NCBI RefSeq assembly: GCF_025639805.1
Contig: NZ_CP106735.1
Coordinates: 4,435,501 to 4,499,500, forward strand
DNA from: Reichenbachiella carrageenanivorans
Lineage (GTDB): Bacteria > Bacteroidota > Bacteroidia > Cytophagales > Cyclobacteriaceae
Reading direction: 5' to 3'
Length of the DNA: 64,000 bases
The stretch's first letter is position 1. The number at the start of each line of letters is the position of its first letter. The notes under the pieces are model-generated. The model saw only the letters and a list, made by a program, of their open reading frames with translations, was not told the origin of the DNA and searched no databases. Both the position numbers and the translations under genes were made by a program. Of this stretch, positions 1 through 64,000 are shown one piece after another.

Positions 1-500
1 TCTGGCACGGGCAAAGACAAAACATCTAATGGCTCATAACTACGAACGAGAGTAAAACCACCAAGTAAATTAGGCGCTACATTGTCTGCATGTGCCTTTT
101 TTGACACCGCCTTTTCGCCTTCCATAGCAAACTCCACCAGCTGCGCAGATGTATAGGGTCGGCCGAGCAATTCGTTGACAGCAAATACACCTCCTGCTGA
201 GCTAGACGAACTCGTCCCCATGCCACTGCCAGGATTGATAGTTTTTTTGATTATAAACGAAAAACCTTGTTTACTGCCAACGGCATCCAACAGTGCTTGT
301 GCTGCTACCGTAGCGGTGTTTACGGCAGGGTCTTTGGGCAGATCAAACCCTATGATCTCCTCAATAACCAATTGACCATCGTCTCGTTTAGATACTGTCA
401 TTTCCTCACCGATCCCATCTAAGGCAAAGCCTAGCACGTCATAACCGCAGCCTACATTGGCTACGGTAGAGGGTGAGAATATTTTAATTTTATCAGGCAT
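1..500 (-). CDS. thrB: Homoserine kinase, C-terminus cut by window edge
   Basis: GHMP-family kinase that phosphorylates homoserine to O-phosphohomoserine, the step before threonine synthase. The visible 166 residues start at ATG 500 (MPDKIKIFSPSTVANVGCGY) and include the GHMP ATP-binding loop PGSGMGTSSSSAGG at about residues 73-86. The remaining C-terminal part lies left of the window. The start codon is only 3 bases after the stop of the homoserine dehydrogenase ORF, so the two are co-translated in a thrA-thrB arrangement; a threonine synthase gene would be expected next but is not visible. Assignment is firm from motif and context. Confidence 0.93.
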   Translation of the reverse strand, partial: MPDKIKIFSPSTVANVGCGYDVLGFALDGIGEEMTVSKRDDGQLVIEEIIGFDLPKDPAVNTATVAAQALLDAVGSKQGFSFIIKKTINPGSGMGTSSSSSAGGVFAVNELLGRPYTSAQLVEFAMEGEKAVSKKAHADNVAPNLLGGFTLVRSYEPLDVLSLPVP

Positions 501-503
501 AGT

Positions 504-1784
504 TTAGCTATTTGCAATTCGCATAATGTCTGCAAATATACCCATAGCAGTCACTGCTGCACCTGCTCCAGCGCCTTTTATCACCAAAGGCTGATCATCA
601 TATCTATTGGTATTGAACAGCACAATATTGTCGCTACCTTCCAGGATATACAAAGGATGTTCTTTCGTAATTTCTTTCAATCCTACCGAAGCCTGTCCAT
701 TGTCGTATGTAGCTACTACCTTCAACCTTGCTCCTTTGTCTTCGGCCTTTTTCACCAAAGCTTGAAAGTGAGCCTCGTGCTCTTCCAACTTAGCATAGAA
801 TGCCTCGTTGTTTTTGGTATTCATACAATCCTCGGGGATAAACGATTCGCTCTTGATGTCAGACAGTTCGGCCTCTACTCCACATTCTCTGATTAGAATC
901 AGGATCTTTCGCATCACATCCACACCACTCAAGTCGATCTTTGGATCTGGCTCTGTATAGCCTTGCTCTCCTGCTTGCTTTACAATATCTACGAACTTGA
1001 CCCCTGACTTGAAATTATTGAAAATAAAATTCAAACTACCTGAAAGAACTGCTTCGATCTTCTTCACCTTATCACCACTCTTAATCAAATCGTTGAGTGT
1101 GGTGATCACTGGCAAACCAGCTCCTACATTGGTTTCGTACAAGAATTTTGACTTGTACTCCCTTGCTGTGTTTTTCAATTCTTGGTAATTGTCGTAAGAC
1201 GATGCACAAGCTATTTTATTGGGTGTCACTACGGAGATGTTTTTTCTCAAAACTCCATTATACAAGGCGGCAATATCTGCGCTTGCCGTATTATCTACAA
1301 ACACACTATTGCGCAAATTCATCTCTTCGATAGACTTAATGAAAGCCGTATTTTCCATGGTCAAGTCGCTGCCCATCAGAAGGTCTTTCCATTTCGCTAA
1401 ATCGATTCCTTCCTCATCGAAATACATTTTTTTGCTATTAGCCAAGCCTACAATTCTTAGATCGACGTGCTCGTTTTCTCTGAGATATTCTTTTTGTTTA
1501 GCTATTTGCTGAATCAACGTACCTCCCACATTGCCTATACCTACAAGAAACAGGTTGATTCTTTTCTTTTCAGAAAGGAAGAAACTTTCATGTAGTACAT
1601 TGAGTGATTTTCTTAGGTGTCTTTCTTCGATTACCACCGTGATATTGCGCTCCGACGAACCTTGAGCGATAGCTTTTATGTTTACACCATTTTCACCTAA
1701 TGCAGCAAACATTTGCCCACTGACGCCTACATGGTCGCGCATTTTATCCCCTACCAAAGCTACTATGGCCAGATTTTCTTCCAC
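504..1784 (-). CDS. thrA: Homoserine dehydrogenase half of a split ThrA
   Basis: NADPH-dependent reduction of aspartate semialdehyde to homoserine. The first ~70 residues form an ACT regulatory domain (VGVSGQMFAALGENGVNIKA), then a Rossmann fold with FLVGIGNVGG at about residue 80, and the catalytic region YTEPDPKIDLSGVDVMRK near residues 275-292. The nominal start is a GTG that lies inside what would be the linker of a fused aspartokinase-homoserine dehydrogenase, and the frame remains open and homologous upstream of it (KLNPLEVEENL). It overlaps the aspartokinase ORF by 41 bases in another frame. Either the two halves are translated separately, by reinitiation at this GTG, or the split is a mutation or a sequence error. 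Together they would give roughly 815 residues, the usual length of fused ThrA. Confidence 0.93.
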   Translation of the reverse strand: MEENLAIVALVGDKMRDHVGVSGQMFAALGENGVNIKAIAQGSSERNITVVIEERHLRKSLNVLHESFFLSEKKRINLFLVGIGNVGGTLIQQIAKQKEYLRENEHVDLRIVGLANSKKMYFDEEGIDLAKWKDLLMGSDLTMENTAFIKSIEEMNLRNSVFVDNTASADIAALYNGVLRKNISVVTPNKIACASSYDNYQELKNTAREYKSKFLYETNVGAGLPVITTLNDLIKSGDKVKKIEAVLSGSLNFIFNNFKSGVKFVDIVKQAGEQGYTEPDPKIDLSGVDVMRKILILIRECGVEAELSDIKSESFIPEDCMNTKNNEAFYAKLEEHEAHFQALVKKAEDKGARLKVVATYDNGQASVGLKEITKEHPLYILEGSDNIVLFNTNRYDDQPLVIKGAGAGAAVTAMGIFADIMRIANS

Positions 1785-2949
1785 CTCTAGTGGATTCAGC
1801 TTTGTGTAGACTCAATTCGAATTGAAATTCTTCTTCGATAGCAGCTCTACTTGCTGCTACATCGTTGCCGTCTATCCCTACACAGATCGAATGCTCAGAA
1901 GATGCCTGTGTGATAATGATCACATTTACTTTAGCCTCGGAGAGTGCTTTAAACAGCCTAAAAGAAAATTTAGGGATACCTATCATGCCACTACCTGACA
2001 AGTTGAGCAAGGCAATATTTTTCACACTCGACAGGCCTTTTACGAATTGCTTCGAGCCATTAGCATCGGCACTAATAGTCGTGCCAGCGTCGTCTGGTCT
2101 AAAGGTATTTTTAATCTTGATTGGAATATTCTTATCCAAGGCAGGCTGGATAGTCGGCGGATAGATCACCTTGGCTCCAAAGTGAGAAAGTTCCATGGCT
2201 TCTTGATAAGACAGCTTTTCTATCGGGTGTGCAGATGATACTGCTCGTGGATCTGATGTCATCATACCACTCACGTCTGTCCATATTTCGAATGTATCTA
2301 CATCCAAGGCTGCTGCCAGAATAGCTGCTGTATAGTCAGACCCTCCTCTACCTAGCGTGGTAGGTACGTTGTCGGTGTTGGAAGATACAAAGCCAGGACA
2401 AACTACAAGATCAGAAGAAGTTGCAAAAAATTCCTTGATATTTTTATTGGTCGTCTCAAATGCTACAATGGCATTATTAAAGTTGCTATCGGTTTTGATC
2501 ATTGCGGCACTGTTGCCCCAATCGGTAGTCAAACCCTCTGCATTGAGAAAATCTACGATAATATTAGAAGACAAAATTTCTCCCATGCCTAATACACGAT
2601 CCAAAGATCTTGGCGATAGTTCCCCAATCAAAAAGATACCTTTCATGATATCCTCTAGGTCATTGAGCAATATTTTAGTTTTGCTCAAAGTGCCTGACTG
2701 GTTTTTCACAGGGAGCAATTCCTTTACGGTATCGAGATGTCTGGTTTCTATTTTAGCAAACAGTTCTTGGTATGATTCGTCGCCAGCTGCGGCCAAGTCA
2801 CTGCACTCATGGAGCAGATTGGTCACGCCCCCGAAGGCAGAAACTACACATACTTGTTTTTCGCTCTTCCCAGCTGATAATATATCCTTTACCACTCTCA
2901 GATTATCCGGGGTACCTACGGATGTACCTCCAAATTTCAACACTTTCAT
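1744..2949 (-). CDS. thrA: Aspartokinase half of a split ThrA
   Basis: Phosphorylates aspartate, the first step towards threonine, methionine and lysine. The N-terminus MKVLKFGGTSVG holds the kinase signature KFGGTS, GRGGSDYTA near residue 200 binds substrate, and an ACT domain follows (GMIGIPKFSFRLFKALSEAKVNVI). Homology ends at ELSLHK; the last ~22 residues (AESTRGGRKSGHSSFGRG) are low-complexity out-of-frame read-through and not a natural C-terminus. Removing one A from the AAA at 1801-1803 would join this frame to the homoserine dehydrogenase frame. The 165 bases upstream, back to ilvA, contain no gene. Confidence 0.93.
   Translation of the reverse strand: MKVLKFGGTSVGTPDNLRVVKDILSAGKSEKQVCVVSAFGGVTNLLHECSDLAAAGDESYQELFAKIETRHLDTVKELLPVKNQSGTLSKTKILLNDLEDIMKGIFLIGELSPRSLDRVLGMGEILSSNIIVDFLNAEGLTTDWGNSAAMIKTDSNFNNAIVAFETTNKNIKEFFATSSDLVVCPGFVSSNTDNVPTTLGRGGSDYTAAILAAALDVDTFEIWTDVSGMMTSDPRAVSSAHPIEKLSYQEAMELSHFGAKVIYPPTIQPALDKNIPIKIKNTFRPDDAGTTISADANGSKQFVKGLSSVKNIALLNLSGSGMIGIPKFSFRLFKALSEAKVNVIIITQASSEHSICVGIDGNDVAASRAAIEEEFQFELSLHKAESTRGGRKSGHSSFGRG
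1801..1803 (-). other. Single-base frameshift junction inside thrA
   Basis: On the minus strand the sequence reads CACAAAGCTGAATCC. The aspartokinase frame reads CAC AAA GCT, while the fused-protein frame would read CAC AAG CTG AAT (HKLN), so there is one A too many in a run of three. Sequence on both sides still encodes conserved ThrA, which suggests a recent or artefactual indel and not an ancient gene split. A three-base run is not a strong slippery site. Confidence 0.8.
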
Positions 2950-3114
2950 TCTTCTAGATTTAAGATTCGAGCGTTAAGCATGCCGCTTAATACTCCTATT
3001 TATTTTCTGTATTCCAAACCTTCGCTTACTACAAACTAAACTAGGGTTCGATTTTTAATGATTTACTTTTTCAATGAGTAAATGATTTAACCAAACATTG
3101 ACTCAATCGTTTGC

Positions 3115-4383
3115 TTATACCAAATACTGCATCAAGTCTGGTTTTTCATTGAGGTATTCAAAGACGAAGCTTTTGGCTTTCAGTCGTTCGAACAACTCAC
3201 TCAAACTGTCTTTATTCTGCAGTTCTAAACCAATCAATGCAGGACCATTTTCTCTGCTGTTCTTTTTCGAATACTCGAAATGAACAATATCATCGCCAGG
3301 CCCAAGTACCTCTGTCAAAAATTCTCTCAATGCCCCCGCTCGCTGCGGAAAACGAATGATAAAATAATGTTTGATGCCTTCGTATAGCAATGACCTTTCT
3401 TTTATCTCTTCTGTCCGAGTAATGTCGTTATTGCTACCACTTACGACACAGACTACGTTCTTGCCTTGGATTTTATCTTTGTAAAAATCCAAAGCTGCCA
3501 AACTCAAAGCACCAGCTGGCTCTACTACGATCGCTTCCTGATTGTAGAGCTGCAAGATCATTGTACACACTTTTCCTTCTGGCACAAGCACCAGTTCATC
3601 CAATCCGTCTTTGCATATCTCTAGGGTTTTGCTACCTACTTGCTTCACCGCAGCACCATCGATAAAAGTATCGATCTTGTCTAGCATCAGGTTGTTGCCC
3701 GCAGCTATAGACTCTTTCATAGCTGGTGCACCAGCAGGCTCTACACCTATGATTTTGGTGTTGGGTGACAAAGTTTTGAAAGCGGTGATCGCTCCAGAGG
3801 CTAATCCTCCTCCTCCTATTGGCACAAACAAATAATCTATTGGCCCATCGGCATCTTCCAATATTTCTAAAGCTACTGTTCCTTGTCCTTCTATTACTTT
3901 TTCATCGTCGAATGGATGAACAAAGGTGGCTTTATTTTTTTCACAAAAAGCCAATGACTCTCGGTACGAGTCATCGAAAGTATCTCCCGTGAGCACCACA
4001 TCGACCATATCTTTACCAAACATTCTGACCTGACTGATCTTCTGCTTAGGTGTTACATTGGGCATGAAAATAGTGCCTCGGATACCTAGCTTCTGACAGG
4101 AATAGGCTACTCCTTGAGCATGGTTGCCCGCACTAGCGCATACGATACCATTTTTGCTTTCTTCTTCGCTAAGACTTGAGATTTTATTATAAGCGCCACG
4201 AATTTTGTACGAACGCACGGCCTGTAGGTCTTCTCTTTTGAATGACACATTGGCGTCGAACCGCTCCGAAAAATTTAAATTTTTCACCAGCGGTGTACGC
4301 ACCACTACGTTGTTCAATTTCAGCTTTGCAGCCTGTATGCCTTCGTATGTGGGTACTCTTAATTCTGCTTCTAACACTCCCAT
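3115..4383 (-). CDS. ilvA: Threonine dehydratase (biosynthetic)
   Basis: PLP enzyme that deaminates threonine to 2-oxobutanoate, the entry to isoleucine synthesis. SYKIRGAYNK near residue 58 carries the PLP lysine; PIGGGGLASG is the phosphate-binding glycine loop; CASAGNHAQGVA and VVSGSNND are further fold II PLP signatures. The C-terminal ~80 residues (HYFIIRFPQRAGALREFLTEV) form one ACT-like regulatory domain, so this is the single-domain, about 420-residue form, shorter than the two-domain enterobacterial enzyme. It starts 12 bases after the aminotransferase stop and belongs to the same operon. Confidence 0.96.
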   Translation of the reverse strand: MGVLEAELRVPTYEGIQAAKLKLNNVVVRTPLVKNLNFSERFDANVSFKREDLQAVRSYKIRGAYNKISSLSEEESKNGIVCASAGNHAQGVAYSCQKLGIRGTIFMPNVTPKQKISQVRMFGKDMVDVVLTGDTFDDSYRESLAFCEKNKATFVHPFDDEKVIEGQGTVALEILEDADGPIDYLFVPIGGGGLASGAITAFKTLSPNTKIIGVEPAGAPAMKESIAAGNNLMLDKIDTFIDGAAVKQVGSKTLEICKDGLDELVLVPEGKVCTMILQLYNQEAIVVEPAGALSLAALDFYKDKIQGKNVVCVVSGSNNDITRTEEIKERSLLYEGIKHYFIIRFPQRAGALREFLTEVLGPGDDIVHFEYSKKNSRENGPALIGLELQNKDSLSELFERLKAKSFVFEYLNEKPDLMQYLV

Positions 4384-4395
4384 GATTCTATCTTC

Positions 4396-5721
4396 TTATG
4401 CCACTAATTCTTTTTCCACGTCTGAGGTACAAAATTCGTTGATGGCGTCAGCTATTTTGCTAAAAGTCTCGTGTAGGACTTCTTTATTCTCTTCTAATAG
4501 AGTGATTCTGAATCCTCTCAATTCGGACTGAAAGGAAGACAAAGGCACTACGCACACACCTTTTGCGGCCAGTAAATAATACACAAACCGTTTGTCTGGC
4601 TCTCCTATACGCTCCACCCATGACTCTGCTAGTTCTTTGACCGCAGGGTCTTTAATTTTCAAGGTTTGCATGTTGTTCAACACGCCATCTTTAAATACTA
4701 TGGTGTTATAAAACGCTCCGTTGGTCTTATTAAAAGTAACGTAAGGAAGGTCATTCAAATACTGAGAAATGATCTCACTGCGTTCTGCGATTTCCATTCT
4801 ACGCTCGGCCAAATACTCCTGATATTTGGGATGCTCCTGAATGATTGGCAAAGCCTTTTGTGGCAGCGTAGTTGAGCATACTTCTACCATTTTGGCATTT
4901 TCCAAAGTAGCACAATACTTGTTAAATTCCTCGTCTACATGACGGTTGTAAAACTCCATCCAACCACATCTGCTCCCTGGCCATGGGCAATCTTTCGAAA
5001 TTCCTTTGAGGGCTATACCTGGTACCTCTCCCAATACTTCGGCCAATGCTTTGGTCTTGGTGTCGTTGTAAATGATGTTGGTATAGATTTCATCGCTCGC
5101 GATGAAAAGATTAAATTCTTTTGCTATCTCTACGATCTTTAGCAAATACTCTTCTGGGTAGACCATTCCTGTAGGGTTGTCTGGGTTAATGATCAATATC
5201 CCTACGATATTCGGATTATACTTCACCTTTAGACGCAAGTCGTCTAGATCTGGATACCAGTTGTTTTCTGGATCGAGATTGTATGTGAGTGGCTCCTTAT
5301 TGGAATGCGCTGCTTCTAACGCAGAATGCGTAGAATAAGCAGGAGACGGCCCTATTACTCTTGAATAGGGATTCAAAAACTGATACAGTTTGCCGATAGC
5401 ATCTCCCAGTCCGTTGAAAAACAAGACATCATCAGAGGTGATTTGCACACCTCCTTTTTTATTGTTTTTAGTTGCCAGATATTGTCTGGTTTCTAACACC
5501 CCTTTGGAATGACAATACCCATAGGTGCTGTTTTCATTGACTAGGTTGGTCAATATCTCTTTGATCCATGCGGGTACTACTGCATTTTTCAATATAGGGT
5601 CTCCAATGTTTTCCCAATAGATCCGCTGGCCGAGTGCTTGTAGTGCTTCGGCTTTCTTGACTATGTCTCTGATTTCATAATCGAGCTGACTGGAACCTTC
5701 GTGTAATAGTACTTGGCGCAT
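4396..5721 (-). CDS. Class I/II PLP aminotransferase
   Basis: Fold-type I aminotransferase of 441 residues. NPDNPTGMVY and ASDEIY are the cofactor-binding motifs, and GISKDCPWPGSRCGW near residue 240 contains the PLP lysine and the following arginine loop. It resembles the alanine/aspartate aminotransferase group; substrate cannot be fixed from sequence. Its position between ilvN and ilvA, where many Bacteroidota carry ilvC, suggests work on a branched-chain or alanine-linked step such as an alanine-valine transamination, but that is inference. ATG 5721 is followed directly by a conserved N-terminus. Confidence 0.85.
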   Translation of the reverse strand: MRQVLLHEGSSQLDYEIRDIVKKAEALQALGQRIYWENIGDPILKNAVVPAWIKEILTNLVNENSTYGYCHSKGVLETRQYLATKNNKKGGVQITSDDVLFFNGLGDAIGKLYQFLNPYSRVIGPSPAYSTHSALEAAHSNKEPLTYNLDPENNWYPDLDDLRLKVKYNPNIVGILIINPDNPTGMVYPEEYLLKIVEIAKEFNLFIASDEIYTNIIYNDTKTKALAEVLGEVPGIALKGISKDCPWPGSRCGWMEFYNRHVDEEFNKYCATLENAKMVEVCSTTLPQKALPIIQEHPKYQEYLAERRMEIAERSEIISQYLNDLPYVTFNKTNGAFYNTIVFKDGVLNNMQTLKIKDPAVKELAESWVERIGEPDKRFVYYLLAAKGVCVVPLSSFQSELRGFRITLLEENKEVLHETFSKIADAINEFCTSDVEKELVA

Positions 5722-5800
5722 CTTCTTTAAGTAGTTAATATGCGTATCGAATAGCTAGACCAAAGGCCTAAATATTCGATACACCTATCTCATGTCTATT

Positions 5801-6355
5801 TTAATAATCTTTTATGCTCAGCTCATTGGATCTGGTCTCTTCCAATTCCTTGATGTATGCTTCCGTTTTACGTTTGGACTTGGAAATGGCTACTCTGCCT
5901 GATCTCACAAATTCTAACAAGCCTAACGGCTCCAATTTGCGATACAAATCCTGCGTATCTTCCATATGCCCTGTCTTCTCTATGATGATATGATCTGCTT
6001 CAATAACCAAAATCCTTGCGCCATTGTTTCTCACCAATGTCTCAATCTTGTTTCCATTTAGGAATACAGATGTTGGCACTTTGTACAAAGCAAGCTCTTG
6101 ATAGTAAACTTCATCTTCTTCGTAGACAAAAGCGCCCAAAACATCGATCAGTTTCCTGAACTGCTTCACGCAATTGTCCACCTTATCTTTCGACGTAGTG
6201 ACTACAATCGTGAAGCGGCTGATGCCTTTGACTTCAGTAGTAGAGACGTTTAAAGAGTCTATGTTTATTTTCCTTCTGGTAAGGATAATTGTCAGGTTAT
6301 TGAGTAATCCCGCTTTGTCTTCTGTCAAAACGGACATTGTATATTGCTTTTCCAC
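5801..6355 (-). CDS. ilvN: Acetolactate synthase regulatory subunit
   Basis: Small subunit that activates the catalytic subunit and usually confers feedback inhibition by valine. Residues 1-80 form an ACT domain (MSVLTEDKAGLLNNLTIILTRRKINIDSL), with the Gly-Leu-Leu-Asn turn typical of the effector site. The remaining ~100 residues match the IlvN C-terminal domain. At 184 residues it is the normal length. It begins 14 bases after ilvB and is clearly co-transcribed with it. Confidence 0.95.
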   Translation of the reverse strand: MEKQYTMSVLTEDKAGLLNNLTIILTRRKINIDSLNVSTTEVKGISRFTIVVTTSKDKVDNCVKQFRKLIDVLGAFVYEEDEVYYQELALYKVPTSVFLNGNKIETLVRNNGARILVIEADHIIIEKTGHMEDTQDLYRKLEPLGLLEFVRSGRVAISKSKRKTEAYIKELEETRSNELSIKDY

Positions 6356-6369
6356 GTTCTTTTCTGTTT

Positions 6370-8106
6370 TTAAGCTTCCAATTTGATGTTAGACACGGAT
6401 TCGCCCGTAGGAATCATCGGGAACACATTTCCTTCTTTTTCTACACACACCTCCAATAGATAAGGACCGTCGTGCTCTAGAAACACCTCAATGGCAGTTT
6501 CTAGTTCGGCACGTTTATCCACCTTGTTACAAGGAATGCCATAACCTTTAGATATCATTTGAAAATCTGGGTTAGTCATTTCTGTAAAAGAGTATCTACG
6601 ATCGAAAAATAACTCTTGCCACTGGCGAACCATACCCAAGAAGTTGTTATTCAAAATCAAAACCTTCACCCCTATTTTACTTTGAAAAATGGTTCCTAGT
6701 TCCTGAATAGTCATCTGGAATCCTCCGTCTCCGATTACCGCAATCACTTGCTTGTCCAATCGCCCCAGTTTGGCTCCCATAGCTGCTGGCAAGGCAAATC
6801 CCATCGTCCCCAATCCTCCCGAAGTCACGTTGCATCGTGTATCTTCGAATTTGTAATAACGGCTAGCAATCATCTGATGCTGTCCTACGTCGGTCACGAT
6901 TACAGCCTCCCCTTTGGTCTTTTCGGAAATGATACGAATCACTTCAGCCATTTTAACCTCTCCCGAGGTAGGGTGTAGATCTGCCTCTCCCACTTTTTCG
7001 AATTCGATGGCATCAAGGGCTCTAAATTCTGCCAACCACTCATCGTGACTGTTTTGCTCTACCTTCTTTTCCAATGCGATCAACGCCGCCTTGGCATCGC
7101 ATACGATGGCCACGTCAGACTTTACATTTTTATCTACTTCGGCAGGGTCTATTTCGATGTGAATCACTTTGGCCTGTTTGGCATAAGTGTTCAAATCACC
7201 AGTCACCCGATCATCGAATCGCATACCAACAGCAATCAACAAATCACATTCGTTGGTTTTTATATTGGGAGCATAATTACCATGCATACCGAGCATTCCT
7301 ACATATTGTGGGTGCTTATTGGGTACAGCAGACAATCCCAAAAGCGTAGAAGCCATTGGTATTCCTGCTTTTTCAGCCAAGGCGAGCAATTCACTTTGTG
7401 CCTTAGAGATCAGTACTCCATGTCCGACCAATAGCATAGGTTTTTTGGCTTCATTGATCAATTGAGCTGCGGCATCCACACTTGCTGATTCCATAACTGG
7501 AAACGGATGATAGCTTCTTATTTTAGTACACTTTTCGTATTCAAAATCGAATTCTGAAAACTGTGCATCTTTAGTAATATCTATCAACACAGGCCCTGGT
7601 CTACCAGAATTAGCTATATAAAAGGCTCTTGCGATCGCATAAGGGATTTCCTCTGCTTTGGTCACCTGATAATTCCATTTAGTCACAGGCATAGATATGC
7701 CCATTACATCAGTTTCCTGAAAAGCATCCGTACCTAACAAATGAGAGGCTACCTGACCCGTAATTGCCACGAGTGGTGTCGAATCGATCTGAGCATCAGC
7801 GATTCCTGTAATCAAATTAGTAGCTCCTGGACCAGAAGTAGCAAAGCAGACACCTGTCTTGCCTGTCACACGAGCGTATCCTTGCGCAGCATGCGAAGCG
7901 CCTTGTTCGTGACGTACTAAGATGTGATTGAGCTTGTCCATGTACTTGTACAACTCATCGTAGATCGGCATGATGGCTCCGCCCGGATAGCCAAAAATCG
8001 TATCCACACCCTCTTCCAACAAACATCTTAAGACGGCCTCAGAGCCGCTAATTCGTTGCGCATTGGTTTTTGGTTTTTCTTCTACTTCTAATGTTGATGT
8101 GTTCAT
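6370..8106 (-). CDS. ilvB: Acetolactate synthase catalytic subunit
   Basis: Thiamine-diphosphate enzyme condensing pyruvate with pyruvate or 2-oxobutanoate. The catalytic glutamate lies in VRHEQGASHAAQGYAR, YPGGAIMPIYDEL precedes it, and the ThDP/Mg motif begins at GDGGFQM and ends at LNNNFLGM in the C-terminal third. A frame-compatible ATG exists at 8142, but I chose ATG 8106 (MNTSTLEVEEKP) because the 36 bases before it belong to an intergenic inverted repeat. The product is about 578 residues, normal for the family. Confidence 0.95.
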   Translation of the reverse strand: MNTSTLEVEEKPKTNAQRISGSEAVLRCLLEEGVDTIFGYPGGAIMPIYDELYKYMDKLNHILVRHEQGASHAAQGYARVTGKTGVCFATSGPGATNLITGIADAQIDSTPLVAITGQVASHLLGTDAFQETDVMGISMPVTKWNYQVTKAEEIPYAIARAFYIANSGRPGPVLIDITKDAQFSEFDFEYEKCTKIRSYHPFPVMESASVDAAAQLINEAKKPMLLVGHGVLISKAQSELLALAEKAGIPMASTLLGLSAVPNKHPQYVGMLGMHGNYAPNIKTNECDLLIAVGMRFDDRVTGDLNTYAKQAKVIHIEIDPAEVDKNVKSDVAIVCDAKAALIALEKKVEQNSHDEWLAEFRALDAIEFEKVGEADLHPTSGEVKMAEVIRIISEKTKGEAVIVTDVGQHQMIASRYYKFEDTRCNVTSGGLGTMGFALPAAMGAKLGRLDKQVIAVIGDGGFQMTIQELGTIFQSKIGVKVLILNNNFLGMVRQWQELFFDRRYSFTEMTNPDFQMISKGYGIPCNKVDKRAELETAIEVFLEHDGPYLLEVCVEKEGNVFPMIPTGESVSNIKLEA

Positions 8107-8133
8107 TGTAATTAGATTCAAGATTTCAGAATC

Positions 8134-8165
8134 AAGAATCAAGATAATTTTATGTCTTGATTCTT
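8134..8165. repeat. Inverted repeat between ilvD and ilvB
   Basis: AAGAATCAAGA and TCTTGATTCTT form an 11-base-pair stem around a 10-base A/T loop. A third, imperfect copy (AGATTCAAGA) lies just to its left at 8113-8122. There is no U-tract on either side, so it is not a terminator. It could stabilise or process the mRNA, or be one member of a dispersed intergenic repeat family. Confidence 0.6.
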
Positions 8166-8185
8166 GTGCCTAGATTCATTTTTGG

Positions 8186-9856
8186 TTACTCGTCAGTTAC
8201 ACAACCTTGTGAAGCCGACGATACTTGCTTGATATATTTTTTCAAAATTCCTTTAGTAGCCTTATATGCGGGCTGTACCCAAGCAGCTTTCCTAGCTGCC
8301 ATTTCCTCGTCAGAAATTTTTAAATTCATTTCATTTTTCACTGCATCGATACTGATGATATCACCATCTTTGACAAATGCCAATGGTCCACCTTCTTGCG
8401 ACTCTGGCGTAACATGCCCTACTACAAAACCGTGTGAACCACCAGAAAATCTTCCATCGGTAATCAAGGCTACGTCTTTGCCCAACCCTGCGCCCATTAC
8501 GGCACTTGTTGGTTTCAACATTTCAGGCATACCAGGCGCTCCTTTAGGGCCTGATTGTCTGATGACGATTACTTCTCCTTTTTTCACATCTTTGCCTATG
8601 CCTTCAATCGCTTCAAATTCGTCGTCGTAGCATCTGGCAGGTCCTTCGAAGTACTCGCCTTCTTTGCCCGTAATCTTGGCAACAGCACCTTCTGGCGCCA
8701 AGTTTCCGTACAGAATCTGCAGGTGACCGCTTGGCTTGATTGGATCAGAAAACGAATGAATAATTTTCTGGCCTTCTTTTAATGACGGTCCTTCTTCGAT
8801 GTTTTCAGCTAAAGTTTTACCTGTTACGGTCATACAGTCGCCATGCAAATAACCTTCGTGCAGCAAGGCCTTCATAACTGCAGGTACTCCACCTACGTAA
8901 TGGAGATCTTCCATCAAGTATTTTCCACTCGGTTTCAAATCAGCTATAAACGGTGTGCTATCAGATATTCTTTGGAAATCATCTAGTCCAATAGGTACAT
9001 CTACAGATTTCGCCATAGCGATCAAGTGAAGTACGGCATTGGTAGAGCCTCCCAAGATCATGATCAGTCGAATGGCATTTTCGAATGCTTCCTTGGTCAT
9101 GATGTCTCTTGGACGCAAGTCCTGCTCCAATAGATGCCTTACTGCTTGACCTACTCTATAAGTCTCTAGTTTCTTGTCCTCGCTCTCAGCAGGGTTAGAA
9201 GAGGAAGAAGGCAAGCTCATGCCCATAGCTTCGATAGCCGAAGACATGGTATTGGCGGTGTACATACCTCCACAAGCACCAGGTCCTGGAATCGAGTTTT
9301 TGATGATCCCAGCATAGTCTTCATCAGATATGTTATTGGCTAGTTTCTGACCATAAGCCTCAAAAGCCGATACTATATTAAGATCTTCGCCTTTCCATTT
9401 CCCAGGTCTTACTGACCCTCCATAAACCATCAAACCTGGTCTGTTCAATCTACCCAAGGCCATGATAGAGCCTGGCATGTTTTTATCACATCCTACTACT
9501 GGCACTACTGCATCATAAAACTGTGCATTGACCACTGTCTCTATAGAATCTGCAATAATATCTCTTGAGATCAAGGAATACTTCATGCCTGTTGTTCCGT
9601 TGGAAATGCCATCGCTCACTCCGATCGTGTGAAATATCAATCCGACAAGATCAGCTTCGCGAACACCCTTTTTCACTTGATGTGATAGAATGTTGAGATG
9701 CATATTGCACGGGTTACCTTCGAATCCAGTGCTTACTATCCCTACTTGCGCTTTACTCATGTCCGCTTCTGTCATTCCTGTAGCATACAATTGCGCTTGT
9801 GATGCCGGCTGAGAAGGGTCTTGAGTGATCGTTTTACTGTATTTATTTAAACTCAT
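8186..9856 (-). CDS. ilvD: Dihydroxy-acid dehydratase
   Basis: Fe-S dehydratase that makes the 2-oxoacid precursors of valine and isoleucine. Three cluster cysteines are visible: [14 protein letters not shown] and [12 protein letters not shown], the set of the [4Fe-4S]-type enzymes. Length (556) is typical. It lies between ilvE (94 bases upstream) and ilvB in the same orientation. Its substrate would come from IlvC, which is not encoded in this window. Confidence 0.97.
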
Positions 9857-9950
9857 GTTATTCGGATGTTAGACTCCAGAGGCGAGGCTTAATGTCTCGC
9901 TACAATTGATGTCCTATATTTTTATTAATTAACTCTTGTCTTGGTTCTTA

Positions 9951-10841
9951 TTACACTAATGTAAAATCGCTTAGTTCGGCATTGCTCACTCGCTGACGAT
10001 ACATGAGAAACAGGTCATAAGCTACTGTTTCTTTCCAATCGGCTTTAAATTCCATGTCGTCGATCGATGCAATACTCGCTACCTCTGTAGCTGTACCTGT
10101 AAAAAAGGCTACTTCTGCTCCTTTCATTTCTTCGGGTTTGAATAGCTTTTCTACTACTGGATACCCCAACTCCATGGCATATTCGATGATGGTAGCTCTA
10201 GTGATACCTGGTAAGATATTGCCCAAAGGTGGTGTATAGATCACATCATCTTTTACAAAGAAAAAGTTTTGACCAGACCCTTCGGCTACATAACCGTCAG
10301 CGTCTAACATCAATGCTTCGTCGAATCCTTTCCGCTTGGCTTCATTGGAAGCCATGATCGAGTTGGTATAGTTGCCACTTACTTTGGCATCTACAGGGAT
10401 CGATTTCGGATTAGGTCTTTCAAACGACGAGATCATTACTTTCAGTGCTTCGTCACCCAAGTATGGAGGCCAATCCCAAGCAGCCATCATCACATGTACT
10501 TCTCCACAAGAAAGCAGTTTCATATTGGCACCGAGGTATACCAGCGGGCGGATGTAGGCATTGGTCAAGCCGTTTCTATCTAGTAATTCATAAGAGACTT
10601 TGACTAACTCATCGACGGACTGAGTGATTTTAATATTCATTCTTTCGGCAGAATACTTTAGTCTTTCAAAATGTTCCTTGGCCTTGAAGATATTGGGTCC
10701 TGCTGCACCAGCATAAGAGCGTATCCCTTCGAAGACACCATTTCCATAATGCATGGTCTGGCTAAACAAGTCAACTTTCGCTTCTGATGCCTTTACCCAT
10801 TGTCCGTCAAGGAAAAGGATCGAGTTGTCGTTGTAATACAT
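9951..10841 (-). CDS. ilvE: Branched-chain amino acid aminotransferase
   Basis: Class IV PLP aminotransferase for the last step of valine, leucine and isoleucine synthesis. MHYGNGVFEGIRSY, the AEGSGQNFFFVKDD segment and LGNILPGITRATIIE are family signatures. Length 296 is normal. It is the first gene after the double leader/terminator region, so it and the genes behind it would be the direct targets of that control. The ATG at 10841 follows a 42-base spacer after the second terminator. Confidence 0.96.
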   Translation of the reverse strand: MYYNDNSILFLDGQWVKASEAKVDLFSQTMHYGNGVFEGIRSYAGAAGPNIFKAKEHFERLKYSAERMNIKITQSVDELVKVSYELLDRNGLTNAYIRPLVYLGANMKLLSCGEVHVMMAAWDWPPYLGDEALKVMISSFERPNPKSIPVDAKVSGNYTNSIMASNEAKRKGFDEALMLDADGYVAEGSGQNFFFVKDDVIYTPPLGNILPGITRATIIEYAMELGYPVVEKLFKPEEMKGAEVAFFTGTATEVASIASIDDMEFKADWKETVAYDLFLMYRQRVSNAELSDFTLV

Positions 10842-10883
10842 AGTCTGTCTCTTTAGTTACTTAATTGATTCGATCATTGTCAT

Positions 10884-10917
10884 AAAAAAAGCCTTACTCG
10901 GAGGAGAAAGGCTTTTT
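10884..10917 (-). terminator. Attenuator terminator 2, upstream of ilvE
   Basis: On the minus strand AAAAAGCCTT pairs with AAGGCTTTTT (10 base pairs, arms 10908-10917 and 10886-10895). The loop contains a smaller CTC/GAG helix, and the 3' arm runs into seven Us. It stands between leader ORF 2 and the ilvE start, where there is no other gene to terminate, which is the layout of a transcription attenuator. Confidence 0.85.
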
Positions 10918-10947
10918 AGAATTTTTTAAAGTTCCAATATACCAATC

Positions 10948-11025
10948 TCACGACATACCAAAAATGGTAATAATCACGACGGCTAAGACGATGACAATAA
11001 TCGCTATCATTTTTTGGGCTAACAT
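10948..11025 (-). CDS. Leader peptide 2, rich in Ile/Val/Leu codons
   Basis: ATG at 11025, TGA ending at 10948, 25 codons: MLAQK followed by MIAIIVIVLAVVIITIF and GMS. Seven Ile, four Val and two Leu make 13 of 25 residues branched-chain, in an uninterrupted run. It is followed 30 bases later by an intrinsic terminator and then ilvE. The composition matches the known ilv leader peptides of enterobacteria in principle, not in sequence. It could instead start at the internal ATG (codon 6), or be a tiny membrane protein, since the run is also strongly hydrophobic. Confidence 0.75.
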   Translation of the reverse strand: MLAQKMIAIIVIVLAVVIITIFGMS

Positions 11026-11070
11026 TTGGGTATTAAGCTTCCATGAATAAATTCATTTCGGCGAACGCAT

Positions 11071-11104
11071 AAAAAAAGCGTCATTCTGTTGGGAATGACG
11101 CTTT
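11071..11104 (-). terminator. Attenuator terminator 1
   Basis: A perfect 12-base-pair stem, AAAGCGTCATTC with GAATGACGCTTT (11093-11104 and 11075-11086), a six-base loop CCAACA, and a seven-U tail. It lies 26 bases after the stop of leader ORF 1. The RNA segment around the leader stop codon (GAGUGAU) can pair with the GUCAUUC of the 5' arm using G-U pairs, giving a possible antiterminator; that pairing is inference. Confidence 0.88.
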
Positions 11105-11130
11105 AGATTATCTTTTTAAACTATTGCATA

Positions 11131-11199
11131 TCACTCCCGATCTGAGGTCACTGTGACCTCAATAATAATCGCTAATGCTATGACAATAATGTTCTTCAT
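11131..11199 (-). CDS. Leader peptide 1, rich in Ile/Val codons
   Basis: ATG at 11199, TGA ending at 11131, 22 codons: MKNIIVIALAIII then EVTVTSDRE. Six Ile, three Val and one Leu, plus two Thr, are concentrated in codons 4-18. Thr codons fit a pathway fed by threonine. The codons for EVTVTS are themselves a DNA palindrome (11144-11160). The ORF begins about 20 bases after a TACCTTTG -7 promoter element and is followed by a strong terminator, so it fits a ribosome-mediated attenuator in front of ilvE. Confidence 0.78.
   Translation of the reverse strand: MKNIIVIALAIIIEVTVTSDRE
11144..11160 (-). promoter_or_regulatory. Palindrome inside leader ORF 1
   Basis: GAGGTCA and TGACCTC are separated by three bases, giving a 7-base-pair RNA hairpin or a near-perfect DNA dyad. 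In an attenuator it could be the pause hairpin that synchronises ribosome and polymerase. As DNA it could be an operator just downstream of the promoter. The sequence cannot distinguish these. Confidence 0.55.
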
Positions 11200-11220
11200 T
11201 TTTGTTGTTCTTTCGAATAC

Positions 11221-11228
11221 CAAAGGTA
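11221..11228 (-). promoter_or_regulatory. Promoter -7 element before the ilv leader
   Basis: TACCTTTG on the minus strand matches the Bacteroidota -7 consensus TAnnTTTG exactly. The -33 region is weak (a TTGT lies about 24 bases upstream). Initiation near 11214 would put the first base about 15 bases before leader ORF 1. This implies an ilv transcript separate from the leu genes. Confidence 0.6.
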
Positions 11229-11283
11229 GAACATTTCGTTTTTACCATCCTAACAATCTTAGCGATTTTTAATACGATTTTAT

Positions 11284-12369
11284 TTAAGCTTCTAATACAC
11301 TGCGATTTGCACGTATCAACTCCGCTATTTTATCTCCTACTTCTGTAGTCGATTTTGCATTTTCTTTATTCAAGTCTTCTGTCAAAAATCCTTCTTGAAC
11401 AGCCTGGTTTACCGCAGCCTTGATGGCGTTGCTCTCTTCGATCAAATCGAATGAGTACTCCAATAGCATGGCTGCAGACAAAATGGCTCCGATAGGATTG
11501 GCTATGTTTTTGCCTGTAGCCTGAGGGTATGATCCATGAATAGGTTCATAGAGGCCCAAGCCACTACCCATAGACGCAGATGCCAACAACCCTAGTGAAC
11601 CAGATATCACTGATGCTTCGTCAGTAATGATGTCTCCAAACATATTCTCAGTCAGTACCACGTCGAAATGTGCTGGGTATTGGATGATCTGCATGGCCGC
11701 ATTGTCTACAAACATAAAATCCAGCTCTACGTCAGGATACTGTGGTGCCATTTCTGTCACTACTTGTCTCCATAGTCGAGACGTAGCCAATACATTGGCC
11801 TTGTCTACTAGGGTTAATTTCTTCCTTCTGTTTTGCGCAGATTTGAACGCCAAGTGCGCCACACGCTGAATCTCTGCCTCAGTATAAGTACACGAATCGA
11901 ATGCGGACTTACCATCTTCTGATCTTCCTCTAGGCTGTCCAAAATATATTCCTCCTGTCAGTTCTCTAAAAACTACAAAGTCAACACCTTTGATTCTTTC
12001 TTCTTTTAAAGGAGAAAGAGAAAGCAAAGCTTCGAAGCTAGCCACTGGTCTGACATTGGCAAACAAGCCAAGATTTTTTCTCATTTTCAACAGCCCTTGC
12101 TCAGGTCTTACCTTGGCGTTGGGGTCGTTGTCATACTTAGGATGTCCAATGGCTCCAAACAAGATCGCGTCAGAAGACTTACAAACTTCTTCTGTCTCAA
12201 TTGGGAATGGCTCACCTGTAGCATCGATAGCGATCGCTCCGATTAAAGCCTCTGTCTTTTCGAACGAATGTCCATAAACTTCTTCTACTGCTTCTATGAC
12301 TTTTACTGCCTGAGCAGTAACCTCTGGTCCTATACCGTCGCCTGATAATATGGCTATATTTTTATTCAT
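11284..12369 (-). CDS. leuB: 3-isopropylmalate dehydrogenase
   Basis: NAD-dependent oxidative decarboxylation in leucine synthesis. LTGGIYFGQPRG is the substrate loop, VDNAAMQIIQYP and LTENMFGDIITDEAS carry the metal-binding aspartates, and GSYPQATGKNIANP the cofactor site. Length 361 is normal. It ends 55 bases before the ilv promoter element. ATG 12369 begins the canonical MNKNIAILSGDGIGPEV. Confidence 0.97.
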   Translation of the reverse strand: MNKNIAILSGDGIGPEVTAQAVKVIEAVEEVYGHSFEKTEALIGAIAIDATGEPFPIETEEVCKSSDAILFGAIGHPKYDNDPNAKVRPEQGLLKMRKNLGLFANVRPVASFEALLSLSPLKEERIKGVDFVVFRELTGGIYFGQPRGRSEDGKSAFDSCTYTEAEIQRVAHLAFKSAQNRRKKLTLVDKANVLATSRLWRQVVTEMAPQYPDVELDFMFVDNAAMQIIQYPAHFDVVLTENMFGDIITDEASVISGSLGLLASASMGSGLGLYEPIHGSYPQATGKNIANPIGAILSAAMLLEYSFDLIEESNAIKAAVNQAVQEGFLTEDLNKENAKSTTEVGDKIAELIRANRSVLEA

Positions 12370-12439
12370 GTGTATATGATGTATTTTATTGCACTTGTCA
12401 CACTCAAAGTCAATTAAGTACTTCGTTCAATTGTGTTTT

Positions 12440-12595
12440 TCAAATTTCAGCACCGAAGGCAAACAAGTAGCTTTTTCGTTCGCCCATGCATTGAGTGGAT
12501 GATAAAAACTCACGACTATTAGGGTTTAAAGCTTTGGTTTTTGCTTCTTTTTGACCTGTTTTAGTCTCGTTTGTACTTCTTGCTTTATTTTTCAT
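12440..12595 (-). CDS. Small ORF between leuD and leuB, unknown function
   Basis: ATG at 12595 to TGA at 12440 gives 51 residues. It is basic in the first half (MKNKARSTNETKTGQKEAK) and ends TQCMGERKSYLFAFGAEI, with one Cys. It fills most of the 237-base space between leuD and leuB, begins 11 bases after the leuD stop and is on the same strand. It is not enriched in Leu codons, so it is a poor leader peptide. I do not recognise it; the ordered C-terminal half suggests a real microprotein and not chance, but coding status is unproven. Confidence 0.45.
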   Translation of the reverse strand: MKNKARSTNETKTGQKEAKTKALNPNSREFLSSTQCMGERKSYLFAFGAEI

Positions 12596-12606
12596 TTTCT
12601 TTTGTT

Positions 12607-13200
12607 TTAAAAAACCAATTCCTTGGTTTCGTATGCTGCTATCTCATCTGCTTTGCTGATTAGGAAGTCGATATCGTCGAATCCATTGGTCATGCAATGC
12701 TTCTTATAAGCTGTAATCTCAAAACTCTCAGCATCGTCGGTTCCTACAATCGAAATGGTTTGTGTAACCAAATCAACCGATACCTCTTGCTTAGGGTCTG
12801 CCTCTACTGCCTTAAATATTTTTTGCAAAAAACCTTCCGACACTTGTACTGGCAGCAGGCCATTGTTCAGCGCATTTCCTTTGAAAATATCAGCATAAAA
12901 ACTAGACACCACAACTCTCAATCCTGAATCGTAAATCGCCCAAGCAGCATGCTCACGACTAGACCCACAACCAAAATTTTTACCCGCTACCAAGATGGTA
13001 CCGCTGTATTTTGGGTTGTTCAACACAAAGTCTGGGTTGGGTTGATCGTTTTTATCATACCTCCAATCGCGAAACAAGTTGTCGCCAAATCCCTTACGAT
13101 CTGTAGCTTTCAAAAACCTCGCTGGTATGATCTGGTCTGTATCTATATCTTCCACTGGAAGTGGATATACACTCGATGTTATATTTATAAATTTCTCCAT
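12607..13200 (-). CDS. leuD: 3-isopropylmalate dehydratase small subunit
   Basis: Swivel-domain subunit of isopropylmalate isomerase. [16 protein letters not shown] and [17 protein letters not shown] are diagnostic. Length 197 is normal. Its ATG overlaps the last base of the leuC stop codon (TAATG), so the two subunits are translationally coupled. Confidence 0.97.
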
Positions 13201-14591
13201 TAGTTCATCAATTCTCTCGCGTCAGAAATATACCCATTGATGGCTGTAGCAGCCGCTGATAGTGGACTGGCTAGCATGGTTCTAGCACCAGGACCTTGTC
13301 TTCCTTCAAAGTTTCTGTTGGACGTAGACACACAGTAAGCACCTGCTGGCACTTTGTCTTCGTTCATTGCCAAACAAGCCGAGCATCCTGGCTCTCTTAG
13401 CTCAAATCCTGCTTCTTTTAGAATAACATCCAGTCCTTCTGCAATGGCTTGCTGCTCTACTTGCTTTGAGCCTGGTACAATCCATGCTTCAATATGATCG
13501 GCTTTCTTACGGCCTTTCACCAAGTCTGCTACTAATCTCAAATCTTCGATTCTTGAGTTGGTACAGCTTCCAATGAATACATAGTCTACTTTTTTTCCTA
13601 TCAACTTCTGACCTGCTTCCAAGCCCATATAATCCAAAGATTTTTTGAAGTTGTCCGTAGCGTTTCCGTTAGGGTTTGGCACATTATCATTGATTCCGAT
13701 TCCCATGCCTGGGTTAGTACCATAAGTGATCATAGGATCAATATCCGCCGCATCGAAGCTGTATGCTAAGTCAAACTGAGCACCTTCATCGGTTTTCAAA
13801 CCTTTCCATTTCTCTACCATTTTGTCATATTCTTCTCCTTTAGGAGCGAATTCACGACCTTTGATATACGCATAGGTAGTCTCATCTGGAGCAATCATAC
13901 CTCCACGAGCACCCATTTCGATACTCATGTTGCAGATAGTCATTCTGGCTTCCATAGACAAGGCCTCGATGGTATCGCCGCAAAATTCCACAAAATGACC
14001 TGTGCCTCCACTGGTAGAAATTTTAGAAATGATATACAAGATAATGTCTTTCGAAAGCACGCCTGGTTTCAATTGGCCGTTAATTTCGATTTTCATGCTC
14101 TTTGGCTTGTTCTGAAGAATACACTGAGTAGCCAAAACCTGCTCTACTTCACTGGTACCAATACCAAAAGCAATGGCTCCAAAAGCACCGTGCGTAGAAG
14201 TATGGCTATCTCCACAAACCATCGTCATACCTGGCTGGGTGATCCCCAGTTCTGGCCCGATCACGTGTACTATTCCCTGAAAAGGATGGCCCAAACCATA
14301 TAGTTCTACTCCAAATTCATCACAATTTTTGATCAAAGTATCTACCTGATGTTTCGACAAAGCGTCTTTAATTGGTAGATGTTGATCTTTGGTAGGCACA
14401 TTATGATCCGCTGTAGCAATGGTTTGCTTTGGGCGAAATACTGGTATACCTCTACTTCTTAATCCGTTGAATGCCTGAGGACTAGTTACCTCATGAATGT
14501 AATGTCTATCAATATACACTACCTGTGGCCCGTCTTCGACGTTGTGTACCACATGGCTATCCCAAACTTTATCAAATAGTGTTTTTGCCAC
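13200..14591 (-). CDS. leuC: 3-isopropylmalate dehydratase large subunit
   Basis: Aconitase-family Fe-S subunit. Cluster cysteines are in FIGSCTNSR and [22 protein letters not shown] and [12 protein letters not shown] are further signatures. The start is GTG at 14591 ([13 protein letters not shown]), 14 bases after the leuA stop; no better ATG is available in frame and the protein is then 463 residues, as expected. Confidence 0.97.
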
Positions 14592-14605
14592 TTCTTTTTT
14601 CTTTA

Positions 14606-15772
14606 TTACAATTCTACATTCGTCATCAAATAGTCGCTAAGCATGCCCTTGAGCAATTGATCATCGACTACATCATGTTGATCTGCCACTTTCAAAAATG
14701 CGTGGTAGACGTTTTCCAATTCTTCTTTTGTGAGTTTCACATTGAGTTTTTCAACTCGATAATTCAATGCTGCTCTACCACTTCTGGCTGTCAATACAAT
14801 CGACGACTCATCTACTCCTACTTCTGCGGGATCGATAATTTCATAATTGTCTCTGTTTTTGATTACCCCATCTTGGTGAATACCTGAAGAGTGTGCAAAT
14901 GCATTGCTACCTACAATTGCCTTGTTTGGCTGCACAGGCATTCTCATGGTTTCTGACACGAGTCTAGACATCGCGTTGAGTCGGGTTGCATCGATATTGG
15001 TATCTGATTTCATCCAATTGTGCTTGCGCATGATCATGACCACCTCTTCTAAAGAGGTGTTGCCTGCTCTCTCACCGATACCATTGATCGTACATTCGAT
15101 CTGACGAGCGCCGTTTTGGATACCTGCAATTGAATTGGCTGTAGCCAAACCAAGATCATTATGACAGTGTGTCGATATGATGGCCTTCTCAATGCCCTTC
15201 ACGTTTTCCATGAGGTATTTGATTTTAGCGCCATATTCTTCTGGCAAACAATAGCCTGTAGTGTCTGGAATATTGACCACGGTAGCTCCTTCTGCAATCA
15301 CAGCCTCTATGACTTGAGCCAAGAAAACATTGTCTGTACGGCCAGCATCTTCTGCGTAGAATTCTACATCTTCTACGTATTTTTTAGCCCACTTCACTGC
15401 TTGCTTGCTTCTCGCAATAATGTCTTCTCTTGTGGTTTTTATCTTAGTAAATACGTGCTGATCTGAAGTACCAATACCCGTATGTATTCTAGGTCTTTTT
15501 GCAAATTTCAATGCTTCAGCAGCACATTCTATATCTTTTTGAACTGCGCGAGTCAAACCACAAACGGTGGTATCTTTGACTAATTTTGAAATCTCGGTAA
15601 CAGATTCGAAATCACCTGGGCTGGAAATTGGAAATCCTGCTTCTATAACATCAACCCCTAGGAGTTCTAATTGCTCGGCAATCAAGAGTTTGCCTTTGGT
15701 ATCTAGTCTGCAACCCGGCACTTGTTCCCCATCACGCAGTGTAGTATCGAAAATGTGTATGCGATTGTCCAT
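14606..15772 (-). CDS. leuA: 2-isopropylmalate synthase, short form
   Basis: Condenses 2-oxoisovalerate with acetyl-CoA, the first step of leucine synthesis. [12 protein letters not shown] is the catalytic motif, [13 protein letters not shown] the metal site, and [14 protein letters not shown] follows. At 388 residues it holds the TIM barrel and the linker region but ends where the C-terminal LeuA dimer regulatory domain of the ~510-residue enzymes would begin, so classical leucine feedback at that domain is not possible. It could be confused with a homocitrate or methylthioalkylmalate synthase, but the leuCDB context supports LeuA. Confidence 0.93.
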
Positions 15773-15793
15773 AGTTCTCTTTTAATTATGTCA

Positions 15794-15801
15794 CAAAACT
15801 A
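15794..15801 (-). promoter_or_regulatory. Promoter -7 element for leuA
   Basis: TAGTTTTG matches TAnnTTTG and would start transcription about 15 bases before the leuA ATG. The -33 match is poor (a T-rich stretch at the right distance). Confidence 0.4.
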
Positions 15802-15913
15802 CGTAGCGACAATTCGCTAAAAAATGCCTATTATTTATTTAATTACGATCTCTAAAAGAATATATAATGCGTATTATTACACATAAATAGATATTAACGC
15901 ATTTTTAATTACA

Positions 15914-17461
15914 ATGTCTAAAGAAAGATCGGACGCTTTATTTTATTTAATCAAGTCTTTAAAGAAGAGTGAAAAACGGTATTTCAAGCTTACCATGGCC
16001 AACTCCGAATCGAAAAAATTTTCTAAGCTGTTTAATATCATAGAAACACAGACCTCCTTCGATGATGATGAAATACTAAAAGCTGACCCTTCCATAAAAC
16101 CAACTCAGCTTTCTAATATGAAAGCACATCTATATACCAAGATCCTACACGCCTTGCGTGATTACAACGCCAACACACTCCCCAACATCAAGATTAGGGA
16201 CATGATTGATCATGCGGAAATTTTGTTTAACAAGGGGCTATATAAACAATGTGCTGAGGTAATCAAAAAGGTAAAAAAAATAGCCATAAAAAGTGGCAAC
16301 TTAGAGATGCAATTGGAAATATTGAAATGGGAGAAACAAGTGCTATTTCACACCGCAGGCAAAGAAAATCAAACTAGAACGAATGAAATCATAGCTGATG
16401 TACAGCGGGTAAACAACCGCATCAACAACATCAATTCATTCTCTAATTTGCAAATGAAATTGCAGTCTCTCTATCAGAAAATAGGCTTTATTCGAAACGA
16501 AAACGACTACCACAAAATTCAAAATGTATTTTCCGCCAGTCTACCTGTATTCGTAGAAGAAGAACTATCTAATAGCGAAAAAATAAGCCTCTACAACCTA
16601 TACATTGGTTATTACTTTTTCTTACAGGATTTTAAAATGGGCTATCAATATGCTAGCAAACTGGTGGCACTATTCAATCATAATAAGGCTCTTATGAACT
16701 CGATGTTGGAATCGTATATAAACAGCCTAAATCATCTACTTATTGCGCAAAACAAGTTACTGATGTACCGTGAGTTTCAGGCTACGACAAGAGAGCTTCG
16801 ATCGCTCAACAATCTCCCCTCTGCTCAACTCAACGAAAACATACGAATGAAACTACTCAAATACACCTTCGTGCATGAGTTTAATCGCCTGTTTTTGATG
16901 GGAGACTTTGAAAGAGGTGTCAAATTGATGGAGCGCATAAAGCCTGGCATGGAGCAGTTCATCAGCCAAATAGATATGCATTCAAAGGTAATTTTGTTTT
17001 ACAAAACGGCTTGTTTGTATTTCGGAAACGACAACTACCAGACGGCTATCTATTGGCTTAATCAAATCATCAACTCCAAAGAGGCGGACCTACGGGCCGA
17101 CATTCATGGCTTTGCTCGCATCCTCAATCTGATTGCTCACTATGAACTGGGCAACATGGAATTGATCGAATACTATGTGCGATCTACCTACCGTTTTTTA
17201 CTCAAAAAGAAGGATTTGCATCAATACCAAAAATACATACTCAACTTTCTGGTACGCTTGAAAACCAACATCACACAAGAGGAATTGATCAAAAGATTTC
17301 GTCAATTGAGAGAAAATTTAATTCCACTCACCAAAGACCCATACGAACGACGAGCCTTTATTTATTTTGATATCATATCTTGGTTAGAATCCAAGATCGA
17401 AAGAAGGCCTGTACAAAGCATCATCAAAGACAAGGCGCTAGAGAGGCTTAATGAGATTTGA
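15914..17461 (+). CDS. Helical-repeat protein of unknown function
   Basis: 515 residues, divergent from leuA with 141 bases between them. No catalytic motif is recognisable. The protein is almost wholly alpha-helical, with paired-helix stretches reminiscent of TPR repeats (for example ILFNKGLYKQCAEVIKKVKK, and ACLYFGNDNYQTAIYWLNQI near residue 370). There is no signal peptide or membrane segment, so it is probably cytoplasmic. It may be a scaffold. The N-terminus MSKERSDALFYLIKSLKKSE is lysine-rich. Confidence 0.75.
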   Translation: MSKERSDALFYLIKSLKKSEKRYFKLTMANSESKKFSKLFNIIETQTSFDDDEILKADPSIKPTQLSNMKAHLYTKILHALRDYNANTLPNIKIRDMIDHAEILFNKGLYKQCAEVIKKVKKIAIKSGNLEMQLEILKWEKQVLFHTAGKENQTRTNEIIADVQRVNNRINNINSFSNLQMKLQSLYQKIGFIRNENDYHKIQNVFSASLPVFVEEELSNSEKISLYNLYIGYYFFLQDFKMGYQYASKLVALFNHNKALMNSMLESYINSLNHLLIAQNKLLMYREFQATTRELRSLNNLPSAQLNENIRMKLLKYTFVHEFNRLFLMGDFERGVKLMERIKPGMEQFISQIDMHSKVILFYKTACLYFGNDNYQTAIYWLNQIINSKEADLRADIHGFARILNLIAHYELGNMELIEYYVRSTYRFLLKKKDLHQYQKYILNFLVRLKTNITQEELIKRFRQLRENLIPLTKDPYERRAFIYFDIISWLESKIERRPVQSIIKDKALERLNEI

Positions 17462-17474
17462 TAAAAAAACGACA

Positions 17475-17510
17475 TAAAAAAAGTATCCTAGCGGCCAGAC
17501 TAGGATACTT
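17475..17510 (-). terminator. Intrinsic terminator, copy 1 of duplicated unit
   Basis: AAGTATCCTAG pairs with CTAGGATACTT (11 base pairs, loop 8) and the minus-strand 3' arm ends in seven Ts. It serves the 112-residue gene at 17577-17915 and may also stop the plus-strand gene ending at 17461. Confidence 0.85.
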
Positions 17511-17576
17511 TGCATGATACAAAAACAAAACTACTTAACGATTAAATTCTTTGAAATGAACCGAGAATGACTCAGG

Positions 17577-17915
17577 TTATTTCTTTTCTATTTTTTTCTT
17601 GATGCTATAAGCATCATTGTATACTTCGTATGAATAAGTACCTGCAGGCAGATTAGATACATCGTATCTTTTTACCGTTTTTACATCCTTTTTTACTGTT
17701 TCGCTATAAAGCGTAATACCTGCTTCATCAGTGATTACAATTTTCACTTTGCTATCTGCTGGATTCTCTAGCTGCACGAAAATCATATTACCATTTATGT
17801 TTACAATGTTTGCCTTTACTTCTGCAGTTTCTTTAGCGTCTGCTCCGTGGATTTTGGCAGTAGCTACTGATGACAAGGTCAGGGTGGCGATTACTAATAA
17901 TGATAAAACTTTCAT
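17577..17915 (-). CDS. Small secreted protein, T9SS-tail-like, copy 1
   Basis: 112 residues with a signal peptide (MKVLSLLVIATLTLSSVATA, cleavage near residue 20). The mature part is a single beta-sandwich-like domain ending VSNLPAGTYSYEVYNDA, then a Lys-rich tail. The pattern of Asp-x-x-Gly followed by L-P-A-G-x-Y resembles the C-terminal type A sorting domain of the type IX secretion system, here without any cargo domain. It is about 85% identical by eye to the copy at 18604-18942. Function is unknown; it could be a periplasmic or surface beta-sandwich protein. Confidence 0.8.
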   Translation of the reverse strand: MKVLSLLVIATLTLSSVATAKIHGADAKETAEVKANIVNINGNMIFVQLENPADSKVKIVITDEAGITLYSETVKKDVKTVKRYDVSNLPAGTYSYEVYNDAYSIKKKIEKK

Positions 17916-18045
17916 AGAGAATTATTTTTCGTTGTGTTTAATAATTACAAGGCAAGGATAGCGGCGAATCGCGACTGGAGAAAGCAAATTTCGGTGAGCT
18001 TCATTATTTTTAGGGTGAAATGAAGCAAAAAACAGATGAATTTAT

Positions 18046-18499
18046 ATGTGATTTTTACTCGTTATTTGAAATTAAATTATATCACATGTTTTATTATGTC
18101 ATTCAGCAGTTTAAAAACACAAATACTCCTCAAAATAGACTTAATAATAGATTAAAACATGCAATTATATTTACACAAAGACAAGAACTGAGTCCAAAAA
18201 GCAATCAAAAAAGAATAATATTAAGATAATATTAATACAATATTAACACCTTATAAAGAGAGAAGTTGACAACACAAACCACTTACATTGAAGTCGTCTG
18301 CTCGTTGCACATGATAGGCCTCGCCTTTTTAGGATCGCATAAAATACAAGAAACGACTCCCTTAGCCAGGGAAACAAAACCAGTATAGAAACCCTCTTTA
18401 GAGATCAGCCTTTAAAGCTGAGCATTACACTGACTTTTCAATATTTGAATTTGAGTATTACTATTTAGAGCAAATGAAAGGAGAAGGCTAAGACAGACC
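18046..18499. other. Gap between duplicated units, no gene seen
   Basis: A/T-rich sequence with no open frame that looks coding and no recognisable RNA. It contains a short CAGCCTTTAAAGCTG inverted repeat at about 18408. I found no -7 element on the minus strand for the first copy here. Confidence 0.5.
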
Positions 18500-18506
18500 A
18501 TGACAT

Positions 18507-18541
18507 AAAAAAAGTATCCTAGCGGCCAGGCTAGGATACTT
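18507..18541 (-). terminator. Intrinsic terminator, copy 2 of duplicated unit
   Basis: Same 11-base-pair AAGTATCCTAG/CTAGGATACTT stem as copy 1, with one loop change (GGCCAGG for GGCCAGA) and the same seven-T tail on the minus strand. It follows the second 112-residue gene. Confidence 0.85.
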
Positions 18542-18603
18542 TGCATGATACAAAAACAAAACTACTTAACGATTAAGTTCTTTTTGAAATGAACCGAAAC
18601 CGG

Positions 18604-18942
18604 TTATTTCTTTTCTATTTCTTTCTTGATGCTATATGCACCATTATACACCTTGTAAGAATAAACTCCCGCAGGAAGGTTAGACACATCGTATCTTTTT
18701 ACCGTTTTCACATCCTTTTTTACTGTTTCGCTGTAAAGCGTAACGCCTGCCTCATCGGTGATTACAATTCTTACTTTACTATCTACAGGATTCTCTAGCT
18801 GCACGAAAACCATGTTATCATTTCTGTTTACGATGTTTGCCTTTATTTCCTCAGTTTCCTTAGTACCTGCTCCGTGAATTTTGGCAGTAGCTACTGATGA
18901 TAAAGTCAGGGTGGCGATCACGATTAACGATAAAGCTTTCAT
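18604..18942 (-). CDS. Small secreted protein, T9SS-tail-like, copy 2
   Basis: Paralogue of the gene at 17577-17915, also 112 residues. The signal peptide (MKALSLIVIATLTLSSVATA) and the VSNLPAGVYSYKVYNGAYS end are conserved. Differences are mostly conservative (ADAKETAEV becomes AGTKETEEI), which suggests both copies stay under selection. The likely promoter is about 290 bases upstream at 19231-19238, implying a long 5' UTR. Confidence 0.8.
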   Translation of the reverse strand: MKALSLIVIATLTLSSVATAKIHGAGTKETEEIKANIVNRNDNMVFVQLENPVDSKVRIVITDEAGVTLYSETVKKDVKTVKRYDVSNLPAGVYSYKVYNGAYSIKKEIEKK

Positions 18943-19318
18943 AAGAATTTGTTCTTCTTGTTTAATAATTATGTAGCAAGATTAACGGCGAATGGTGACT
19001 AGCGAAAGTAAATTCCGGTGAGCTTCATTATTTACAAGGTGAAATGCAGCCGTTTTCTGATGAATTTAGTGAAGAGAAATCAGACCAAAAACAAACACTA
19101 GAGCAATACATATTTAAACCTGCCACATGACATATTTTACACTACAAAAGGGCATATAAAAGAAATGAGACCTAAAAGGGCTTACTGCTAATCTTGGTTT
19201 TTAGTCTAACGTTACTGAGAGGTCGCTTGACAAAACTATCTATTCGTCAAGCTAATTTCACATTAGAAGCAGCTTGCTGGTAATAACAACACCAAAGTCC
19301 GAAATAGCAGAAAACACC
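18943..19318. other. Long leader or intergenic region
   Basis: No coding frame. The right part contains the inverted repeat GCTTGAC/GTCAAGC (19225-19252) with a -7 element inside it. The left ~120 bases are shared with the other duplicated unit. Confidence 0.5.
19225..19252 (-). promoter_or_regulatory. Promoter -7 element flanked by inverted repeat
   Basis: TAGTTTTG at 19231-19238 (minus strand) matches TAnnTTTG and lies inside the inverted repeat GCTTGAC...GTCAAGC. A dyad enclosing the -7 element is a plausible repressor site. The -33 match is weak. Confidence 0.4.
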
Positions 19319-20128
19319 TCAGCTAATCCAAACTTTGAACCGATCGAATACCCCCATTTTATCCTCCAAATTCACTCCTATCTCAAACACCCCAAATACT
19401 GCCGACCCCGTTCCTGTCATGGAGGCGTAGTCTGCACCTAAGTCCAGAAGTTGTATTTTTATTTTTTGAATTTCTGGGTGGGCGGCGAAGACGGTTTCTT
19501 CGAAGTCGTTGATCACAGTGCCTTGCCAAGATTTGGGGGATTGCTGGAGGATGGTTTTAAGATCGTATGCTGGCTCTTGGGGTGTGATGCCTGCAAAGGC
19601 AGTCTTTGTGCTCACATGGATACCCAGAAATACCACCACGATTGAATAATCGGACAAATCAATGCTGACATCCTCCATCACCTCTCCTATGCCTGTGACT
19701 AGCTTGGGTTTGTTGTCAATAAAGAAAGGACAATCCGCACCTAGTGTTTTGGCGTAAGCTTCGAGTTGAGTGTTTGTCAAACCTAATTCAAACTGATCGT
19801 TCAACAACTTCAAAGCAAAAGCCCCATCCGCAGATCCGCCTCCTAACCCTGCGCCCATAGGAATGACCTTGTGCAAGTGCATCTTCACAGGTGGAATGTC
19901 GTGCTTTTCTTTTAGGAGCTGATAGGCCTTCACACAAAGATTGCCGCTGCTGTCGCCTGGAATATCTAATCCAGATGAAGTAAACTCAAACTGATCCGCA
20001 GGTACAATTTCTAGTGCGTCCTTCCAATCGACGGGTAAAAAGCAAGAAGAGAGATTGTGATAGCCATCTGCTCGTTTGGAGGTAATGTTGAGGCCGATGT
20101 TGATCTTGGCGTTGGGGAAGGCAATCAT
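19319..20128 (-). CDS. ispE: 4-diphosphocytidyl-2-C-methylerythritol kinase
   Basis: GHMP kinase of the non-mevalonate isoprenoid pathway. PNAKINIGLNI at the N-terminus and the ATP loop PMGAGLGGGSADGAFAL near residue 90 are diagnostic; DCPFFI and MTGTGSAVFG complete the family pattern. 269 residues is normal. It follows fabI on the same strand but is separated by a long hairpin/repeat. Confidence 0.96.
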   Translation of the reverse strand: MIAFPNAKINIGLNITSKRADGYHNLSSCFLPVDWKDALEIVPADQFEFTSSGLDIPGDSSGNLCVKAYQLLKEKHDIPPVKMHLHKVIPMGAGLGGGSADGAFALKLLNDQFELGLTNTQLEAYAKTLGADCPFFIDNKPKLVTGIGEVMEDVSIDLSDYSIVVVFLGIHVSTKTAFAGITPQEPAYDLKTILQQSPKSWQGTVINDFEETVFAAHPEIQKIKIQLLDLGADYASMTGTGSAVFGVFEIGVNLEDKMGVFDRFKVWIS

Positions 20129-20185
20129 GGCAAATATGATAGAAGTCGGGAGATGGATGTCCGAAGTGAAATAATCGAAGTGTAA

Positions 20186-20250
20186 AGAAATCCCCCGCGG
20201 CTGTGCAGCCCGCTGGGGATTTCTCCTTCCTACGTCAGTCGAAATGACGC
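20186..20250. repeat. Hairpin and probable dispersed intergenic repeat
   Basis: AGAAATCCCC (20186-20195) pairs with GGGGATTTCT (20215-20224), and the intervening sequence adds a GGCT/AGCC inner helix, giving a long imperfect hairpin. On its right lies GTCAGTCGAAATGAC. The minus-strand reading GTCATTTCGACTGAC...GGAGAAATC resembles a repeat type common between genes in Bacteroidota genomes. It lies between fabI and ispE and may act as a terminator, although it has no U-tract. Confidence 0.6.
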
Positions 20251-20259
20251 TGTTTTAGT

Positions 20260-21072
20260 TTACTTAGTCATCTGATCGATGATGTCTTGCGTGATACCAG
20301 ACGAAGAGAATCCGCCGTCGTGCATCAAGTTTTGCATTGTCACCATCTTGGTCAAATCTGAGAACATTGAGATACAGTAGTCTGCACATGCTGCAGCAGA
20401 TGCATTGCCTAATGGCGACATCTTCTCAGCATAGTCCATGAATACATTAAATCCGCCTACTCCAGAACCAGCCGTAGTCATGGTCGGAGACTGGGAGATC
20501 GTATTTACTCTTACTTTCTTCAAACGTGCGAATCTTTCGCCATAACTACGAGCGATAGACTCCAGCATTGCTTTGGCCTGCGCCATGTCTGAATAATCTG
20601 GGAAGGTTCTTTGCGCCGCGATGTAAGTCAAAGCCAAGATAGAACCCCACTCGTTCATGGCGTCTTGCTTCTCAGCTACTGCCATCACTTTGTGAAATGA
20701 AATCGCAGAGATGTCCATGGTCTTGAGCATCCAGTCGTAGTTCAAATCGCCGTATTCTTTATTTTTCCTCACATTCGGGCTCATGCCAATCGAATGCAGT
20801 ACGAAATCCAATTTTCCACCTAAAACTTCCTGAGACTTAGTGAATAAATTTTCCAAGTCCTCTACAGAGGTAGCATCTGCTGGAATCACTTCAGATCCAC
20901 ACTGCTCTGCCAATTGGTTGATCGCTCCCATACGCAAAGCGATTGGTGCATTGGTCAATGTAAATGAAGCACCTTGCTCGTGAGCTTTCAAAGCCACTTT
21001 CCATGCAATTGAATTTTCGTCCAAAGCACCAAAAATGATCCCTCTTTTTCCTTTTAATAGATTATTAGACAT
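20260..21072 (-). CDS. fabI: Enoyl-ACP reductase (NADH)
   Basis: Last reductive step of fatty-acid elongation. GIIFGALDENSIAWKVA is the N-terminal cofactor loop; the catalytic pair is Tyr in FPDYSDMAQAK with Lys seven residues on, as in FabI (Y-x6-K), and the first Tyr is in LTYIAAQR. LHSIGMSP is the SDR-like strand. 270 residues is normal. Confidence 0.96.
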   Translation of the reverse strand: MSNNLLKGKRGIIFGALDENSIAWKVALKAHEQGASFTLTNAPIALRMGAINQLAEQCGSEVIPADATSVEDLENLFTKSQEVLGGKLDFVLHSIGMSPNVRKNKEYGDLNYDWMLKTMDISAISFHKVMAVAEKQDAMNEWGSILALTYIAAQRTFPDYSDMAQAKAMLESIARSYGERFARLKKVRVNTISQSPTMTTAGSGVGGFNVFMDYAEKMSPLGNASAAACADYCISMFSDLTKMVTMQNLMHDGGFSSSGITQDIIDQMTK

Positions 21073-21248
21073 TTGATTTAGTTTCTATTTGTTATAAAAT
21101 CGTAAAGATAAACTTTACTCCCTATTTCGTATTTAGTATTCAGTATTTAGTGGCTCAAGCTCCCATTTTAACTTTTCCAAAGTTCGTATTTCCAACACAT
21201 CCGGATGAGATAATGAACCATGGTTTAAAGCATCAACTTTGAAAAAGA

Positions 21249-22904
21249 TCACTCCATTTCAATTAGTTCTCTTGCGCTATTGCGAGCGGTATCCGAAGGA
21301 TTCTCCCCTCCAATCATTTTGGCTATTTCTTCCAGACGATCCGCTGGCTCTAGTTTACGAATCATACTCTCGGCCTTTTCTGCTTCATTGTTTTTATAAA
21401 CAAAGTAATGCGCTTGACCACGTGCCGCTATCTGTGGCAAATGACTGATCGAGATGATTTGGTGATTATCCGACATCCTTCGCATCATATTCGCCATTTT
21501 AAGGGCAATTTCCCCAGACACGCCCGTATCGATTTCATCAAAAATCACTGTTGGCATGGCTGTTTTACTGGCTAGTAAATACTTGATACAAAACATGAGT
21601 CTCGAAAATTCACCACCTGAAGCCACATTACCCACAGGCTCCGGCTTGATGCCTTTATTGGCACTGAATAGTATTTCAATTTCATCTACACCTAACTTCC
21701 AAGGCTCCACTCGCTTGTATACAAACTCCACATGACCATCGGGCATTCCTACTTCAGCCAATAACTCATTGAGCGATGCAGAAAACACATCAATTTGCCC
21801 TCTGCGTTTCTCGGAAAGAATTTCAGCAGATCGAACCATTTCTTGCTCTAGCTGCTCCTGAGCTACTTTCAATTGTTTGATCTCTTCCTCTAGGTTTATC
21901 GCACCTAAAGTTTCAGTTTCCAGCTGTGTCTGGATTTTGAGCAACCTTTCTACGTCACCTATCTTGTGCTTTTGCTGCAGCTTATAGATCAAATCTAGCC
22001 GCTGGCTCACCTCTTCCATCCGCGCGGGATTGTGTTCTACACTGGCCTGAATGCCTGCTACATCGTGAATAATATCAACAATCTCCTCCGTAGCGGATTC
22101 GAATCTCGTACTCAGCGTTTCCAAGTCCTTGGAAAAACTGGCCATATTTCGCAGAATGGCAGCAGCTTCCTTCAATCGATCATTGACAGAGACTTCGCTT
22201 TCGCTAAATTCTGTTGAAATCTGAGCCAGTTTCAATTTGATTTCCTCGGCATGTTCCAAGATTTGAAGTTCATCTTCTAGCTTGGTCTGTTCGCCTTCTT
22301 GCAGATTGGCTTGCACCAATTCGTCAAGCAAAAATTTCTTAAATTCCTCGTCAGTCTTAGACGATTTTTCTTCTTCGAGCAGGTCTGAAAGTTTCTTGGC
22401 AAGCTTACTGTATGCCTGATAGTCCGATTGGAATTTGGTCAATTCCTTAGTGGTCTGCGCATAATCATCCAACAATTTCACCTTCACAGACTTGTTGCCT
22501 AGCTGGATACTTTCGTTTTGCGAATGAATATCGATCAGTCGCAGCCCAATGGTTTTCATGATCTCTAAGGTCACTGGCACGTCATTGATGAACGCCCGAG
22601 ATTTGCCCTTGGGGTTGATTTCTCTACGGATAATCGTAGAATCTTCGTAGTCCAAGTCCTCCGATTCGAATAAGGAGTGCAAGCCTAATTTGGCAATATC
22701 AAACTCCCCCTCTACCACACATTTCACTTCCTTATCTAAGAGTGCTTTGGTATCGGCCCGATGCCCCAGCAACAAACCAACAGCACCTAGCATGATCGAT
22801 TTTCCAGCACCTGTCTCTCCCGTCACGATATTGAGACCAGCATCTGGCTCCAATTGCAACTTCTTGATCAAGGCATAATTACTAATGGACAAACTGGAAA
22901 TCAT
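21249..22904 (-). CDS. recN: DNA repair protein RecN
   Basis: SMC-like ATPase for double-strand-break repair. Walker A is in VTGETGAGKSIMLGA near residue 30; the signature motif is NVASGGEFSRLMFCIKYL; Walker B is TVIFDEIDTGVSG. Two coiled-coil arms occupy about residues 160-370. Length 551 is normal. It is the last gene of the bamD-omega-coaBC-DUF4835-recN block. Confidence 0.96.
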   Translation of the reverse strand: MISSLSISNYALIKKLQLEPDAGLNIVTGETGAGKSIMLGAVGLLLGHRADTKALLDKEVKCVVEGEFDIAKLGLHSLFESEDLDYEDSTIIRREINPKGKSRAFINDVPVTLEIMKTIGLRLIDIHSQNESIQLGNKSVKVKLLDDYAQTTKELTKFQSDYQAYSKLAKKLSDLLEEEKSSKTDEEFKKFLLDELVQANLQEGEQTKLEDELQILEHAEEIKLKLAQISTEFSESEVSVNDRLKEAAAILRNMASFSKDLETLSTRFESATEEIVDIIHDVAGIQASVEHNPARMEEVSQRLDLIYKLQQKHKIGDVERLLKIQTQLETETLGAINLEEEIKQLKVAQEQLEQEMVRSAEILSEKRRGQIDVFSASLNELLAEVGMPDGHVEFVYKRVEPWKLGVDEIEILFSANKGIKPEPVGNVASGGEFSRLMFCIKYLLASKTAMPTVIFDEIDTGVSGEIALKMANMMRRMSDNHQIISISHLPQIAARGQAHYFVYKNNEAEKAESMIRKLEPADRLEEIAKMIGGENPSDTARNSARELIEME

Positions 22905-23014
22905 GTATTGGTTATGCTTCTAAAAGGTGAAAAATGACGTCAAAAATAAAAACTTTAGGGCTATCTATTTGATAATCTTTTTCAAAGTTATCAACGAAAG
23001 AAAAAGACCAGTGA

Positions 23015-23920
23015 TTAGTTTTCTAGAATCTTACCAAACTGCTCCGTTTTGGCTGGTTCCAAGGCCTTTAGTATGTTATATACTTCTCTGCGCTCTGCCA
23101 TATTTCCCTCAGAAAAAATACCAACTAGTTCATCCATTTTGGCGTCTAAGAAAGAAATAACCATAATCGCTCGTGGTTTTGACCGATTGACCTCCTGTAC
23201 TTTTTTCAAGGCAGCTAGTATGTTGGTTCTTCCTTCTTCCGGATTGTCTGCCATCATATCCAAACCCTTGATGTGGTACTCATACATAGCCTCTCTCATA
23301 GGCTCCATCACCTGGTCGATGCTATTTTCTGCCCACCAATAGCGATTTCTCACACTGTTGAACTGATCCCATCCGCTGTAGCCAGACTGCTGAGCATTGC
23401 TCACCACTTGCCAGGCCGCTTCGTAGTACCGCTGTCCTCCCAGCTTTTCAAATGAATCGTAATCATTTGCGATAATCATATAAGCATAGAAACCTAAAAT
23501 GGATGTGATGTTAGACATAAATGTAGTAGGCTGAAAATCCAATGGTTGCGACTCCGTATATTCAAAATCAAAATCACGATCAGCGTAATTAATCATCACG
23601 GCATCATAGGTAGAATTGAAAACAGGGCGTGCCGAAACTACTTGTACCGTAGCCTGAAAGTTTCCCAAAGAAGGCTGTGATTCCAACGTGATATTGATTC
23701 CGCAGTTGATACGCTCATTGTTTTCGAAGCGCTCATCTGCCCACTTTCTATCATTGAGGAATTTGGCAAACTCAACCTCCATCTCATCAAAAACGCGTCG
23801 TTCGGTAGATTCAATCTGAATGGCCTCTACAGCTACCTGACAATTGAGCTCTTGGGCATTTGCATAGCCACTGACTCCCAATAGGAATAGGATAAAAATG
23901 CTAAGACTGGAGTTTTTCAT
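23015..23920 (-). CDS. DUF4835-like secreted protein
   Basis: Exported Bacteroidota protein of unknown function. I use ATG 23920 (MKNSSLSIFILFLLGVSG), because it gives a clean signal peptide with cleavage after GYANA; a longer frame begins at 23947. Mature sequence starts QELNCQVAVEAIQI and contains WADERFENNERINCGINITL and the motif YADRDFDFEYTE, which recur in this family. It overlaps the 3' end of coaBC and precedes recN, an order seen widely in this phylum as I recall it. Confidence 0.85.
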   Translation of the reverse strand: MKNSSLSIFILFLLGVSGYANAQELNCQVAVEAIQIESTERRVFDEMEVEFAKFLNDRKWADERFENNERINCGINITLESQPSLGNFQATVQVVSARPVFNSTYDAVMINYADRDFDFEYTESQPLDFQPTTFMSNITSILGFYAYMIIANDYDSFEKLGGQRYYEAAWQVVSNAQQSGYSGWDQFNSVRNRYWWAENSIDQVMEPMREAMYEYHIKGLDMMADNPEEGRTNILAALKKVQEVNRSKPRAIMVISFLDAKMDELVGIFSEGNMAERREVYNILKALEPAKTEQFGKILEN

Positions 23921-25103
23921 ATATGCAATTAACAATATCTTCCGCAACCACCTGCTTCGTCTTCAGTGGAAAAAGCTTCGGTTTTTGATCAACGCTGAAG
24001 ATAGTAATTTTATTAGTATCCACAGAAAACCCTGCGCCATTATCATTTAGAGAATTGAGTACGATCATGTCAAAATTCTTTTTGGCCATTTTTTCCTGCG
24101 CATATTCTTCTTCTCTTTCGGTCTCCAAGGCAAAGCCTACATTGATCTGGTTCTTAACCTTGCGCTTACCCATTTCTGCGGCAATGTCTTTGTTTTTCAC
24201 CAACTCGATCGTCATAGACTCACCAGACTTTTTGATCTTTTCTTCGGCTGGCGCCGCAGGTCTATAATCTGCCACTGCTGCTGCAAACACAGAAACATCT
24301 GCTTGATCAAATCGACTAGAGACTGCGTCAAACATATCATCAGCAGAGGATACGCGTGTCACTGTAATGGCTTCTGAGGTTACTAAGTAGTTACCTGGTC
24401 CTGCAATAAGCTGTACCTGAGCTCCTTCGCTGGCGAATACGTGTGCCAAAGCCAACCCCATTTTTCCAGAGGAATGATTGCCAATAAACCTAACGGGATC
24501 TATTTTTTCGTAAGTTGGTCCAGCAGTAATTAACACTTGCTTGCCTTCAAATCTTTTTTTTTTATTGAAATGACCTTCTACAGTCTGGAGCAAATGTTCA
24601 GGCTCTGCCATTCGTCCTTCTCCTACGAGGCCACTGGCTAGCTCGCCATGTTCGGTATCGAGCACTTGATGTCCGTAAGCTTGTAAAGTCTGTAAATTTT
24701 GCTGAGTAGCGGGATGTTTGTACATATCCAAATCCATCGCTGGAGCAATCATGACGGGACATTTGACAGACAAATAAACCGCAGACAATAGATTATCACA
24801 CATCCCATGAGCCATCTTGGCAATGGTATTGGCACTGGCTGGGGCTACCAAAAACAAATCGGCCCAAAGACCCAATTCGACATGGTTTTCCCATTGCCCT
24901 TGGTCATCCTTTTCAAAACTGGATACCGCAGGGTGCTTGGATAGTGTAGCAAGAGTGAGTGGCGTAATGAAGCTTTTGGCTGAGTGGGTCATTACTACCC
25001 GCACTTCACAGCCAGCCTTGACCAGTAATCTGATCAGTAGAGCGGATTTGTATGCGGCAATACTGCCGCATACTCCAAGTAATATTTTCTTCCCCGTCAG
25101 CAT
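23901..25103 (-). CDS. coaBC: Phosphopantothenoylcysteine decarboxylase/synthase
   Basis: Bifunctional coenzyme A synthesis enzyme. The N-terminal flavoprotein decarboxylase domain has GVCGSIAAYK, PASANTIAKMAHG and the PAMD loop near residues 115-120; the C-terminal CTP-dependent ligase domain begins near residue 185 with VLITAGPTYEKIDPVRFIGN and has AAAVADYRP. 400 residues is normal. It starts 12 bases after the omega-like gene. Confidence 0.97.
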   Translation of the reverse strand: MLTGKKILLGVCGSIAAYKSALLIRLLVKAGCEVRVVMTHSAKSFITPLTLATLSKHPAVSSFEKDDQGQWENHVELGLWADLFLVAPASANTIAKMAHGMCDNLLSAVYLSVKCPVMIAPAMDLDMYKHPATQQNLQTLQAYGHQVLDTEHGELASGLVGEGRMAEPEHLLQTVEGHFNKKKRFEGKQVLITAGPTYEKIDPVRFIGNHSSGKMGLALAHVFASEGAQVQLIAGPGNYLVTSEAITVTRVSSADDMFDAVSSRFDQADVSVFAAAVADYRPAAPAEEKIKKSGESMTIELVKNKDIAAEMGKRKVKNQINVGFALETEREEEYAQEKMAKKNFDMIVLNSLNDNGAGFSVDTNKITIFSVDQKPKLFPLKTKQVVAEDIVNCIYEKLQS

Positions 25104-25115
25104 TAGGGGGGCAAA

Positions 25116-25439
25116 TTAAATTTCGATGCCGCCTTCTTCTTTCACCGCATCTCTCACCAAAATTTTCCCTTCAGAAAATTCCTCGATAGCCACGATGGTT
25201 GGCTTTGGCATTCTTTCGTAAAACTTAGAAATTTCGATTTGCTCTCTGTTTTCGAAGATTTCCTCAAGGTTGTCCACTGTAGATGCAAATTCTGCCAATT
25301 TCCCGCTCAACTCTTCTCTTACGTTAGAAGAAATTTGTCTTGCTCTTTTAGAAATCACATTTAGAGATTTGTATATGTTGCCTGTAGATGATGACAACTC
25401 AGTAATATCTCTTGTTACAATTGATGGTTTAACCGCCAT
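25116..25439 (-). CDS. rpoZ: RNA polymerase omega-like protein
   Basis: 107 residues, an Rpb6/omega-type protein of the kind found in Bacteroidota. The segment NIYKSLNVISKRARQISSNV corresponds to the helix that contacts the polymerase. It stands between bamD and coaBC, a placement that parallels the rpoZ-coaBC order in other bacteria. Assignment rests on length, this helix and context. Confidence 0.8.
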   Translation of the reverse strand: MAVKPSIVTRDITELSSSTGNIYKSLNVISKRARQISSNVREELSGKLAEFASTVDNLEEIFENREQIEISKFYERMPKPTIVAIEEFSEGKILVRDAVKEEGGIEI

Positions 25440-25441
25440 TA

Positions 25442-26257
25442 TTATGAATTTTTAGATAATTTTTTCGTTTCTTCAAGTGCTTCCACATAAAACTTTTCAG
25501 CCTTCTTAGCGAATTCACTATTAGGGTATTTGTCTATAAAGTCCTCGTATAGGTCTATAGTTTTTTGATAACGCTCTTTTTGCTTAGAGCGAATACTTTG
25601 CTTAGCATAGCTAAATTCAGAGTCCACTGCGAAGTAAAGTATCTCTTCATTTAATTTAGAGTCTGGAAATTCATCTGCAAAAGTCTCAAAGGCCACTCGT
25701 GCGGCTTCCCACCTTTCGAGTTTATGATATTGTTTAGCATTTTCAAATGCCTTTTTCTCCAGCTTTCTTTGAAGTTCATCGATATACTTCGTTGCGGGTT
25801 CCGCATATTCGCTATATGGATTTCTATTGATAAAAGCCTGAAATGCGTTGATAGCAGTATAGGTACTGCTCTGATCCAAGTTGTAATCTGGAGACTGCAA
25901 GTACGACGAATAGGCTGCCATATAAGCGGCTTCTATCGCCCAGTCACTTCTTGAGTAGATCGTAGCAAATTCATTGAAATAGCTTCCACTAAGAATATAT
26001 TGTCCTTGATGAAAGTAAGAATAAGCTCTATAGAAACTGGCTTTTTCGGCATCTAGTGTCCCCTTGATAATCGGAAGTACCTGATCGAACAAAACGCCAG
26101 CTTTGTAATACTCCTCTTCTTCGTAGTAGCGAAGAGCGGCTTCATACTTCATTTGCCAATCTGTACTTTTTTGCAGTCTTTTAAATTCACTACAAGAAAC
26201 AGCCAAAACTGCTACTAAAACCAGTACAAAATTCCCTAAAACCCTCGTTTTTCGCAT
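25442..26257 (-). CDS. bamD: Outer membrane assembly lipoprotein BamD
   Basis: TPR lipoprotein of the BAM complex that inserts beta-barrels. A lipobox AVSC gives Cys22 as the acylated residue. Tandem TPR units follow (YEEEEYYKAGVLFDQVLPII, YRAYSYFHQGQY, and a C-terminal DKYPNSEFAKKAEKF). Length 271 is typical. It ends 2 bases before the omega-like gene, so the two are coupled. Confidence 0.92.
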   Translation of the reverse strand: MRKTRVLGNFVLVLVAVLAVSCSEFKRLQKSTDWQMKYEAALRYYEEEEYYKAGVLFDQVLPIIKGTLDAEKASFYRAYSYFHQGQYILSGSYFNEFATIYSRSDWAIEAAYMAAYSSYLQSPDYNLDQSSTYTAINAFQAFINRNPYSEYAEPATKYIDELQRKLEKKAFENAKQYHKLERWEAARVAFETFADEFPDSKLNEEILYFAVDSEFSYAKQSIRSKQKERYQKTIDLYEDFIDKYPNSEFAKKAEKFYVEALEETKKLSKNS

Positions 26258-26332
26258 AAGCCTGCAAATATAGCTTCTTTAGTTTAAATACAATAAAATA
26301 TCGAGATGAGATTCATCCAGTCTACGGACGGT

Positions 26333-28006
26333 CTAACGCTCCTTAAGCAAATGATCTTGAGCGGAATTTAGTTGCTTCATGGCTTCATTTTTATTGCCTT
26401 CTTGTAGGATTTTCTTACCTACATCTATTTGATCTTTATTCTCTTCCAGCATTTTTTTCATCTTATCTTTCAATACAGATTTTTTAGTCACCTTATCTCC
26501 TGGCTTATAGTATGTAGCTACCTCATAGAGCTCTGGTCGTTCATCATCTCGCCAGTCAAATTCCTCCAAAAACATTTGCTCTTCATCCAATTCATGAGGG
26601 GGGATAAATTTAGCTTCTGGTTGGGTATAAAAGGAGATATTGTTTAGCAAATTATCTTTGAAACGCAGCGTCATTTTGCTACAAAAGATCTTATTCATAC
26701 CAATCATGACGCTATCTCCTTTCAACACAAAGTAATGACTCTCTCCATTGCCATTGATGTCCATCTCTTGTAGATCCCCATATTCGTTGAAATTGCCAAT
26801 CATCTTACGGCCTTTGATTTGATTGTGTTGCCCTAGTGTATCTATAGAAATGAGAAAGGCTTTTCGTCGCAGCGTCATGGTTTTAAGAATATCATCTTTG
26901 AATAGCAAATCGATACTATCAGATTCCATTTGGCTATTTTTATTCCATATCACAGGGTCGTTATACATATGTATGGTAGAGTCAGAAGTAAAGTAGGCCA
27001 CCGAATCACACTTCCCTTGCATGTTTAGCTTGTACATCAAGATATTGTGAAAAGCCAATATTCGCTCTTTGTCCTTGTCTACATTCTCTATGGATACCAA
27101 GGTATCCGAAACCATAAAAAAAGTATCCTGACGCATGATACGCTTCATCAATGGACGGCCATACACGGTACTCACTCCAGCATTTTTATCGTATACGGCC
27201 TTATCTCCAAAGATCAGAATATCATCTTTTTTGGATGTCATCACTACATTTCCTTTGGCTGTATAAAATTTCTTCTTCTCATCGAGAAAAATCTCATCCC
27301 CTGTCACCACGTAGTTTTTGGTTTCAATCGTACCTTCATCGAAGGTCGTTTGGTCATACGCCGTCTTGAACCTGCCCCCATCTGCATCTACAGTAGTTCC
27401 GTCCTTCCGCTCTATATAGGTAGGTCCCTTGGTTACTGCTATTTTTGAAATTGATGAATATTCTAAGGTATCGGCCTTGAGGTTGAAATCTGGCGAAACA
27501 AGTAACACTTTCTTGTAAAAGAAGGCTTGACTGCTCTTAGAATGATAGACCCCATATGTACTGGTCAGTGTATTTTGTTCATCCACCAGCTTACCATGCT
27601 CTTTAAACTCCCCCACTTCGGTAAGTAAATTGTAATCCAAAATATCTGTATAAAGCACCTTACGACCTTTTCGATAGACTACGTCTTCTCTAAGCAAAGC
27701 CATGCCTTCGTTTCCTTTATAAATCAACTTTTTGGATGTGATGGTTACAGAATCGTCCACGATCCGCACTCGCCCAAATGCCTCCATCTCGTTGGTCTTG
27801 GAATAAAAATAAGCGGAATCACAATAGACAGTAGTCGATTTTTGAGTGAATACCACATTGTGCAGTAGCTTTTTATAACGCACATTGCCTTGGCGTGAAT
27901 TGGTGAGCCGATCGGCCTTGTATTTGATTTTGTCGCCTTTTTGAGCCATTGCACCCGACGATAATGTCACAGCACAAATCAACCAAAACAGAAAAGTATT
28001 TCGCAT
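26333..28006 (-). CDS. OstA/LptA-like envelope protein
   Basis: 557 residues with a signal peptide ending GAMA-Q. Repeated beta-strand segments typical of OstA-like proteins follow, with the pattern YCDSAYFYSKTNEMEAFGRV and YTAKGNVVMTSKKDD. This suggests a periplasmic LPS transport bridge or outer-membrane assembly role, by homology to LptA. The last ~100 residues are charged and helical. It precedes bamD by 75 bases on the same strand. Confidence 0.85.
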   Translation of the reverse strand: MRNTFLFWLICAVTLSSGAMAQKGDKIKYKADRLTNSRQGNVRYKKLLHNVVFTQKSTTVYCDSAYFYSKTNEMEAFGRVRIVDDSVTITSKKLIYKGNEGMALLREDVVYRKGRKVLYTDILDYNLLTEVGEFKEHGKLVDEQNTLTSTYGVYHSKSSQAFFYKKVLLVSPDFNLKADTLEYSSISKIAVTKGPTYIERKDGTTVDADGGRFKTAYDQTTFDEGTIETKNYVVTGDEIFLDEKKKFYTAKGNVVMTSKKDDILIFGDKAVYDKNAGVSTVYGRPLMKRIMRQDTFFMVSDTLVSIENVDKDKERILAFHNILMYKLNMQGKCDSVAYFTSDSTIHMYNDPVIWNKNSQMESDSIDLLFKDDILKTMTLRRKAFLISIDTLGQHNQIKGRKMIGNFNEYGDLQEMDINGNGESHYFVLKGDSVMIGMNKIFCSKMTLRFKDNLLNNISFYTQPEAKFIPPHELDEEQMFLEEFDWRDDERPELYEVATYYKPGDKVTKKSVLKDKMKKMLEENKDQIDVGKKILQEGNKNEAMKQLNSAQDHLLKER

Positions 28007-28023
28007 AGTGTAAAAATATGAGG

Positions 28024-28031
28024 CAAAGCTA
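28024..28031 (-). promoter_or_regulatory. Promoter -7 element for the OstA-like gene
   Basis: TAGCTTTG matches TAnnTTTG. A TTTA sits 20 bases upstream as a possible -33. Start of transcription would be about 10 bases before the ATG. Confidence 0.4.
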
Positions 28032-28112
28032 CATGGAATCCTTGAGATAAGTAAACAACTAAAACAGAGATCAAATGAGTCACGTTCGTTCGTATCCCTA
28101 ACGAAAAAAAAC

Positions 28113-28120
28113 TAAGTTTG
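28113..28120 (+). promoter_or_regulatory. Promoter -7 element for tilS
   Basis: TAAGTTTG matches TAnnTTTG; TTCG lies 20 bases upstream. It is divergent from the OstA-like promoter, and the predicted start leaves about 10 bases before the TTG start codon. Confidence 0.4.
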
Positions 28121-28137
28121 GTCAAAATTTCTTCAGA

Positions 28138-29475
28138 TTGAATACACTTCAAAAATCTTTCGAAAAGTTCATTAATAAAGAACAACTCTTCGCCCCTTCG
28201 GATCGGCTACTGGTAGCATTGAGTGGCGGCGTAGACTCCATCGTTCTTGTGCATTTGCTTCACACTGCTGGATATCAACTAGCAATAGCACATTGCAACT
28301 TCCAACTGCGAGGCCAAGCCTCTAACGAGGATGCCGATTTTGTAACCGGTTTTGCTAATGAATACGGCCTAGTGCTACACTTGAAGGCTTTCGACACCCA
28401 AGCATTTGCCGCCGAAAAAAAACTTTCCACGCAAGTGGCAGCGAGAGCATTGCGCTACGAGTGGTTCGATAAACTGATGCAAGAGCATGGCTACACACAC
28501 CTCCTCACCGCGCACCATGCCAATGACCAAGTAGAGACTATGCTCTACAACCTCTCCAAGGGCACGGGCATCGCTGGACTGAGAGGCATCCCGCTCAAGC
28601 ATGATTCGCTGCGCCGCCCTTTGCTAGGTACCGAAAGAAAAGATATAGAAGCGTATGCCAAATCACACCAGCTCACTTGGCGAGAAGATGCCTCCAACCT
28701 TGAGCGCAAATACAGTCGCAACAGATTGAGGCTGCATGTGATTCCAGAATTAAAACAAATCAACCCTGGCTTAGAGCAAACCATGCTACAAAACAGTCGA
28801 AGGTTTGAAGCCCTGGAAAAACTACTCCAACATACCGTACAATCAATCAACTCACAATATCTCTCAGAAGCAAACGACTGCCATACGCTTGCGCTAAACT
28901 GGTATGAAGAGACGCAAGGGGGCATAGCAATACTGATCGAAATTCTTAAACCTTTTGGTTTCAATGCAAATCAATGCTTTTCTATAAGTGAATCCATCGC
29001 AACTCGATCTATAGGCAAACAATACCTCTCAGCAAAATACACACTCGCCTTGGATCGTAATGGTCTACTCATTGCCCCACAAGAGGATACCTTGTTTAAC
29101 GAAAGCGTAACTATTGAAAACCCAAAAGTCTCTACTCCATATGCGAATTTCACATTGACTACAGTCGAAGTGAGTAACAATTGGCCAAAAGATAAAAATA
29201 CAGCTTGCCTAGATGCAGACCTCGTTCAGTTTCCTTTAAAAATCAGAAATTGGAAACAAGGCGACAGCTTTTATCCGCTAGGCATGAAGGGCAAAAAAAA
29301 GCTAAGCGATTTTATGATTGATGAGAAAATTCCCGTAAACTTGAAATTGCGTGTGGCACTATTCGAATCGGGAAACGACATCATCTGGGTGGCCGGACAC
29401 CGGATCGACGAACGCTACAAAATCACATCAAAAACCAAACGCATATTGATCATCAAAATGACCAGCCATGTTTAA
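28138..29475 (+). CDS. tilS: tRNA(Ile)-lysidine synthase
   Basis: Modifies C34 of the tRNA(Ile) that reads AUA codons. The PP-loop SGGVDS is near residues 30-35, HCNFQLRG and TAHHANDQVET follow, and the C-terminal TilS domain contains RNWKQGDSFYPLGMKGKKKLSDF. The start is TTG at 28138; it gives the expected ~30 residues before the PP-loop. Its last 8 bases overlap the next gene. Confidence 0.95.
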   Translation: MNTLQKSFEKFINKEQLFAPSDRLLVALSGGVDSIVLVHLLHTAGYQLAIAHCNFQLRGQASNEDADFVTGFANEYGLVLHLKAFDTQAFAAEKKLSTQVAARALRYEWFDKLMQEHGYTHLLTAHHANDQVETMLYNLSKGTGIAGLRGIPLKHDSLRRPLLGTERKDIEAYAKSHQLTWREDASNLERKYSRNRLRLHVIPELKQINPGLEQTMLQNSRRFEALEKLLQHTVQSINSQYLSEANDCHTLALNWYEETQGGIAILIEILKPFGFNANQCFSISESIATRSIGKQYLSAKYTLALDRNGLLIAPQEDTLFNESVTIENPKVSTPYANFTLTTVEVSNNWPKDKNTACLDADLVQFPLKIRNWKQGDSFYPLGMKGKKKLSDFMIDEKIPVNLKLRVALFESGNDIIWVAGHRIDERYKITSKTKRILIIKMTSHV

Positions 29476-29992
29476 TCCATTCAAGAAAAAATACAGCGAA
29501 GAAGAACTTGATCTTATTGCGTTTTTGGCACAAACTAGACATTTCGAAAAGCTCACCGAAGAAGAGTTGGCGCTCTTTCTGCCCAGCATGTACTTGCGTA
29601 CGTACCAGCAAGACGAAGTAGTGTTTTTCTCTGGCGACCCCAGCCATGCTTTGTATATAGTAAAACGAGGATCGGTATCACTATCAGTAGATGTAAACAA
29701 CAAATTCGAGCAATTAGCTGAAGCCCACAGGGGCAATATATTTGGTGACAACAGCCTACTAGATGATGCAAAAAGAATATACACGACCGTAGTCACTTCT
29801 GAAAAGGCGCAACTGTATGTTATCCCCCAAATCAACTTGATGGAAATCCTCCAAGATCACCCTGACGTACGCGCCAAAGTCATGACTGTTTTTGCTGAAT
29901 TGTACAACGAATACACGACCCAGCTATTCAAAGTGTACAAATCCCACTTTGGCTTTTTCGAACTAAGTAAGGTCTATCAAGGCAAGATCTAA
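29468..29992 (+). CDS. Orphan cyclic-nucleotide-binding domain protein
   Basis: 174 residues. Residues about 35-140 form a CNB/CRP-type beta-roll (FSGDPSHALYIVKRGSVSLSV and RGNIFGDNSLLDDA), but no helix-turn-helix follows. The N-terminal helix MFNPFKKKYSEEELDLIAFL is amphipathic. It overlaps tilS by 8 bases, so it is translated with it. It may sense a ligand or interact with another protein; the usual phosphate-binding arginine of cAMP-binding CRP is not obvious. Confidence 0.8.
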   Translation: MFNPFKKKYSEEELDLIAFLAQTRHFEKLTEEELALFLPSMYLRTYQQDEVVFFSGDPSHALYIVKRGSVSLSVDVNNKFEQLAEAHRGNIFGDNSLLDDAKRIYTTVVTSEKAQLYVIPQINLMEILQDHPDVRAKVMTVFAELYNEYTTQLFKVYKSHFGFFELSKVYQGKI

Positions 29993-30078
29993 ATACGCCT
30001 ATAAGAACAGCAACCTTACGATAGTGCTTTCCTACCAAGAAATCACTCGATTATGGCAATTAAGCATGAAATTTGGCT

Positions 30079-30086
30079 ATTTTTGC
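30079..30086 (+). promoter_or_regulatory. Promoter -7 element for mdh
   Basis: TATTTTTG matches TAnnTTTG and would give a leader of about 40 bases before the mdh ATG. No clear -33 match. Confidence 0.4.
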
Positions 30087-30131
30087 GCCAGAAATAGATC
30101 CCTAATTTAGAAATATAAAAACACAAACAAG

Positions 30132-31058
30132 ATGAAAGTAACCGTAGTAGGTGCCGGAAACGTAGGCGCCAGCGTAGCTGAGTACGTAGCCATGAAAGAA
30201 TTGGCTGATGAAGTGGTAATCCTTGATATCAAGGAAGGTTTTGCAGAAGGCAAAGCAATGGATCTCAACCAATGCGCAACCCTTAATGGGTTCAACGCTA
30301 ATGTCATTGGTACTACGGGAGACTACAGCAAAACTGCAGGATCTAAAGTAGTAGTGATCACTTCTGGTATTCCAAGAAAACCAGGCATGACTAGAGAAGA
30401 ACTGATCGGCACCAATGCTGGTATTGTGAAGTCTGTGACTGAAAACTTGATCAAGCATTCTCCTGATGCTATCCTAGTGGTAATCTCTAACCCTATGGAC
30501 ACGATGACTTACCTATCTGCTAAAAGCAGCGGATTGCCAAAAAACAGAGTCATCGGTATGGGTGGCACTTTGGACAGTGCAAGATTCAGATACAGACTAG
30601 CAGAGGCACTAGCGTGCAACCCTAACGATGTACAAGGTGTAGTAATCGGTGGACACGGCGACACCACTATGATTCCTTTGACAAGGTTAGCTACTTACAA
30701 CTCTACGCCTGTATCTAACTATCTATCTGAAGAAAAATTAGAAGAAGTAGCTAAAGCGACTATGGTAGGTGGTGCTACTTTGACTGGCTTGCTTGGTACT
30801 TCTGCATGGTATGCACCTGGTGCGGCTGGTGCAGCTGTGGTAGAAGCCATCGTAAGAGACCAGAAAAAATTGATGTCTGCTTCTGTATACCTAGAAGGTG
30901 AATACGGACAGAAAGACATCTGTGTAGGTGTACCAGTAATCGTCGGCAAAGACGGATGGGAAGAAGTGGTAGACTTCAAACTAAACGACGATGAAAAGGC
31001 TAAATTCGAAGCCAGCGCTGCTGCTGTTCGCAAAATGAACGACGCACTTGAGTTGTAA
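30132..31058 (+). CDS. mdh: Malate dehydrogenase
   Basis: NAD-dependent malate/oxaloacetate interconversion in the TCA cycle. VVGAGNVGASVAEYVA is the cofactor loop; SGIPRKPGMTREELIGTN contains the mobile-loop arginines that select malate; GGHGDTTMIPL has the catalytic histidine. At 308 residues it is the LDH-like tetrameric type. A terminator follows at 31097. Confidence 0.97.
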   Translation: MKVTVVGAGNVGASVAEYVAMKELADEVVILDIKEGFAEGKAMDLNQCATLNGFNANVIGTTGDYSKTAGSKVVVITSGIPRKPGMTREELIGTNAGIVKSVTENLIKHSPDAILVVISNPMDTMTYLSAKSSGLPKNRVIGMGGTLDSARFRYRLAEALACNPNDVQGVVIGGHGDTTMIPLTRLATYNSTPVSNYLSEEKLEEVAKATMVGGATLTGLLGTSAWYAPGAAGAAVVEAIVRDQKKLMSASVYLEGEYGQKDICVGVPVIVGKDGWEEVVDFKLNDDEKAKFEASAAAVRKMNDALEL

Positions 31059-31096
31059 GACTTAAAGTTAAAATACCGGCTCATAGCCGAATTCCC

Positions 31097-31136
31097 AAAA
31101 AGCTCCCCTCTGATTCTCAGACGGGAGCTTTTTTTT
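31097..31136 (+). terminator. Terminator after mdh
   Basis: AAAAGCTCCC pairs with GGGAGCTTTT (10 base pairs) and is followed by a run of eight Ts. Confidence 0.85.
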
Positions 31137-31147
31137 GTAAAACAAAG

Positions 31148-31179
31148 TTTCTCCAAGACAAACAAACGTGGTACTTTTG
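31148..31179 (+). promoter_or_regulatory. Promoter for thioredoxin-fold/chemoreceptor pair
   Basis: -33 TTTC at 31148-31151, 20-base spacer, -7 TACTTTTG at 31172-31179 (consensus TTTG and TAnnTTTG). It would start transcription about 45 bases before the first ATG. Confidence 0.6.
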
Positions 31180-31232
31180 TCGTTTTAAAACAAAAATATA
31201 TCTAACTAAAACTGCGCTCCTAAGGTTTTAGT

Positions 31233-31820
31233 ATGATGAAATTGATTCACCAGCTTATAGCAGGTTCTTTTATTGGTATTTCATTCTGTTTAGCTCTGTA
31301 CATTATATGGGTAGAAGAGTTTCAGTATTATCTACCCATTCCCCCATCAAAATCATTTTCGGCAACCGAAAAAATTGATTTCCATTTTTTAGAAAGCGCC
31401 CCACAGAAACCTATTTTTCTTCACTTCTTTAATCGGGATTGTCGATCGGCAAGAATTAATCTCGAACACATCCCGAGGTTTATGAAAAACTATCAAGAGG
31501 ATTTTGATTTTTATATCATTGATCAAGATTCAAATCATACAATAGACCTACCTCATTACATCAAAACAATAAAAGATCCTCAAGGTGAGTTATTCAACTA
31601 TTTCAGAGTAATGTCTACCCCCCACGCCATGCTAATAGAAACTGATGGCACTGTATTCTTCAGTGGAAATTATAACAACAAAAACGGCCTATGTGGACCC
31701 ACCGACATTCAATGGTCGGCACCTGCCATCGCCTTAAAATTCTTATACAACCAATCTGACCCGCCTATTTTTCCAGCCTACCAACTATTACCTACAGGAT
31801 GTGAATTAAGCAAATTATAA
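31233..31820 (+). CDS. Membrane-anchored thioredoxin-fold protein
   Basis: 195 residues with one N-terminal membrane helix ([19 protein letters not shown]) and an extracytoplasmic domain that resembles a thioredoxin fold: [20 protein letters not shown], then [20 protein letters not shown]. The redox motif is degenerate: only one Cys (NRDCRSAR) stands where CxxC would be, so it is unlikely to be a normal disulfide oxidoreductase. The stop is 2 bases before the chemoreceptor ATG, so the two are co-translated and may act together. Confidence 0.75.
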
Positions 31821-31822
31821 TT

Positions 31823-33760
31823 ATGTCAGAGCAAGTAAGTTTATTAAAGTATAAAAAGCACATGGCCGAAGTCCTTCGGCAATCAGACCATACCATCTCG
31901 TATATGGTCATTGGGCTGTGGCTATTCGGTGTGCTTATTTCTTTTCATTATAATACCTGGACACTGGGACTCGGAATGGGTACACTGTTGTTCTCTATGA
32001 ACCTAGTAGCCGTACGATTTTTCGGTACTAGACTCTTCTCTCGGATGATCGGCGCTTCTGTGATGGCACTGTACATGATTCAGTATCTAATACAATTGCA
32101 CGGGTTATACGAAATGCACTTTTGGTTTTTCATTATGCCTATATTCTTGATCATATACCAAGACTGGCGAGTGTACATTCCTTTTGCAGCAATCATTGTA
32201 ATTCACCATGTATCAATTTACATTCTAATTAATCAAGGGCATCCAGAATATCTTCGCTATTTCATTAACATGAGCGAGCTCACCGACATGACATTTGCTT
32301 ATCACATGGGGCTAGCAGTAGTAGGTGTGATCACAGCAGCTTGGGTAGCCTATCGACTCAACCAACAAACGAAGAATAGATATTTGGGAGCCGCACAATT
32401 GGAGGCACAATTGGACGAAATGAATGCACTGGCTCTAAATGTAGAAGAGGTTGCTTCGAGAATTACCAACAAAAGCTCTCAGGACAAAAAACATCAATCT
32501 ATTAATATGGCTCTGGTTTCATTGGGCGAAGAATTCACCAATATCATTGACAATATTATCGTAGAAACCAACCAAGTAGTAAATAGCGCCAGCCGGGACG
32601 GAAATTTGAAAGCCCGAATGCTGACTAAAGACAAGCATGGCGTATGGAAAGATTTATCTAGCTCTATCAATAGCCTTTTGGAGTCTATAGCTGTACCTGT
32701 CTATCGAATCAATGATGTAGCGCAAAACATGTCTCGTGGCATACTGACCGACAGGCTCTCTACCGATTCGAAAGGAGACATACAAGATATGTTCGAAAAC
32801 CTGAATAGTGCACTTGGAAGCTTGAGAGAACTTACACTCAAAGTAGATAATGGAATTAAAAGAATAGAACTCGCTACTGAAGAAATGCTAACCTCTGGTC
32901 ATGAAATGGACATCAGTACCAATGAAATTGCTAACGCAATAGCAAAAATGAGTGCAGGTGCTCAAAATCAATTAAAAGATATTGAAAAGACCTCCAACAT
33001 AATAGAGCAAGTAGTAGACGCTGCTAAGACAATGGACTCTTTTGTAGAAGAAATAAATGGCTCAGCTAAAAAAGGGGTTCAAAATAGTGAAGAAGGTAAA
33101 AATGTGGTCGAAACAGTGGTAAGCGACATTGAGAACATTGCTAATTATTCTGACAAAACCATGGAATCTATCCAGGTGCTTTCTACAAGATCAAATGAAA
33201 TATCAGGGATCTTAAACGTAATATCTGAAATAGCCACACAAACCAACCTACTGGCATTGAATGCTGCCATTGAAGCGGCAAAAGCGGGTGAGGACGGAAA
33301 GGGTTTTGCCGTAGTAGCTGAAAACATCAGAAACTTAGCAGAAGGCGCCAAGCGATCTACTGGAGAAATCAGCCTATTAGTAAAAGCAGTACAAGAAGAC
33401 ACTGACATGGCAGCTAACCTAATGAAACACATGAATGAAAACATTAAAAGTGGTGTCAATTCCACTAAAAAAACCCATAAAATACTTCATGTGATTTCAG
33501 AATCTTCTAAACAAACACTAGAGCTCTCTAATAAAGTAAAGGACATCACTGATTCGCAAACCAAACGCATATCAGACGTATTTAATGCAATAGAATCAGT
33601 TGTTTTAATATCGGAGCAATTTGCCACTGGCTCTGAAGAGGTGGCCAGTTCAGCCAATGAATTATCAAATGGAATGAAAGACTTCAACAACAATTCCCAA
33701 GTACTAAACACCATGGGCAAAGAATTGAAAACATCCATGAAGCAGTTTACTTTGAACTAA
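31823..33760 (+). CDS. Methyl-accepting chemotaxis protein, six-helix sensor
   Basis: 645 residues. Residues about 20-180 hold six hydrophobic helices instead of a periplasmic ligand domain. They include the motif [20 protein letters not shown] followed by HHVSIY, known from other polytopic chemoreceptors. HAMP-like repeats follow ([16 protein letters not shown]), and the C-terminal half is the signalling coiled coil with the hairpin tip [20 protein letters not shown]. It should signal to CheA/CheW. No other chemotaxis gene is in the window, so control of gliding or pilus motility is inference. Confidence 0.92.
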
Positions 33761-33871
33761 CTACCATAGCTGGTTTGTCGGTTCGGTTTTCAAAGTTTAT
33801 TTCGTTCATACTGGTGACCTACTTTGCTTTCCCTACCCATCCACCACACATACAAACACCTACCTACTTAT

Positions 33872-33910
33872 AAAAAAATCCCGACTGGCACATAACCAGT
33901 CGGGATTTTT
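33872..33910. terminator. Bidirectional terminator
   Basis: A 15-base-pair stem: AAAAATCCCGACTGG (33874-33888) with CCAGTCGGGATTTTT (33896-33910), with As before and Ts after. It separates the converging chemoreceptor and receptor genes. Confidence 0.9.
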
Positions 33911-33935
33911 TACACCTTGTTTCTTCTTGAGTGGC

Positions 33936-36900
33936 TTAGTTACCGAATAGGTATCTAAAGCCTAATTGCATTCTCCAAATAGAAGCACTGTTGTTGACTG
34001 TCCAGGCTTCATCTCTGTCTGAGTAGTTATAGACAGGTCTACCAGTGGCCGCATCAAATCCCTCCAACTGTAGCAAGTTGTACGTGTTGAAGTTTACAGC
34101 ATATTGTCTTCCCCAATCGCTCTTCAGTAAGTTGGCTACGTTTTCGATATCTAATGAAATCTGTAGTCTATTGACTTTGTTTCCTGATTTGAGTTTAAAC
34201 TCTTGCATTATTCTCATATCAATCACACCAGTCCAAGGAGTTCTAGCACCGTTTCTTTCAGCTATCTCACCTCTATGCTCGCTTAAGTAAGCATCTCTTT
34301 CGATAAACGCATCTAACTGATTCCACATAGCTGCTTGATCTGCCGCACTAGCAGGCACTCCGTTTTCTCCGAAAATAATCTCACTTTGATCAGCAGGAAT
34401 ATAAGCCTGATCATTACCGTAAGAACCATCATTGTTCAAATCACCATTAACCATATATGAGAATGGAGATCCAGATTGTGAACTAATGAATACACCTACT
34501 GACGTAGAAGCATAATCTGAGTAATCGAACAAGTAGTTGAAATTAGCTACTATTCTATGTCTCAAATCCCATACAGCATAACTCACGATCGCTTCATTAG
34601 GGCTACCTGGCGTTGGGTTAAATTCCCACCCTGAGTTGGCAGTCGTGTTTGTACCTCCGTTCACGTCCTTAGACACTCCGTAGTTATAAGCAATCATGGC
34701 AGACAGGTTTTTGGTTGTCTTGCTCAACTGGCCTGTAAAGCTGTATTGGTACCCTTTGTTTGTATTGGTCAAAAGGAACACATCACTGAAATTTGGACTC
34801 ACAGATTCACTAGGAAATGTAGGTCTATTGTCTTCTACTGGAATGGTTCCGTCTGCATCTTTAACCTGTAGGTTTTGATACTGAATACCATTGATCACCT
34901 TTGAGTAGATCGCTTCAAATGTACCTGTCATCCCAAATGGAAGCTTGGCATCAACCGCTAAATTAGCCCTTAAATTTTGAGGCATTTTAAACTCCGAATC
35001 CAAAGCATCGATTTGCGACGTAGGAGCGTTGGCTTGTCTTGCCTCTATCTCAGCTCTTACAGCTGGATCATCTACACCTACATTCAGTACATCCGCTATA
35101 TAATATTCGTATGTACGGTTTCCATCAGGGTAAAGTGGCACATTAGCAGAACTAGCTCTTACATCCGCCAAAGAGGTAGTAGCTCCTGAGTTTGAATAGG
35201 CATTTGATATCCAAACAAATGGCACTCTACCAGTGAAGATACCCACTCCCCCACGAAGCTGCACTGATTCATCTCCTTTGAGGTCATAATTGAACCCTAC
35301 TCTAGGAGACCATAGCAATTGTCCACTTGGCATATCTTGTGTATCAATTCCAAACTCTTGCTCAAACTGAGGATTGGCATTAGGCTCATCTAAGAAGAAT
35401 GGAACATCTAACCTTAATCCACCTGTCAACTTAAGTTTATCAGTAGCTTCCCATTCATCCTGAATGTAGAATCCACTCTGCAAGAATCTAAGATCTACTG
35501 GCTGAAATCTATCATTGTAATAATCTAACGAGTACCTTACTCTAAATCGACCATTAGTCCCTAGTTGATCATTCAAGAAATTATCTAACCCATCATACTC
35601 ATAGTGCCCTGGGTATCGGTTTACAAACGAATTGTAGATCTTGAAAAACTCATTATGAGTACCCAGAGTGATCACATGTCTGTTTTTGAAAATAGTAAAG
35701 TTGTTGGTAAACTGACCAATACCCTGACGAAGTTCATTGCCTACTGAGCTTCTCTGTGTACCTGCGATGATTGTTGTTCCATCATCTGTATCGATTTCCA
35801 CTTGAGGAAACATATCACCATAGTCATCTAAGTTTCTTTTCCTGTTAAGACTAGTATATCCCACGATCATGTTGTTAGACATGTTATCTCCAATTCGACT
35901 TCTAAGCTCAATAATTGAAGAGTTGCTTTCCACATCATTCAAATAACCATTATTTGAAAATTGCAGAAAGTTTTGATTTCTACTGATATTCTCATCCGTC
36001 GCCTTTAAATAACTATGTCTAAAAGTAATTTGATGATTGTCATTGATATTCCAATCGATTTTTCCAAAAAGCTTAGTGTTTTTAGTTTGAGGAGCGAGTG
36101 CCCCATAGGTACCTGCGTCATAACCGTAATTAGTCATCAGATAATCCTTCACTGATTGTGCTGTTTCTGTACTGATGTTAGCCACATTAGAAGGTACTGT
36201 ACTGTAGCTATCGAGTGTAGATTGACTCACCAATCCAATTTGGTTAGGTGTTTCGGCTACTTGATGCTCTGCACTTGCAAAGAAGAACAGTTTGTCTTTA
36301 ATGATCGGCCCACCTACTCTAGCTCCATACTGTCTATTAAAAAATGGTGATTGTCTCTCAGGTTCATCGCTCAAGGTTTTTCCAGCTATTTTCTCACTAC
36401 GCGTGTAGTAATAAACCGAACCATCAACTTCATTGGTACCGCTTCTTGTGACAGCATTGATACCTCCTCCAGTAAATGAACCTTTAGTCACATCATAAGG
36501 AGCTACCAATATTGAAATTTCTTCGATTGCATCTAAACTGATAGGCTCAGAACCTGAACTGCTACCAGGCATACCGTCCGCATTGAGACCAAAAGCATCA
36601 TTATTAATGGCTCCATCTACTGTTACGTTGTTGTATCTACTGTTGCTTCCTGCTATAGACACACCACCATTGCCTACACCTGATGCCGCCTGTGGCGATA
36701 GCCTTACGAAATCTTCGATCGAACGGTTCACTGATGGGTTAGTGTTCAAAGTTTCTGTACTAACGTTGGTTGCTGCTCCAGTCCTACCAGAGTTGATCAC
36801 ATCGTCAGTAGCAGCAGTAATCACTACTTCTTCCAATTCATCTGTTTGACTTGAAATAGTAAAATCAATATTTCGCTTTTCACCTAGTGCAAGATTTATT

Positions 36901-37193
36901 CCCTCTACTGTCTGGGTTTCAAACCCGATATAAGTAACTGTAACCTTATAAGGGCCACCTACACGAATACTTGAGAAATAATAATAACCATCCATATTGG
37001 TAACAGAACCGTACTTAGTACCAGTCGGTTGGTGTATGGCGATTACAGTAGCTCCTATTAAGGCTTCTGAATTTTCGTCTACCACTTTTCCGTTCATTCC
37101 AGAGGTGGTTACTCCTTGTGCTATTGCTGTCAGACCGCCAAGAAGCAATCCGATAGTCATGAGTATGCTAGAAAGTGTAATTTTCTGCTTCAT
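33936..37193 (-). CDS. Oar-like TonB-dependent outer membrane receptor
   Basis: 1085 residues. Signal peptide to about residue 25 (LTAIA-Q), then a carboxypeptidase-regulatory-like beta-sandwich (GKVVDENSEALIGATVIAIH), then the plug (SIEDFVRLSPQAASGVGNGG) and a 22-strand barrel ending LGFRYLFGN. The SRYNNVTVDGAINND stretch and the GGGINAVTRSGTNEVDGSVYYY segment are typical of the OmpA-related Oar group of TonB receptors. No SusD partner lies next to it, so it is not a classical glycan utilisation pair. Cargo is unknown; in Myxococcus an Oar protein is linked to protease export, so secretion is possible. Confidence 0.9.
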   Translation of the reverse strand: MKQKITLSSILMTIGLLLGGLTAIAQGVTTSGMNGKVVDENSEALIGATVIAIHQPTGTKYGSVTNMDGYYYFSSIRVGGPYKVTVTYIGFETQTVEGINLALGEKRNIDFTISSQTDELEEVVITAATDDVINSGRTGAATNVSTETLNTNPSVNRSIEDFVRLSPQAASGVGNGGVSIAGSNSRYNNVTVDGAINNDAFGLNADGMPGSSSGSEPISLDAIEEISILVAPYDVTKGSFTGGGINAVTRSGTNEVDGSVYYYTRSEKIAGKTLSDEPERQSPFFNRQYGARVGGPIIKDKLFFFASAEHQVAETPNQIGLVSQSTLDSYSTVPSNVANISTETAQSVKDYLMTNYGYDAGTYGALAPQTKNTKLFGKIDWNINDNHQITFRHSYLKATDENISRNQNFLQFSNNGYLNDVESNSSIIELRSRIGDNMSNNMIVGYTSLNRKRNLDDYGDMFPQVEIDTDDGTTIIAGTQRSSVGNELRQGIGQFTNNFTIFKNRHVITLGTHNEFFKIYNSFVNRYPGHYEYDGLDNFLNDQLGTNGRFRVRYSLDYYNDRFQPVDLRFLQSGFYIQDEWEATDKLKLTGGLRLDVPFFLDEPNANPQFEQEFGIDTQDMPSGQLLWSPRVGFNYDLKGDESVQLRGGVGIFTGRVPFVWISNAYSNSGATTSLADVRASSANVPLYPDGNRTYEYYIADVLNVGVDDPAVRAEIEARQANAPTSQIDALDSEFKMPQNLRANLAVDAKLPFGMTGTFEAIYSKVINGIQYQNLQVKDADGTIPVEDNRPTFPSESVSPNFSDVFLLTNTNKGYQYSFTGQLSKTTKNLSAMIAYNYGVSKDVNGGTNTTANSGWEFNPTPGSPNEAIVSYAVWDLRHRIVANFNYLFDYSDYASTSVGVFISSQSGSPFSYMVNGDLNNDGSYGNDQAYIPADQSEIIFGENGVPASAADQAAMWNQLDAFIERDAYLSEHRGEIAERNGARTPWTGVIDMRIMQEFKLKSGNKVNRLQISLDIENVANLLKSDWGRQYAVNFNTYNLLQLEGFDAATGRPVYNYSDRDEAWTVNNSASIWRMQLGFRYLFGN

Positions 37194-37283
37194 AATGAGT
37201 ATAATTAGTTAATAATGGGTTTGAATGAGTCTTGTATTACTCTTTTAAAAATAGTTTAATTAATCAAGCAATTGGATTAATAG

Positions 37284-37315
37284 CAAAACTATATTGGAAA
37301 TCCGACTAGATCAAA
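37284..37315 (-). promoter_or_regulatory. Promoter of the Oar-like receptor
   Basis: -33 TTTG at 37312-37315, 20-base spacer, -7 TAGTTTTG at 37284-37291. It is one of the best matches to the Bacteroidota promoter consensus in the window and gives a leader of roughly 85 bases. Confidence 0.65.
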
Positions 37316-37386
37316 TTGCTTTCTCACTGCAATTTTAAATAATGCACACTCCTTCCTCTTTCTGATTTTATTATCAAATCATTACC

Positions 37387-37417
37387 TTTCAATTAATGAT
37401 AATCCTACCTACTTTTG
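37387..37417 (+). promoter_or_regulatory. Promoter of the divergent unknown gene
   Basis: -33 TTTC at 37387-37390, a 19-base spacer and -7 TACTTTTG at 37410-37417. Divergent from the receptor promoter. Confidence 0.6.
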
Positions 37418-37441
37418 TGTATAACTTGTTAACAACACACA

Positions 37442-37993
37442 TTGGATAAGGTCATCAACCAGACATCATTTCTTCAAAGTTTCGATAAGGATAAAAATAT
37501 CCTCCTCAAAACGGCTCAGGATCAAATTTTCACAGATCTAGCTCAGCGTCTAGTTAGTATCACTATTCAAAAGTACAGCATCCACTTCAACCCACTTGGA
37601 CTAGTAGACGATACCTACCAACAAATCTTAGATTACCAATTTGAGAACATTGAAGAACTGGAAGGTATATATGAAAACTTGTGTGTTGCCTACCGATACA
37701 AATATGGTGACAATCAGCTTGAGATCATCTGGGATGGCAAGTCTCACGAAGAGAAATACAAGGAAGAATGGGGTGAAACCTTCGACCGATGGGCACATGA
37801 TCTCACTGAAAATCCTAGTGTCATAAAAGGTATTCTCCAACTCACTATCTTCAACGAAAGCAAGAGGAACCTTACGTTTGTAAGAAACGCGGTAAAAGGT
37901 CTAATCAATGAATATTTTGAAATCAAAATCCTCAAACGCAACGGTGTGAAGCGAGTAATTCTCAAAGAAAAAATGCTAAGAAAGGCCTCTTAA
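37442..37993 (+). CDS. Unknown cytoplasmic protein
   Basis: 183 residues with TTG start at 37442, about 20 bases after the predicted transcription start. No signal peptide, membrane helix or known motif. The C-terminal part is basic (NGVKRVILKEKMLRKA). The middle section is acidic and aromatic (YENLCVAYRYKYGDNQLEII). A start further in would be possible but would lose little. Divergent from the receptor gene, with its own promoter. Confidence 0.7.
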   Translation: MDKVINQTSFLQSFDKDKNILLKTAQDQIFTDLAQRLVSITIQKYSIHFNPLGLVDDTYQQILDYQFENIEELEGIYENLCVAYRYKYGDNQLEIIWDGKSHEEKYKEEWGETFDRWAHDLTENPSVIKGILQLTIFNESKRNLTFVRNAVKGLINEYFEIKILKRNGVKRVILKEKMLRKAS

Positions 37994-38271
37994 TACAGAA
38001 CCATAAATAGCCCCCCTTTTCTAAAAGGCACTTCTTCTACTTCTACCTTCGATACTTTGGCCAAGGGAGATCCTTGCCAGCACCATGCGATCAATTGATC
38101 TATATCGGGTTTCTCTCCAAACACTTCTATCATCACCTCTCCTGTTGGCAAGTTTTTTACCCAACCTTCGAGTCCTAACTTGCTAGCTTCATCTGCCGTA
38201 GATGCCCGGTAGAATACGCCTTGTACCTTGCCCGACACGAGTATCGATCGCCCAATCAATTCTTTATTCAT
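37990..38271 (-). CDS. acyP: Acylphosphatase
   Basis: 93-residue acylphosphatase; hydrolyses carboxyl-phosphate bonds. SGKVQGVFYRAST holds the catalytic arginine and GLEGWVKNLPTGEV the catalytic asparagine. It overlaps deoC by 8 bases and the last 4 bases of the convergent unknown gene. Confidence 0.95.
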   Translation of the reverse strand: MNKELIGRSILVSGKVQGVFYRASTADEASKLGLEGWVKNLPTGEVMIEVFGEKPDIDQLIAWCWQGSPLAKVSKVEVEEVPFRKGGLFMVLY

Positions 38272-38920
38272 AGGCTTTCATGATTTGTACGCCTGCAGAA
38301 GTACCTATTCGATCTGCACCCGCATTCACCAGTGCTTCCAACTGCTCACGCGACTTGATCCCTCCTGAAGCTTTGATTCCTACATGGGGAGCTACATTTG
38401 CTTTCATGATTTCGATGTCGTCTATACTAGCTCCGCGTGAAGCAAACCCTGTAGAAGTCTTGATATAATCGGCGCCAGCATCGGAAACGATCTTCGACAC
38501 CTGTGCTATTTCTTCCTTAGTAAGCAAAGCGGTTTCTACGATTATTTTTAAGATCTTTTGCTGCTGATGTGCCAACTGAGCAGCTTTAGCCATTTCTATT
38601 TTCGACCAATTCATTCCTGACTTGAAAGCAGACACATTCATCACCAGATCCAATTCGTCGGCGCCATCTGCGATAGCCATTTCTATCTCATGTAATTTAG
38701 AGGCTGTTTGCTGGTAACCAAGGGGAAAGCCTATCACAGTCACTAGCTGGATGGTTGAATTTTCTAACTCACGACTGACTTTCTTTACCCAAAACGGAGG
38801 AATACAAACACCAATAAACTGATAGCGTTTTGCTTCTGATATCAACTGATCCACCTCTCGATCAGTCAGATCTATTTTCAGCAAGGTATGTTCTATATAG
38901 GTATTAGGATGCTCAATCAC
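38264..38920 (-). CDS. deoC: Deoxyribose-phosphate aldolase
   Basis: Splits 2-deoxyribose 5-phosphate to glyceraldehyde 3-phosphate and acetaldehyde. The Schiff-base lysine is in ADYIKTSTGFASRGAS; IEHTLLK at the N-terminus and SGGIKSREQLEALVNAGA near the end are family signatures. 218 residues is normal for the short type. It starts 18 bases after the upstream Lys-rich gene. Confidence 0.96.
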   Translation of the reverse strand: MIEHPNTYIEHTLLKIDLTDREVDQLISEAKRYQFIGVCIPPFWVKKVSRELENSTIQLVTVIGFPLGYQQTASKLHEIEMAIADGADELDLVMNVSAFKSGMNWSKIEMAKAAQLAHQQQKILKIIVETALLTKEEIAQVSKIVSDAGADYIKTSTGFASRGASIDDIEIMKANVAPHVGIKASGGIKSREQLEALVNAGADRIGTSAGVQIMKAYE

Positions 38921-38938
38921 TAATGAAAGATAAACAAG

Positions 38939-39286
38939 CTAGTGAACGATCCCACACTCCTCACAAAATTTGCGTTTTTTGAGTGGACGTTTTTTAGGTT
39001 TCTTTTTATGACCGAAATAGCTCGGATCAGAATACTGAGGTTTCTTCATTCCCTTTTCTCTTTTCCTATATTTTTTCTTATTGGCCTTCATCAATGCCTC
39101 ATACTCCTTGATTCCTTGATCGTTTTTCTTATTATACGATTTTTTAGAGGCCTTTTTCTTAGATTGAAAAATCTGAGACTGGCTAGACGCAGGGTTCGCC
39201 TCAGACTCACGAGAAGTCTGTGCTAAAGATTCGTTGGATAGTAGGATGAAAAATATTCCGAAACAGAATAAAAATAGAAATCGCAT
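38939..39286 (-). CDS. Secreted lysine-rich protein, unknown
   Basis: Start taken at ATG 39286 (MRFLFLFCFGIFF); a GTG two codons upstream is also open. About 115 residues: signal peptide cleaved after SLA, then a strongly basic low-complexity body (KKKASKKSYNKKN, HKKKPKKRPLKKRKF) ending in CEECGIVH, a C-x-x-C pair with a nearby His. It might bind nucleic acid, polyphosphate or a metal. It is the first gene of the unit that continues into deoC and acyP. Confidence 0.65.
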   Translation of the reverse strand: MRFLFLFCFGIFFILLSNESLAQTSRESEANPASSQSQIFQSKKKASKKSYNKKNDQGIKEYEALMKANKKKYRKREKGMKKPQYSDPSYFGHKKKPKKRPLKKRKFCEECGIVH

Positions 39287-39392
39287 AGACACTTTGTAAT
39301 TTCACAAAATAACGAAAACAAAATCTATTATTGCACAACTCTCCTTTTGTTTTTTGGTTTAAATAACCAATCACTTTCTTAAAATATAGCAC

Positions 39393-40487
39393 ATGAAAAT
39401 AAGATACTTCCTCCTAACAATTACTTTAGGTTTTTCTATTTTGGCGCACGCCCAAACCATGGACTTTGAATCCTACAACCCTCCCTCCACACTTGTGGTT
39501 ACCGAACATCAGGTCACCAAAGCTAAATACCCCTTTATAGACGTACACAACCATCAATTTGGCATGAATACACAAGATCTCAGACCGCTCCTTCATGACA
39601 TGGACGACCTCAATATGGCCGTAATGGTAAACTTGAGCGGACGTGGGCGAGGCAGTGACGAACATTTCGAGGGTGTAATGCAAAACGTAAAGAAAAATGC
39701 ACCCAACCGGTTTATCATTTTCACCAATCTATCCTTCGACAACATAGATGATAAAAATTGGACCATAAACACCGTAGACCAACTCTCGCGCGACGTAAAA
39801 GCAGGTGCTAATGGACTGAAAATATACAAAAGCCTCGGCCTCCGCCATACAGATCAAGACGGCAAGCGCATAGCAGTAGATGACCCAAGACTAGACCCTA
39901 TATGGGCCAAATGTGGCGAATTGGGTATTCCTGTTCTGATACATTCCGCAGATCCAAAACCATTCTGGGATGATCACGACGAAAACAACGAACGCTGGCT
40001 AGAACTAAAAACCAAACCTGGGCGCAAACGAGGCCCTAATGATCCCGCTCCCTGGGAGCAGATCATCGCCGAACAACATCATGTATTTGAGAAACACCCA
40101 AACACCAAATTTATCAATGCGCACTTGGGCTGGTATGCCAATGATTTGACCACTCTAGGCCAGCTCATGGACAAATACCCTAACATGTATTCCGAGATTG
40201 GTGCCGTGATAGCCGAACTCGGCCGGCAACCCAGAGCAGCCAACGCCTTTCTGACCAAGTATCAAGACCGAGTTATGTTTGGCAAAGATGCCTATAACAA
40301 AGAGCAATACTACACTTACTTTCGTGTATTAGAGACCGCAGATGAATACTTCCCTTACTACAAGAAATATCATGCCTATTGGAAGATGTATGGCTTAGAC
40401 TTGAGTGATGAAGTACTGAAGAAATTGTATTACAAAAATGCAGTTCAAGTGATTCCAAATATCGACAGTTCATTATTTCCCGAGTAA
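39393..40487 (+). CDS. Secreted amidohydrolase-family protein
   Basis: 364 residues with a signal peptide (LGFSILAHA-Q). The mature domain is an amidohydrolase TIM barrel: FIDVHNHQFGM gives the HxH metal pair, IPVLIHSADP the third histidine and FINAHLGWYANDLTTLG the fourth; VMFGKDAYN carries the aspartate. It resembles the Amidohydro_2 (decarboxylase/hydrolase) group. Substrate unknown; it is exported, which is unusual for that group. Confidence 0.85.
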   Translation: MKIRYFLLTITLGFSILAHAQTMDFESYNPPSTLVVTEHQVTKAKYPFIDVHNHQFGMNTQDLRPLLHDMDDLNMAVMVNLSGRGRGSDEHFEGVMQNVKKNAPNRFIIFTNLSFDNIDDKNWTINTVDQLSRDVKAGANGLKIYKSLGLRHTDQDGKRIAVDDPRLDPIWAKCGELGIPVLIHSADPKPFWDDHDENNERWLELKTKPGRKRGPNDPAPWEQIIAEQHHVFEKHPNTKFINAHLGWYANDLTTLGQLMDKYPNMYSEIGAVIAELGRQPRAANAFLTKYQDRVMFGKDAYNKEQYYTYFRVLETADEYFPYYKKYHAYWKMYGLDLSDEVLKKLYYKNAVQVIPNIDSSLFPE

Positions 40488-40535
40488 TATTATCTTGCAA
40501 GCCATTAGCTAATCCAATACACTAATAAATTTATA

Positions 40536-41423
40536 ATGAAACCTACTTTACTCATACTGGCTGCTGGACGCGGGAGCCGATTTGGCGGAGCCAAACAAGT
40601 AGCCCCCATGGGTCCTCATGGTGAAACAATCATGGAATACAGCATCTACGACGCACTCAACAATGGCTTTAACCAAGTCGTACTCGTGATCAACAAAGAC
40701 GTGGAACAAGACACCTTCGAACTAGTCGATAAAATGACCACTGTGAAAAATAAAATCTCCTATGCTTACCAAGATCTATACACTGAAATGATCCCTGCCG
40801 ATATTCAGGCCGCAAGATTAAAACCCTGGGGAACAGCACACGCCATCATGAGTGCCTGTGACCAAATAGACGGGAGTTTTGCTATGATCAATGCGGATGA
40901 CTACTACGGCAAGGATGCTTTCAGCACTATGGCCAGCTATCTCCAATCTCATACCGCCCCCAACAACTACAGCATGATCGGCTATGATTTGGCTAACACC
41001 CTATCTGCCAATGGCACCGTATCTCGTGGCATCTCCATCAGTGATACCAATGGCTTTTTAGCCTCCATCGTAGAAACACACGGTATCCATGCACAAGGCG
41101 ACAAAATCATAGCTGATGGAAATCAAGAAATCACCGAAGGATTAGCATCTATGAACTTCTGGGGCTTCCAAAACAACCTGTTTAGCGAACTAAAAACTCA
41201 GTTCAAAGATTTTCTCAACACAGCAAAAGACCTCACTAAAGACGAATATCAAATCCCTACCGTGATCGACCAAATGATCAAAAAAGGAATGATCGAAGTC
41301 TCCGTTTTGCACTCTGGCGCAAAGTGGTTTGGCGTCACATATAAAGAAGATGCAAGCTACGCTGCTAAAGCCATCCAAGGCTATGTGGCTTCTGGCAAAT
41401 ATCCTAGTCCACTTTGGGTATGA
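40536..41423 (+). CDS. Sugar-nucleotide-type nucleotidyltransferase
   Basis: 295 residues with the pyrophosphorylase signature LILAAGRGSRFGGAKQVAPMG at the N-terminus and MINADDYYGKDAF for metal binding. It belongs to the NTP-transferase fold (GalU/RfbA type), though the exact NDP-sugar is not determined. The domain ends without a left-handed helix extension. It lies 48 bases after the amidohydrolase. Confidence 0.85.
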   Translation: MKPTLLILAAGRGSRFGGAKQVAPMGPHGETIMEYSIYDALNNGFNQVVLVINKDVEQDTFELVDKMTTVKNKISYAYQDLYTEMIPADIQAARLKPWGTAHAIMSACDQIDGSFAMINADDYYGKDAFSTMASYLQSHTAPNNYSMIGYDLANTLSANGTVSRGISISDTNGFLASIVETHGIHAQGDKIIADGNQEITEGLASMNFWGFQNNLFSELKTQFKDFLNTAKDLTKDEYQIPTVIDQMIKKGMIEVSVLHSGAKWFGVTYKEDASYAAKAIQGYVASGKYPSPLWV

Positions 41424-41470
41424 TTTCTCGTTAGTATTTATTAGATTTTGGGTTTAAAATTTTTCCTCAA

Positions 41471-41923
41471 ATGAAACTGAAAAAAGGAGATCAAATTCCA
41501 GATATCACTTTGAGCGACCAAGATGGTGCTCGCATAAACTTGAGAAGGTTCGTTGATCAAGCATTGATAATTTTCTTCTACCCAAAAGACAATACACCAG
41601 TCTGTACAGCCGAAGCTTGTCTTTTCGAAGCTCACTACAAAGAGCTGAAAGAGGCAGGAGCTGAAGTCATCGGTATCAGCAGTGATCCCGTCTCTTCTCA
41701 CAAGAAGTTTGCGACACGCTACCACTTGGACTACCGACTACTGAGTGATGTCGATGGGGAGGCCGAAAAACTATTTGGCATAAAACGCAAACTATTTGGG
41801 CTTATCAAAGAGCGAGTAACTTTTGTCTTTAATAAAGAAGGCAAATTAGTTCACATCATTCAGTCTCAATACAATGGCAAGCGACACGTAAAAGAAGCCA
41901 TAGCTGCACTCAATACAGACTAA
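41471..41923 (+). CDS. bcp: Peroxiredoxin, Bcp/PrxQ type
   Basis: 150 residues; thiol peroxidase. Peroxidatic Cys in FYPKDNTPVCTAEACLFE, with the resolving Cys five residues later, as in PrxQ. The usual Gly before the Cys is Val here (TPVC for TPGC). FNKEGKLVHIIQSQYN follows. It precedes the SRP RNA. Confidence 0.95.
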   Translation: MKLKKGDQIPDITLSDQDGARINLRRFVDQALIIFFYPKDNTPVCTAEACLFEAHYKELKEAGAEVIGISSDPVSSHKKFATRYHLDYRLLSDVDGEAEKLFGIKRKLFGLIKERVTFVFNKEGKLVHIIQSQYNGKRHVKEAIAALNTD

Positions 41924-42021
41924 ACTGACTTATCACTCTGCCCAATACAGCAATTAAAACAAGAGTTTTTAAAACTTTAAAAAATAATTGACAGATGTCT
42001 GGCATTCGGTGAAAATCGTTC

Positions 42022-42029
42022 TAATTTTG
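42022..42029 (+). promoter_or_regulatory. Promoter -7 element for the SRP RNA
   Basis: TAATTTTG matches TAnnTTTG and lies 3-4 bases before the first paired base of the RNA, which fits initiation at about 42033. Confidence 0.55.
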
Positions 42030-42032
42030 CGT

Positions 42033-42124
42033 TGGCAAATCGATACGACCAGCTCCTATCGAACTCCCCCAGGTCCGGAAGGAAGCAAGGGTAGATAGTT
42101 GTAGCGGTGCGATATAGGTTTGCC
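42033..42124 (+). ncRNA. ffs: Signal recognition particle RNA, small bacterial type
   Basis: The apical domain of 4.5S RNA is unmistakable: CCAGGTCCGGAAGGAAGCAAGG with the conserved GGAAG tetraloop region. The termini GGCAAA (42033-42038) and TTTGCC (42119-42124) pair to close the hairpin, giving about 92 bases. T-rich sequence follows. It works with Ffh for membrane-protein targeting. Confidence 0.93.
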
Positions 42125-42480
42125 ATTTTTATTCCCCTCTTCCCTTTTTAGTCACTCATTTACGTTACTTCATCCATTAGCTCAGCTTCCACCTAAACAG
42201 CAATTGTTTCTCCTTCCCTTTGACAGGATCACTCGGTCATTTGCAAAAGGGAGGTCTATCGGCACGCAATATGACTCATTAGACTAGGGCTACCAGTTCA
42301 TTGAGCTCAACGAAATAAACAGTATCGTAAAGAGCAATGAAAACACACTGCAAGAATTCATTCGTCTACTCGGAGTGCGTAGAGCCTGTCAGTATTATTC
42401 GCAAAATTCTCCTACGAATGAAAGGACGAACTACCTAGTTGGTGAATAAGGTTGATCAAAAGCATCTACCACGACCAAAA
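42125..42480. other. Gap after the SRP RNA, with a possible gene remnant
   Basis: No intact gene. The plus-strand frame 42288-42449 is discussed separately as a possible decayed fragment. The rest is ordinary intergenic sequence. It ends at the terminator of the following minus-strand gene. Confidence 0.5.
42288..42449 (+). pseudogene. Possible decayed LytTR-type fragment
   Basis: A 53-codon open end without start (a TAG lies immediately before it) ending in TAA: GYQFIELNEINSIVKSNEN... through LLGVRRACQYY. The first 20 residues resemble the start of a LytTR DNA-binding domain (hydrophobic strand, then aligned with an Asn/Tyr loop). It may be a remnant of a response regulator. The similarity is by eye and weak. 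Confidence 0.25.
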
Positions 42481-42486
42481 GAACCC

Positions 42487-42517
42487 AAAAAAAGGGTCCA
42501 CATTGCTGCAGACCCTT
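42487..42517 (-). terminator. Terminator after the coiled-coil gene
   Basis: AAGGGTC (42492-42498) with GACCCTT (42511-42517), a 12-base loop, and seven Ts on the minus strand. It follows the gene that ends at 42545. Confidence 0.8.
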
Positions 42518-42544
42518 CATCGCCATAGCTGATATGCGATCCTG

Positions 42545-43450
42545 TTAGTCGTTTACGGCCACTACCAGATATTTGGAAATTCTCCAAAATTCATCTGGAT
42601 TGGTTATTTTCAAAAATTTGGCTTTATCCCCTTCCTTCACTATCTCGTAAGAATCCGACGGATGCTCAGTCACTAGATCTACCTCTTCTGAGTCTACTAA
42701 TAGGTTTTGGGTGGTTCGGATATCGATTTCGCTAAACTTCTCCTTGGGCACATCTTTTTCGAGAGCAGACGTTTTACCAAACCACAGGACACCGCCTTCT
42801 TTCACGATCAAACCTTCTTCTTCTAGCGCCTTCTTTGTACCAATGGCATAGTAAGCCTCATTCAATTTTTTCTCCTGCTCATCGATTTTCGCTACTTGTA
42901 CATTGATTTTCTCCTCTTGTACTACGCTTTTGTATTCGAGCATTTTCAAATCAGTAGACAGATCTGCGATCATTACATTTTTGCTGGCCAAATCTTCTCG
43001 CAATCCATCTACAGAAGCTTTTCTTTCTTTTAATTCATCAGAAAGTTCTGCTATTCTGCTTTTAAACGTGTTCATATTCACGTTGGCAGTTTCTAGCTTA
43101 GACATCAATCGAGACACTTTCCCATTGGTCTCAATGATCAAACTATCGATCAAATCCATGTCCTCTACTAACTGTCTTTTGTTGGACTTGGTCAAATCAC
43201 CAGAAGAAATTTTATTAACCAAGTTCTCTCTGTCTTTGATTTGTCCCACTTGCGATTCTAAGCTATACATGATATCAATGATTTCATTATAAGCAGAATC
43301 TCTGGTATAAAGCTCCTGCTCTAGCTGTATAGACTTCAAGCTGAGCTGTTCTTTTTCATCCTCTATAGTAAAATAAAGAGCGGTCAAACTCACCACCACG
43401 GCCAAGGTAGCCGCAATGAACAATGTCAATTTTGCTGATTTACTTTTCAT
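42545..43450 (-). CDS. Coiled-coil membrane protein, unknown
   Basis: 301 residues. One N-terminal membrane helix (LTLFIAATLAVVVSLTALYF, residues about 8-28) is followed by roughly 170 residues of heptad-rich coiled coil, then a beta-rich C-terminal part (LITKEGGVLWFGKT-like segment and KFLKITNPDEFWRISKYLVV). The architecture suggests a periplasmic or surface-linked scaffold. I do not recognise a family. Confidence 0.7.
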   Translation of the reverse strand: MKSKSAKLTLFIAATLAVVVSLTALYFTIEDEKEQLSLKSIQLEQELYTRDSAYNEIIDIMYSLESQVGQIKDRENLVNKISSGDLTKSNKRQLVEDMDLIDSLIIETNGKVSRLMSKLETANVNMNTFKSRIAELSDELKERKASVDGLREDLASKNVMIADLSTDLKMLEYKSVVQEEKINVQVAKIDEQEKKLNEAYYAIGTKKALEEEGLIVKEGGVLWFGKTSALEKDVPKEKFSEIDIRTTQNLLVDSEEVDLVTEHPSDSYEIVKEGDKAKFLKITNPDEFWRISKYLVVAVND

Positions 43451-43623
43451 AATACTTATTGTTTTAAGGTTCTTATTTTAAAGTTTAATTAATTATCTCA
43501 ATCCCTTTGATCAGGACTTATCAGTCTGAATAAGACTGGTCATTTTCTTTGATAAACAGCTATATTTTCCATCATAGCTCAATCATGATATCTAAAAGCA
43601 TAATTCACTCTGCAACTACCTAT

Positions 43624-44124
43624 CTAGAATGTAACTTTGATACCTAGACCTGGGTCGAGTGCCAAAAAGGCGTCTCCATCGGTAGCTACTTCGAAGAAGG
43701 GTTTAAAATCGAAGCTTAGTGCGATAGGCACTTCTCGTATCTTATATTCAATACCAAAAATACCGTCGACACCTAAGCCAAAGGCCGACGATTCTCTCCG
43801 GTAGATTCCTTCGCTCTGCACTACATCTGACTGGCTAGCCACATGCCCGCCAATACCATAGTACCACCGAAGCCCTTGCACATCGAATGCAGATTCGTAT
43901 CGCTCCACGAGTACCGTAGCCGAAAATGCATTAGGATAAAACCCTACTATACCCTCTATGGCTAATGCTGGTTTGGTAAAATGTTTGACTGATATTCCTG
44001 ACGTGCCCAGTCCTCTGACACCTACCGCCGTTTGGTAGGTAGTGCCAGACTTGAGTCGTTGCGCTTGTGAAATACCCACATGTAGCATACACCCAATAGT
44101 CAAAATGATCGCAATGAATTTCAT
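43624..44124 (-). CDS. Small outer-membrane-like protein, unknown
   Basis: Start taken at ATG 44124 (MKFIAIILTIGCMLHVG), which gives a signal peptide cleaved after SQA; a longer frame starts at 44166. The mature ~145 residues are beta-rich with alternating hydrophobics (LAIEGIVGFYPNAFSATVLVE, LGLGVDGIFGIEYK-like) and end LDPGLGIKVTF, a typical final strand with C-terminal Phe. It is probably an 8-stranded beta-barrel. It lies just downstream of the response regulator, on the same strand. Confidence 0.7.
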   Translation of the reverse strand: MKFIAIILTIGCMLHVGISQAQRLKSGTTYQTAVGVRGLGTSGISVKHFTKPALAIEGIVGFYPNAFSATVLVERYESAFDVQGLRWYYGIGGHVASQSDVVQSEGIYRRESSAFGLGVDGIFGIEYKIREVPIALSFDFKPFFEVATDGDAFLALDPGLGIKVTF

Positions 44125-44247
44125 AGTCAATTGTCTTTGACCTTTCATTACCAATCGGCATACCATCTAATTAAGATGCTTATTACCAGCCTGTTACATA
44201 TATAACTTCATGTGAAATTTTCTCATATCGAGAAAACGTGTGCAATT

Positions 44248-45600
44248 TTAAGAGATCGGGTGCTCTTTAAGGAGCCTGTAGATGGTAGACTGGCCAATAT
44301 CCAACCGATCAGCAACCTGCTTGATATCATCGTTGTATCTTTTGAGATAGAGTCTGATGATTTTGAGTTGATAGTCTTTCATGGTCAGCTCTTCTGACAA
44401 CACCTCAGGCATCAGGTCTCGTTGGGAAAAAGTAATATCCTCTGGCGTTATCTCTTGCTCATCAGCCATCACTACTGCCAACTCTATGATAGATTTTAGC
44501 TCACGGATATTGCCTGGGTATGAATAGCTCAGCAGCTTGTGCATGGCATCTTTTGTTAGTTTTTTAGCTGGTTGATCATTTTCGTGAGCGAATGCTTCTG
44601 TAAAATACTTAGCCAGCAACACTACATCTTTGTCTCTACTACGCAAAGGTGGCAACTCCAGTGGCAAGCCCAACAACCTATAATATAAATCCTCCCGAAA
44701 ACGCCCAGCTTTCATCTCTTCTAGCAGGTCTCTATGCGTAGCGACTATGATACGGCAGTCTACTTTTACTACGCCAGTGCCTCCTACTCTCGTAATTTCC
44801 TTTTCTTGCAAAGCCCGAAGCAGCTTGGCCTGCAAAGCCACATCCATTTCACCTATCTCATCGAGAAAGAGCGTACCGCCATGCGCCTGCTCAAATTTGC
44901 CCAAGTGCTTTTCGGTAGCACCTGTAAAAGCACCCTTTTCATGCCCAAACAATTCGCTTTCAGCCAATTCCTTTGGAATGGCACTCATGTTTACGGGTAC
45001 AAACGGCTTCTTCTTCAACTTGCTATTGTAGTGAATCGCCTTGGCGACTACTTCCTTGCCCGTGCCCGTTTCGCCAGAGATCATCACACTGATATTGGTG
45101 GTAGTCGCTTTTTCGATGAGCCTAAAAACTTTCTTAATCCCATCACTTTGACCAATGATAGTAGATGGATAATCGTACTTCTTTTCCACCTCTTCTTGGA
45201 GCGTTTCTACTTTTTGAGTGAGCTTTCTGTGCTTGCCCAACTGATTCAAAACATGTACCAGTCTATCCCGTATATCGTCGGTTTTGGTGAGGTAATCATA
45301 CGCACCCTTTTTCAACAAATCTACCGCTGTCTCTATATCCTGCTGCTCCGAAATGACTACCACTTCAATAGCAGGGTCATAAGATTTGATCTTATCAAAC
45401 AAATCAGAGCCTAAATAGTCTGGCAAACGAAAATCTAAGGTAATCAGATCAGGCTGCTGCGATAAGTCGGCCAGCATAGAAGCACCATCCTTATAAGTAT
45501 GAACCGTGTGATCTGGATTGAGGCTAAGTGTATGTGACAACAGTTTGCTATACCACTCATCGTCTTCTACCACAAAAATTTTAAATGCTTCCTTTTTCAT
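44248..45600 (-). CDS. Sigma-54-dependent NtrC-family response regulator
   Basis: 450 residues. The receiver domain (1-120) has the acidic pair VEDDE and the phospho-acceptor Asp in LITLDFRLPD. The AAA+ domain (about 145-380) has Walker A GETGTGKEV, the sigma-54 contact loop GAFTGA and DEIGEMDVALQAK. A Fis-type helix-turn-helix closes the protein (VADRLDIGQSTIYRLLKEH). It activates RNA polymerase with sigma-54. Its ATG overlaps the histidine-kinase stop, so the two form a cognate pair. Confidence 0.95.
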   Translation of the reverse strand: MKKEAFKIFVVEDDEWYSKLLSHTLSLNPDHTVHTYKDGASMLADLSQQPDLITLDFRLPDYLGSDLFDKIKSYDPAIEVVVISEQQDIETAVDLLKKGAYDYLTKTDDIRDRLVHVLNQLGKHRKLTQKVETLQEEVEKKYDYPSTIIGQSDGIKKVFRLIEKATTTNISVMISGETGTGKEVVAKAIHYNSKLKKKPFVPVNMSAIPKELAESELFGHEKGAFTGATEKHLGKFEQAHGGTLFLDEIGEMDVALQAKLLRALQEKEITRVGGTGVVKVDCRIIVATHRDLLEEMKAGRFREDLYYRLLGLPLELPPLRSRDKDVVLLAKYFTEAFAHENDQPAKKLTKDAMHKLLSYSYPGNIRELKSIIELAVVMADEQEITPEDITFSQRDLMPEVLSEELTMKDYQLKIIRLYLKRYNDDIKQVADRLDIGQSTIYRLLKEHPIS

Positions 45601-47951
45601 TTAGATTCTCTTTGTTCCAAATATACCTGTAGAGCAGCAGTAAGTGCCAATACTTGCTGTTTGATTTCTTCTATTTGATCCTCTCCGATTGCCATTCCCT
45701 TTCGGGTAATGATTTCATTTTCTTTTAATAGAACTACCAGCTCATCTGCTTTAAAATGTCTGACAGGCGCAACAATCCGATGCAACACATCTGCCACCTC
45801 CATCCACTTCCCACTTTCTTTGGCTATAGCCAAAGCACTTAAGTTCTCTTGCGCACTAGCAATGAATAATCCCACCATCTCAATCACAAATGCATCATCT
45901 CCCATTTTGCTCAAGCCTTCGAGACTATACACTGGCGGAGACATCTCCGCAGGCTTTTCAATATCAGCAGTCAGTTCCGCAATCAATGACAGCAACTCTT
46001 CCGCATCAAAAGGTTTATGAATGACGTGACAAATCCCTGCTTCTTTGGCTTTTTTCAACTCCTTTTCGGATACGGTAGCCGTCAGGCCTATGATAGGTAT
46101 TTGTGCATTCAAACCATCACCTGCTCTTACTTTTTTTGCCAATTCGATACCATCCAAATTGGGCATTCTAAAATCTAAAAGCAAAAGGTCAAAAGGTTTT
46201 TCCCTCAATAGTTGATCTGCTACCACACCATCGGACGCTTCACTCACCTTTGCTCCTAGTTCGCCTAAAGTCTCCTGCAAAAGTCGGCGATTGAATGGTT
46301 CATCATCTGCAAGGAGTAGGTGCAAACCAGGTCTGCGCATGTGCATCTGATGATCCTCCTGAACGGGCCATTCACTAGCCTCCTCATACGGTAGCTCCAC
46401 CCTAAAAGTAGACCCTTCCCCAAGTGTACTTTCCAATCGGAGCAACCCCTGATGCATAGCTACCAGCCTCTGGGTTATAGACAATCCCAATCCAGCCCCC
46501 TTTTCCTGATCGGATCCATTGGCCTGTTCGTATGCTTCGAAGATCCTCTTTTGCTTATCAGGGGCGATTCCTATACCCGTATCTTTTACCGACAGGTTTA
46601 ATTTAACCTTCCCTTCATCCAACACTTGACTAACGAACACCTCTACCTTGCCCCGCTCCGTAAACTTGATGCTATTGTAAATCAAATTCAATAAAATTTG
46701 TTTCAAACGATAGGGATCCCCCCACACGCCCGATAGTTTCTCTTCATATTTACCTTGTAGCCAAAGCCCCTTCTCCTCTGCTTTTGGTCGAAGCAGTAGG
46801 ATCGTCTGGCTCACTACCTCAACGGGATCAAAAGCGATGCGCTGCAAGACTATTTTGCCTGATTGCAACTTAGCCATGTCCAGCACATCGTCCAGCAAAT
46901 GCACCAAATGATCTGACGACTGTGCTATAATCTGAAGTTTTTCTCGTTGTTCTTCCTGCAATGGAGACTTCAAGAGCAAGCGAGAAAATCCCATAATGGC
47001 ATTCATGGGTGTCCTGATTTCATGGCTCATATTAGCCAAAAAGGCTTCCTTTTCACGAGCCAAGCGAAGTGCGTTTTTTCGCGAAGACGACAATACTCGC
47101 TGATAATTTTTGGTGCGTGATACATAGATGATCAGTACCAGCAAGGTGAGTAACAAACTAGCCGGTGCTATAATGCTAAAAATAGTAATGTATCTATTGG
47201 TATACTTGGCGCGGTTTTGCGCTCTGGCGGCCACATGCCTGATACGGTCGATCTGCATAGCGTTCATCTCAGCTATCAATTCATTGATTTTCAGATCGAT
47301 GGTCTGATGGTCTCGGTGCAAAGTAAATTCACGTATCTTCTGGTCGTATATCTTTTTCTCTGCTCTCCTCACTATCGAATCCAACAGCTCATTGGTCTGA
47401 TCTGGCTTTTCGGGAGCAGGTGATATTTCGGGCTCTTTTTTCCCAAACACTTTTTCTAAAAAAGAACGTTTTCGCTGAATAACAGTATCGACAGGTGGAC
47501 TCGATGACTGACTTAGATTCAGTCGCTCTTGTACTCCTGCAAAGGTTTCTTGAAGACCTTGATGATCCAGTTTGGAAACTTGCGTCAATATGGTGACTTT
47601 ATCGAGAATTAAGCTTTCGAGTGAATCTGTATAAACCACAAAGCTCGTATCTGCATTTCTTTGTTTCAATTGCGAAAGAGAAGTTAAAGCCTTGCCTACT
47701 CGCTCATCGAATTCGCGGATATAAACAGAATCTTCACTCAATACATAGGCACGAATGGCATTCTCCAAATCTTCAAGCGCCAGCTTCATGTCACTGAGTA
47801 GAATCAAATCTACATTAGGCTTCACCTCATCCTCTAGCGTGCCAATGATTTGATTTAGACTTTTGTAAGTGAAATAGCCCACAATAGCCACTCCTACTGT
47901 GAGTACCAAAAGTGCTCCGCTCAATAAGTATGGAAATAAAGTTTTTTTCAA
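45597..47951 (-). CDS. Hybrid histidine kinase
   Basis: 784 residues. Two membrane helices (about 7-28 and 253-277) bracket a ~220-residue helical periplasmic domain with a charged, proline-rich insert. HisKA has the phospho-His in NMSHEIRTPMNAIMGF near residue 310; the HATPase has NLIYNSIKFTERG, DTGIGIAPDK and GAGLGLSIT. A receiver domain (LLADDEPFN, LLLLDFRMPNLDG) and a C-terminal Hpt domain (VLHRIVAPVRHFKADE) follow. The phosphorelay probably runs His-Asp-His to the response regulator encoded by the next gene. Confidence 0.95.
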   Translation of the reverse strand: MKKTLFPYLLSGALLVLTVGVAIVGYFTYKSLNQIIGTLEDEVKPNVDLILLSDMKLALEDLENAIRAYVLSEDSVYIREFDERVGKALTSLSQLKQRNADTSFVVYTDSLESLILDKVTILTQVSKLDHQGLQETFAGVQERLNLSQSSSPPVDTVIQRKRSFLEKVFGKKEPEISPAPEKPDQTNELLDSIVRRAEKKIYDQKIREFTLHRDHQTIDLKINELIAEMNAMQIDRIRHVAARAQNRAKYTNRYITIFSIIAPASLLLTLLVLIIYVSRTKNYQRVLSSSRKNALRLAREKEAFLANMSHEIRTPMNAIMGFSRLLLKSPLQEEQREKLQIIAQSSDHLVHLLDDVLDMAKLQSGKIVLQRIAFDPVEVVSQTILLLRPKAEEKGLWLQGKYEEKLSGVWGDPYRLKQILLNLIYNSIKFTERGKVEVFVSQVLDEGKVKLNLSVKDTGIGIAPDKQKRIFEAYEQANGSDQEKGAGLGLSITQRLVAMHQGLLRLESTLGEGSTFRVELPYEEASEWPVQEDHQMHMRRPGLHLLLADDEPFNRRLLQETLGELGAKVSEASDGVVADQLLREKPFDLLLLDFRMPNLDGIELAKKVRAGDGLNAQIPIIGLTATVSEKELKKAKEAGICHVIHKPFDAEELLSLIAELTADIEKPAEMSPPVYSLEGLSKMGDDAFVIEMVGLFIASAQENLSALAIAKESGKWMEVADVLHRIVAPVRHFKADELVVLLKENEIITRKGMAIGEDQIEEIKQQVLALTAALQVYLEQRESK

Positions 47952-47990
47952 TGCAAGAAGCTGTAGATGACCAATTTGCCCATAGATACG

Positions 47991-48016
47991 AAAAAAGGGC
48001 TAAAAAGCCCTTTTTA
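47991..48016 (-). terminator. Terminator after the FGE-like gene
   Basis: AAAAAGGGCT (47992-48001) and AGCCCTTTTT (48006-48015) with a four-base loop, read on the minus strand into a T-run. It separates the formylglycine-generating-enzyme-like gene from the histidine kinase. Confidence 0.8.
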
Positions 48017-48042
48017 TATTCTAATTTTTTATCGCAAAAATC

Positions 48043-49110
48043 CTATTCAACCACCTCTACCACACATCTAAATCCTGTATGATTGAAACCTGAGTCTTTG
48101 GTAGAGCTCATTCGACGAGACACGCGATAGCCGCTACAATAATCGTCGTTGCACAGAAAAGAACCACCCCTGATCACATGCTTGGGCGAATATGGATCTC
48201 TTGGGTCATTATATTTCCCAGACCCTGAAGGATCCATCACTGTTCCTTGTTGCGCATCATTCTGGTAGGCGTTTACATCATATTTATCTACACACCATTC
48301 CCACACATTACCTGCCATATCGTAGAGCCCAAAACCATTAGGGCTAAATGACTTTACGGGAGCTGTCCCCTCAAATCCGTCGAGGACATAGTTTTGATAA
48401 GGGAACTTTCCTTGCCAAAAATTAGCCTTATCTATCGCTGTCTCTACAGACTCATTGCCCCAAGGATACTTGGCTTTGGTATCACCACCCATCGATGCCC
48501 ACTCCCACTCTGCCTCTGTAGGCAATCGCTTACCCGCCCAAGTGGCGTATGCCTGCGCGTCGTCCCATGCAATGTGTACCACAGGGTGATCCATACGATC
48601 CTTTATATTGCTGCCTGGTCCTTCTGGCTGTCGCCAATTAGCACCCACCATCCACTCCCACCACTGAGAGTAATCCTCTAGTGACACAGGACTGTCGGTT
48701 TGCTTAAACACCATCGAGCCCGCTCTCAGCACTGAATCGGCTGGCTTGGGTGTATTAGGCGGTAGCTGTTTGAGCATTTCATCCCAATCAATGTCACGTT
48801 CTGCAATAGTGATATAGTTTGTTGCTTTTACAAAAGCTTCAAATTGGGCGTTGGTTACTTCTGTTTCATCCATATAAAAAGAAGAAACGGATACCTCATG
48901 GCGAGGAAATTCGTCTTCACTCGCTTGATCTGACTTGCCTCCCATAGTAAAATACCCAGCAGGTATCAACACCATTCCTGAGCGATCTGCATTCTTTTTC
49001 ACAATCTCTTGTTGCTCTTCTGTCGGTGGAGTTTGGGTCGTTTCTTTTGCTTTATTGGTGCAGGCGGCTATTGTGACTAGTGCCCATAGTATATATATAG
49101 TTTGTCTCAT
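48043..49110 (-). CDS. Formylglycine-generating-enzyme-family lipoprotein
   Basis: Start taken at ATG 49110 (MRQTIYILWALVTIAAC), which gives a lipobox Cys at residue 17 and lies after the likely transcription start; a longer frame begins at 49158. The FGE-sulfatase domain has MVLIPAGYFTMGG, DETEVTNAQFEAFV, KRLPTEAEWEWA and GNVWEWC. The RGGSFLCNDDYCSGYR segment has two Cys separated by four residues, the pair that binds copper in true FGE, and ends GFRCVVE. This is the active FGE arrangement, so sulfatase maturation is likely, although GldJ/GldK-type relatives are structural. No sulfatase is seen here. Confidence 0.88.
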   Translation of the reverse strand: MRQTIYILWALVTIAACTNKAKETTQTPPTEEQQEIVKKNADRSGMVLIPAGYFTMGGKSDQASEDEFPRHEVSVSSFYMDETEVTNAQFEAFVKATNYITIAERDIDWDEMLKQLPPNTPKPADSVLRAGSMVFKQTDSPVSLEDYSQWWEWMVGANWRQPEGPGSNIKDRMDHPVVHIAWDDAQAYATWAGKRLPTEAEWEWASMGGDTKAKYPWGNESVETAIDKANFWQGKFPYQNYVLDGFEGTAPVKSFSPNGFGLYDMAGNVWEWCVDKYDVNAYQNDAQQGTVMDPSGSGKYNDPRDPYSPKHVIRGGSFLCNDDYCSGYRVSRRMSSTKDSGFNHTGFRCVVEVVE

Positions 49111-49151
49111 GCGTAATCTTAATGAAGGAATGATGTGTCTTTTCACTGACG

Positions 49152-49159
49152 CAAACATA
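49152..49159 (-). promoter_or_regulatory. Promoter -7 element for FGE-like gene
   Basis: TATGTTTG matches TAnnTTTG. A start near 49145 would place ATG 49110 about 35 bases downstream, and would exclude the alternative start codon at 49158. Confidence 0.45.
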
Positions 49160-49331
49160 ACAAGTTGCGTTTAGATCTCAGGGCACTTTTTTATCTAAAG
49201 GAAGATAATTCGTATTTATGAAAGGCTGCTCATATTGGTCTTCAAACCAATATGAGAAAACAAGCTTTTGCTTTTCATTTGATTTTGTGATGATAAAATA
49301 AGTGTAGACCACCATTCCTTTCAAAAAAGGA
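49160..49331. other. Intergenic region with hairpin, no gene
   Basis: Contains CTCATATTGGT/ACCAATATGAG (49229-49256, 11 base pairs, six-base loop) without a T-run, possibly an operator or RNA structure. No coding frame is seen. Confidence 0.5.
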
Positions 49332-49480
49332 CAAAAAATTAGCCAGATCAACGTTTTGATCTGGCTAAAGAATAATGAAGCAAATTTGTTAGTTAGGCAA
49401 CCTTCTTTACTTAAAAGGGATAATAAAAAGGTTAGGTTGGTTACTCCTTCATCAATAAACGAGTTGCCTTGTCTATTAAT
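49332..49480 (-). ncRNA. Predicted small RNA of about 150 bases
   Basis: Between a consensus promoter (49485-49515) and an intrinsic terminator: on the minus strand TTAGCCAGATCAA pairs with TTGATCTGGCTAA (49339-49351 with 49356-49368, 13 base pairs) and is followed by six Ts. The body folds by AGGCAAC (49463-49469) with GTTGCCT (49395-49401), and the enclosed CCTTTTTA with TAAAGAAGG. There is no coding frame longer than a few codons. I do not recognise an RNA family; a 6S-like rod shape is possible. Confidence 0.55.
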
Positions 49481-49484
49481 ACCT

Positions 49485-49515
49485 CAAAAGTACGACGAGC
49501 TATTTTGGATTGAAA
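49485..49515 (-). promoter_or_regulatory. Promoter of the predicted small RNA
   Basis: -33 TTTC at 49512-49515, a 19-base spacer and -7 TACTTTTG at 49485-49492. It is the same pattern as at 37387-37417 and no gene other than the small RNA lies downstream of it. Confidence 0.6.
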
Positions 49516-49612
49516 TAGGTACAGATACTGCAATTCAAAGTAGGTACTACTACCTAGTAGAAATATTCCGATAGAATTTGCTAAATTTCGCGCCGCTTAG
49601 TATGAGCATCCT

Positions 49613-51859
49613 ATGATTAACAAAAGAAATTCCTTCTTAGCCCTCGCTCTCGCAGTGATACTCCTTGGTCTTCTGGCAAATCAGCTGCCCAATCTCCGAT
49701 TCGATTACGAGTTAGAAAATTTCTTTCCTACACAAGACCCCGATCTCATCTATTATCAAGAGTTTACAGAGACATTTGGGCACGACAATGATTACTTACT
49801 CATAGGCTTTGAAGCCCAGCCTTCACTTTTTGACATTGATTTTCTTGGTCATATAGATGAAGGACTAAAGGCAGTAGGCAACTTGGCGGCCTCTCAACGA
49901 GTAATCTCTCCTACCTCTTTGAGGTTTGGTATTAAAACCCCTATGGGGCAAATACCTATTCCTTTATTACATCTTGAAGACCGTTCAAAACTCCTAAATG
50001 ACAGCGTAAAACTCTACAAACATCCGCTGTTTCGGGAGATGTTTATAGCCAAATCTGGCAAAAGCATGAAAGCCATTGTCCTACATAAACGATTTGCTAG
50101 TAAAGAAAAAGCAGATGAATATGTAGATGAGATCAGAGGTGTTTTTGAAAAGCAAAACCTACCCGTAAGAATAGCAGGAAAGGCCGTAGCTCAAACGGCG
50201 TTCGTCAATGCCGTAAAAGATGACTTTTCCAAATTCATAATCATAGCATTGGTTTTGATTTTTCTCATGCTCCTATTCTTCATGAGAAACCTCCTTCTTA
50301 TCACGATGTCCTTGCTAATTGCAGGTTTGTCTGTGGTAGCCACTATTGGGTTTATGGCACTGACTGGCAAAGATATAGACGTACTCTCATCACTCATCCC
50401 TACTATATTACTCGTCGTGTCTATGTCGGATATTATACATTTATATGCACACATACAGCAAGAATACAACGAGTCCAAAAACCTAAAAGCATCCATCAAC
50501 CAAGCGGTCCGAAAAGTGGGAATTGCTACACTTCTTACCTCTTTCACTACAGCTATCGGCTTTCTTACACTCGTTACTATCCAAGTAAAACCAATCATTG
50601 ACCTGGGGTTATATGCTGCAGCAGGGATCGCTTTTGCATTCATCATCACCTACTTGCTTTTTCCTACACTGGCATGCCTGACCCAGCCCACTATCTCCCA
50701 GCCATCTTCAGGCTTTATGCAAAACTGCCTAAAGAGCATCTACAAAATGGTGTCGACACGAGGCAAAAGTATTGGACTGGCTGCTATGCTTGTTTTAGTT
50801 GTGAGCCTGATTGGGCTCAAGCAAGTGGAGGTAGATGCATACTTAGTGAACGACCTTCCGAAACATGACCCCGTTAAAACTGATTTCATTTTTTTTGACG
50901 AAGAATTTTCTGGTTCCAAGCCATTCACTTTGAGCCTCTGGATCAAGGACGACACGAAACCCATCTATAGTCAGGAGGTAATTACCCAAATGGAGAAAAT
51001 CGAGCACCTGATACGAAAACATACAGGCGCTGGCGACTTGATCTCTCCAGTATCCTTTGTGAAGTTTGCCAACCAAAGCCTACATCAGGCTGCTCCAGAG
51101 TCGTATCAACTACCAGAGTCTTCCAGAGATTGGCAAAAAGTCTTTCAACAGATAAGAAAGACCCACCCAGAAAGAAAATCCACCAAAGTGAGCACCGAAG
51201 CGCTGGCACAAATCACTGGGTATTTTCAGGACTTAGGCTCGAAAGACGCCACCATCAAATACGAAAAACTCATCCACGCATTAGACGAGCAAGTAGATCA
51301 CCAGATCTTGGGCTATCGCCTTACAGGCACGACTTTGCTTATTGACAAAAGTCATGAATTGCTTTCGATGAATCTGATCAAAGGACTGTTGTTGGCGATG
51401 CTTATCGTAGGACTCATCGCTGGAGTCATGTTTCGATCTTGGCGCATGGTGCTCATCACCCTCCTACCCAATCTATTTCCTATTCTGGTCGTGGCCGCAA
51501 TTATGGGTTATTTTTCCATTCCTCTCAACTTGAGTACTTCGGTCATTTTTGCTATTTCTTTTGGCATCGTGGTAGACGATACGCTACACTTTTTGAGCCA
51601 ATTCAAACAAGAATACCAACCTGGCATACAGATAGAACAAGCTATCGAAAGATCCATATTAGCCACTGGCCGACCGATCCTAATTACAACTATATTACTC
51701 ACTTCGGGGTTCATCGTTTTTTGCTTCTCTAATTTCAGTGCCACCTTTTTTATGGGGCTGTTTGTGAGCATCTCGTTTGTAACGGCTCTACTGACAGACC
51801 TATACCTTCTACCTGTATTGCTGATCTGGTTTTTACCTAAAAAAACCAAAGACCTATGA
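49613..51859 (+). CDS. RND/MMPL-family exporter
   Basis: 748 residues with an N-terminal helix and two bundles of about five to six helices each (residues about 200-360 and 580-740), separated by large extracytoplasmic domains (residues about 30-190 and 400-570). It is the hydrophobe/MMPL-type RND architecture with internal duplication. The GFLTLVTIQVKPIIDLGLYAA and LSTSVIFAISFGIVVDDTLHFL segments contain the paired helix signatures. Substrates for this family are typically lipids, hopanoids or carotenoids; the actual one is unknown. The last 4 bases overlap the next gene. Confidence 0.9.
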   Translation: MINKRNSFLALALAVILLGLLANQLPNLRFDYELENFFPTQDPDLIYYQEFTETFGHDNDYLLIGFEAQPSLFDIDFLGHIDEGLKAVGNLAASQRVISPTSLRFGIKTPMGQIPIPLLHLEDRSKLLNDSVKLYKHPLFREMFIAKSGKSMKAIVLHKRFASKEKADEYVDEIRGVFEKQNLPVRIAGKAVAQTAFVNAVKDDFSKFIIIALVLIFLMLLFFMRNLLLITMSLLIAGLSVVATIGFMALTGKDIDVLSSLIPTILLVVSMSDIIHLYAHIQQEYNESKNLKASINQAVRKVGIATLLTSFTTAIGFLTLVTIQVKPIIDLGLYAAAGIAFAFIITYLLFPTLACLTQPTISQPSSGFMQNCLKSIYKMVSTRGKSIGLAAMLVLVVSLIGLKQVEVDAYLVNDLPKHDPVKTDFIFFDEEFSGSKPFTLSLWIKDDTKPIYSQEVITQMEKIEHLIRKHTGAGDLISPVSFVKFANQSLHQAAPESYQLPESSRDWQKVFQQIRKTHPERKSTKVSTEALAQITGYFQDLGSKDATIKYEKLIHALDEQVDHQILGYRLTGTTLLIDKSHELLSMNLIKGLLLAMLIVGLIAGVMFRSWRMVLITLLPNLFPILVVAAIMGYFSIPLNLSTSVIFAISFGIVVDDTLHFLSQFKQEYQPGIQIEQAIERSILATGRPILITTILLTSGFIVFCFSNFSATFFMGLFVSISFVTALLTDLYLLPVLLIWFLPKKTKDL

Positions 51860-52866
51860 AGATTAAATGGCTTGGGTTAGTTTTGATATTGGCCTGTAGT
51901 GCACAGCAAGACAAATCGAAAACAAAAATCAACGGTTTGTGTCTAGTAGCTCCTCCTTACGAAATAAGTGCTACTGACTATACACCTATCCTACAAGTAC
52001 ATGCCAACTGGGTAGCTGTAATCCCTTATGCCTTTTGTAGCCCCGATCAGCCAAAAGTCCAATTCAACTCCCCTAGACAATGGATTGGAGAAACGACTGC
52101 TGGTATCACACAGGCCATCTCACTGGCTCACGACGCTGGGCTACAAGTCATGCTCAAACCTCACCTGTGGGTGAAAGGCCAAGGCTGGGCTGGCGATCTA
52201 GACTTTGAGACAGAAGAACAAGTAGCCATTTGGATGGAAAGCTATACAGCCTATTTGCTCCACTTTGTGCAAGTGGCTACCGACCAACAGGTCGAAATGA
52301 TATCCATAGGTACAGAAATTCGACAGTTAGCAAACAAGTATCCTAACTACTGGAAAGATCTTATCGTCCAAGTCAGATCCATTTATCCTGGTGTGATCAC
52401 TTACTCGGCCAATTGGGACAATTATCAGCATATCAAATTTTGGAAAGATTTAGATTACATCGGGATAGATGCTTATTTCCCGTCTTCCAAATCCAAAACA
52501 CCAACCACATCAGAATGGATCGAAGCCAATCAAAACACCAAAGAGCAGCTAAAACAATTAGCAAAATCGTATGACAAGCAAGTGCTATTTACAGAGTTTG
52601 GTTTCGAAAGTATAGACTACTGTGCTCGTGGACATTGGGAACCTAACAAAAAGGATAAAGAAATAAACGAACAAGGACAAGCCAATGCTTATGAAGGACT
52701 ACTTCATAGCTACTGGACAGAAGATTGGTTGGCAGGTGGTTTTGCATGGAAATGGCACTACAAACATGCCGAAGCTGGTGGAGCTAATCATTCAGCATTT
52801 ACACCTCAAAACAAAATGGCAGAAAAAATACTCAGAAACGAGTATTTCAAACACTCCCGCCACTAA
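51856..52866 (+). CDS. GH113-like glycosidase lipoprotein
   Basis: 336 residues. A lipoprotein signal (LVLILACSAQ) puts Cys15 or so at the acylated position. The rest is a TIM barrel like glycoside hydrolase family 113 beta-mannanase: catalytic acid in ISIGTEIRQ and nucleophile in LFTEFGFESID, with LDYIGIDAYFP between them. It starts 4 bases inside the exporter (ATGA overlap). The pairing of a secreted glycosidase with an RND exporter is unusual and suggests a linked envelope or exopolysaccharide role. Confidence 0.85.
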   Translation: MKIKWLGLVLILACSAQQDKSKTKINGLCLVAPPYEISATDYTPILQVHANWVAVIPYAFCSPDQPKVQFNSPRQWIGETTAGITQAISLAHDAGLQVMLKPHLWVKGQGWAGDLDFETEEQVAIWMESYTAYLLHFVQVATDQQVEMISIGTEIRQLANKYPNYWKDLIVQVRSIYPGVITYSANWDNYQHIKFWKDLDYIGIDAYFPSSKSKTPTTSEWIEANQNTKEQLKQLAKSYDKQVLFTEFGFESIDYCARGHWEPNKKDKEINEQGQANAYEGLLHSYWTEDWLAGGFAWKWHYKHAEAGGANHSAFTPQNKMAEKILRNEYFKHSRH

Positions 52867-53020
52867 CTAAATTGCCTGCGATATAACAGGATGTTTACTG
52901 TAGATTTTTCTCATTTGCTTATTGTTTTATATGCAAATTGTACAATATTGCATCTGTTATTTATCGACTTGGAGCTTTCTCAATAACTCCATATTAATCT
53001 TTAAACTTAAAATATAAATT

Positions 53021-53542
53021 ATGAAAACTAAATTACTCGCACTAGCCCTAGTAAGTCTATTTGCAATCAATGGTGCTATGGCACAAGAACAAGGTGAAAT
53101 CAGAGCAGGATTAGGCCTTGTACTAGGTACAAAAGCAGGAGTAAGTGACACTGGCGAATCAAAAATCGGATTTGGTCTATCTCCATCTGTAGAATATCTA
53201 ATCACAGACGTAATTAGTGGTAATGCATCATACGATTTTTACTTCAAATCTTCTGTTGGTGGTGTTGATTACAAACTAAGCTATTTAAATATCGAAGGTA
53301 AATACTACTTCATGACTGATGATCTGCAGGTTTATGGACTAGCAGGAATCGGAGTTGGTTTTGCGAAAGCAGAAGCTAATGGAGTTTCTGCATCTACCTC
53401 AGAAACTGGTCTAAACATTGGTGGAGGTGTGTGCTTGCCACTTACTGACGTATTAGGATTCAACGGTGAGTTGAAATACCAAACTGCAGGTGACGGCCAA
53501 TTGGCTATCAAAGCAGGTGTATTCTACACTTTCGGTAACTAA
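53021..53542 (+). CDS. Small beta-barrel outer membrane protein
   Basis: 173 residues. Signal peptide cleaved after GAMA (mature QEQGEIRAGLGLVL). The mature chain shows alternating hydrophobic beta-strands (VEYLITDVISGNASYDFYFKS and QVYGLAGIGVGFAKA) and ends AIKAGVFYTFGN, the OmpA/OmpX-type barrel pattern. Its own terminator follows. A structural or porin-like role is inferred. Confidence 0.8.
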   Translation: MKTKLLALALVSLFAINGAMAQEQGEIRAGLGLVLGTKAGVSDTGESKIGFGLSPSVEYLITDVISGNASYDFYFKSSVGGVDYKLSYLNIEGKYYFMTDDLQVYGLAGIGVGFAKAEANGVSASTSETGLNIGGGVCLPLTDVLGFNGELKYQTAGDGQLAIKAGVFYTFGN

Positions 53543-53560
53543 GACGTACCAAAAAAACAT

Positions 53561-53597
53561 AAAAAAGTCCCGCTTCGATATGGAGCGGGACTTTTTT
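53561..53597. terminator. Bidirectional terminator
   Basis: A 14-base-pair stem: AAAAAAGTCCCGCT with AGCGGGACTTTTTT, loop TCGATATGG. It lies between the converging barrel protein and symporter genes, and its right arm overlaps the symporter stop codon by one or two bases. Confidence 0.9.
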
Positions 53598-55281
53598 ATG
53601 CCTTAGGTTTTAAGGTCTGTATCAATAGACTAATCAAAAGGACTCCCGTACACCCTATCACATTGAACCAGAGATAGCCAATATCTGTGGAGAGAAACAA
53701 ACCAATCACTAATAGCTGAGAAACTATCGCTGCCCAAAACACGGCCGTGCCTTGCACAAATTTCACAAAGAAAGCCACGAGAAATATCCCTAGGATATTG
53801 CCATAAAATAACGATCCGAGAATGTTGACCATCTCGATCAGGTTTTCTGACTGATGCGCCATAAAGGCAAAACCAATCGCCAGTATCCCCCATCCCGCCG
53901 TCATCAGTTTGGACACTAGCATATATCTGTTTTCGGAGGCATCTGGATTGATCAGGTTTTTATAAAAATCGATCACCGTAGTAGACGCCAATGCATTCAG
54001 CTCACCAGAAGTGGAAGACATGGCTGCTGAAAAAATCACAGCAATCAGTAGCCCAATGATGCCTTGAGGTAAATAGTTAAGAATAAAAGTAAGGAATACG
54101 TAATCCGAATCTTTGATCTTCATGGCCGCATCGGTAGAAGCGATCAGCTCTTTCATTTCCGTTCGTGAGTCATTTACCCGTTCGGCTGTCTGTTGAAGTT
54201 TTTGCTTGGCTTGTACCTGCGCTTCGATAGACCCACCAGTCAATGCTTCTGCATAATTTAGTGCTGATTCCTTTCGCTGTTGCACCCAAAAGTCATGATC
54301 TGTAGTGATCCGATCAATATTTTCAATTCCTACTTGTTGCTCTACAGAGGTTATGTTTTGAGCATTGAAATGAACTGGCGGCTGATAGAATATATAAAAC
54401 ACATACAATAAAGCACCAGTAAGCAGGATGAAAAATTGCATAGGAATTTTCAATATGGCATTAAACATCAACCCCATGCGGCTCTCCACGGTATTCTTAC
54501 CCCCAAGATAGCGCTGTACTTGCGACTGATCTGTCCCAAAATACGACAGTGCCAAAAACAATCCTCCTAAAATACCCGACCATACTGTGTACCTTTTTTC
54601 AAAATCAAAAGAGAAATCAACGGCATTGAGCTTGTCCAAACTGCCAGCAATGTGCAGTGCCTCGGGAAAAGTAACAAAGTCCGATAGGTAATGCACAATA
54701 TAGCCAAACGCAATAGCCATTCCGATAAGGATCACCGTCATCTGATGTTTTTGAGTGAGACTCACTGCCTTGGTACCGCCACTCACCGTGTAGATGATCA
54801 CCAGCACGCCCACCAGCAAGATGGTCCAAGTGAGGCTCCATCCTAGTATAGTAGACAGGATAATGGCTGGTGCATATATCGTAATACCAGCAGCCAAACC
54901 ACGCTGTACCAAAAACAAAAAAGCACCAAGCAAACGAGTTTTTTTGTCAAATCGTTTTTCGAGATATTCGTAGGCCGTATATACCTTTAGTTTGTAATAG
55001 ATAGGGATAAACACAAAAGCCACTATAATCAATGCTATAGGCAATCCAAAATAGTTCTGAACAAAAGCCATCCCACTCTCATAGCCTTGGCCTGGTGTAG
55101 AAATAAAAGTGATGGCACTCGCTTGTGTGGCCATCACAGACAACCCAATCGTGCCCCATTTCATACTGTTGCCACCACGCAGATAGTTGTCAATCGTGTT
55201 TGTACCGTAGGTTTTGTATACGCCATAGCCCACAATGAGCCCCAAAGTACCAAATAACACCAATAGATCTAATATGCTCAT
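53596..55281 (-). CDS. Sodium/solute symporter (SSS family)
   Basis: 561 residues with about 13 membrane helices. ATQASAITFISTPGQGYESGMAFVQNYFG is the SSS signature near residue 50. A soluble insert of about 100 residues between helices (roughly 300-400, with repeated Gln/Glu-rich coiled stretches) is longer than usual. The ligand cannot be predicted; sugars, sialic acid or carboxylates are possible. It overlaps the small membrane ORF by 3 bases and follows the PIG-L gene. Confidence 0.9.
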   Translation of the reverse strand: MSILDLLVLFGTLGLIVGYGVYKTYGTNTIDNYLRGGNSMKWGTIGLSVMATQASAITFISTPGQGYESGMAFVQNYFGLPIALIIVAFVFIPIYYKLKVYTAYEYLEKRFDKKTRLLGAFLFLVQRGLAAGITIYAPAIILSTILGWSLTWTILLVGVLVIIYTVSGGTKAVSLTQKHQMTVILIGMAIAFGYIVHYLSDFVTFPEALHIAGSLDKLNAVDFSFDFEKRYTVWSGILGGLFLALSYFGTDQSQVQRYLGGKNTVESRMGLMFNAILKIPMQFFILLTGALLYVFYIFYQPPVHFNAQNITSVEQQVGIENIDRITTDHDFWVQQRKESALNYAEALTGGSIEAQVQAKQKLQQTAERVNDSRTEMKELIASTDAAMKIKDSDYVFLTFILNYLPQGIIGLLIAVIFSAAMSSTSGELNALASTTVIDFYKNLINPDASENRYMLVSKLMTAGWGILAIGFAFMAHQSENLIEMVNILGSLFYGNILGIFLVAFFVKFVQGTAVFWAAIVSQLLVIGLFLSTDIGYLWFNVIGCTGVLLISLLIQTLKPKA

Positions 55282-55397
55282 CGGAAGGAAACGCTAAACC
55301 AATACAACAAAAGAATAACTGCGGCCAGATTGGCCAATACAAACCAGTACATGGCTTTCCAAGTTTTAAAAAAAGGTGGTTTATCCAATGAATCCAA
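55278..55397 (-). CDS. 39-residue membrane peptide before the symporter
   Basis: TTG at 55397 to TGA at 55278: MDSLDKPPFFKTWKAMYW, one hydrophobic helix (WFVLANLAAVILLLYWF), then SVSFR. Its TGA overlaps the ATG of the symporter (ATGA), and its start lies 29 bases after the PIG-L stop. A stop codon just upstream forces a start here. Such a tight overlap and clear membrane helix suggest a small auxiliary subunit of the symporter, like known two-component SSS systems. Function unproven. Confidence 0.7.
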   Translation of the reverse strand: MDSLDKPPFFKTWKAMYWFVLANLAAVILLLYWFSVSFR

Positions 55398-55426
55398 ATT
55401 TGAAATTTTTTAAAGGTAAATCAATC

Positions 55427-57904
55427 TTATTTGCCAATTGAGATCATATTGGTAAAGATACGATAGGCTCCTGGTACGCCTGCAGGCAATTCTCTAAACC
55501 AAGAATATCCACTATAGATATAGTACCCTTTTCCATATTTAGCCACTAGCAATCCTCCATTTCTAGGATCTTCTCCTGGGTCGTTGGACGAAAGTATGGC
55601 CTCATATTGCTCATCCCATTCGTTAGGGAAATAAAGCCCGCGCTCCTGCACCCAGTCTTCAAAATCAGCCTCCGTTATTGTGTTTGGTGTATTCATCACT
55701 GGGTGATCGGGTTTCAATATTCTAACCTCAGCTTCTTCTACCGTTACTCTATCTCTCGACAACTGCAGTGGATAAGGCCCTAGGTCTTTAGTCACCAACT
55801 GGTGTGCGGTGTTGTACTGCACGATCATAGTACCGCCGTTTTTTACATATTCCATCAATTCTTCTTGATAAAACTTCAAACGATCGTTGGTATTGTAGGC
55901 TCTGATCCCTAGGATTACTGCATCATACATCTGTAGCTTTTCAGCCGTGATGTCTCCATTAGACAGCTCTGTTACCTCATAGCCTATTTGCGCCAAGCTA
56001 GCTGGGATTTCATCTCCTGAACCCACGATATAACCCACGTTTGTTCCTCTTTTTTCTAGCTCCACCTTCACTACTTTAGCTGACGACACAGGAAACAAAG
56101 CTTGCTTTGGGATGTGGTCATATTCGATTCTCACCAAGCTATTGTTGTATGTTTTGTCCTCGATTTTGGCGACAGCCTGTATCTCCCCACTGTGAGCAAC
56201 AGGAGGAGGAAATAGCTCAAAGCTAAATACTGCCTCGGCACCTTTGTCAGACAAATCAAAGGAGTAACTCTCAGGTTTGACCTTCCAACCTTCTGGCAAA
56301 TTCAGCGACAAATCTCCTTGAATCTCTGCCTGTCCGGCCAATACTTTCACCTCTATAGATTTCGAATCGCCATTACCAAATACATATACCTTCTCGGAAA
56401 TATTGAGAAAAACAGGCGGTGTCACTTCCAAAGGTCTATATGTCTCACCTGCCACAGGATCATTTTCTTTGTAAATCACTGGCAACTCATATTCGATAGC
56501 CGTACCGTTGATTTCGATCGTAGCCCTCCACGAAAGTGCAGGAGCATTCTCTGGCGTACCGATCAACTTTGGGTCTATCACTTCATACATGCCCAAAGTC
56601 CCTGGAGCTTTGAGCCAATACGGGTCAGAATAGCTGGTTTGAGTATCTAGCACGTAGTTCATATCCGAGTTGAATGGACGATTGTTGAATAGCTTTTGAT
56701 TGACATGAAAAGCTGATCTATCTCCTAGCCTTATCGACACCAATTTCATATCCACATCAGAACGATTGATAGCCTCCATGCTAAGGGTTAGCGAATCGCC
56801 TGGCGTATAAGAATACTGATCTGCCTTCACTTCCATATACAATCCCGTACACGCTTTGATCAGTGCTTTAACTTCTTCTTGTTTTACTTTTTTCCAATAG
56901 GGGTCTTTCACTTTGTCCAATGCGTTGTATGCCAAAACCAAGTCATTCACAATAATCCACGGCTGAGCAGGATCATAGTACATGAGTGCATTGTCTACAT
57001 GATAGCCTACTTTGCCTCCACCCTTCACTCGGTTCCAACTAGTATCAAATCCGGCAAACATATCCGTGGCTCGCTCCCCTGCCGTATGCTCAAAGTATTC
57101 GATCTGTGTCCCTCTGGTACCAGTAGACCCAAAACCCTGGCTCTTGTGCATGCTTCTACTCAGGGAGGCGATTTCAGGATAAGACTTGCCTAGCAGTGGG
57201 TTGTAGGTACCCAAGTCTAAGGTAATCATGGCAGCGGTGTCCATTTCTATCCCTGCACGTTGGTAAAAAAACGGATGGGTATTGAAAAGTATTCTTTTGG
57301 GTTGCCACACGCCATATTCAGCAGCCGACGTTGGGAAATATTTTTTATCGGCCGCCATTTCGAAGGCCTCCTTGGCCAAAATAGCTGAAGCGGTATGATG
57401 ACCATGCCCCCCCATACCATTACCTGGAAAGCGAGTGATCACCACATCAGGCTTGTGTTTTCTAAAGACTCTTACAAAGTCTGCCAGCACTTCCTCTCTA
57501 TTCCATATTTCAAATGTCTCTTCCGCATTTTTAGAATAGCCAAAGTCATTGGCTCGGCTAAAATACTGCTGTCCGCCATCCGTACGGCGAGCAGCCAGCA
57601 GCTCTTGTGTTCGGATCAGGCCGAGCAATTCTCGAATTTCCGAACCAATCAAATTTTGTCCGCCGTCGCCTCTAGTTGCAGACAGGTAGGCGGTATTGAA
57701 TTTTTTCTCATTCGCCATATAGGCGATTACTTTGGTGTTTTCATCATCAGGATGGGCGGCCACATACAGCACGGAACCAAGTACATTGAGCTTTTCGAGC
57801 ATCAATTGAATATCTGCGGCATTTGGTTTTTTAGGTTGCTGGGCTTGTATGGGTAATGAAATGGATAAAGTAAAAAGGAATGATAACAATCGCAGTAGTC
57901 GCAT
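55427..57904 (-). CDS. Secreted PIG-L family deacetylase, large
   Basis: 825 residues with a signal peptide (LPIQA-Q). The PIG-L/LmbE domain (about 35-230) has the metal motif AAHPDDENTK and the second histidine pair GHGHHTASA. It removes acetyl groups from GlcNAc-type sugars. The middle region is beta-rich (MKLVSIRLGDRSAFHVN) and the C-terminal ~200 residues (VGYIVGSGDEIPASLAQIGYEV, LGIRAYNTNDR) look like a GATase-like domain. This large PIG-L form is common in Bacteroidota. It is transcribed with the symporter, which could import the product. Confidence 0.85.
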   Translation of the reverse strand: MRLLRLLSFLFTLSISLPIQAQQPKKPNAADIQLMLEKLNVLGSVLYVAAHPDDENTKVIAYMANEKKFNTAYLSATRGDGGQNLIGSEIRELLGLIRTQELLAARRTDGGQQYFSRANDFGYSKNAEETFEIWNREEVLADFVRVFRKHKPDVVITRFPGNGMGGHGHHTASAILAKEAFEMAADKKYFPTSAAEYGVWQPKRILFNTHPFFYQRAGIEMDTAAMITLDLGTYNPLLGKSYPEIASLSRSMHKSQGFGSTGTRGTQIEYFEHTAGERATDMFAGFDTSWNRVKGGGKVGYHVDNALMYYDPAQPWIIVNDLVLAYNALDKVKDPYWKKVKQEEVKALIKACTGLYMEVKADQYSYTPGDSLTLSMEAINRSDVDMKLVSIRLGDRSAFHVNQKLFNNRPFNSDMNYVLDTQTSYSDPYWLKAPGTLGMYEVIDPKLIGTPENAPALSWRATIEINGTAIEYELPVIYKENDPVAGETYRPLEVTPPVFLNISEKVYVFGNGDSKSIEVKVLAGQAEIQGDLSLNLPEGWKVKPESYSFDLSDKGAEAVFSFELFPPPVAHSGEIQAVAKIEDKTYNNSLVRIEYDHIPKQALFPVSSAKVVKVELEKRGTNVGYIVGSGDEIPASLAQIGYEVTELSNGDITAEKLQMYDAVILGIRAYNTNDRLKFYQEELMEYVKNGGTMIVQYNTAHQLVTKDLGPYPLQLSRDRVTVEEAEVRILKPDHPVMNTPNTITEADFEDWVQERGLYFPNEWDEQYEAILSSNDPGEDPRNGGLLVAKYGKGYYIYSGYSWFRELPAGVPGAYRIFTNMISIGK

Positions 57905-58009
57905 ATTTAAATTTTAATTTTCAAACAATATTAATCGGCTCGTCATTAAGAAAAAAACAATAATGGCTAAACGGTAATATTCCTTTGGAGTTATGCTTTA
58001 TCCTAAATG

Positions 58010-58038
58010 AAAAAAGGTCTACCCAATTGGGTAGACCT
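58010..58038 (-). terminator. Terminator after the lipoprotein gene
   Basis: A perfect 12-base-pair stem AGGTCTACCCAA/TTGGGTAGACCT (58015-58038) with no loop bases beyond those forced, followed on the minus strand by six Ts. Confidence 0.85.
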
Positions 58039-58070
58039 CATACCTGTTTTTCAATCTCTTGGTTTTGAGA

Positions 58071-58955
58071 TTAATCTTTTTTCGGCGGTCTTATTCTCTT
58101 TCCCCGAGGTTCTACTTTGACTTCTCTCGACTCGCCATCTTGCGTGATCGTAACCCATTGATCACAAGTTCCATCACCAAAGTCAATCGTTTTTTCGATC
58201 TTAGATTCAATATTCACTGTGAGTATACCAGACACATGCGGCAAAAAACCACCTTCTCTACACTCCATTTTAGATACCAAAGGTGTCGTTTCTTCGATCA
58301 TGGTTTCATACGTTATTCCCAGCCTGTTGGTACCACTAGCCGTGCCAAATCGAGCCACTTGGGTTTTCAATCCGTCCTCATCGAAAGTGGCAATCACTGT
58401 CCGTGATGAAGACCTAGTAAGGATAAATCCATCAGGCATGGTTATTTTTCCATTGGTCAGAGTTGCTTCATATTTCTTTTCGGTACCCGTACCCGACAGA
58501 TAAATCAGTACACGCACACCTTCTACTTGAATTGTATCTACTGAAAACCCTTCAAAAGTCACCGTTCGTTTAAATCCTGCCTCATTTCTTTCTCCCTCAT
58601 GGGCAATAAGTATTTTACCTTTGCGTACTCGCCCATCAATACCTACACAACCCTCTTCTCCAAAGTCAACAGTTCTAATTGAGGTTGCTTCATCATTCGT
58701 TACGGTCACGCAGTCATTGAATTTCTTCCATCTTTCTCCCAAAGATCTCCCTTCCTTTTCATCAAAATAAGTAGTAGCAAAATCTGCAGCATCATCTATC
58801 TCTTCCACAAGGTCGGAAGTATTAATTTCCAAATTCACATCTGCGATAGCCAAGTCCTCCCCTACTAATTCATCCGTAGATTCGTCAATATCCGTCGTAC
58901 AAGCATGCAAGATCAATGCAGAAGTAGTTAGTAAAATCCCAAATAGTCTTTTCAT
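58071..58955 (-). CDS. Lipoprotein of unknown function
   Basis: 294 residues. A lipobox in LTTSALILHAC makes Cys19 the acylated residue. The body is beta-rich with several repeats of the IDFGDGTC/VDFGEEGC type, each followed by a KG-I-x-V-type strand, suggesting a repeated beta domain. The last residues are Lys/Arg-rich (RGKRIRPPKKD). No family recognised. Confidence 0.7.
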   Translation of the reverse strand: MKRLFGILLTTSALILHACTTDIDESTDELVGEDLAIADVNLEINTSDLVEEIDDAADFATTYFDEKEGRSLGERWKKFNDCVTVTNDEATSIRTVDFGEEGCVGIDGRVRKGKILIAHEGERNEAGFKRTVTFEGFSVDTIQVEGVRVLIYLSGTGTEKKYEATLTNGKITMPDGFILTRSSSRTVIATFDEDGLKTQVARFGTASGTNRLGITYETMIEETTPLVSKMECREGGFLPHVSGILTVNIESKIEKTIDFGDGTCDQWVTITQDGESREVKVEPRGKRIRPPKKD

Positions 58956-59350
58956 AGTTTTAGTATTTACTGATTGTTTTTATTAATGTTTTCTTGGGTC
59001 TTTGACGCTTCCATTAGGTCAAAGTTTAATCTCCAATGAAAAAGTTTTTAACCAGTTTATATTACTTTGGTAAAATCAGTGATCTCTACACCTGCTATAA
59101 CGACAAGCCTAGCCTCATCCCTACCCTAAGTGTAGCACAAATTAAATTGCGAAAATCTCAACAAATTCTCAATTATTTATAATAATCCCAATAATTCAAT
59201 TCAAGAGTTACGAATCTACATTGTCTTATACTCATTCGGTGATATTTTGAATCAAATGCATATCTTTGCCAGCCTTAATAATCACATTTATTAATCATCT
59301 GAAGTTTCGAGAATGACTACGACTTCAGAGCACTAAAAACACACTAAGAA
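58956..59350. other. Intergenic region, no gene seen
   Basis: A 395-base gap between divergent genes. The right part contains a -7 element for fbaA. I saw no good -7 match for the minus-strand lipoprotein gene. Confidence 0.5.
59261..59268 (+). promoter_or_regulatory. Promoter -7 element for fbaA
   Basis: TATCTTTG matches TAnnTTTG; a TTCG is found about 20 bases upstream as a weak -33. The leader would be about 75 bases. Confidence 0.45.
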
Positions 59351-60415
59351 ATGAAATTCAAATCAGGGGTTCTCACTGGAGACGAAGTAAGCGAATTATT
59401 GAAGTATGCGAATGAGAATCAATTCGCGCTACCAGCAGCAAACGTAATAGGTAGCAGCTCTATCAATGCAGTGCTAGAAACTGCAAAAGAATTGAACTCA
59501 CCAGTTATGGTGCAGTTTTCTAATGGAGGTGCGGCATTCAATGCTGGCAAAGGCCTGTCTAACGATGGACAAAAAGCAGCTATAGCTGGTGCTGTAGCTG
59601 GTGCACACCATGTACACATGATGGCTGAGGTTTACGGTGTAACCGTAATCTTAAACACAGACCACTGTGCTAAGAAATTGTTGCCATGGATCGACGGTAT
59701 GTTGGACGCTGGTGAGGAGTTTTTCGCGAGAACGGGCAAATCGCTATTCTCTTCTCACATGATCGACCTATCTGAAGAACCTATCGAAGAAAACATTGAG
59801 ACATGTAAGAAATACCTAGAGCGTATGTCTAAAATGGGCATGACACTCGAAATCGAATTGGGTATCACTGGAGGAGAAGAAGATGGTGTAGACAACTCTG
59901 ACGTAGATGAGTCTAGACTATATACACAGCCTGAAGAAGTAGCATATGCTTACGAAGAGTTGGGTAAAATCAGTGACAAATTTACTATTGCTGCTGCATT
60001 TGGTAATGTACACGGCGTGTACAAGCCAGGCAATGTGAAGTTGACACCGAAAATCTTGAAAAACTCTCAGGACTACATCCAAGAAAAATACGGCACAGGT
60101 CACAACCCTGTAAACTTCGTATTCCACGGTGGATCTGGGTCTACAAGAGAGGAAATCAGAGAAGCCATTTCTTACGGAGCTATCAAAATGAACATCGATA
60201 CAGACTTGCAGTGGGCATACTGGGACGGTGTGAAAAATTACTACCAAAAGAACGAAGGCTATCTACAAGGTCAGATCGGCAACCCAGAAGGTGACGACAG
60301 TCCTAACAAGAAATTCTACGATCCAAGAGTATGGACTAGAGAGGCTGAAAAATCGTTCGTGGCTCGTTTGAAAGATGCTTTCGAAGATTTGAACAACATC
60401 AATAGAAACGCTTAA
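59351..60415 (+). CDS. fbaA: Class II fructose-bisphosphate aldolase
   Basis: Zinc-dependent glycolytic/gluconeogenic aldolase. The metal-binding site includes NTDHCAKKLLPWIDG, and GTGHNPVNFVFHGGSGST contains the substrate phosphate loop and the second histidine. VKLTPKIL and NIDTDLQWAYWDG are further signatures. 354 residues is the normal length of the type IIA enzyme. A terminator follows directly. Confidence 0.97.
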   Translation: MKFKSGVLTGDEVSELLKYANENQFALPAANVIGSSSINAVLETAKELNSPVMVQFSNGGAAFNAGKGLSNDGQKAAIAGAVAGAHHVHMMAEVYGVTVILNTDHCAKKLLPWIDGMLDAGEEFFARTGKSLFSSHMIDLSEEPIEENIETCKKYLERMSKMGMTLEIELGITGGEEDGVDNSDVDESRLYTQPEEVAYAYEELGKISDKFTIAAAFGNVHGVYKPGNVKLTPKILKNSQDYIQEKYGTGHNPVNFVFHGGSGSTREEIREAISYGAIKMNIDTDLQWAYWDGVKNYYQKNEGYLQGQIGNPEGDDSPNKKFYDPRVWTREAEKSFVARLKDAFEDLNNINRNA

Positions 60416-60442
60416 GTCAAACTTAGACTTTGCAATAGATCT

Positions 60443-60475
60443 AAAAAGAACCGTCTGTTAGGCGGTTCTTTTTTT
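60443..60475 (+). terminator. Terminator after fbaA
   Basis: AAAAAGAACCG (60443-60453) and CGGTTCTTTTTT (60463-60474) form an 11-base-pair stem followed by Ts. Confidence 0.88.
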
Positions 60476-60583
60476 GTTTCATCTAAATCTTATTTCTTAA
60501 ATCAATTCATTTTGAACCCTGCACATTTAATCACATTTTTGTTGGCACGTTAAACAAACATTTCAAACCCAAATGCAATCGAA

Positions 60584-61474
60584 ATGAAGAATATTTCAGT
60601 CATCGGATCAGGCACCATGGGCAATGGTATCGCCCATGTATTTGCCCAAACAGGATATACGGTCAACCTCATAGACCTCTCCCAAGAAGCGCTTGACAAA
60701 GCCATGAGTACCATCAGTAAAAACCTCGACAGACTGATCAACAAAGAAAAAATAACCGAAGCCGACAAAACCTCCACACTCGACCGCATCACCACACACA
60801 CAGATCTTGCCACGGGCGTAAAAGAAGCAGACCTAGTAGTAGAAGCAGCCACCGAAAACATGGTCATCAAGCTGGATCTATTCAAGCAAATAGATACGCT
60901 CACCAAGCCTAATTGTATATTGGCATCGAATACCTCGTCGATTTCCATCACCAAAATAGGGTCTGCTACAAACAGAAAAGACAAAGTAATAGGCATGCAC
61001 TTTATGAACCCAGTGCCTGTCATGAAACTAGTAGAAGTAATCAGAGGCTATAGCACCAGTGATACAACTACGGCTATCATCATGGAGCTTTCAAAAAAAC
61101 TATCCAAAGTCCCTGTAGAGGTCAACGACTACCCTGGCTTCGTAGCCAACAGAATACTGATGCCAATGATCAACGAGGCTATCTACACCCTCTACGAAGG
61201 CGTGGCTGGTGTCGAAGAAATAGACACCGTAATGAAACTCGGCATGGCACACCCAATGGGACCTTTGCAATTGGCCGATTTTATCGGTTTAGATATCTGC
61301 CTGTCTATCATGCGTGTACTACACGATGGCTTTGGCAACCCAAAGTATGCACCCTGCCCCCTATTGGTCAATATGGTAGAAGCTGGCGTACTCGGTTCCA
61401 AATCTGGCGAAGGATTTTATCAATATACACCAGGATCTAAAGATCTGGTAGTTTCCACTCAATTTCAAAAATAA
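60584..61474 (+). CDS. 3-hydroxyacyl-CoA (3-hydroxybutyryl-CoA) dehydrogenase
   Basis: 296 residues, monofunctional. IGSGTMGNGIAHVFAQTG is the NAD loop; ASNTSSISITKI and IGMHFMNPVPVMKLVEVI carry the catalytic serine and histidine; NDYPGFVANRILMPMINEA closes the active site. It fits Hbd/PaaH-type enzymes in beta-oxidation or butanoate metabolism. It ends 3 bases before the nuclease gene. Confidence 0.93.
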   Translation: MKNISVIGSGTMGNGIAHVFAQTGYTVNLIDLSQEALDKAMSTISKNLDRLINKEKITEADKTSTLDRITTHTDLATGVKEADLVVEAATENMVIKLDLFKQIDTLTKPNCILASNTSSISITKIGSATNRKDKVIGMHFMNPVPVMKLVEVIRGYSTSDTTTAIIMELSKKLSKVPVEVNDYPGFVANRILMPMINEAIYTLYEGVAGVEEIDTVMKLGMAHPMGPLQLADFIGLDICLSIMRVLHDGFGNPKYAPCPLLVNMVEAGVLGSKSGEGFYQYTPGSKDLVVSTQFQK

Positions 61475-61477
61475 GTA

Positions 61478-62554
61478 ATGGCGAAGGCAAGGAAAGCAAA
61501 ATCTTCAAAGAGCAATAGTAAAGGATCAGGATCGGGTGTCAATGGGTCGGCCATTGTCCTTATTATTGGCATTATTGTAATGGTAGGTCTCTACTGGATC
61601 AATCAAAACCCAGATTGGAGTGGGGAGCTCAAGAAAATCACAAATGGGATTGAGCTAGAGCAAAAAAAGGATTCAGAAAAAAAGACCGCCCCCTTGCCCA
61701 CCAGCCAGCCCAAAAAACCTGATCCCAAACAAAAAACAACAGCGTCTGCAAAACCCGCTCAGAAAAAGTTTGAGGAAAATAAAATCGACGCACTGAATGG
61801 TGCAAAAGAAACTGTACAGACCAATGAAAATTTACCTGTTTACAGCAAAGACGATAACTACTACTACTCCTCTAGTTTCGACTTCACCTGGCCTGCATAC
61901 ACGCAAGAAGACGCCATTATAGAACATGCGCATTACACCCTAAGGTACAATGAAAAAACCGAGCAGGCCGATTGGGTAGCCTACACTTTGAAAAAGGTAA
62001 ATCTGGACAACTCCAAATTTAGCCGTACCGACAATTTCCGAGAAGACCCAGATGTGAAGACTAAATCTGCAGCACTGGCTGATTATAAGGGTTCTGGCTA
62101 CGACAGAGGTCACCTAGCTCCCGCAGCTGATTTTGGCTGGACCAAAGAAGGCATGAGCGAATCTTTCTACATGAGCAATATGAGTCCACAAGAGCCTAGT
62201 TTCAACCGTGGAATATGGAAAAAGCTAGAAGAGCGAGTCAGAGACTGGGCTAAAAGCAACGAGGAAATCTATGTAGTAACTGGGCCAATTTATTTCGGGA
62301 AAGGAGAAAAAATAGGTAAAAACAAAGTAGTGGTACCCGATCAATACTACAAAGTAGTATTAGAACTCAATGGCAAAGAAGTAAAAGGTATAGGATTTAT
62401 CCTCGACAACGAAAAATCTTCAAAAGACCTCAGTGTCTATGCCATGAGCATAGACGAAGTGGAAAAAGCCACTGGACTCGACTTCTTTCCATCTATTCCC
62501 GATCAGCTAGAAAATCAAATCGAGCAAACGTACAATTATACACTATGGAAATAA
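61478..62554 (+). CDS. DNA/RNA non-specific endonuclease, membrane anchored
   Basis: 358 residues. An N-terminal Lys/Ser-rich cytoplasmic tail and one helix (IVLIIGIIVMVGLYWI) anchor it; a Pro/Lys-rich linker follows, then a NucA/NUC1 nuclease domain with the active-site motif DRGHLAPAADFGW and the Mg-binding asparagine region NMSPQEPSFNRGIWKKLE. It would degrade nucleic acid outside the cell or in the periplasm. The start ATG follows the dehydrogenase stop by 3 bases; a link between the two functions is not obvious. Confidence 0.93.
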   Translation: MAKARKAKSSKSNSKGSGSGVNGSAIVLIIGIIVMVGLYWINQNPDWSGELKKITNGIELEQKKDSEKKTAPLPTSQPKKPDPKQKTTASAKPAQKKFEENKIDALNGAKETVQTNENLPVYSKDDNYYYSSSFDFTWPAYTQEDAIIEHAHYTLRYNEKTEQADWVAYTLKKVNLDNSKFSRTDNFREDPDVKTKSAALADYKGSGYDRGHLAPAADFGWTKEGMSESFYMSNMSPQEPSFNRGIWKKLEERVRDWAKSNEEIYVVTGPIYFGKGEKIGKNKVVVPDQYYKVVLELNGKEVKGIGFILDNEKSSKDLSVYAMSIDEVEKATGLDFFPSIPDQLENQIEQTYNYTLWK

Positions 62555-62583
62555 AAAGAAGTATTACTTACAATACTTCTTTT
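62554..62583. terminator. Bidirectional terminator overlapping a gene end
   Basis: AAAAGAAGTATT (62554-62565) with AATACTTCTTTT (62572-62583), a 12-base-pair stem. It spans the stop codon of the TPR lipoprotein and the final codons of that gene, and ends the nuclease gene from the other side. Confidence 0.88.
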
Positions 62584-63154
62584 CTGCAGCGCTGGCTTCT
62601 TTTACTCCCAAGTCTTTGGCTGACTTGAAATCCGCACAAGCACTTTTGTTTCGGCTGCTTTGCATTTTGATAGCTCCACGATATAGATAGGCTTCGCCGA
62701 GCTCTCTGTCCAGGTTGATGGCATTGTTATACGCTGTTAGTGCTTCTGCAAACATGCCTAGCTGGTGTCTGGATCTGCCCAACCAAAAATGAGCCTGTGC
62801 CAGATTGACATTTTCTTTCACTGCTAACTCTGCGTAATATTTAGCTTTCTCGAATTTTTGATCTCTATAGTAGTACTTGGCCAAGCTCAAAAGTGCCGAA
62901 GTATTTTTCTTATCTATTTCTAATACCGCTTCAAAATCTTCAAACGCTTTCTGAAACTTACCTAACTCCTCGTAAGACCTACCTCTATTATAGATAGATT
63001 TTACATGAGTAGGATGCAATCCGATATACTCATCATATGCTTTGATCGCCTCTGAGTACTTGCCTTCATTATACAGTTCATCCCCCTTAGATCGTTCTTC
63101 ATTCTCACACGCAAATAGCACCACTGCGAGTACTAAGATCATCAATTGTTTCAT
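62564..63154 (-). CDS. TPR lipoprotein
   Basis: 196 residues. A lipobox in LVLAVVLFAC gives acylated Cys16. Four tetratricopeptide repeats follow (YNEGKYSEAIKAYDEYIGLHP, YNRGRSYEELGKFQKAFEDF, LSLAKYYYRDQKFEKAKYYA, FWLGRSRHQLGMFAEALTAY). It may be an adaptor for envelope complexes. It lies 57 bases from the DUF1573-type gene and has the same orientation. Confidence 0.85.
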   Translation of the reverse strand: MKQLMILVLAVVLFACENEERSKGDELYNEGKYSEAIKAYDEYIGLHPTHVKSIYNRGRSYEELGKFQKAFEDFEAVLEIDKKNTSALLSLAKYYYRDQKFEKAKYYAELAVKENVNLAQAHFWLGRSRHQLGMFAEALTAYNNAINLDRELGEAYLYRGAIKMQSSRNKSACADFKSAKDLGVKEASAAEKKYCK

Positions 63155-63211
63155 TTTATGATTTTTTCTGCAAACTTATAGTGAATACTTAAAAAAGGAG
63201 AAGATATCGAA

Positions 63212-64000
63212 TCAATTTGACGAAAGAATTGAAGCCTTTATAGACACAACTTGCATAGGATCTTTGGGGTCATTCGAGTAGATCGTAATTGATTTATTTT
63301 GATTACCCTTTCTACCTGTGGCATCAAAAGTTCCTTTCAGCGTCACAGACTTCCCAGGTTTTATTTCGGTTTTAGGCAAGTCAGCCACAAAGCAAGCACA
63401 GTTAGATTTTACTTTTCTGATTTCCAAAGCAGACTGGCCATGGTTAGTCAATACAAATTCGGCTATCGTTTTCGATCCCTCGCTTACTCTACCCAAGTCT
63501 TGCAATCTGTCCGTAATGGCCATCTTAGGGGCTTTCGCCAATTCAGCATCTGACAATGGGGCAAAATACTCACTGATCGTAGCAATCACGTTAATCTTTT
63601 TCGCAGCAGCATTAGCCTCGTTGGTATAAAACTGTATACCATGATTGTTATATCCTAGGTTGTCTTTATACACAGGGTTATAATCTATCACGACCTTTCC
63701 CACTTGCTTGGGTGCCAATACCTGCGGTTCAAATGTCAATTTGATGAAATCAGGTGCGTCATACGACTCTAAAATGACTAACGAATCCTTACTATCGTTA
63801 TAGATATCAAAAGACTTTTCCACAGGTTTCTCCGTAGTAATTCTCCCCATATTGACTGACCTATTCTTAAACCTGGCATTTCCCACCTTTACCGTCATTT
63901 GCTCTTCTAGCGACTTCACTTTCGGAATTACTTTGCCTTGAATAAAGGCATTGACTACCGCAGGGTCTCCATTGGTAGTTATAGTCAATGATTTCCTGAA
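63212..64000 (-). CDS. DUF1573-type protein, N-terminus beyond window
   Basis: The open frame continues past the right edge (FRKSLTITTNGDPAVV with no stop or credible start), so the N-terminus is outside. The visible ~263 residues contain two DUF1573-like immunoglobulin-type domains (VNMGRITTEKPVEKSFDIYND; LGRVSEGSKTIAEFVLTNHGQSALEI with SNCACFVADLP). Periplasmic or surface proteins of this type are common in Bacteroidota; function unknown. Confidence 0.8.
   Translation of the reverse strand, partial: FRKSLTITTNGDPAVVNAFIQGKVIPKVKSLEEQMTVKVGNARFKNRSVNMGRITTEKPVEKSFDIYNDSKDSLVILESYDAPDFIKLTFEPQVLAPKQVGKVVIDYNPVYKDNLGYNNHGIQFYTNEANAAAKKINVIATISEYFAPLSDAELAKAPKMAITDRLQDLGRVSEGSKTIAEFVLTNHGQSALEIRKVKSNCACFVADLPKTEIKPGKSVTLKGTFDATGRKGNQNKSITIYSNDPKDPMQVVSIKASILSSN

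Follow-up and report, generated by a model that had tools for sequence, protein, structure and literature searches.

Organization of the leuB–ilvE gap

The window, that is, the whole 64,000-nt stretch of Reichenbachiella carrageenanivorans DNA analysed here, carries on its minus strand a gap bounded by the end of leuB (11284) and the start of ilvE (10841). An earlier note on this DNA had described a −7 element, a leader ORF, a 12-bp terminator, a second leader ORF and a second terminator in this gap, and all of these elements were located on the minus strand as described (Table 1). The candidate −7 element was recognized by TAnnTTTG, which we take to be the −7 promoter consensus of Bacteroidota. 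The terminator scan flagged hairpin 1 only, and hairpin 2 was revealed by folding. Downstream of ilvE, the same strand carries ilvD, ilvB, ilvN, an aminotransferase gene, ilvA and parts of an aspartate kinase + homoserine dehydrogenase gene, as assigned by NCBIfam and Pfam matches.

Table 1. Features of the leuB–ilvE gap and the first gene behind it, in window coordinates
Feature	Position	Strand	Remarks
Candidate −7 promoter element TACCTTTG	11221..11228	−	Bacteroidota type
Leader ORF1 MKNIIVIALAIIIEVTVTSDRE, TGA stop	11131..11199	−	22 codons: 10 I/L/V + 2 Thr
Unit 1 protector hairpin, ORF1 codons paired with stop and post-stop sequence	11120..11190	−	
Apical hairpin within ORF1 end, GAGGTCAC/GTGACCTC	11143..11161	−	
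Antiterminator 1, 5′ arm GGGAGTGAT, overlapping ORF1 stop	11130..11138	−	Partner 11099-11091
Antiterminator 1, 3′ arm, a portion of the terminator 1 5′ arm	11091..11099	−	
Intrinsic terminator 1, 12-bp stem (hairpin 11104-11075) + 7 T	11071..11104	−	
Leader ORF2 MLAQKMIAIIVIVLAVVIITIFGMS	10948..11025	−	25 codons, 13 I/L/V; core frame from internal ATG 11010
Antiterminator 2, 5′ arm GAGATTGGT, overlapping ORF2 stop	10941..10949	−	
Intrinsic terminator 2, hairpin (~10917-10886) + 7 T	10884..10917	−	
ilvE, first gene after the leader	9951..10841	−	NCBIfam and Pfam matches

Three further observations were made on this strand of the window. The interval from leuD to leuB holds a small ORF (12440-12595) ending FLSSTQCMGERKSYLFAFGAEI, and in congeners G001, G002, G004 and G007 a comparable ORF was seen by eye in the stretch that separates the leu gene from the ilvE leader. 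Between ilvN and the aminotransferase gene there is an inverted repeat (5722-5800) lacking a T run. The aspartate kinase + homoserine dehydrogenase gene (504-2949) is split over two overlapping frames; in all seven congeners it is a single open frame of 814-832 aa, versus 409 in the window, and the split reflects either a frameshift or a sequencing error.

The two units of the leader have the same anatomy, with an ORF core of 19-22 codons, a TGA that overlaps the antiterminator arm and a stop-to-terminator distance of 25-32 nt. To obtain a chance level for this arrangement, we scanned both strands of the window and of 20 further 20-kb stretches of the same genome, 928 kb of strand sequence in all, with strict cut-offs (at least 15 codons, T run of at least 6, hairpin of −12 kcal/mol or lower, antiterminator duplex of −9.5 kcal/mol or lower, stop distance of at most 45 nt). 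Three units were found, two of which were the ilvE leader units. The looser rule of the survey described below returned, in the same genome minus the ilvE leader, 25 units per 928 kb and one close pair. The fold of leader 1 had a z score of −6.8 and none of 200 shuffles was as good; for leader 2 the z score was −2.3, with 4 of 200 shuffles as good.

Conservation and covariation of unit 1

Conservation was analysed in eight genomes of the genus, with eight rows in the unit 1 alignment and seven in the unit 2 alignment. Unit 1 was present in all eight genomes, and in each of them ORF1 has 22 codons and is rich in Ile, Val and Leu. At the −7 site the exact TAnnTTTG was found in four genomes, and the other four retain a TTTGG box there.

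The protector hairpin of unit 1 comprises 28 pairs, eight of which changed on both sides among the eight genomes, and 92.4% of its cells were paired. None of 500 shuffles was as good, 27 of 500 matched its pair-type count, and slid versions of the pairing dropped to 29-50% paired. Because rows from kin can beat shuffles without any structure, we regard this covariation as strong but short of proof. Part of it lies in the apical hairpin (helix 2 of the protector), where four of eight pairs were doubly changed and 87.5% of cells were paired. Antiterminator 1 was paired in 72 of 72 cells and showed one compensatory change, from G-C to A-U in G006, which was matched in 66 of 500 shuffles. Terminator 1 (approximately −16 kcal/mol in the window) was paired in 96 of 96 cells over the eight genomes, but with 9 of its 12 pairs invariant this pairing says little, since the terminator hardly varies.

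Conservation and weak points of unit 2

Unit 2, consisting of ORF2, the stop-overlapping arm and terminator 2, was found in seven of the eight genomes. It is absent from G006, where ilvE begins 33 nt past terminator 1. Antiterminator 2 was paired in 59 of 62 cells with no compensatory change, and slid versions gave 55-77%. Terminator 2 (−13.8 kcal/mol in the window) was paired in 80 of 81 cells, and its one double change was matched in 83 of 500 shuffles. Within the genus, clear covariation is thus confined to the protector of unit 1. The alignment of the gap that the earlier note had called for, run here within the genus, therefore bore out the retention of I/V/L-rich ORFs, antiterminators and terminators, but among the stems clear covariation appeared in that protector only.

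The start of ORF2 may be the internal ATG at 11010 instead of 11025. This ATG is replaced by GTG in four congeners, one of which has an in-frame ATG farther up, inside terminator 1, and two of which have an in-frame TTG.

A reading in which regulation falls to unit 1 alone, with unit 2 of the window species reduced to a second terminator that is weak or in decay, draws on several of these features. The antiterminator 2 arm of the window, GAGATTGG, has two central mismatches that leave seven pairs, and its duplex reaches −9.9 kcal/mol versus −14.3 in G005 and −14.1 in G003. G006 manages without unit 2, and leader 2 folds less distinctly than leader 1. Set against this, ORF2, the stop-overlapping arm and terminator 2 have been kept in seven of eight genomes although unit 2 DNA differs greatly among them (mean column identity 57%, seven rows), and the seven-pair antiterminator of the window is still predicted to form with a probability of 0.93-0.99 while the ribosome is at Ile, Val or Leu codons. 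We consider it unlikely that unit 1 acts alone.

Modelled switching by the ribosome

We propose that two ribosome-mediated (leader-peptide) transcription attenuators lie in series ahead of ilvE. A ribosome that finishes an I/V/L-rich ORF and reaches its stop would cover the antiterminator 5′ arm, so that the terminator would form and transcription would end. With charged tRNA for Ile, Val or Leu in short supply, the ribosome would stall upstream and leave the arm free to pair with the emerging terminator 5′ arm, and RNA polymerase would read on. As the polymerase would have to pass two gates, read-through should approximate the product of both, and this product rule would reduce the leak and steepen the response to one and the same starvation.

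The pairing choice was modelled at equilibrium by folding the RNA 3′ of the ribosome as far as the terminator 5′ arm, with the footprint edge assumed to lie 13 nt beyond the first base of the A-site codon. In all eight genomes, the modelled probability of antiterminator 1 was 0.92-0.99 with A-site codons 2-17 of ORF1; it dropped to approximately 0.6 at codon 18 and to zero once the stop was reached. Antiterminator 2 dropped likewise, from 0.81-0.99 to zero, in all seven genomes that contain it. The Ile, Val and Leu codons of both ORFs lie inside the permissive stretch: these residues occupied 1 of 32 positions in the last four codons of ORF1 and 0 of 21 in the last three codons of ORF2. In this model, a ribosome stalled at almost any Ile, Val or Leu codon would leave the antiterminator free, and one near the stop would cover it.

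In a leader free of ribosomes, the antiterminator was modelled at equilibrium at 0.65-0.99 before the terminator 3′ arm exists, and a predicted off state was absent. The folding model thus leaves basal termination of the untranslated leader unexplained. The protector of unit 1 covaries, yet the equilibrium model does not have it winning; in minimum-energy folds that include the complete terminator, protector and terminator both hold in unit 1.

Series or parallel arrangement

Alternatively, unit 2 could be carried on a shorter transcript from a second, parallel promoter, with its start at or past terminator 1. Room for such a promoter would exist in the window and in G003, where terminator 1 and the ORF2 core are separated by 60-63 nt; in the other five of the seven genomes this distance is 22-26 nt. 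No TAnnTTTG with at most one mismatch was found between terminator 1 and the ORF2 core in any of the seven genomes, which favours a series over two separate promoters. In G001, G002, G004 and G007, the sequence AATATTTG, one mismatch from the −7 consensus, lies 8 nt before the terminator 1 arm. This weak match makes the choice between series and parallel less secure, although one-mismatch −7 matches are frequent in these leaders. The search covered promoters of the TAnnTTTG type. Taken together, parallel promoters appear quite improbable to us, and a series of two attenuators is the arrangement we retain.

Leader-peptide units ahead of ilvE in Bacteroidota

IlvE-type proteins were searched in 59 relatives, 396 class genomes (49 matched, 1e-75), 390 family genomes (175 matched, 1e-80) and further contigs (78 loci). 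From a subset of all matches we took 199 distinct Bacteroidota loci, one of which was too short, leaving 198. Left out before counting were 12 duplicates, L172 (65 nt of upstream sequence) and L024-L030 (distant or split IlvE); L024, outside the survey counts, showed a unit. The rule called a unit when an ORF of 12-45 codons with at least 38% I/L/V lay within 650 nt and was followed within 45 nt by a hairpin of −9 kcal/mol or lower with at least four T, with an antiterminator duplex of −7 kcal/mol or lower.

At least one unit was found at 155 of the 198 loci (one at 124, two at 31), and 43 had none. These rates are descriptive, as the rule was tuned while part of the same loci was being viewed, and some ORF starts were set too far upstream. 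On the opposite strand, 3 of 198 loci had one unit and none had two, and none of 594 dinucleotide-shuffled upstream sequences gave a double. None of 15 ilvE loci from outside Bacteroidota had any unit. Among the 147 coded loci 125 had a unit, as did 30 of the 51 named ones. By genus, 57 of 66 coded genera had a unit and 12 of 66 a double, the latter from four families (f1, f40, f56 and f72). Named doubles were L039 (a Flavobacteriales MAG), L047 (an Ulvibacter MAG), L072 (a Cyclobacteriaceae MAG) and, both doubtful, L046 and L067. The 31 doubles are counted by rule and include these doubtful two as well as L009 and L010, in which the second or first unit is weak. When 23 loci were read onward from the last terminator, no third unit was found; the same reading turned up a second unit in L176 that had escaped the rule, and a possible one in L166. 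At L193 (G440), a good terminator without a detected I/V/L leader ORF stands directly before ilvE, behind one complete unit. Judged by these sequences, leader-peptide units ahead of ilvE are common in the surveyed Bacteroidota loci.

The survey also bears on a simpler account, in which the hairpins simply terminate transcription of the leu gene upstream, and the ORFs either arose by chance or encode small membrane peptides or toxins. A leu gene does end upstream: leuB in the window and in G003, and a 2-isopropylmalate synthase gene in G001, G002, G004, G006 and G007. The statement in the earlier note that nothing else in the gap needs terminating is therefore not strictly correct, since leuB ends just upstream of the leader in the window. 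The leader peptides are also hydrophobic. However, one ordinary terminator would suffice, and the spacing of stop, antiterminator and terminator is fixed. In the seven genomes scanned for the upstream gene (G005 excluded), unit 1 was retained under either leu gene, which we count in favour of attenuation. Chance ORFs are opposed by the shuffled upstream sequences, which yielded a unit in only 6 of 594 cases. The 186 unit peptides are low in Phe (1.6%), Ala (3.9%) and Trp (1.2%) and contain 7.2% Thr, a composition different from that of usual membrane segments. In the same peptides I/L/V made up 56% of the body versus 19% of the last four residues, while the rule itself requires 38% overall. 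Ordinary terminators with incidental ORFs are thus very improbable in our judgement, and leader-peptide attenuation remains the preferred reading.

Origin of the second unit and linkage to thr genes

In the earlier note, neither peptide was thought to resemble a copy of the other, a view that the DNA makes doubtful. The likeness of ORF1 and ORF2 exceeded that of codon shuffles in five of seven genomes (0-7 of 1000 shuffles reached the score) and was borderline in the window (55/1000) and G005 (62/1000), the seven genomes being kin and not independent. From these sequences, duplication of a unit is possible. On a FastTree tree of the 198 IlvE rows, with L176 and L166 set by hand as tandem and the doubtful L046 and L067 as single, the tandem state changed at least 15 times. 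This is a rough figure, as many rows have only about 100 residues. We do not claim a number of tandem origins, because gain and loss are indistinguishable in this tree and misses by the rule inflate the changes.

In the seven tandem genomes of the genus, thrA lies approximately 7-8 kb downstream of ilvE; in the single-unit G006 it is approximately 40 kb away on the other strand. The idea that the presence of a second unit goes with thr genes in the operon was rejected, as single-unit loci with linked thrA also occur (G014, G072, G570, G518 and others) and the tandem G016, G506 and G023 have thrA on another contig. The comparison was made by reading coordinates in 115 coded genomes plus the eight of the genus, and draft contigs hide some linkage.

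Discussion

Two leader-peptide transcription attenuators in series ahead of ilvE are, with high probability, the best explanation of the sequence. The two-stage, ribosome-mediated attenuation put forward in the earlier note is supported at this level by ORFs, mutually exclusive pairings and terminators in eight of eight genomes for unit 1 and seven of eight for unit 2. The anatomy and conservation of the units, the covariation of the unit 1 protector and the placement of the control codons fit such a device. Translation of the ORFs, stalling, termination and series behaviour under a product rule would then follow, and AND logic, graded control and sharpening of the response may follow from these in turn. 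For Bacteroidota at large, we lean slightly towards the view that ilv leader-peptide attenuators form a class widespread ahead of ilvE, of which several lineages would run two in series as a multiplicative switch for the same signal, steeper and tighter than one gate. If this is true, leader-peptide attenuation would be a main mode of branched-chain control in Bacteroidota, where we found it thinly described. The ilvE leader would then provide a naturally occurring series of two similar gates, and the one-gate congener G006 would offer a comparison for whether doubling sharpens the response.

Leader-peptide control in Bacteroidota may already have been predicted, as the abstract of a 2004 paper by Vitreschak in FEMS Microbiol Lett reportedly mentions candidate attenuators in Bacteroidetes/Chlorobi. 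A search of the open-access literature yielded neither an ilv leader in Bacteroidota nor like intrinsic-terminator attenuators in series that read the same amino acids. In Bacteroides thetaiotaomicron, the transcriptome contains 5′ UTR ORFs that resemble attenuating leader peptides, according to passages of PMC7366714. No Rfam family matched the ilvE leader at gathering level. Bacteroid-trp (RF01692), listed in part of PMC2864571 as a probable cis-regulatory RNA of Bacteroidetes, is linked to trp by its name and hence to another pathway. Kinship with it was rejected: its covariance model matched neither the window nor G000, no hit in the genus exceeded the cut-off, and among 59 genomes one match was over the cut-off (G051). 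A sub-threshold match was noted at G003:C7:12893-13017 (45.3 bits versus a cut-off of 49).

Classic leader-peptide attenuation is a textbook mechanism. The enterobacterial attenuators combine a leader ORF of cognate codons, a protector, an antiterminator and an intrinsic terminator; the units here share the ORF, the antiterminator and the terminator, and unit 1 has a candidate protector. The ilv, thr and leu leaders are known with one attenuator each, whereas the ilvE leader would have two in series. These systems, among them E. coli ilvGMEDA and ilvBN, which are named in PMC1183508, serve the same pathway as the ilvE leader. Induction of ErmB via two leader peptides (PMC8274638) is a translational attenuation, and a second tandem terminator has been reported at rimP in some Gammaproteobacteria.

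The closest layouts appear in sections of PMC3641672. In Salmonella mgtCBR, one leader contains two short ORFs, each within an attenuator, as here. According to those sections, the two mgtCBR attenuators respond to different signals (ATP and proline) in an independent and additive manner, and their stem-loops are unlike intrinsic terminators. In the ilvE leader, codons for Ile, Val and Leu occur in either ORF and both units end in intrinsic terminators, so that the layout is alike but the signals would be the same. The tandem riboswitches of Bacillus clausii metE, as described in the same sections, also place two intrinsic-terminator gates in one leader, but they sense two metabolites directly and without leader ORFs, which are present here. 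Attenuation and tandem attenuators are thus already known, and what appears to be new, judging from the open-access literature searched, is a probable series that would read the same amino acids twice with intrinsic terminators.
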